A DNA stretch of 23,441 bases from an uncultured Clostridia bacterium (GTDB lineage Bacteria > Bacillota > Clostridia > Peptostreptococcales > Anaerovoracaceae). The stretch's first letter is position 1; each line of letters begins with the position of its first letter. The stretch covers positions 1-23,441 of the forward strand of contig CAKQUI010000022.1 of assembly GCA_934277495.1 (NCBI GenBank). The letters are read 5' to 3'. A model generated the notes under the pieces. It saw nothing but the letters and a program-made list of their open reading frames with translations, had not been told where the DNA came from and did no database searches. Below, piece by piece: positions 1-23,441 of this stretch. Position numbers and translations under genes: made by a program.

Positions 1-89
1 GCCAGAAGCATCAGACAGAATCCCAGGAATACGATCCACCAGCCGAAAAAGAACCGGCCGTCCTGTTTCAGTTGAATTTTGTCATTCAT
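1..89 (-). CDS. MFS transporter, OFA (oxalate/formate antiporter-like) type, N-terminal part only
   Basis: Only the first 29 codons are inside the window; the gene continues past position 1. The start ATG is at 87-89 on the minus strand, with an AGGAGG ribosome binding site at about 100-105. The peptide begins MNDKIQLKQDGRFFFGWWIV and runs into a hydrophobic stretch. The 'RFF(F/Y)GWWIV' start followed by a first membrane helix is characteristic of OFA-family members of the major facilitator superfamily, which exchange or import small carboxylates. The substrate cannot be read from this fragment. A sigma-54 type promoter lies about 50 bases upstream, so expression probably needs an enhancer-binding activator. 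The family call is inference from a short but distinctive N-terminus. Confidence 0.6.
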   Translation of the reverse strand, partial: MNDKIQLKQDGRFFFGWWIVFLGFCLMLL

Positions 90-140
90 AATAAATTACC
101 TCCTGAAAAATCATTGAACAATAAATTCACCTGCTAATAG

Positions 141-157
141 AGCAAATACTGTGCCAA
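141..157 (-). promoter_or_regulatory. Sigma-54 (RpoN) -24/-12 promoter for the MFS gene
   Basis: Read on the minus strand this is TTGGCACAGTATTTGCT, which matches the sigma-54 consensus TGGCAC-N5-TTGCW exactly and has the required GG-N10-GC spacing. The -12 GC lies about 50 bases upstream of the MFS start codon, leaving room for a normal leader and ribosome binding site. No equally good sigma-70 promoter was seen between it and the gene. Confidence 0.7.
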
Positions 158-193
158 TGATCTTTCACGACCTGCCATAAGCCCTGTAAACCG

Positions 194-208
194 TTGCAAT
201 TACTGCAA
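194..208. promoter_or_regulatory. Possible activator site: dyad TTGCA-N5-TGCAA
   Basis: A perfect 5+5 dyad lies about 40-55 bp upstream of the sigma-54 promoter. Sigma-54 activators bind upstream dyads, though usually somewhat further away. It may be chance, because the arms are short. Confidence 0.25.
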
Positions 209-357
209 ATTCGGGTTCATGTCACCTGATCACGGCCCGGCAGTCCTGTATATAACCATGATAACGTACATCTCATTTCAAGTAAATAAAGGGTCAGCTT
301 GTTCTGTATATTTAGAATACTGTTGAAAACACTTATTTTTTCGACATATTATAAAAC

Positions 358-392
358 GACCCGCCAGCGACTTGACAAGTCGCTGGCGGGTC
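358..392 (-). terminator. 16-bp perfect hairpin downstream of the Rpn gene
   Basis: Arms at 358-373 and 377-392 are perfectly complementary (GACCCGCCAGCGACTT) around a three-base loop. On the minus strand the hairpin is followed by a weakly T-rich stretch (GTTTTATAAT). It lies about 93 bases after the stop of the Rpn gene and is its likely transcription end. The stem is unusually GC-rich and perfect for this neighbourhood. Confidence 0.6.
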
Positions 393-484
393 ATCGGTGT
401 TACTGTTTTGAGATCACTTTCTGCCGGTATATTCCATTAGATGCATCTGGTGCGTCAAAACCGCTGCAAAAAGTTCATTTGTTT

Positions 485-1303
485 TTATCGGCCTGCGTTC
501 TTAAGTTCACGCACTTCGTCCTCGCTCATGCCGGTGGCCTCGGAAACTGTTGGGATATCCATGCCCATTGCGATCATCTTCTCAGCGATCTCCCACTGCT
601 TTGCCCGTTCGCCTTCTTCTCTGCCTTCCTTGCGTTCCAGCATTTTTTCTTCCCATTCATTCATAAACTTTATTCCTATCTCCTCGCTGTCTTTGATCCT
701 GCTGACCTTTTCATGGAGTCTTCGGATCTTATCACTGGATGATGCAGCTGCGTTGATATCCGTGGTTTTCTCAAAGTAATGCAGCAAATCGATGAGTTCC
801 TGGCTCACTCCGGCTGTTTTGGTGCCGCGGGTATTAAGAAATATCCTCGTTGCTCCATCTTCCAGTCTAAGCCCCGGCACTTCACTGCACTGCATTTCGA
901 AAGTATATCTGTAGAGGCCTTTCCCGAACAGATCGAAGGGCATTATCATTATGATGAAAACATCATTCAGATTTGTATAATCATCCCCGGGCTCCAGAAG
1001 TTTACAGTCTATCACTCCATTATAGAACCTTGTCCGCTGCGGCAGCCCATGAGTCTTCCTTTTCTGGACTTCTGTATCGTACACATTATCAAATACGTCT
1101 TTCGTACATACATCCAGCCTGACCTGCCTGCTCCATACATTTTTCCTGAATTCCTTTTCCACCTGAGGCAGCCCTTTCAGCACGACTTCTCTGCCCAAAA
1201 TGATCTCGAGGACGTCAGCGAGGGATCCCTCGTCCTCCATCACCTCAGCGAAAAGAAATCTGTCCACCAGATCCAGATCCTTCAGCTCCTTTATTTTCTC
1301 CAT
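485..1303 (-). CDS. Rpn family recombination-promoting nuclease / putative transposase (PD-(D/E)XK)
   Basis: A 272-residue protein of the Rpn/YhgA-like family (PD-(D/E)XK nuclease family transposase). Family members are DNA endonucleases that promote RecA-independent recombination and occur as mobile, often multi-copy genes. The nuclease core is visible: the acidic residue in 'VRLDVCTKD', then 'YDTEVQKR' carrying the ExQ motif, then 'RTRFYNGVID'. The C-terminus has a charged, Glu/Lys-rich helical stretch ('EGREEGERAKQ') and ends with a small helix-turn-helix-like tail ('MGMDIPTVSEATGMSEDEV'), as is usual. The ATG at 1303 has a GAAAGGAG ribosome binding site. It is a single-gene unit with its own promoter (1420-1447) and a downstream hairpin. 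A broken relative of its tail occurs at 13023-13187. Confidence 0.88.
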   Translation of the reverse strand: MEKIKELKDLDLVDRFLFAEVMEDEGSLADVLEIILGREVVLKGLPQVEKEFRKNVWSRQVRLDVCTKDVFDNVYDTEVQKRKTHGLPQRTRFYNGVIDCKLLEPGDDYTNLNDVFIIMIMPFDLFGKGLYRYTFEMQCSEVPGLRLEDGATRIFLNTRGTKTAGVSQELIDLLHYFEKTTDINAAASSSDKIRRLHEKVSRIKDSEEIGIKFMNEWEEKMLERKEGREEGERAKQWEIAEKMIAMGMDIPTVSEATGMSEDEVRELKNAGR

Positions 1304-1404
1304 TTTTCTCCTTTCATTATAACCCTTTCAGATGTTATGAACAAATGATTTTTCTCACGCTTTCCCGGTATCAGCCAGCATGCTCATTTCATTTTTTTCA
1401 TTAT

Positions 1405-1421
1405 ATGTAATTTATTTACAT
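1405..1421. promoter_or_regulatory. Dyad operator candidate at the Rpn promoter
   Basis: ATGTAA-N5-TTACAT is a perfect 6+6 dyad placed just downstream of, and touching, the -10 box of the Rpn promoter. That is a typical repressor position. The binding protein is unknown. Confidence 0.35.
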
Positions 1422-1447
1422 TATACTATTTATCCATAATATGTCAA
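1420..1447 (-). promoter_or_regulatory. Sigma-70 type promoter of the Rpn gene
   Basis: On the minus strand the -35 box is TTGACA (1442-1447) and the -10 box is TATAAT (1420-1425), with a 16-base spacer. It is about 115 bases upstream of the Rpn start. Both hexamers match consensus. Confidence 0.75.
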
Positions 1448-1555
1448 TAAATTTCATGTTTAAATGGATTTTTATGACAAAAATACCTCTGCTGCATATT
1501 TTGATATGAAACTTTTATCTGGACTCACAAAATAGCACAAAAGATATTTCCTATC

Positions 1556-1600
1556 AAAAAACAGCTTCGCCACGATCTTTTACGACCACGACAAAACTGT
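1556..1600 (-). terminator. Rho-independent terminator after signal peptidase
   Basis: On the minus strand ACAGTTTTG (1592-1600) pairs with CGAAGCTGT (1561-1569), allowing two G-U pairs, and is followed by six T (complement of 1556-1561). It lies about 70 bases beyond the lepB stop. The rest of 1304-1668 holds the Rpn promoter and no further gene was seen. Confidence 0.65.
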
Positions 1601-1668
1601 CTTATATCAATATATCATACTTGCCTGAGTCAGAAAGCCTGCATCGGCATATCCCTTCCGCCAAGCTT

Positions 1669-2202
1669 TTAAATACCACCGAGCTCATTGAACGGATACA
1701 GCCTTACGAAAGCTTTTCCAAGGACGGCTTTTTCATCGATCAGACCGACGCTGTCACTGCGGCTGTCAAGGCTCACCGGTCTGTTGTCCCCCATCACGAA
1801 CAGCTTGTCTTTCGGCACGCTGCACACCATGTGGAATTCTTTATTCGACTCGACTTCGCCTTCAGTTAGACTTATGGTGTACGGTTCTTTCAATCGCTCA
1901 CCGTTCCGATAAACATCATAACCCTTGATCTCAATAGTGTCACCTTCTACTCCTATAACACGCTTTATAAGCAACTTCTTGCCGCTTCCGTCATCTTTTT
2001 CGAGCTCTGAATGGAAAACTATTATATCTCCATAATCTGGATGATCTGATGACATATATGCAAGTTTATTCACCAAAAGATAGTTGTTTTCATACAAAGT
2101 CGGCTCCATCGAGCTTTCCTTGACTATAGTAGGTTTCACGATGATAGTTATAACTGCAACGATCGCCACTGCGATCAGAATGTCTTTAATAAAATTCTTC
2201 AT
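1669..2202 (-). CDS. lepB: Signal peptidase I (type I leader peptidase, S26 family)
   Basis: A 177-residue membrane-anchored serine protease that removes signal peptides from exported proteins on the outer face of the membrane. Residues 7-22 form the single N-terminal membrane helix. The catalytic serine is S31 in 'ESSMEPTL', and the general-base lysine is K80 in 'IKRVIGVEGD'. The conserved 'GDNRPVSLDSR' box follows near residues 138-148. Length is typical of Gram-positive type I enzymes. The ATG at 2202 has only a weak ribosome binding site (GGGAT further upstream), but an in-frame stop lies close upstream, so no longer start is possible. It is the last gene of a minus-strand run of small membrane and exported proteins, followed by a terminator, and could process those products. 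It is probably an accessory rather than the sole housekeeping enzyme (inference). Confidence 0.92.
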   Translation of the reverse strand: MKNFIKDILIAVAIVAVITIIVKPTIVKESSMEPTLYENNYLLVNKLAYMSSDHPDYGDIIVFHSELEKDDGSGKKLLIKRVIGVEGDTIEIKGYDVYRNGERLKEPYTISLTEGEVESNKEFHMVCSVPKDKLFVMGDNRPVSLDSRSDSVGLIDEKAVLGKAFVRLYPFNELGGI

Positions 2203-2289
2203 GGTTCAATACTTAAATCCCAGCTGTGCAGAAACTCCTGTTTTCGATTTTCCAAAGGTATGACAACCATTGACCCGGTGATCATCCCT

Positions 2290-2455
2290 TTATATGTATA
2301 ACACCCCGGTCATGGAAATGTTACACAGCTGTCCTCTACTTTCTCCTGTTCTTCCTGATAAATTTGACCAGGAAAAACACTACGAGAGCTATTATCGCAG
2401 CATTTACGATAAGCGGTATTATTTGTGTGATCAGACTTGAGTTCATTATATCCCT
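2290..2455 (-). repeat. Peptide-unit repeat, copy A (pair with 4243-4396)
   Basis: About 160 bases match the segment at 4243-4396 in the same orientation. The match is near-identical over the peptide coding region and weaker after it, ending in a shared TATACATATAAAG block. One indel of roughly ten bases near the 3' end of the ORF changes the last residues of the peptide. Confidence 0.85.
2336..2446 (-). CDS. 36-residue single-helix cationic membrane peptide, copy A
   Basis: A very short ORF with a well-spaced ribosome binding site (GAGGG-ATATA-ATG). The peptide starts MNSSLITQIIPLIVNAAI, continues with a hydrophobic stretch to about residue 27, and ends in a basic tail (K28 to K36: 'KFIRKNRRK'). 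One membrane helix plus a basic C-terminus is the architecture of type I toxins, small membrane regulators and some leaderless bacteriocins; none of these can be chosen. A near-identical copy exists at 4272-4385: residues 1-34 are the same and only the last residues differ. Conservation of the reading frame through mostly synonymous changes supports real coding. Upstream, in frame, is a remnant of the 60-residue protein gene found at 3993-4175. Confidence 0.6.
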   Translation of the reverse strand: MNSSLITQIIPLIVNAAIIALVVFFLVKFIRKNRRK

Positions 2456-2530
2456 CGTTTTCCTGTCCATGCAGAAATAAAACAGTACCATCAGCATTAC
2501 TATAATCACAATGTCTTGCTAAAGGCACAA
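2447..2530 (-). pseudogene. 3' remnant of a gene like the 60-residue membrane protein (3993-4175)
   Basis: In frame with, and directly upstream of, peptide copy A, the minus strand encodes a hydrophobic tail ending 'LFYFCMDRK', matching 'VYYFCMDRK' at the end of the 60-residue protein at 3993-4175. At DNA level the shared core is about 20 bases around the FCMDR codons. There is no start codon with a ribosome binding site, and a stop lies shortly upstream. It is read as the truncated end of a duplicated gene, joined to the peptide unit. Confidence 0.5.
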
Positions 2531-2545
2531 ACCTTCACATTAAAT

Positions 2546-3088
2546 CTACACTGCATGTTCTTTCTTATAAAAACGTATCACAAAGAATCCCAACACACCT
2601 CCCAGTGTATTGCATATAACATCATTGACATCAACGACCGGAGCAAAATCCTCCAGTATATTCGCGGTACATTCGATGCCCTGTATCAGCTCTATACTTA
2701 TAGAAAACAGACATGAACAAATCAGAGCGGATCTTAAAGTTTTCATTATTTTGTAACTGCTTATATATCCAAGGATCGTCAGAGGCATGAATAAAATCAC
2801 ATTTTCAGCATATGAAATCATAGCAGCTCGATTTATGAATACATAAAGAAGCTCATGTACATCAAGATTATACTCCAGATTACATTCAACCATCGACGGA
2901 TAGCTGACCGGAAACAATGTAAACGCTATGACTATGCATGCATAATATATAAACAATGCATTGTATATCATCACTTTTTTTGGATAGCCTGTGTTTATAC
3001 GCTTCAGCATATAAAAGATGGTCATCAGAATTACAAATACCAGTGAAAACAATAGAAATATCCCTGATGTGATAACAACCTGTCCCAT
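2546..3088 (-). CDS. VanZ-like family membrane protein
   Basis: A 180-residue integral membrane protein with about five hydrophobic segments. The VanZ-like signature is clear: 'AENVILFMPL' in the middle, 'SIELIQG' in the following helix, then 'VVDVNDVICNTLGGVLGF' near the C-terminus, which matches the family pattern ENxxLFxPLG...ElxQ...D.dDvi.NtlGg..G. VanZ itself raises teicoplanin resistance; most relatives have no defined role and are thought to act at the cell surface. The ATG at 3088 has an AGAGG element about 13 bases upstream. It sits between a lipoprotein gene and the small peptide unit. Confidence 0.85.
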   Translation of the reverse strand: MGQVVITSGIFLLFSLVFVILMTIFYMLKRINTGYPKKVMIYNALFIYYACIVIAFTLFPVSYPSMVECNLEYNLDVHELLYVFINRAAMISYAENVILFMPLTILGYISSYKIMKTLRSALICSCLFSISIELIQGIECTANILEDFAPVVDVNDVICNTLGGVLGFFVIRFYKKEHAV

Positions 3089-3245
3089 TATTTGTTTCGT
3101 ACCTCTTAATCCCTTTCTCGCCTTATAAAAATTCCTTATTACTTAACAAAGATTCGATAAGTTCAAAATATCGCTAATCACAATCAGACAATTCACATCG
3201 AATCTGTAGAAGCTCCCTTTTACAGGAAAAAACTTTAAATTTTAT

Positions 3246-3290
3246 AAATGTCAACAACTATATTTATTTTTTATACAGTTGCTGACATTT
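3246..3290 (-). terminator. 14-bp hairpin after the lipoprotein gene (possible terminator or operator)
   Basis: Arms AAATGTCAACAACT (3246-3259) and AGTTGCTGACATTT (3277-3290) are separated by 17 AT-rich bases. The one non-identical pair is G-U in minus-strand RNA and A-C in plus-strand RNA, so the hairpin forms fully only in the minus transcript, i.e. after the lipoprotein stop at 3347. The right-to-left exit sequence is AT-rich with a T run further on. Part of it (TTGTTGACAT-TATAAAATT) recurs at the promoter near 8540-8565, so an operator role is also possible. Confidence 0.5.
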
Positions 3291-3346
3291 TTAACTGTCT
3301 ATATTCAGCTCCGGGTTAAAGATCTTTTGCAGCAATGTACTATGGC

Positions 3347-3946
3347 TTATCTCTTCATACCTGAAAACGGCATGAATGTTTTATTTGAAATCTTTGATTT
3401 ATACTGCAGTTCCTCAAGAGTCAGCATCTTTCCATTCTTTTCGAACGTCCAGCCGTTTTCCTGTTTTTTACGATCGAACTTTTCAGCTCCGGCAAAGGTT
3501 TCTTCTTTTTTTGTTATACTGCCATCTTCTACGTTATATATGTAATAGTAATTCTCGAAACTGCTGCCCGATACGCTTTCCGGGAAAATATATATCTTCG
3601 TCATATCGCTGCTGCAGTCTGCCCACAGAGACTCCTCCCCCTGTGAATCGATGTCTATAGTCTTTCCCTCATCAATTAACGTAAATCCTCGTGTCAGCTC
3701 CTTTTTACTCTTATCATAGAAAAATATACCCTGTGGAACATAAAAGACCAGCTCTTTTTCAGTATCATATATCGTCTTAGGGGAAGTTGCTCCGATGCTG
3801 CTTACATCTACAGTTCCCCGTATGTCTTCCACTTTCACATCAGCCTGTTTAGAAGAAGTACGGTCATCATTACTATTACCGCATGCACATAACGCAATCA
3901 TCAAAGCAAAAATCATCAGCACTACTGTTTTTTTCATTTTAATCAT
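3347..3946 (-). CDS. Putative lipoprotein, unknown function
   Basis: A 199-residue protein with a lipoprotein signal: 'MKKTVVLMIFALMIALCACG', lipobox L-C-A-C with C22 as the probable lipidated cysteine, followed by a Ser/Asn/Asp-rich linker. The mature part is a soluble, aromatic-rich domain of beta character ('LVFYVPQGIFFYDKSKKELT', 'NYYYIYNVEDG') with no catalytic motif recognised. The ATG at 3946 has a GAAAGGA ribosome binding site six bases or so upstream; an internal ATG three codons later (MKK) is the alternative start. It would sit on the outer face of the membrane. The neighbours are two small membrane proteins and VanZ. The family is not recognised. Confidence 0.8.
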   Translation of the reverse strand: MIKMKKTVVLMIFALMIALCACGNSNDDRTSSKQADVKVEDIRGTVDVSSIGATSPKTIYDTEKELVFYVPQGIFFYDKSKKELTRGFTLIDEGKTIDIDSQGEESLWADCSSDMTKIYIFPESVSGSSFENYYYIYNVEDGSITKKEETFAGAEKFDRKKQENGWTFEKNGKMLTLEELQYKSKISNKTFMPFSGMKR

Positions 3947-3992
3947 AATATCCTTTCACCAATATCCCTTTCATTTACTCTGCCTGCGTCTG

Positions 3993-4175
3993 TCACTGAC
4001 TCCGCTTCGCTTTCCTGTCCATGCAGAAATAGTAAACTGCCAGCAGCACTGCGATCACGGTCAGCACTGCAAACAGCACTACCGGATAGGTATATCCCAG
4101 ATACAGGCAATATCCCTGAAAAGCTATCAGTGCGATAGCCACTATCCCGTACAATGATGATGCGATCGAATACAT
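3993..4175 (-). CDS. Small two-helix membrane protein (60 residues)
   Basis: A 60-residue hydrophobic protein with a strong AAAGGAGG ribosome binding site seven or so bases before the ATG at 4175. It has two predicted membrane helices (about residues 8-27 and 31-49) joined by a short turn, and a basic C-terminus 'YFCMDRKAKRSQ'. Its last codons are duplicated as a remnant upstream of peptide copy A. It lies directly after peptide copy B in the same direction. A small two-helix protein beside a cationic one-helix peptide could be an immunity or partner protein, but nothing in the sequence proves this. Confidence 0.65.
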   Translation of the reverse strand: MYSIASSLYGIVAIALIAFQGYCLYLGYTYPVVLFAVLTVIAVLLAVYYFCMDRKAKRSQ

Positions 4176-4242
4176 TTCACATACCTCCTTTGACTACTGT
4201 CTGGCTTTTGTCAGCAGAACTTGATGCGTTAAATATCACTTT

Positions 4243-4396
4243 ATATGTATAACAACCCAATTACGGAAATGTTACACAGCTCTTCTGTTCTTTCTGATGA
4301 ATTTTACCAGGAAAAACACTACGAGAGCTATTATCGCAGCATTTACGATAAGCGGTATTATTTGTGTGATCAGACTTGAGTTCATTATATCCCTCG
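4243..4396 (-). repeat. Peptide-unit repeat, copy B (pair with 2290-2455)
   Basis: Second copy of the segment carrying the short peptide ORF, its ribosome binding site and the trailing TATACATATAAAG block. Upstream of the ribosome binding site the two copies diverge at once, so the repeat boundary is close to the translation start region. Confidence 0.85.
4272..4385 (-). CDS. 37-residue single-helix cationic membrane peptide, copy B
   Basis: A short ORF with the same GAGGG-ATATA-ATG start region as copy A and the same first 34-35 residues; the tail ends 'RKNRRAV' instead of 'RKNRRK'. The hydrophobic helix spans about residues 5-27. An in-frame stop lies about ten codons upstream, so the ATG at 4385 is the only good start. 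It lies between the ABC-transporter unit (ending 4505) and the 60-residue membrane protein (starting 4175), all on the minus strand. It may be an effector or regulator of the cluster; function unknown. Confidence 0.6.
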   Translation of the reverse strand: MNSSLITQIIPLIVNAAIIALVVFFLVKFIRKNRRAV

Positions 4397-4504
4397 ATTT
4401 CCCGTCAGTATCTCATATATTATTCATGGAATACTGCATATTATCATGTAATGTTTTACAGCGGCTGTATCGCCATATGCATATCACGCTGCAAATCTGC
4501 AGCT

Positions 4505-5023
4505 TTACAGAAACCTTGTTTTGATCGCTACATCAGGATTCTTTGTCACATAGTAAAGCTCGTAATTTTTATACAGTTCTTTACTGATATTTTCCGAAGG
4601 GATCACATTTATCACTATATTCCCCTTCACTTTTTCATTCCCCTCTACTGTCCAATTCGACTTGTCCTCTGACAATTTCAGGTTTCCCTGCCACTTCTCG
4701 CCGCCTGACAGTATGGACATCCCTGATACGAAATTTTCGAGATCGAAGGGTTCATTTTCAGTCACATTCTCAAGATCAAAAGGTATCCTGTATTTATACA
4801 CTTCCTGTTTGTATTCCCTGGAGTATGTCTTTTTCACTTCAGGCTTGTATATATGATAACCTATATTGTTCGCCTCTATGTATTCACCGTAATGTGCTTC
4901 CTGCTCGCTTATATCATACTTGACATCAGGATCATTCAGCTTGTCATACCTGACAATAAGCACTGCAATCATTATAACAGCAACTGCAAGGATTATGATA
5001 TTCTTTGTTTTTACATCACGCAT
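4505..5023 (-). CDS. Membrane-anchored extracytoplasmic protein of the ABC unit, unknown function
   Basis: A 172-residue protein with a short basic N-terminus, one membrane helix (about residues 9-24) and a hydrophilic domain predicted outside the cell ('YKYRIPFDLENVTENEPFDLENF', shown here in part by its repeated FDLEN motif). There is no cysteine at a lipobox, so it is anchored by the helix. Its start overlaps the ATPase gene end by 13 bases, so the two are translationally coupled. It could be an accessory or immunity subunit working with the transporter. No family recognised. Confidence 0.75.
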   Translation of the reverse strand: MRDVKTKNIIILAVAVIMIAVLIVRYDKLNDPDVKYDISEQEAHYGEYIEANNIGYHIYKPEVKKTYSREYKQEVYKYRIPFDLENVTENEPFDLENFVSGMSILSGGEKWQGNLKLSEDKSNWTVEGNEKVKGNIVINVIPSENISKELYKNYELYYVTKNPDVAIKTRFL

Positions 5024-5649
5024 GTCAGCCTGCCCCTTTCCATCTCATATGATACATCTGTGACAGCATTCAGGAATTCTTTATCATGGCTTGCTATTAT
5101 TATCGTGCACCCAGCCTGCCTGAGATCCTTCATCAGGTTTACAAGCATCTGTATCCCATCACGGTCCACTCCATTTGTTGGCTCATCAAGCAGTATCAGC
5201 CCTGGTTTTTTCAGTATAGCCTGTGCTATTCCAAGACGCTCTTTCATCCCCAGTGAATATTTTTTAAATGTGCGCCTGTCTTCCGGATCAAGGCCGGTCG
5301 ATACAAGAGCCTCTCTGATGTCATTATCGTTCACATCATCCTGCAGCATCGCAAGGAGTTTCAGATTTTCGAACCCCGAAAAATCATTGAGGAACGCCGG
5401 ATTTTCTATGAGTACCCCTATATCCCTGGCAAAAGCATCACTGCCGGATACAGCTCCACCTATAGTTATTCTGCCCGAAGTGTGTATGAGCCCGGCTATT
5501 GCTCTGAGCAGCATCGTTTTACCGGAGCCGTTTGCACCTGTAAGCCCCATTATCATGTTTTCTCCAAGTGAAAAACTTACATCATCAAGCACCAGATTCC
5601 CCTTGATCTTTTTTGAAATATTTTCGACTTTTATATATTCCCGGACCAT
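5011..5649 (-). CDS. ABC transporter ATP-binding protein (BcrA/antimicrobial peptide type)
   Basis: A 212-residue ATPase that would power the three permeases encoded just upstream. Walker A is 'GANGSGKT' (about residues 38-45), the ABC signature is 'YSLGMKERLGIAQA', Walker B is 'LILLDEPTNGVD', and the switch histidine is in 'IIASHDKEF'. Signature and length fit the ABC-2/BcrA class used for peptide antibiotic export or immunity. It is shorter than BcrA (about 300 residues), lacking the C-terminal extension. The ATG at 5649 has an AAAGGAG ribosome binding site. The gene follows the third permease by 18 bases and overlaps the next gene. Confidence 0.92.
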   Translation of the reverse strand: MVREYIKVENISKKIKGNLVLDDVSFSLGENMIMGLTGANGSGKTMLLRAIAGLIHTSGRITIGGAVSGSDAFARDIGVLIENPAFLNDFSGFENLKLLAMLQDDVNDNDIREALVSTGLDPEDRRTFKKYSLGMKERLGIAQAILKKPGLILLDEPTNGVDRDGIQMLVNLMKDLRQAGCTIIIASHDKEFLNAVTDVSYEMERGRLTCVM

Positions 5650-5667
5650 ACCATATCTCCTTTCCGA

Positions 5668-6399
5668 CTATCTTTCAAATGTGATTATATCTCTGGATCT
5701 CAGCAGCAGAGTTCCTGCCAGCAGACAGATGATACATACCGCTGCAATATACAAGATCCCTCCCGGCATACTGCTCCTGCATAACATTACGTGATTTATC
5801 ATGAAAAAATCCGATCCTGAAGGCAGTCCGGCACAGATCCCCAGTATAACTGCAAGAAAGGACACTATATCCGGCATAACAATCGAAAGCAGACTGTATA
5901 TGCAAAACAACGCAAGCATACACAGAAACAGACCAGCTGCAAACTGCAGTATTTTTTCTGCGTCCATGTGTATGGTCCCTGCCTCGCCCATCATAAAAAG
6001 CTTCATTAGAAAAATTTTTTCTGCAGTGCAGAATACAGTTATGATCAGACAGTACACTGCCCCTGAAATCAGCTTGCTGATCCAGTAGGAACCCCTGTAT
6101 TTCAACTTTACTATCACATTAGATGAATGCAGATACAGATCTTCACGTACAAAATCAAATGCCGTCAGTACCACGCCCAGCTGCAGCCATAACCAGTGAT
6201 ACGGGAAAAGCCCTGGCTCCTGCCTGAACAGCTCTGCTGTAACTCCATATATGCTGTTCATGAACAGCCCTTCACTCCCTGCCGCAAGAAAAAAAAGATC
6301 CAGTATAAGAACAGATGCTGCATACAGCACAGCTCTTTTCATACTCACGTTTTTCAGAAGATGCAGATCTCTCCTGATGAGACATATGGTTTCATTCAT
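5668..6399 (-). CDS. ABC transporter permease (third of three)
   Basis: A 243-residue protein with about six membrane segments, starting with a cytoplasmic 'MNETICLIRRDLHLLKNVSMKR'-like region (first part shown) before the first helix. The cytoplasmic stretch 'LHSSNVIVKLKYRGSYWISK' fits the coupling segment seen in ABC-2 type permeases. It is encoded 18 bases before the ATPase gene and after two other permeases, so the exporter is probably built from different permease subunits, as in LanFEG-type immunity transporters. The ATG at 6399 has a GGGAG element upstream. The substrate is unknown. Confidence 0.78.
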   Translation of the reverse strand: MNETICLIRRDLHLLKNVSMKRAVLYAASVLILDLFFLAAGSEGLFMNSIYGVTAELFRQEPGLFPYHWLWLQLGVVLTAFDFVREDLYLHSSNVIVKLKYRGSYWISKLISGAVYCLIITVFCTAEKIFLMKLFMMGEAGTIHMDAEKILQFAAGLFLCMLALFCIYSLLSIVMPDIVSFLAVILGICAGLPSGSDFFMINHVMLCRSSMPGGILYIAAVCIICLLAGTLLLRSRDIITFER

Positions 6400-6471
6400 C
6401 TCTTTGATTCTCCCGTAATATAACTATGCATCAGGCGCCTGTACGAAACCAAACACTCCTGATACCGCCGC

Positions 6472-7167
6472 TCACCTTAAAAAATCTTTTCTAACCATCA
6501 TAGCAGTGAATACCGTAAATACTATAAGTATCGATACAGCAAGCACTGCTCCTCCGACCGCAAATACACTGCCACTCACATGCAGCAGTGTCTGAGGCGG
6601 AAACACATATTTTAGTAAAAGCGGACTCCCTTTTACCATATCAAAAATACCGTCTGCTCCCGGAAACAGCATAATGATGAGGAAAGCTGCTCCTGGTCTG
6701 TCTGAAATTAACGATATAATAAAAAAGCTGATACCGCAGAAACATAAATACATACCCAATGCTGCAGCTGTCATGATCACCGACAATACTGAAAACGGTA
6801 TTTTGCCCGTAAAGCATACAGAAACTCCCGTGAAAGCAAACATATACAACGCTGCACATACTATTGCAGCAAGTAACACAAGCAGAAAAATATCAACTGC
6901 AAGATCTGACCGTCTTCCCACTCTTATGAGTACACTTTGTTTGCTGAATATGTCATATATATTCCGGCACAGTACCAGAAATCCTGTTATAATCCCGATA
7001 GTGAGATAAAACCATGAAGTTGCACTGTATATCGTCTCATATGGTTCCGATACATACCACGGTTCCGATATGGCAAGTGCTGCCATCAGTAAAAGCACTG
7101 TGATCACAGGAGCCCTGTTTTTCTTTATTGCTTTCCAGTAAAATGCCAGTATTCTATATATCGACAT
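6472..7167 (-). CDS. ABC transporter permease (second of three)
   Basis: About 231 residues with six hydrophobic segments. The frame is open further upstream to an ATG at 7233, but the start chosen is the ATG at 7167 (MSIYRILAFYWKAIKKNRAP). It overlaps the stop of the previous permease by 14 bases, has AGAAGG just before it, and gives a normal short basic N-terminus before the first helix. The upstream extension would be a non-hydrophobic tail without a ribosome binding site, encoded inside the neighbouring gene. It contains the coupling-like cytoplasmic element 'SKQSVLIRVGRRSDLAVD', resembling ABC-2 permeases. Translational coupling to the first permease is likely. Confidence 0.75.
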   Translation of the reverse strand: MSIYRILAFYWKAIKKNRAPVITVLLLMAALAISEPWYVSEPYETIYSATSWFYLTIGIITGFLVLCRNIYDIFSKQSVLIRVGRRSDLAVDIFLLVLLAAIVCAALYMFAFTGVSVCFTGKIPFSVLSVIMTAAALGMYLCFCGISFFIISLISDRPGAAFLIIMLFPGADGIFDMVKGSPLLLKYVFPPQTLLHVSGSVFAVGGAVLAVSILIVFTVFTAMMVRKDFLR

Positions 7168-7957
7168 GCCTTCTTGTACCCCAGATGTAAACTGCAGCTG
7201 ATATACATATCCCTGAAACTGCGATGATCGCAAAAGCTGTGATACTTCCTCCGCCGTTTATTTCCCGCATGTAGTTTGCCGGAAGATAAATACTCGAATT
7301 GCCATGCATCAGTGCTACAACCACAGCCATATAAATGTAGTAAATAATAAATACCGAGATCCATACAAAGAATCTGTTTTTTATAAAAAAGCTGAGTGCA
7401 AGAGCCAGCGATGCATATATGCCTGCAATGATCGAACCCGTAACCAGATACAATGCCATATGCGCAAGCGGGAATGTGTAATAAAGTTCCGGAAAAAGAG
7501 TCTCTGTGCCATACATCGTAACAATAGAAGATTCATTAACGATGATATCCGGGTGTATATCCGGCAGTACACAGAAGCAGCAGACAATATTGATTACTGC
7601 AGGTACTATAAAGCACAATGCCCCTGCTGCGGAGTTCATAATGAACAAACAGCGGAAATAACTCTTTTTACGGCCTCTGCCTGCGATGTTATCAAAATAT
7701 CCTGACTTGCGGTCATTAAGGTATATATCTGACATAGGCATAGCTGAAAGGACCGGCATAAGCATAAAAAAGAGTTCCGCAAACACCGATGAATTGAAAC
7801 TTCCTATCCATAAGGTATACGGTGACTGATGATAGCTGTAATCATCATAAGGCAGTACATTTATAACAATATAAAGCAGCGACAGGATCACACCAGTCGC
7901 AAGCGCTGTATATATGCTTTTCTTCCGCATCATCCGGTAATAGAAATAACGAAACAC
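7154..7957 (-). CDS. ABC transporter permease (first of three)
   Basis: A 267-residue membrane protein with about six helices. The start codon is GTG at 7957, preceded by AGAAGGTAGGAT. A cytoplasmic segment 'LNDRKSGYFDNIAGRGRKKS' resembles the conserved 'E...G....R.gR..Y' coupling region of ABC-2 permeases. Stop and start overlap the second permease. It is separated from the exported-protein gene (stop 8058) by 100 bases containing a hairpin, so the two are probably one transcript with different expression levels. Substrate unknown. Confidence 0.78.
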   Translation of the reverse strand: MFRYFYYRMMRKKSIYTALATGVILSLLYIVINVLPYDDYSYHQSPYTLWIGSFNSSVFAELFFMLMPVLSAMPMSDIYLNDRKSGYFDNIAGRGRKKSYFRCLFIMNSAAGALCFIVPAVINIVCCFCVLPDIHPDIIVNESSIVTMYGTETLFPELYYTFPLAHMALYLVTGSIIAGIYASLALALSFFIKNRFFVWISVFIIYYIYMAVVVALMHGNSSIYLPANYMREINGGGSITAFAIIAVSGICISAAVYIWGTRRHVDI

Positions 7958-7978
7958 ATCCTACCTTCTTTCTTATAA

Positions 7979-8009
7979 ATATGTGCCTGGATATAAACCA
8001 AGCACATAT
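7979..8009 (-). promoter_or_regulatory. Intercistronic hairpin between exported protein and ABC genes
   Basis: ATATGTGC (7979-7986) pairs with GCACATAT (8002-8009), with TGG/CCA pairing inside. There is no long T tract after it, so it is more likely a partial terminator or an mRNA-stabilising element that lets the exported protein be made in excess over the transporter. Confidence 0.45.
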
Positions 8010-8057
8010 GTCGCATTTTGCTGTAATGCTCTGTTAATTTTTACTTTATATCTCTTA

Positions 8058-8492
8058 CTACTTACCTGAGTCAGGACTCCATACCCCATGGAGTACATTT
8101 TTAGATCCTGCAGGTGCATAAGCAGCTATCCTCGCATAACCATTACCATTTTCTTTTACATAATTCGTCATCCATTGTGCGCCCTTTTTATTCAGCTTAT
8201 ATTCATATCCGCCAGAACAGTTCGAATATTTTTCGCTTCCACTGTATTTTTTCCCTTGTATCCAGCCTTTAATGTAATCATTTGCATTTTTGACTGAAGT
8301 GACCTTGATGTACACCTTACTTTTGTTGGCCTTTGGTCTCCATGTGCTATGCTCCATTTCAGCTTTTGATGAATTAAATACAAACTTAAACGAAGTATCT
8401 TTCCTGCTTGCAAAAACAGACGAAGTCATAACAGCTGTAATAAAAAGAATAGCTGCAATAAGTATTAAAAATCTCTTGTTCGCAATAACCAT
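8058..8492 (-). CDS. Small exported protein encoded first in the ABC unit (possibly DUF2712-like)
   Basis: A 144-residue preprotein. Residues 7-28 form a signal peptide with probable cleavage after 'SSVFA', leaving about 116 residues. The mature protein is basic and rich in Ser, Lys, Tyr and Gly, of predicted beta structure ('KVYIKVTSV', 'YARIAAYAPAG'), with one cysteine ('YSNCSGGYEY'), and ends 'GVWSPDSGK'. A secreted protein ending like this next to an ABC exporter recalls DUF2712-type proteins; this is from memory and unverified. The start ATG at 8492 follows GGCGGGGAAA. A strong promoter lies upstream and a PadR gene diverges from it. It may be a bacteriocin-like effector or a surface protein whose export or sensing involves the transporter. 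Confidence 0.78.
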   Translation of the reverse strand: MVIANKRFLILIAAILFITAVMTSSVFASRKDTSFKFVFNSSKAEMEHSTWRPKANKSKVYIKVTSVKNANDYIKGWIQGKKYSGSEKYSNCSGGYEYKLNKKGAQWMTNYVKENGNGYARIAAYAPAGSKNVLHGVWSPDSGK

Positions 8493-8533
8493 TTTCCCCG
8501 CCTTATTTAATCGAATGCTTAGATTTTATAATT

Positions 8534-8562
8534 ATATTAAATTATAATTTTATATATGTCAA
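8534..8562 (-). promoter_or_regulatory. Promoter of the exported-protein/ABC unit
   Basis: Minus-strand TTGACA (8557-8562) and TAATAT (8534-8539) with a 17-base AT-only spacer. Start of transcription would be about 35 bases before the ATG at 8492. The sequence just upstream of the -35 box is extremely AT-rich. Confidence 0.7.
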
Positions 8563-8575
8563 CAATTATATTGTT
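8561..8575. promoter_or_regulatory. Operator candidate overlapping the -35 box
   Basis: AACAAT-TAT-ATTGTT is a perfect 6+6 dyad touching the -35 element of the ABC-unit promoter. The divergent PadR regulator is the obvious candidate binder. AT-richness makes chance dyads easier here. Confidence 0.4.
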
Positions 8576-8757
8576 TAATTATATAGTCATTTATAAACTC
8601 TAACTGAATGTTGTTATGCAAGCATTTCACTTTTACTTAGATCATCCAACACATTTATTTTTATTTTCAAAACTGAATTTATCAGACAAACTTTCGCAAA
8701 AGCCGTTTACCAAAACTCCCAAATCATATACAATAAAAGAAAAAAGGAACTTTTTAT

Positions 8758-9186
8758 ATGGACAGCAAAGTACATTTCAAAAAAGGTTCGACGGAAATGA
8801 TCATTCTGAAACTGCTCAGCGACGGTGACCTTTACGGCTACGAACTGAGCAGACGGGCCGCCAGCATATCCGGAGGCGTCATGGACATATCCATGGGTGC
8901 GATGTATCCGACTTTATACAAAATGCTGGACAACGGCTATATTTCAGAATATGAACAAAAGGTAAAGAAACGTCAGAAGCGTATATATTACCATATCGAA
9001 CCGGCCGGCACCAGACGGCTCAACGAGCTCGTTGAAACATATCTGGAAGTCACAGACGGCATCATGAAGATCCTGGATCATGTGCCTGAAACCGAACATA
9101 CAGGAACTTTGGACGAAGACGCCGGACATCAAGTATGCGGCGACCGGACTTCCGATCCGCAGCCGGACATCATCGAGCAGAAGTGA
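8758..9186 (+). CDS. PadR family transcriptional regulator
   Basis: A 142-residue winged-helix repressor. The PadR core is evident: 'STEMIILKLLSDGDLYGYEL' (helix 1 and the GYEL box), then 'GAMYPTLYKMLDNGYI' (recognition helix), then the wing 'KRQKRIYYHIEPAGTRRL' and the dimerisation helix 'ELVETYLEVTDGIMKIL'. The ATG at 8758 has an AAAAGGA ribosome binding site. It diverges from the exported-protein/ABC unit, whose promoter overlaps a dyad, so it most likely represses that unit and responds to its substrate or to membrane stress. The last 25 or so residues are not part of the PadR fold and look unstructured. Confidence 0.9.
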   Translation: MDSKVHFKKGSTEMIILKLLSDGDLYGYELSRRAASISGGVMDISMGAMYPTLYKMLDNGYISEYEQKVKKRQKRIYYHIEPAGTRRLNELVETYLEVTDGIMKILDHVPETEHTGTLDEDAGHQVCGDRTSDPQPDIIEQK

Positions 9187-9327
9187 TGATGCGATCCGGA
9201 CGATGGAGCAGCTGAGAACAAGCTTTAAGGAAAACGATCTGAAGATACAGATATCAAAGCAGCTATGGAGAAAGCAGCTGGAATCGGTATACTGTTTGCG
9301 AGAAAGCGTAAAATATAGTCATATACT
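9187..9327 (+). other. Possible decayed coding remnant after padR
   Basis: Between the padR stop and the next terminator the sequence keeps coding-like composition without a usable gene. The padR frame reopens after two stops and reads 'DTDIKAAMEKAAGIGILFA' before a stop at 9316-9318. Another frame gives a basic peptide starting at the ATG near 9203. PadR genes are often followed by a membrane-protein partner gene; this may be the worn-out end of one. Weak evidence. Confidence 0.25.
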
Positions 9328-9371
9328 CCAAAGACCTGCCCGGTCGTTCATCAGCCGTGGCAGGTCTTTGG
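9328..9371. terminator. Bidirectional terminator between padR and the CdaR-type regulator
   Basis: Perfect 13-bp arms CCAAAGACCTGCC (9328-9340) and GGCAGGTCTTTGG (9359-9371), with extra CGG/CCG pairing in the loop. It lies between two converging genes and is followed by T-rich sequence on the plus strand. Confidence 0.75.
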
Positions 9372-9385
9372 TTTCAGTATATATT

Positions 9386-10507
9386 TTATTTTTCATCTTC
9401 TCCTGCGCTGTGCTTTTCCCCGTACCACAGCTCCAGCAGATAAAGAATCATATTATCGTGGGTGACTCTCAGATCAAGCCCGGTCAGTGTGTGCAGCTTG
9501 TTTATCTTGTACTGCACCGTGTTCTTGTGTATGAACATCTCCGAGGCTATGCCGTTGATGGAGCCGTTGTTCTGGTTGTATACCTTGATGAAAGACATGA
9601 TATCCGGTATGTCGTCCTTACGGCATCTGCTGAATATCTTCGAAAAAAGCTGATCTTTGTATGTCTTAGGTATCTCTGACAGGATTATCTCAAGGATCGT
9701 ATCGTTGTAAAGATATATGCCTGGACTTGTTTCCCGTTTCACCTGCAGGACTTTCATCGCCTGATGGTATGAATTGACGGCATCATCGCAGCCGTGGCTT
9801 ATATCGCCGATACCGCAAATGTAATTTTCCGCAGGGTACTGCTCGCTGAAGAAAGTCATGATGCACTCACGGCATTTTTCAGCTGATGTGAAATTCCCCA
9901 CCATTATGCCGGAATCTTCTCTGTTGCAGATGATCGTACCTGCCGGAGATATGCGATTTTCGAACAGCGACCGGCCCTTTTTCACGGAGCCGTCGTCACC
10001 GAAAAACTCCATAGATGCAAACACCATAGGTTTCTGAGGATCCACGCCGTTCTTTTCAAGGAAATCCTCGATCTCGTATCTTGACTCGATCTCACCGCTG
10101 ATCCAGCCGTTTATGAAAAGCATCTTTTCCTGGTCTTTCCGGCCTTCTTTTCTGATCCTTGCCAGATCACGCATCAGCAGTTCGGTCATCTTCTGTATCA
10201 GACGTGCATAGTGCACTATATCGTCCACATCTCCCGTCAGTCCTATAACACCGATTATATGCTCCTTGTATATCAGCGGCAGGTTTATGCCCTTCCTGCA
10301 TCCTCTGTACTCGTTATCGTAACGAACCATCAGCTCGCTGCGCCGGTCCCTTATCACGATCTGCGCCCCTTCATGGAACTGACCGATACGTTCCTCGTCG
10401 GTGCTTGCCACTATCGTCCCTGTGTCATCCATGATGTTTATACCGAAATCCACGACCGTGCTTATCTCTGCTATAAGATCACGGGCCAGTTTCCTGCTTA
10501 CTTTCAT
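9386..10507 (-). CDS. cdaR: CdaR family regulator (sugar diacid recognition domain + PucR-type HTH)
   Basis: A 373-residue activator. The N-terminal sugar-diacid-recognition domain (about residues 1-135) shows 'VVDFGINIMDDTGTIVAS', 'RIGQFHEGA' and 'GCRKGINLPLIYKEHIIGVI', typical of CdaR. A central GGDEF-like degenerate region follows, and the C-terminal PucR-type helix-turn-helix reads 'MFIHKNTVQYKINKL...TGLDLR'. In E. coli CdaR activates glucarate, galactarate and glycerate use. Here it diverges from a glycerate kinase gene, so control of glycerate metabolism is likely. The ATG at 10507 has a GGAGGG site. A promoter on this side is not clear (a TTGAAA lies near 10615). Confidence 0.9.
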   Translation of the reverse strand: MKVSRKLARDLIAEISTVVDFGINIMDDTGTIVASTDEERIGQFHEGAQIVIRDRRSELMVRYDNEYRGCRKGINLPLIYKEHIIGVIGLTGDVDDIVHYARLIQKMTELLMRDLARIRKEGRKDQEKMLFINGWISGEIESRYEIEDFLEKNGVDPQKPMVFASMEFFGDDGSVKKGRSLFENRISPAGTIICNREDSGIMVGNFTSAEKCRECIMTFFSEQYPAENYICGIGDISHGCDDAVNSYHQAMKVLQVKRETSPGIYLYNDTILEIILSEIPKTYKDQLFSKIFSRCRKDDIPDIMSFIKVYNQNNGSINGIASEMFIHKNTVQYKINKLHTLTGLDLRVTHDNMILYLLELWYGEKHSAGEDEK

Positions 10508-10690
10508 ATCACACCCTCCACTGCGGATATGTTACCGGAAATAATATATTCATGCCGGTTTTCCTGCTTCATACTATCGAATATCTTTACTTTATCAGAA
10601 CCTGTATATATTTTCAATATCTGTGTCATAACTGCCGGTCCAGGTTCCTTTTGTTACAAATAACTAATTATAATTTCGAAAAATTATGCC

Positions 10691-10719
10691 TTGACCCATT
10701 TAATTATACATTGTATACT
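10691..10719 (+). promoter_or_regulatory. Promoter of glycerate kinase
   Basis: TTGACC (10691-10696) and TATACT (10714-10719) with a 17-base spacer, about 40 bases upstream of the glycerate kinase start. It lies in the 252-base divergent region shared with the CdaR-type regulator, where the regulator would bind. Confidence 0.7.
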
Positions 10720-10759
10720 GTTAGAATAAAAGAAAAAAAGGTATGCAAGGTGGAATAAA

Positions 10760-11887
10760 ATGAGAAAATTCCTCGTTATGCCTGATTCTTTCAAAGGCAC
10801 TATGGATGCTGCCGAGGTCTGTGATATCATGGAGCAAGGAATCAGAAACAGATATCCCGACGCTGTGATCACAAGCGTTCCTCTGGCAGACGGCGGTGAA
10901 GGCACTGTCGACAGCTACCTTCATGTTTTTCCCGGTGAGAAGATATACATGGATGTGACCGGACCTTTCGGAGAGAAAGTTGCCGGATACTACGGGAAAT
11001 ACGATGATACAGCTGTCATAGAGATGGCTGCAGCCGCAGGCTATGTCCTGGCAGGAGACAGACGAGATCCTGCTGCAGCGACTACATATGGTGTCGGTGA
11101 ACTTATAAAGGCTGCTGTCGATGCAGGCTGCAGGAAGATAATCCTGGGTCTTGGCGGAAGCTGCACCAACGATGGCGGAGCCGGTATGGCTGCTGCCCTC
11201 GGTACAAAATTTTACAACGAAAACAACGAGCTGTTTGTCCCCACAGGGAACACACTGTGCAGGATAAACAGGATAGATAAATCAGAAACGGACAGGCTGC
11301 TCCGTGATACAGAGGTAACTGCCATGTGCGATGTCAGGAACATGCTTTACGGCAGAAACGGTGCAGCATATGTATTCGCACCTCAGAAAGGTGCCGGTCC
11401 CGAAATGGTAAAGGAACTGGATCACAACCTGAGATGCTATGCAGAAGTGATAAAAACATCTTTGAACATAGATATAAGCAGAGTCCAGTGCGGCGGAGCT
11501 GCAGGCGGCATGGGAGCCGGAGCGGTAGTCTTCCTGAATGCTTCACTGAAGTCCGGGATCGATGTGATCCTCGACGTCCTGAAGTTCGAAGATATACTTC
11601 CCGGGTACGATGCCGTTTTCACAGGCGAAGGACAGTTCGACCGTCAGAGCCTCAACGGCAAAGTCGTCATAGGCATTGCCAGGCGGGCAGGCAGTTCCAG
11701 TGTACCGGTCATAATCATCGCCGGTATGGTCAGGGAGATTTCCCTGGATATCGCTCAGCTGGGCATATCTGCCGTATATCAGGCTGCAACTCATGAATAC
11801 AGCAGTGATGAAGAACTGCAGGCAAACTGCCGTAAGGATCTTTTTAAAGCGGCTTCAATAGCTGCAGGCGATCCTCATATATCATAA
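10760..11887 (+). CDS. glxK: Glycerate kinase (GlxK/GarK type, glycerate 2-kinase)
   Basis: A 375-residue cytoplasmic enzyme of the GlxK/GarK family, which phosphorylates D-glycerate with ATP to 2-phosphoglycerate for glycolysis. Family motifs in order: 'VMPDSFKGTMDA' at the N-terminus, 'SVPLADGGEGTVDS', 'AAATTYGVGELI', 'LGLGGSCTNDGGAGMAAALG', and 'VFTGEGQFDRQSLNGKVV' near residue 290. Length is normal for the family. The ATG at 10760 has GGTGG five bases or so upstream. It diverges from a CdaR-family regulator, the same pairing as in enteric diacid/glycerate pathways, and ends in its own terminator. Confidence 0.95.
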   Translation: MRKFLVMPDSFKGTMDAAEVCDIMEQGIRNRYPDAVITSVPLADGGEGTVDSYLHVFPGEKIYMDVTGPFGEKVAGYYGKYDDTAVIEMAAAAGYVLAGDRRDPAAATTYGVGELIKAAVDAGCRKIILGLGGSCTNDGGAGMAAALGTKFYNENNELFVPTGNTLCRINRIDKSETDRLLRDTEVTAMCDVRNMLYGRNGAAYVFAPQKGAGPEMVKELDHNLRCYAEVIKTSLNIDISRVQCGGAAGGMGAGAVVFLNASLKSGIDVILDVLKFEDILPGYDAVFTGEGQFDRQSLNGKVVIGIARRAGSSSVPVIIIAGMVREISLDIAQLGISAVYQAATHEYSSDEELQANCRKDLFKAASIAAGDPHIS

Positions 11888-11894
11888 TTTCGTA

Positions 11895-11917
11895 TATAAC
11901 GTATACTTTACGTTATA
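11895..11917. repeat. Inverted repeat just after glycerate kinase
   Basis: TATAACGTA (11895-11903) and TACGTTATA (11909-11917) are perfect 9-bp arms around five bases. AT-rich and without T tract; possibly an mRNA 3' hairpin. The strong terminator is downstream. Confidence 0.45.
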
Positions 11918-11940
11918 GAATACATAACTCCCCATATTAC

Positions 11941-11976
11941 AAAAGAAACGAGACCATTTTGGGTCTCGTTTCTTTT
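11941..11976 (+). terminator. Rho-independent terminator of glycerate kinase
   Basis: AAAAGAAACGAGACC (11941-11955) pairs with GGTCTCGTTTCTTTT (11962-11976) around a six-base loop, ending in a T run. The A-rich side makes it active in both directions. Confidence 0.88.
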
Positions 11977-12160
11977 TATGGCTTATTACAGCCGAGCTTT
12001 TCAAAAAGATCCAACAGCAGAATAGCGAAGTTCACTGTACCCGCACTGTAATTTTTATGCAGCCTCAGACAGCATGGAAAAACCAGTAGTGGGAGCTCTG
12101 CGAGTCGGAGTGCCAAAGGGACAGCGCAAGCGAGCGCTGCAGATTTTCCCTATCTTCGGC
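11977..12160. other. Unassigned intergenic segment, structured, no gene seen
   Basis: About 185 bases between the two converging terminators. It contains self-complementary pieces such as CAGCGC-N4-GAGCGCTG near 12122-12140 and GGCTTATTACAGCC at 11981-11994 (imperfect palindrome). One plus-strand ORF running through it has no ribosome binding site and overlaps the thioesterase gene antisense, so it is not called. It could be a dispersed repeat or an RNA; no known family is recognised. Confidence 0.3.
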
Positions 12161-12162
12161 CA

Positions 12163-12213
12163 CAAAAAACAAGCCCTGTACGCCGGCGTCATGTCCGGTG
12201 GCACGAGGGCTCG
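12163..12213 (-). terminator. Rho-independent terminator of the thioesterase gene
   Basis: On the minus strand AGCCCT (12206-12211) pairs with AGGGCT (12072-like arm at 12172-12177), with CCGG/CCGG pairing inside, followed by TTGTTTTTT. It starts about 30 bases after the thioesterase stop. Confidence 0.75.
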
Positions 12214-12241
12214 CTTATCTGATCAAACTCGCTGTATGTAT

Positions 12242-12697
12242 CTATTTCTTGCCTCTGTTGCGGGCTTCTTTCCTTGCCTTTACTTCTGCATACATCCTCT
12301 GCTCGTCTTCTGTCTCAGGAGTGTATGGTTTTACAGGCTGAGGTCTTCCGTTCCTGCCCATTGACACCATAGTGAAGTACGCCGAAAGCGCTTTCTGAGG
12401 ACCGCTTGTTCCCTCCAGATCCTCTGCTTCGACATTTACGAAAACCTCCATCGAGGAAGTTCCTACATATACTATGGAAGCTGTGCATGTAACAAGAGCA
12501 CCTATAAAGATAGGCAGATGGAATTCGATCTCGTCGACTCTGGCTGTAACGCAGTTGCCTTTGGCGTATTTCATAGCTACTGCACCGGCAGCCATATCCA
12601 TAAACTTCATTATCTCTCCGCCGTGTACATTACCGGCAACATTAGCCTGATGCGGGAGCATCACCTGGCTCATTACGATCTGGTTCCTGACATCCAT
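12242..12697 (-). CDS. Acyl-CoA thioesterase, hotdog fold (YciA/BACH-like)
   Basis: About 151 residues of a single hotdog domain that hydrolyses acyl-CoA to free acid and CoA. Motifs: 'QVMLPHQANVAGNVHGGEIM' with the conserved Asn-x-x-Gly-x-x-HGG, 'MDMAAGAVAMKYAKG' (central helix with the Asp), 'VTARVDEIEFHLPI' and 'TCTASIVYVGTSSMEVFV'. The basic C-terminal tail is variable in the family. ATG at 12697 is preferred because GGAGG is eight bases upstream; an ATG two codons earlier (12703) is too close to it. It has its own promoter and terminator and faces glycerate kinase. Confidence 0.9.
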   Translation of the reverse strand: MDVRNQIVMSQVMLPHQANVAGNVHGGEIMKFMDMAAGAVAMKYAKGNCVTARVDEIEFHLPIFIGALVTCTASIVYVGTSSMEVFVNVEAEDLEGTSGPQKALSAYFTMVSMGRNGRPQPVKPYTPETEDEQRMYAEVKARKEARNRGKK

Positions 12698-12731
12698 TCT
12701 CATGTCCTCCGTTCAATGATTTATACTCCGA

Positions 12732-12760
12732 TTATACCGCAATGGCATGTATTTTGCAAA
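12732..12760 (-). promoter_or_regulatory. Promoter of the thioesterase gene
   Basis: Minus-strand TTGCAA (12755-12760), 17-base spacer, TATAAT (12732-12737). It is 35 bases or so upstream of the start codon and just past the tRNA terminator. Confidence 0.7.
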
Positions 12761-12808
12761 TAAAAACTCCGGAAAATATGCCCTGCTGCGACATATCTCA
12801 TCCGGAGT
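12761..12808 (-). terminator. Terminator of tRNA-Arg(CCG)
   Basis: ACTCCGGA (12801-12808, minus strand) pairs with TCCGGAGT (12767-12774), with ATATG/CATAT pairing inside, followed by TTTTTA. It starts eight bases after the tRNA 3' end. Confidence 0.7.
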
Positions 12809-12815
12809 ATCTCTA

Positions 12816-12890
12816 TGGCACCTCCAGCCAGGATCGAACTGGCAACGAACCCTTCGGAGGGGTTTATTATATCCATTTAACTATGGAGGC
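12816..12890 (-). tRNA. tRNA-Arg, anticodon CCG
   Basis: Folds into a full cloverleaf on the minus strand: acceptor GCCTCCA/TGGAGGT, D stem GTTA/TAAT, anticodon stem AACCC/GGGTT with loop CTCCGAA (anticodon CCG), T arm with TTCGATC, discriminator G and encoded CCA. It reads CGG arginine codons. It resembles the tRNA-Arg(CCT) at 21093-21167 (about 11 differences in 75). Confidence 0.95.
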
Positions 12891-12932
12891 CTGCCGTATC
12901 TGATCGCACATATATCCATCAGATATGCAGAT

Positions 12933-12961
12933 ATGATACCACAATTACAGCATATTTTCAA
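12933..12961 (-). promoter_or_regulatory. Promoter of tRNA-Arg(CCG)
   Basis: Minus-strand TTGAAA (12956-12961), 17 bases, TATCAT (12933-12938), about 43 bases upstream of the tRNA 5' end. Confidence 0.7.
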
Positions 12962-13022
12962 TCTTGTTTGAGAAAGTTTGTATACGTGATTTTTCGACAT
13001 TTTTTGCCATTGTCGAGCGCTG

Positions 13023-13187
13023 CATGCAGAGGGCATCAAAGAAGGTTTGACACGTGGCAAAGCGGAACGTGACCGTGACATTGCTGTCAATATGCTTGCT
13101 ATGGATATAGATATTCCTGTCATTGCCAGGGCTACCGGACTGTCCGAATCCGATATCAGCAAACTCCGCCAGGACGTTCAAAAATAA
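13023..13187 (+). pseudogene. 3' fragment of an Rpn-family nuclease gene
   Basis: The plus strand reads 'HAEGIKEGLTRGKAERDRDI' then 'AMDIDIPVIARATGLSESDI' to a stop at 13185-13187. This is the charged helix and the C-terminal helix-turn-helix-like tail of Rpn proteins, matching the tail of the intact Rpn at 485-1303 ('MGMDIPTVSEATGMSEDEV'). No start, no ribosome binding site and no nuclease core; upstream the frame closes at 12987. A terminator follows directly, so the whole 3' end of the former gene was kept. Clear gene remnant of about 54 codons. Confidence 0.8.
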
Positions 13188-13203
13188 CATCAGCAAGACA
13201 AAG

Positions 13204-13228
13204 CTCCACATCTTATGTGGAGTTTTTT
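13204..13228 (+). terminator. Terminator of the Rpn remnant
   Basis: CTCCACAT (13204-13211), loop CTT, ATGTGGAG (13215-13222), then six T. A textbook intrinsic terminator left behind the gene fragment. Confidence 0.85.
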
Positions 13229-13277
13229 ATTATGTAGGAAATATCGTTTTCGATATTTCCGGAATATCAACAAAAGT
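13223..13277 (+). repeat. Repeat copy 1 with inserted hairpin (pair with 21335-21366)
   Basis: Bases 13223-13245 (23 bases ending GTAGGAAATATC) recur exactly on the opposite strand at 21344-21366, and ATCAACAAAAGT at 13266-13277 recurs at 21335-21346. Copy 1 carries extra sequence between these parts that forms a perfect 10-bp hairpin, GGAAATATCG-TTTT-CGATATTTCC (13237-13260). Both copies start in the T tract of a terminator. Confidence 0.7.
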
Positions 13278-13317
13278 TTCATATGATAAAACATGGCGAA
13301 ACCGCTTTTGTTACACA

Positions 13318-13347
13318 AAAACAGGAGATCATCCGATCTCCTGTTTT
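13318..13347 (-). terminator. Terminator of the giant surface-protein gene
   Basis: AAAACAGGAGATC (13318-13330) and GATCTCCTGTTTT (13335-13347) are perfect 13-bp arms around ATCC, with T runs on both sides. It lies about 40 bases past the stop of the giant gene and can work in both directions. A weaker arm pair AACAAAAG/CTTTTGTT (13269-13276/13305-13312) lies just beyond. Confidence 0.9.
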
Positions 13348-13388
13348 TCTTCTTCTCGTTCCCGCTGCTTATCTGTATGAGATAATGC

Positions 13389-16300
13389 TTACTGGTTTAT
13401 TTTTCTTCTTACGATGACTATGCAGCCTACTGTTGCGGCCATCATCATAAGTGCCAGTGCCAGGGTCATGTCGCTGTCATCACCTGTGCTTGCACCTTTG
13501 CCAGGTTTGTCTCCATCAGTCGTCTTATGAGGTTTGTCACTCTTATAAGTGTTGGTGAAGACAGTTTTGTCGCCCTTGAGCTCGGCTTTCAGTACGCCTT
13601 CGCCGTCGTCGGTCACTTTGACAGTCAGCTTGCATACAGTCTTGTCGTATGTCATGTTTTTCTGTCCGTCATTGACTTCTGAAACAGTATATCCATACTC
13701 GCCAGCCTTATCGAATACGAGTTCCTTGAACGTAACTTCTCCGGACTCGTCATTCTTTGCCTTTGCAACAGTCTTACCGTCAGCATCTTTCAGCAGGAAT
13801 GTGAATTCTCCATCCTTCAGATCTCTGCCGATGAGCTTCTTGAGAGCTCCTACAGTCACTGTTGCAGGATCAGCCTTGTAGCTGTTGCTGAACGTGATCT
13901 TGTTGTCATCGGAAGGAGCGAACTCACCATCGCCTGCCGACAGGATCACATGGTGTTCTGCCTTGAGCTTTCCATTGCCCTGGTCAGTTACCTCAGTGTA
14001 AACAGTGAATACGTTCTCATCGTATGTCACGCCGCCTGCGGTGCCCTTGACTTCACGCACTGTGTAAGTGTGGTTTCCAGGCTTCGTATATTTTATCTTG
14101 TCGAAGACAACATTGCCCTTTGCATCGTTCGTACCCTTTGCAACTACTTTGCCGCCTTCCAGCAGCTCGAAGCTGAATTCTCCGGCTTTCATGTCTCTGC
14201 CTGCCAGCTCCTTGGTGATCTTTATCTGATCGGTTATGCTGGACGGCTGTTCATCCACATCGTATGTGTTCGTGAAGCTGAATGCCGGACCTGCTGCCGG
14301 ATCAACTGTCACGGTCAGGTGACCGCTGCCGTCGTCCTTCAGCGTTACTTTGAAAGTCCTGCTGCTGTCTTTGTCGTTGGTAACGCCTGATGCGCTGCCT
14401 GTCTCTGTTACCTTGTATTCGAAAACTCTGGTTCTCGATCCGTCGGCTGCCGGAGTCACGTCTTCCAGAAGATCCAGTGTATATCCGACCTTTCCGAAAG
14501 CTACGTTTCCTGCTGCATCGTTCTTCGCTGTTGTCTTATCAGGCATCGGTGCGCCATCTGTAAGACTTTCCAGTGTGAACGTGAACTTGCCTGTGATATC
14601 AGCCGGACTCAGACCATCTGCATGATCCAGAGTCTTGCTGCCTGTGATATCCACATCGACATCGTCTGCCGCATACCTGTTGACGAATCCGAACTTGTCT
14701 TTGCCTTCCGGATAATTCGTAACTGCTGTCAGTGTACCGTCTCCGTTGTCAGTCACTGTAACAGTGAAATCGAAGGAACCTGTAACGAGACTCACGCCTC
14801 CCGGAAGAGCCGAGCGGTCTTCGTAAACTCTGTAGCTCAGAGTGTAGACTGTCCTTCCCTTGTCATCCACAGACTTCACTGCATAGCCTTCCTTGACTGC
14901 ATCGCTGAGTATCACAGCGTCTTCGCCTGCTGCCTTGTCTGATGTCCTGTAGCTGAGAGACTTGAAGGCGATATTTCCACTGCCGTCGTTCTTCACAATC
15001 TGCAGCACTTTGCCTTCACTGCCGTCCGCCGGTTTCGTGGCAAGTTTGAATGTGAATTCATCAGCCTTCAGGGAACGTCCTGTCAGTGTCTTGTCTGCCT
15101 TGACGTCTGCCTTTGTACCGCCGTCTACATCTGTAGAACCGTCATAACGGTTCACGAAAGGTATCACGACGCCCTTTTCACCGAGAGCTGTATCGTCTCT
15201 GCTCAAAGTCTTGTCGAAGAGCTTTTCGTTCTTTGTGATGTTGGTAAGTACGACTTTTGCCTTCAGCGTGCCGTCTTCACCGTCTATCGTCGTTATCTCC
15301 AGCTTGTACTTGTTCTCATCGTAGACATAACCCTTGTCGCTGTCCTTTGTTTCTGCAAAGGTGTAAGTGTATGTCTTTCCGATGTCTTCCTGGGTCATGG
15401 TCATCTGCAGTGATGAAAGCAGTGTAGTCACTACTGAATCATCTGCAGCCAGACTGCCGAATGTAGCGCCATCCTCAGCTGATATCTTCAGTTTATCTGC
15501 CGAAGCTTTGTCTGCTGCCTTTATGCTGAACTCGAACTGGTCTTTCGCCATATCGTGTCCGTAAAGCACCTTGGTAACAGTCACTCCACATACTTCATCA
15601 AGCGGCAGATCTTCTGTCTCGTATTTGTTTGTAAATGTCCTGCTGCCCTCTACAGCTGTTACTGCTGCTGCGAGCTTGCCGTTGCCGTCGTCTGTCACTG
15701 TAACTGTGATGACTCTTGCAGCGTCGTCATATACCATTCCGGCTGCTTTATCGTCCGGAACTTTTTCTTTTACTTCGTATTTATATACGCCGGCTTTCGC
15801 AAATGTTATCTTTCCGAAAGATATCGGTGCCTTGCCGTCTGCAACGTCAGCCTTCTTTACAGTTATCTCTGTCTTGTCAGGCATCGGTGCTCCATCTGTC
15901 AGAGCTTTCAGTGTGAATGTGAAGCTATCGCTGTCTTTCCACTCACGACCTGTCAGCACCTTGCTGAAACCGTCTGTGATGTCGACAGGATCTGCGTCCG
16001 CAGCCTTGTAGCTGTTTGTAAATCTCACTGACGGTACGCCTGCGTCAGCTTTGGAGCTGTCGTAAACAGCACTCTTGTCGCTGCCGTCTGTGTCTTTCAA
16101 TGTTATCGTCGTGACTGTGTGCATCGTGCCGTCGCCATTGTCAACGACTTTGATCGCAACTTCATATACTGTTTTGTCGTATGTCACACCGCTGAGACTT
16201 CCTGTCGTCTCTTTCACCGTGTAAGTGTACGTCTTTCCTGCGTCTGCCTCAGTGAACACAAGCCCCTGCAGTTTTTTGATGACGTCTGCCTCGCCTGAAC

Positions 16301-19300
16301 CTCTCTGCTGAGGGTTGGTGAACGACTTGTCGCTGTCGCTGATAGCAGGTGCGCCTTCTGACGGTGTGATAGTGAAAGCGAATTCTCCCGCCTTCATTAC
16401 TCTGCCGTTCATGACTTTTTCCACCTGCAGTCCGCCGCTGGTGCTGTACGCATGTGACGCTTCGTATTTATTCTTGAAAACCGCTCTGTCCGCTGCATCG
16501 GAAACGGTGCCGTTGTCGTAGGAAACCGCTGCCTTGAGCTTGCCGTTACCGTCGTCTGTCACTACAACAGTTACCTTTGCAGTATGACGGTCGTATGTCA
16601 TCCCGCCGGCTTTCGGATCAGGTACAGTTTCCTTTATATCGAAGGTGTAAGTTCCTTCTTTTGTAAAGGTCACATCTCCGAACTTGAATCCTTCTGCCTT
16701 GCCTTCAGCCACAGCACCCTTTACAGAGGCTTCGTCTCCGCCTGATGCGATGGTGATGACTTTGTCGCTGACAGCTTTCGCTGTGCTGTCGTCACCGGCT
16801 GTCAGAGTGAAGTCGAATTTTTCTCCATCCTTTATATCCCTGCCTGTCAGTGTTTTGTCGCCTCTGAGAGCAGTATTTCCTGTCAGTGTCACAGAATCTG
16901 CTCTGTATGAATTATGGAAAGTCGGAACACTCGTCGTCAGTGCCTTTCCATCAGCATCGAGATACGTTCTGTCGAGGATGAGTGTATCCTTGCCGTCCAC
17001 TGTATCTATATATACTTTCAGGACTATAGTGTACTTCGTCGGGTCATATTTCACGCCGTTGACTGTGTAGTTGTTCTCAGCAGTAGCTCCTGCCGGAAGA
17101 ACTTCCTCCAGTGTATACTCATATGACATCGGCGATTCCTTTGTAGCGCCTTTAGCATCTTCCGCTGTGAAAGGCAGAGAATCGAACTTGACGCCTATAC
17201 CGGTGTTCGTAGTCTCGATGTAGTCCTTTGCGCCGTCAGGCAGCGGCGCTCCCGCTGTTTTCGGCGTGATACGGAAAGTATATTCGCCGTCTTTCAGCTG
17301 TCTGCTGCCGGTGTAATCGGTGAATATCTTGCTGGCCGTAACGTCTACACGTTCTGAATCAGTATCATATACATTTCTGAAAACTGCGGTATTGTCTTTT
17401 ACTTCCACAGCATTTTCAAGTTCTGTTCCGTTGTCGTCCCTGACTTTGTTCATGACTGCCTCTGCTTTGAGAGTGCCGCCTTCGTCAGTTACGGTAACTG
17501 TCACTGTGTATGATGCGTATGAATAGGATACGCCCAGTTTTCTGTCTGCCTCCGGATCTTTTTCTGTGATCCTGTAACTGTAGGTCCCCGGCTTCGTATA
17601 TTTGATATCACCGAATACCTGGTTTATCTCGTCAGCGCTTTTTACACGCTTTATCGAGTTTCTGACTCCTGCATTTTCCACGGTTCCTTCCGGCATCGGT
17701 ACATCGCTGCCGTCAGCTGACAGATAGAAAGTGAATTCTGCATCCTTGAGATAATCCATATCCCAGGCAGATTTTCCGCTGGCTGTCACGAAGTCTTTCC
17801 TGAGCTTCAGGTTCGTCGAACCGTCCAGTTTGGCTGGATCTGCCTTGTATGTGTTAGTGAATGCTGCCGAAGCTACATCGTTGCCCGGCACAGTTCCCTT
17901 TGCAAATATATTGCCATTATCGGCCTTGCCTGTGGCTGCCTTGTCTCCGGCATTGTCCTGAGCAACTGTTCCTGTAAAGTGATCCGCTGTCGTCTCAGTC
18001 ACAGTATAATCTGTTCCCGGTGCGAGACCATATATCTTCAGAGTCTGGCCGTCTTTGAGAGTGAATGTATCTCCAGGCTTTATCTTGAAAGAGTCTCCGT
18101 CTGCTTTCGCTCCGGTATATTTCTGAGCGGTGTACTCATCCTTGAGCTCACTGCCCTCTTTTGCTGTCAGTTCCAGCTTGTATTCGAATTCCTTGTCTTT
18201 CAGGCTTTCAGGAACTGCATGGCCTTCCTCAGTCTTCACGGTCTTGCTGATATCCAGCTGACCCGGAAGGTCGAAGGTCATACGGCCGTTGTTGCCGAGA
18301 TAAGTGTAAACATCCTTGCCTCGAAAATCGTTTTCCCATACAGGCTTCAGAGATGTTTTCGCTGTCGATGTCTTGTTGGCGCCTTCATCCTTGTCTTCTG
18401 TAAAGTACGTCAGGCTCGTTGTTCTCGGCGTTCCTGCCGGGATATAGTATTCTCCGGTCTTGTCGTCCTTTACAGCATATCCGTCCAGCAGCAGGTTACT
18501 GTTACCCGGTATCTTCACCGTGTTGATCTTGCTGACAGCTTTACCGTCATCTCCCTGCTCGTAGTAGTCACGCTGGTAGTAATAGATGGTTTTACCGCTG
18601 ACGTCGATAGCGCTTGTCGCAGGCTTCTTACATTCTTCATCCAGATACAGTACTTCGTCGTTCTGGAAATAGTAGAAATCGTTGCTTGCAGCCGGTACGA
18701 ACTGCGCATATGCACCTACTCCGTCTGAATACTCGTCCTTTGAGTCTTTATCATATTTGTTGGTATAGAAATGTACCTGACCTTCATCGTCTTTGTTGGC
18801 ATTGATATACGCCTGGAGCAGAGCATCAGGATTTTCGATGCTTTCTGCAACGCCGTCCTTGAGACTTACATCATAGAAAAGACGCATCGGATATGTCTCA
18901 TCTATGGTCATGTTGCCGTCTTTGTCTATCTCGTAATATCTCAGTGGTATCAGGTTTGCCGGGATCTTCACTGTGACAAGATCTCCTGTCTGCAGCTGGT
19001 CATCGCCGGTTGCCTTTTCTACTGTTATCTCGATGTCCTTGAGGTTGCCCTCCGGATAAACATGGTTCGTATCCGGGATATCCTCGCTGAATATATATTT
19101 TACAGTCTTTTTGTTTCCTGCAGTTGTTTCTTCTTTGCTGGTATACTTGAACGGCTGATCTGCATAGGTCAGCGTATTCAGATCGTCCACCTGCATATAG
19201 TCCCCCAGCTGATCTGTCAAGGTGATATATCCGGTCCTGTTTGGATCCTTGCCCTGTTCTATCTCTGTCGGCGACTGTGCCAATGCGACTATCTCATCTC

Positions 19301-20423
19301 CGATATCTGTGAATATGTTGTTCAGATCTGAAGCGTTGGTTGCCGCCTTGTAGTACTGTGTATCGTCGTCATTGCCGTCCTTGGCACGGGTGCCCAGGTT
19401 ATTGTAAGCTGTGGCGTCAGGGTAGTTGCTGGACAAACCATGCATATAAGCGTTGAACTTTTCTTTGTCAGTCCAGTCCCAACCCCAGCCTGTATGCCCT
19501 GTGACACTGGCATCTGCATCATCGAATACACCTATTGTGTAGATATATGCATCTGATTTGATGGTCTTGGCAGATGCTATCGCTTTGTTTGCAACACCAT
19601 CCACGAATCCACTGGAATGGTTTGGTTCACCGTCTGTGAAGAATATGACTACTCTCTGAACATTCTTACGGTCGCTGCTGCTGGATTCATCAGACTTGCT
19701 TCTGTCCACCAGCGTCTTCGCAAGCTCCATACCATTGTCAGCGGCAGTAGCACCTGCAGGATTAAGAGCATCGACCCTGTCTTTCAGCTGCGACCGGTTG
19801 CTGCTGGTGTACGCTCCGTAATTGCTTACGATCTGAGTATAGTTGTAAGTGTAACCTCTGTCACGATAAGTATCGTTACCGACCTTGTCGGTTTTGCTGC
19901 CGGCAAACTTCACCAGAGAGATACGGCTCTGCAGATCAGCCGGCCGCTTGTCGTTCTCCTCTGCCGATCTGTCGATGAAGCTGTTCACCGCATTTTTCAG
20001 CTTGTCGATTTTCTTATCATCATTCCTATCCCGGTCATCCATACTGCCGGACACGTCCAGTACCAGTACTATATCAAGCGGTACTGTCGACTGCCCGATT
20101 ATCTTTGCAGTAGATGACAATGCTGACAGACTCACAAGAAAATCAGAAGTATTGTTCTTCCTGATCGTCTTGGTGTCCTGTTTCGGATTTGTGAGTGTGA
20201 TGTCTCCTGTAGATACGGACTTGTCCGTCCATATCCTGCCGATGTTCTTCGTGCTGTCATCCAGCGCATTCGCATCATGCCACTTGTTTACAGTAATGTC
20301 ATCTGCAACGGTGTTCTCAGCGGCTCCTGCCGACTGAGGCCATAATCCGAATACCATAACAGCGACGACCAGAAACGCCAGCACTGAAGCAATCTTTTTC
20401 CCCCGTTTGCTTCCTGCTTTCAT
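13389..20423 (-). CDS. Giant cell-surface protein: VWA domain, 1 CnaB-like and 10 Spy0128/FctA-type isopeptide domains
   Basis: A 2344-residue adhesin or pilus-tip-like protein. A long signal peptide ends near A35 ('GLWPQSAGAAENT'). The VWA domain (about 115-375) has a MIDAS: D123-V-S-G-S127 in 'VLDVSGSMDD', then 'GATAADNG', then 'FFTDGEPN'. A less-defined region (about 380-715) follows. Residues about 719-860 form a CnaB-like domain ('DISKTVK', 'YTVTETT', 'FTNTY'). Ten pilin isopeptide-linkage domains of 105-160 residues then begin near 863, 1021, 1176, 1323, 1476, 1604, 1763, 1920, 2057 and 2184. Each keeps the isopeptide triad: Lys in 'K.L.GR'-like, Glu in 'Y.v.E', Asn in 'F.N.Y'. The C-terminus has a linker, 'GASTGDD', a membrane helix and 'RRKINQ', an anchor without a canonical LPXTG. 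The ATG at 20423 has an AGGAGGAG site. No sortase gene is in view. Confidence 0.93.
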   Translation of the reverse strand: MKAGSKRGKKIASVLAFLVVAVMVFGLWPQSAGAAENTVADDITVNKWHDANALDDSTKNIGRIWTDKSVSTGDITLTNPKQDTKTIRKNNTSDFLVSLSALSSTAKIIGQSTVPLDIVLVLDVSGSMDDRDRNDDKKIDKLKNAVNSFIDRSAEENDKRPADLQSRISLVKFAGSKTDKVGNDTYRDRGYTYNYTQIVSNYGAYTSSNRSQLKDRVDALNPAGATAADNGMELAKTLVDRSKSDESSSSDRKNVQRVVIFFTDGEPNHSSGFVDGVANKAIASAKTIKSDAYIYTIGVFDDADASVTGHTGWGWDWTDKEKFNAYMHGLSSNYPDATAYNNLGTRAKDGNDDDTQYYKAATNASDLNNIFTDIGDEIVALAQSPTEIEQGKDPNRTGYITLTDQLGDYMQVDDLNTLTYADQPFKYTSKEETTAGNKKTVKYIFSEDIPDTNHVYPEGNLKDIEITVEKATGDDQLQTGDLVTVKIPANLIPLRYYEIDKDGNMTIDETYPMRLFYDVSLKDGVAESIENPDALLQAYINANKDDEGQVHFYTNKYDKDSKDEYSDGVGAYAQFVPAASNDFYYFQNDEVLYLDEECKKPATSAIDVSGKTIYYYQRDYYEQGDDGKAVSKINTVKIPGNSNLLLDGYAVKDDKTGEYYIPAGTPRTTSLTYFTEDKDEGANKTSTAKTSLKPVWENDFRGKDVYTYLGNNGRMTFDLPGQLDISKTVKTEEGHAVPESLKDKEFEYKLELTAKEGSELKDEYTAQKYTGAKADGDSFKIKPGDTFTLKDGQTLKIYGLAPGTDYTVTETTADHFTGTVAQDNAGDKAATGKADNGNIFAKGTVPGNDVASAAFTNTYKADPAKLDGSTNLKLRKDFVTASGKSAWDMDYLKDAEFTFYLSADGSDVPMPEGTVENAGVRNSIKRVKSADEINQVFGDIKYTKPGTYSYRITEKDPEADRKLGVSYSYASYTVTVTVTDEGGTLKAEAVMNKVRDDNGTELENAVEVKDNTAVFRNVYDTDSERVDVTASKIFTDYTGSRQLKDGEYTFRITPKTAGAPLPDGAKDYIETTNTGIGVKFDSLPFTAEDAKGATKESPMSYEYTLEEVLPAGATAENNYTVNGVKYDPTKYTIVLKVYIDTVDGKDTLILDRTYLDADGKALTTSVPTFHNSYRADSVTLTGNTALRGDKTLTGRDIKDGEKFDFTLTAGDDSTAKAVSDKVITIASGGDEASVKGAVAEGKAEGFKFGDVTFTKEGTYTFDIKETVPDPKAGGMTYDRHTAKVTVVVTDDGNGKLKAAVSYDNGTVSDAADRAVFKNKYEASHAYSTSGGLQVEKVMNGRVMKAGEFAFTITPSEGAPAISDSDKSFTNPQQRGSGEADVIKKLQGLVFTEADAGKTYTYTVKETTGSLSGVTYDKTVYEVAIKVVDNGDGTMHTVTTITLKDTDGSDKSAVYDSSKADAGVPSVRFTNSYKAADADPVDITDGFSKVLTGREWKDSDSFTFTLKALTDGAPMPDKTEITVKKADVADGKAPISFGKITFAKAGVYKYEVKEKVPDDKAAGMVYDDAARVITVTVTDDGNGKLAAAVTAVEGSRTFTNKYETEDLPLDEVCGVTVTKVLYGHDMAKDQFEFSIKAADKASADKLKISAEDGATFGSLAADDSVVTTLLSSLQMTMTQEDIGKTYTYTFAETKDSDKGYVYDENKYKLEITTIDGEDGTLKAKVVLTNITKNEKLFDKTLSRDDTALGEKGVVIPFVNRYDGSTDVDGGTKADVKADKTLTGRSLKADEFTFKLATKPADGSEGKVLQIVKNDGSGNIAFKSLSYRTSDKAAGEDAVILSDAVKEGYAVKSVDDKGRTVYTLSYRVYEDRSALPGGVSLVTGSFDFTVTVTDNGDGTLTAVTNYPEGKDKFGFVNRYAADDVDVDITGSKTLDHADGLSPADITGKFTFTLESLTDGAPMPDKTTAKNDAAGNVAFGKVGYTLDLLEDVTPAADGSRTRVFEYKVTETGSASGVTNDKDSSRTFKVTLKDDGSGHLTVTVDPAAGPAFSFTNTYDVDEQPSSITDQIKITKELAGRDMKAGEFSFELLEGGKVVAKGTNDAKGNVVFDKIKYTKPGNHTYTVREVKGTAGGVTYDENVFTVYTEVTDQGNGKLKAEHHVILSAGDGEFAPSDDNKITFSNSYKADPATVTVGALKKLIGRDLKDGEFTFLLKDADGKTVAKAKNDESGEVTFKELVFDKAGEYGYTVSEVNDGQKNMTYDKTVCKLTVKVTDDGEGVLKAELKGDKTVFTNTYKSDKPHKTTDGDKPGKGASTGDDSDMTLALALMMMAATVGCIVIVRRKINQ

Positions 20424-20695
20424 TTAAGTCTCCTCCTGTTAATGTATACTGTGCTGCAATATCCAGGTAACTGCTACCGTGGTCCCCTGCTGATAAAACC
20501 CTTGTCAGACACATTGCAGCTATTTCTGTGCCTGATCCTGCCTGATTCTCATTTTTCCCTTATAAACATGGATCCTGTAAACTTGCTGTTACTGGTATAG
20601 ATTTTGTTCCGACCCATTGACTGACCTGATATCCAAAATGAAGGACGATCCTGCTGTGAAAGATATTACTTTTTCAGTTTCAGATATACAACAAA

Positions 20696-20713
20696 GCATG
20701 GCTTCACGCCATG
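20696..20713. repeat. Hairpin in the leader of the giant gene
   Basis: GCATGGC-N4/5-GCCATGT: perfect CATGGC/GCCATG arms around TTCAC. It lies in the 5' leader, about 280 bases before the start codon. The remaining leader (20424-20690) holds only short arms such as GGTA/TACC near 20467-20477, and no gene. Confidence 0.4.
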
Positions 20714-20752
20714 TCATGTTTTTAACTATTCAGCCATAATTCCCCATAATAT

Positions 20753-20776
20753 ATATAGATGTAGTAACATCTATAT
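20753..20776. promoter_or_regulatory. Operator candidate: perfect 10-bp dyad just after the poly-G promoter
   Basis: ATATAGATGT (20753-20762) and ACATCTATAT (20767-20776) around AGTA. On the minus strand it falls at about +7 to +30 relative to the expected transcription start, a classic repressor position; it would also form a 5' hairpin in the mRNA. The binding protein is not in the window as far as can be seen. Confidence 0.55.
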
Positions 20777-20789
20777 TTTATGTATGCTA

Positions 20790-20819
20790 ATAATACTACC
20801 CCCCCCCCTGAAAAGTCAA
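20790..20819 (-). promoter_or_regulatory. Promoter of the giant gene with a G10 tract in its spacer
   Basis: Minus-strand TTGACT (20814-20819) and TATTAT (20790-20795), separated by 18 bases: TTTCA, ten G (complement of C at 20799-20808), TAG. Loss of one G would give the optimal 17-base spacing. A-tracts lie upstream of the -35 box (20849-20880), as UP elements do. The start codon is about 365 bases downstream, and no other convincing promoter was seen in the leader. Confidence 0.65.
20799..20808. repeat. Homopolymer run of ten C (G on the coding strand)
   Basis: The only long mononucleotide G/C tract noticed in the window; it lies in the promoter spacer of the giant surface-protein gene. 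Such runs change length by slipped-strand mispairing. Confidence 0.95.
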
Positions 20820-21050
20820 GGAAAGATGGCTGTTTTCCAACACTTCAGGCTGAAAAAATTTTGATTTTTTATTTTTTTATGAATACGGCACAATTATTAG
20901 CTGACCTTTTGGTTAATCATAACAATAAAACCTTTCATATCTTTCCCTATGCAATAGTATGAAATGTCTGCAAGCTAACCTTTTTGAAACGCAAAAATCC
21001 CTTGCGAGAAAAGAAATTATGACTGCCGGGAAGACCCCTCCCTGTACGAT

Positions 21051-21082
21051 AAAAAACCGCCGGGATCTGATATCCTGACGGT
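21051..21082 (-). terminator. Terminator of tRNA-Arg(CCT)
   Basis: On the minus strand ACCGTCAGGAT (21072-21082) pairs with ATCCCGGCGGT (21056-21066), with one mismatch and one G-U, followed by six T. It starts 11 bases after the tRNA. Confidence 0.8.
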
Positions 21083-21092
21083 TCACTGTTCA

Positions 21093-21167
21093 TGGCACCC
21101 CTAGCCGGAATCGAACCAGCAACTAACCCTTAGGAGGGGCTTGTTATATCCATTTAACTATAGAGGC
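21093..21167 (-). tRNA. tRNA-Arg, anticodon CCT
   Basis: Cloverleaf on the minus strand: acceptor GCCTCTA/TAGGGGT (with G-U pairs), D stem GTTA/TAAC, anticodon stem AGCCC/GGGTT with loop CTCCTAA (anticodon CCT), T stem GCTGG/CCGGC with loop TTCGATT, discriminator G, encoded CCA. It reads AGG arginine codons. Confidence 0.95.
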
Positions 21168-21209
21168 ACATCTCTTATTCATTTATGACTTTTCACAAAA
21201 TCAGTTTAT

Positions 21210-21238
21210 ATTATACTCCATGGCGGGATGATTTTCAA
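21210..21238 (-). promoter_or_regulatory. Promoter of tRNA-Arg(CCT)
   Basis: Minus-strand TTGAAA (21233-21238), 17 bases, TATAAT (21210-21215), about 43 bases upstream of the tRNA. Same -35 and spacing as the tRNA-Arg(CCG) promoter. Confidence 0.8.
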
Positions 21239-21304
21239 TAAGAATTTTTGCATCATAATTAAAAAAAGGGTACAATACAAAATCTTCGATTTCTCTGCAC
21301 ACAT

Positions 21305-21323
21305 GTTGCTGCTATGCAGCAAC
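21305..21323. repeat. Perfect 8-bp inverted repeat
   Basis: GTTGCTGC-TAT-GCAGCAAC between the nrdD-like gene and the tRNA, next to repeat copy 2. Not followed by a T tract. Role unknown. Confidence 0.5.
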
Positions 21324-21334
21324 GCATCTGATGT

Positions 21335-21366
21335 ACTTTTGTTGATATTTCCTACATAATAAAAAA
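21335..21366 (-). repeat. Repeat copy 2 (inverted relative to 13223-13277)
   Basis: Thirty-two bases read on the minus strand, starting in the T tract of the terminator at 21365-21401 and ending in AACAAAAGT. The first 23 match 13223-13245 exactly. The two copies are about 8.1 kb apart in opposite orientation and enclose the giant gene and tRNA-Arg(CCT). Confidence 0.7.
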
Positions 21367-21401
21367 CACCTTCCACTGTGCTTTCGCCTGTAAAAGGTGT
21401 T
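21361..21401 (-). terminator. Terminator of the NrdD-like gene
   Basis: On the minus strand AACACCTT (21394-21401) pairs with AAGGTGTT (21365-21372), followed by a T run. It starts about 12 bases after the stop. Confidence 0.75.
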
Positions 21402-21412
21402 CTGTCTGCTGT

Positions 21413-21706
21413 TTATGAAAGCTGCTCCATGTCTTCGCTCTGTCCTGAGCTTACGGAGTGTTTCACTCTGTCGCGTTCTTCGGCTTTCTTGGCGTCGTTC
21501 CAGTGATCCATCGTACCTACGAGGTATCCTGTGATCCTTCTTATCCTCTCGAAAGGTACATGCGAGAATGTATAATCCAGGTCTGCATAATCACCGTCGA
21601 TGTTGATGTCCAGCGTTTCCAGCTTCCTGTTGTACTTTTCCTGCAGATAGTCTACATAAGCCTGAGCTTCCCTCGGATCTGCGTTTCCTGTGATGGTAAC
21701 TGACAT
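21413..21706 (-). CDS. Stand-alone NrdD C-terminal-domain-like protein
   Basis: About 97 residues. The start at 21706 (MSVTITGNADPREAQAY) has an AGGGAGGG site; the frame is open 26 codons further but that part has no good signal. The second half, 'VPFERIRRITGYLVGTMDHW' followed by 'NDAKKAEERDRVKH', closely resembles the C-terminal end of class III anaerobic ribonucleotide reductase (NrdD), where a similar 'RI.GYL....fN.aK..E...RvkH' runs near the glycyl-radical site. The zinc-ribbon cysteines and the glycyl-radical context are absent. Small proteins of this kind are annotated as anaerobic ribonucleoside-triphosphate reductase in Clostridia; their role is not established. It is monocistronic. 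Confidence 0.75.
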   Translation of the reverse strand: MSVTITGNADPREAQAYVDYLQEKYNRKLETLDINIDGDYADLDYTFSHVPFERIRRITGYLVGTMDHWNDAKKAEERDRVKHSVSSGQSEDMEQLS

Positions 21707-21872
21707 ATATATCCCTCCCTGTGATTTTCGTATATCGGTCGCCGGCATAACCGGCAGCCTGATGATGCAGCTATGATTTTTCACATCATCTTGATATGAT
21801 TATACACCTGCACACTATATTCTGTATATAGATGCCTGCCAAAAATACATCAAAAAAACATAGTGGACTATT

Positions 21873-22016
21873 TTAATCCATGATTTTCACATACCGTGTC
21901 ACAAGGTCATAGCTGTTATATTTCCGGCAGTACCGCTGCATGCGCTGATTTCTATACATACGGACAGGTTTTTCTGGTATCATCTGAAAGATTTCCTCAT
22001 ACACTGATTGCCGCAT
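21873..22016 (-). CDS. Possible small basic protein (47 residues) or gene remnant
   Basis: Minus-strand ORF from the ATG at 22016 to the stop at 21873. The peptide is basic and aromatic ('MRQSVYEEIFQMIPEKPVRM' followed by 'QRYCRKYNSYDLVTRYVKIM'), with plausible amino acid composition. It has no ribosome binding site, and the frame is open about nine codons further upstream before a stop. It may be the end of a decayed gene. No family recognised. The surrounding 21707-22140 otherwise shows nothing. Confidence 0.25.
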   Translation of the reverse strand: MRQSVYEEIFQMIPEKPVRMYRNQRMQRYCRKYNSYDLVTRYVKIMD

Positions 22017-22149
22017 GAGCAGCCGGCGTAACTTGCATTCACTTCATTCGATGCGCCGCATCAGACCTCTGCAGATGTCATCCGCTGCACTGCCTCTTGC
22101 AGGTTGCTGGATTTCCTTTAAATATATGAAATAACAGTCGTTTTACCTG

Positions 22150-22179
22150 TCGACAAAATAACTTTCCGTATGTTACAAT
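22150..22179 (+). promoter_or_regulatory. Promoter of the riboswitch leader
   Basis: TCGACA (22150-22155), 18 bases, TACAAT (22174-22179). Transcription would begin near 22186, a few bases before the first riboswitch stem (GAGGC at 22199). Confidence 0.5.
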
Positions 22180-22189
22180 ACTGTCGAAA

Positions 22190-22385
22190 ATAAATGAAGA
22201 GGCTTTCATGTGTCTGCGGCAGACTCTTTACAAAGTCATGCCTCAGTTGAAAAGGGAAACCGGTGGAAATCCGGTGCGGTACCGCCACTGTAAGCAGCGA
22301 GCAGCTTTTCGATGATGTCACTGGATAGAAACTTCCGGGAAGGCAGATATGCTGCAGCGACCTGCAAGCCAGGAGACCTGCATGG
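22190..22385 (+). ncRNA. Cobalamin (vitamin B12) riboswitch
   Basis: The conserved core is clear: GAGGC (22199-22203) pairs with GCCTC, then GAAAAGGGAAACCGGTG, AAATCCGGTGCGG, GCCACTGTAAGC, GATGATGTCACTGG, GGGAAGGC, and the B12 box AGCCAGGAGACCTGC at 22367-22381. All appear in the family order and spacing. Adenosylcobalamin-class riboswitches usually turn off B12 synthesis or uptake genes when the ligand is plentiful. Here the next gene on the same strand is a surface protein. Confidence 0.95.
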
Positions 22386-22528
22386 ATGCTGCGCAGAGCA
22401 GCCGACGGATATTTCGGCACGACTGCGATACCGGAGCCTTCAGACGGTATGATATCAGGTCAAAGCTATTCTCTTTACAGGATGATTTCAACGATATCCT
22501 GATATGGCTGAAAAGATTTTACTTATGA
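22382..22528 (+). CDS. Possible 48-residue upstream ORF starting at the B12 box
   Basis: The ATG at 22382 directly follows the B12 box, and the AGGAG inside the box (22371-22375) lies six bases upstream, an ideal ribosome-binding spacing. The ORF 'MDAAQSSRRIFRHDCDTGAF...' ends at 22528, before the leader terminator. It may be chance, because AGGAG is part of the conserved box. If real, ligand binding would hide its start signal. Confidence 0.25.
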   Translation: MDAAQSSRRIFRHDCDTGAFRRYDIRSKLFSLQDDFNDILIWLKRFYL

Positions 22529-22563
22529 CCGGCACCGGGAAATGATATACAGATTTGCAAAAA

Positions 22564-22595
22564 ACGGACTGCAGATGAATGCAGCTCGTTTTTTT
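22564..22595 (+). terminator. Intrinsic terminator in the riboswitch leader (expression platform)
   Basis: ACGGACTGCA (22564-22573) pairs with TGCAGCTCGT (22580-22589) with one mismatch and one G-U, followed by seven T. It stands between the riboswitch and the surface-protein gene, so it is the likely regulated terminator. Other long-range pairs in the platform are ATACCG/CGGTAT (22428-22433/22445-22450) and ATATCAGG/CCTGATAT (22452-22459/22498-22505). The stretch 22596-22760 shows no gene. Confidence 0.75.
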
Positions 22596-22775
22596 GTTAG
22601 CGTATACTGTCCTGCTCTATGGACTGACCGCTGTGAATTTTTCAGGAGAACAGGTATATTCCACGGCTTCTGCCAGACCGGTCCAGCACCCGTACTGCAG
22701 GGGAGCAATGTCATCAATCCAATTATACGTCTGCTGCTCAGATAAAACAAAACTATCAAAAGGAGGGATTTTTCA

Positions 22776-23441
22776 ATGAAGGAAAATCACAGAAAACGCA
22801 TTGCGGTCAGCTGGCTGCTTGCCATCATGATGCTCATCACCTGCATCCCGGCAACAGCGTTTGCTGACAGCACTTCCGGATGGAATGGCGAACCGGCGGC
22901 AGAGGCACCTGCCGTAAGTGAATCCGGCGGGATCTCATGGTATCAGATAGAAGATGCCGCAGACCTGGCATGGTTTGCCAAAGAAATCAATGACGGCACA
23001 GAGGGCGCTGCCGGAAGCGACGCCAACGCCGTACTCACATCCGATATCGACCTTAATGGTCAGAACTGGACAGCCATAGGCACGACAGATAATCCGTTCA
23101 AGGGCAAATTCGACGGCAAAGGCCACAGCATCAGCAATCTCAGCATCGATGCATCATCCGGATACCAGGGTCTCTTCGGCGACTCATACGGCACCGTCAG
23201 CAATGTCGATATCAAGTCAGGCAAGGTGACCAGCACTACCAGCAACACAGGATCGCTGATGGGTATGAACAATGCCGGCGGCATCGTGGAAAACTGCAGC
23301 AGCACCGCTGTTGTTACTGACAATTCAACTTCCAGATCATCGTACTTCGGCGGTCTTGTCGGCAACAATTCCGGAACTATCACAAAGTCATCCTTCACAG
23401 GTACAGTACAGACAGGCAACGAAACCATCAAACAGAAGAAT
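22776..23441 (+). CDS. GLUG-motif surface protein, N-terminal part, under riboswitch control
   Basis: The first 222 codons; the gene continues past the window. The ATG at 22776 has a consensus AGGAGG site. A signal peptide (about residues 1-30, 'LITCIPATAFADS') is followed by an Ala/Glu-rich spacer. Then comes a beta-rich domain typical of GLUG proteins: 'YQIEDAADLAWFAKEIND', 'LTSDIDLNGQNWTAIGT', 'FKGKFDGKGHSISNLSI'. GLUG-like repeats follow: 'GLFGDSYGTVSNVDIKSG', 'GSLMGMNNAGGIVENC' and 'GGLVGNNSGTITKSSF'. Such proteins are large, extracellular and repeat-built, often with further C-terminal domains. The cobalamin riboswitch and terminator upstream suggest it is made when B12 is scarce, so a cobalamin-binding part (for example a transcobalamin-like DUF4430 domain) may follow beyond the edge. 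That last point is inference. Confidence 0.88.
   Translation, partial: MKENHRKRIAVSWLLAIMMLITCIPATAFADSTSGWNGEPAAEAPAVSESGGISWYQIEDAADLAWFAKEINDGTEGAAGSDANAVLTSDIDLNGQNWTAIGTTDNPFKGKFDGKGHSISNLSIDASSGYQGLFGDSYGTVSNVDIKSGKVTSTTSNTGSLMGMNNAGGIVENCSSTAVVTDNSTSRSSYFGGLVGNNSGTITKSSFTGTVQTGNETIKQKN

Follow-up and report, generated by a model that had tools for sequence, protein, structure and literature searches.

We propose that a run of ten guanines between the -35 and -10 hexamers upstream of a giant adhesin gene is the variable element of a porA-type, phase-variable sigma-70-type promoter, a reading to which we assign a probability of roughly 0.75. The promoter lies on the minus strand of the window, by which we mean the whole stretch of 23,441 nucleotides analysed here, and consists of a -35 hexamer TTGACT (20819-20814; five of six positions matching the consensus), an 18-nt spacer TTTCAGGGGGGGGGGTAG (20813-20796) and a -10 hexamer TATTAT (20795-20790; likewise five of six), with the proposed slippage element, the G10 tract, occupying positions 20808-20799 of the spacer. 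According to this model, slipped-strand mispairing during replication would add or remove G residues in the tract and thereby shift the distance between the two hexamers through its optimum, from the present 18 nt to 17 nt with one G fewer or 19 nt with one G more, and the altered spacing would switch or grade transcription of the adhesin between cells. The promoter should work at 18 nt, at least as well at 17 nt and more weakly at 19-20 nt. We infer all three of slippage at this tract, use of the G10 promoter and the resulting change in expression. A preceding sequence-only reading had described TTGACT and TATTAT around an 18-base spacer containing ten G, and a spacing that passes through the optimal 17 bases, and both descriptions were confirmed at 20819-20790. 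Its central suggestion, a candidate phase-variable promoter, is supported by relatives: there such tracts lie in promoter spacers, the genes behind them mostly encode secreted or surface proteins, the controls gave 0 or 1, and near-identical promoters differ in tract length.

Between an upstream tRNA-Arg gene and the ATG of the adhesin, the G10 promoter is the sole minus-strand site that matches at least 9 of 12 hexamer positions at a spacing of 16-18 nt. Extending the spacing to 15-19 nt adds only TTGACT-15-TAGTAT, which shares the -35 hexamer and has an alternative -10 TAGTAT (20798-20793, minus strand) overlapping TATTAT at a spacer of 15 nt, and a poor TTTACA-19-AAAAAT (20581-20551); as the sequence-only reading had claimed, another clear promoter is absent, no better site being present in this interval. 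The window contains four overlapping G7 matches, all from the G10 run, and at least four were obtained in 2 of 100 dinucleotide shuffles. Shuffling the 40 nt on either side of an unchanged tract produced a promoter of at least 10/12 around it in 2.9% of 5000 trials. Taken alone, the G10 site is hence mildly non-random, which is suggestive rather than decisive, and it is because the layout recurs in relatives that we regard the promoter as more than a chance arrangement. The alternative that the adhesin transcript starts elsewhere, for example within the leader at a promoter that is weak or uses an alternative sigma factor, and that the G10 promoter is a chance resemblance, draws on the flank shuffles that equalled the score, on the length of the leader compared with most of the pooled sites described below and on the weak TTTACA-19-AAAAAT closer to the gene, but we consider it quite unlikely given a gap without any other good site and a layout that stands far above controls in relatives.

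The tRNA-Arg gene (anticodon CCT; 21167-21093, minus strand) lies upstream on the same strand as the adhesin. Since it has its own promoter-like site (21238-21210) and is followed by a hairpin and then T6 (about 21081-21048), the adhesin probably needs a promoter of its own, and the tRNA-Arg is an unlikely source of its transcription. The predicted leader of 366 nt (20424-20789, minus strand), whose final bases ahead of the ATG at 20423 read AGGAGGAGACTTAA, matched no Rfam family up to an E-value of 1, folded no better than shuffled sequences (z -0.73) and, when aligned with the leaders of two adhesin relatives (L001 and L002), revealed no conserved promoter. An inverted repeat near the predicted 5' end (20753-20776, minus strand; 10-nt arms at 20767-20776 and 20753-20762 with a 4-nt loop) would form a hairpin that starts a few bases past the predicted transcription start, and may stabilise the message as a 5' hairpin or bind a regulator as an operator. 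The adhesin gene itself (20423-13389, minus strand) encodes a protein of 2344 residues with a signal-peptide-like start, a VWA domain, DUF7601, ten FctA isopeptide stretches and a C-terminal hydrophobic stretch with a basic tail; the earlier claim of a surface product agrees with the predicted location, for which the signal-peptide-like start and the VWA and FctA stretches argue.

Two other modes of switching were considered and rejected. A frameshift switch through a coding tract, of the type found in Bifidobacterium pili, does not apply, as the G10 tract sits at least 376 nt upstream of the ATG and outside the adhesin reading frame. Switching by inversion, with the G tract incidental, would resemble the invertible promoters of other Clostridia such as Clostridioides difficile, which share with our proposal the phase variation of a Clostridia gene at its promoter but which, in the accessible part of the source, use site-specific inversion between flanking inverted repeats (PMC11868660); the window shows no good sign of these. 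Its flanks hold no substantial inverted repeats, only a distant 10-nt inverted pair of chance length (20809-20818 and 21186-21195), one arm of which overlaps the -35 hexamer. By our own estimate chance alone would give about as many 10-nt pairs in 1 kb, the segment between the two arms includes the tRNA but lacks the -10 hexamer, and the other inverted pair is the hairpin with the 4-nt loop, all of which leaves inversion with a negligible probability.

The strongest support for slippage at a promoter spacer comes from the recurrence of this layout in other Clostridia. The search pattern TTGACN{2,9}G8N{0,9}TANNAT, which allows spacers of 9-25 nt and was controlled by the same pattern reversed, was present in 21 of 349 Anaerovoracaceae genomes (27 rows representing 24 distinct sites) and in 9 of 341 sampled Clostridia genomes (19 sites), with 0 matches of the reversed control in either set; the class sample repeats a few family genomes, none of which is among its nine positives. 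Although 9-25 nt were permitted, 22 of the 24 family sites fall in the 16-20 nt register. Some genomes of the class sample carry several sites, with seven in G867 and four in G974. When the tract was instead placed just after the -10 hexamer (spacers of 12-18), none of the 30 positive genomes matched, and a TTGAA variant of the pattern gave 4 sites in 3 of these 30 genomes but also 1 control match. The scarcity of matching genomes within the family counts against our reading. A search through the genus around G867 yielded nothing beyond short and weak matches outside G867 itself, and a similar search around G516 found the promoter in G516 and G444 only, of 4 genomes.

A census that does not depend on the pattern points in the same direction. 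It covered 36 listed G9+ tracts not selected by the pattern, from six genomes (G466, G654, G557, G516, G661 and G523) that had been pre-chosen because each has one pattern site or more; the share of tracts in spacers may be lower in G476 and in genomes further down the list, such as G493 (180 matches) and G415 (302). Thirteen of the 36 tracts are located inside the spacer of a promoter of at least 10/12, compared with 0/36 for the mirrored sequence and 0/36 for the C strand at the same threshold, and with equal placements a promoter lay wholly upstream of the tract in 0/36 and wholly downstream in 0/36. These 13 tracts reduce to about eight independent promoter families, since G557 contributes four copies and G466 and G523 two each, and the remaining 23 of the 36 tracts lie within reading frames or elsewhere and are not in promoters, which counts against our reading. 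In G523, apparently Anaerovorax odorimutans as judged from one identical glycerate kinase, three loci on three contigs (L160, L165 and L169) carry poly-G tracts of another class (G10-G12), flanked by similar sequence on both sides. By eye, these tracts seem to belong to a coding module that is repeated in tail-fibre-like or other modular genes, where coding phase variation is possible.

The products encoded behind tract promoters are predominantly surface proteins. Pooling all tract promoters of at least 10/12 with spacers of 14-22 nt yielded 52 sites. A reading frame follows 48 of them, and 30 of the 48 frames have a signal-peptide-like start by a simple and crude hydrophobicity rule. If only frames that lie within 300 nt and reach 100 aa or more are counted, 28/39 behind tract promoters were signal-peptide-like versus 3/40 behind non-G promoters in the fetched loci, a test that overstates independence because each paralogue enters on its own and one gene enters two times; of frames with a ribosome-binding site and a length of 150 aa or more, 26 of 199 were signal-peptide-like. 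Pfam families found in 20 chosen products of the 48 include Cna_B, Big_2, fn3, Big_4, List_Bact_rpt, BspA-type LRR and CWB2, the 20 also contain three Na+/H+ antiporters, one MFS transporter and one sigma-54 activator, and 8 of the 20 have no Pfam family. Surface proteins dominate, but the set extends beyond them. In G557, four tandem signal-peptide genes (L149-L152) each stand behind the same TTGACA-G9-TATACT promoter, and the one tested carries a CWB2 cell-wall domain; a combinatorial surface cassette is possible.

Differences in tract length between closely related promoters bear directly on whether such tracts vary. A paralogous promoter pair in G867 has G11 and G12 within flanks that are 96% (25 nt on the left) and 94% (35 nt on the right) identical, and in G466 two paralogues that lie side by side carry G10 and G9, their right flanks (35 nt) being identical and their left flanks 72% identical. 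In an orthologous region of two species, G444 and G516, 517 of 546 alignment columns are identical and the single gap, of 2 nt, falls inside the spacer (16 versus 18 nt), which speaks for our reading; that the change involves a GT unit adjoining the tract rather than G itself counts against it. Also counting against it, the four paralogous promoters of G557 all have G9 and the two of G523 both have G10. Equal tracts of this kind speak for a promoter that is real but static, its G tract serving as a binding site or being tolerated as a spacer of fixed length and varying too little to matter, yet near-identical promoters in relatives do differ in tract length, and the pooled tracts of 8 to 15 G in spacers of 14 to 22 nt would be unexpected of a fixed element, so that we regard a static promoter as unlikely, if the most serious of the competing explanations.

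An assembly or sequencing error in the tract or its length is a further explanation to be weighed, as G tracts are described as hard to count in the accessible text of a study on Bifidobacterium (PMC9187656), and contigs end 16 nt (G444) and 3 nt (G867) after such promoters. However, a miscount would turn ten G into nine or eleven and leave the layout unchanged, and the layout is common to many genomes, which makes this explanation very improbable. Contig edges at such promoters were seen in G444 (L116/L194/L195) and G867 (L180, L183), the contigs either ending at the distances given or starting 8 nt before the promoter, and short-read assemblies may break at the tracts through heterogeneity or sequencing dropout.

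The tract does not follow the adhesin gene. When relatives of its first 720 residues were sought, those with a name included Mogibacterium kristiansenii and also a Lachnospiraceae MAG (61-62% identity in the best segment), and the protein itself is listed on 3 contigs. Adhesin relatives occur in 25 of 397 genomes of the family of L001 and in 16 of 296 of that of L002. Because 59 adhesin-relative loci, some of them short of upstream DNA or holding an incomplete gene, are without a usable tract, showing no upstream G or C run of at least 8 except a C12 near a contig end (L029), the G10 tract is not conserved with the adhesin, which counts against our reading. Viral contigs contained neither a match to the promoter pattern nor an adhesin relative, and in plasmid and phage collections the tRNA stretch was the sole match to the window.

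Several neighbouring features of the window were also noted. At 9386-11887 a glycerate kinase lies divergent from a sugar-diacid-type regulator (Diacid_rec, HTH_30). The kinase has matches in 106 of 349 Mogibacterium-family genomes at a best identity of 58-59%, and Anaerovorax odorimutans, an Anaerovoracaceae bacterium and Lentihominibacter are among its few named relatives; the species of the window is thus probably a member of Anaerovoracaceae, or close to that family, that these genomes do not include. A cobalamin riboswitch (22191-22399, plus strand; Rfam RF00174, 109.9 bits) precedes a frame at 22776 that carries a GLUG motif and runs off the window. A short frame at 21413-21784 (minus strand) matches only the last ~30 positions of NRDD, the anaerobic ribonucleotide reductase, and may be read as an NRDD fragment or a small relic. 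At the window start, a PD-(D/E)XK nuclease family transposase (PDDEXK_2) lies at 485-1303 on the minus strand.

The opc promoter of Neisseria is of the same kind as porA. The closest parallel to the arrangement described here is porA of Neisseria meningitidis, where, in the available portion of the report, about 9-11 G lie in the spacer of a surface-protein promoter and tract length changes the spacing, surface expression being 2-fold lower with 10G and 13-fold lower with 9G when compared with 11G (PMC3639595); in contrast to porA, the proposed promoter of the window belongs to an unrelated Gram-positive lineage and gene. The sortase-pilus G-tracts of Bifidobacterium breve, a Gram-positive gut commensal, likewise link a G-tract to an adhesive surface structure, but unlike that of the window they are coding and shift the frame, and the discussion of that paper, as far as its text was accessible, mentions spacer tracts in passing, in a mention that carries no data (PMC9187656).

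While the porA-type promoter is already known, the newer claim put forward here is the wider set in Clostridia. A literature search, with subscription papers mostly outside its reach, recognised no report of poly-G spacer promoters in Clostridia. Promoter phase variation in Clostridia is known mainly through DNA inversion. With somewhat less assurance than for the window promoter, we lean towards the view that poly-G spacer promoters serve Clostridia, in particular the Anaerovoracaceae, as a phase-variation device that is widespread though scattered, with several copies in some species, acting mostly on secreted, lipoprotein and cell-wall genes, and also on Na+/H+ antiporters and a regulator. 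Tandem paralogues that each have their own tract, such as the four CWB2-type genes of G557 and the G10/G9 pair of G466, would then build a combinatorial coat that requires no recombinase, and the window adhesin would be one member of this set. If this is true, many commensal Clostridia would vary their coats by a recombinase-free device acting on surface proteins, and such variation would be missed by surveys of inversions and would tend to be hidden by short-read assemblies.
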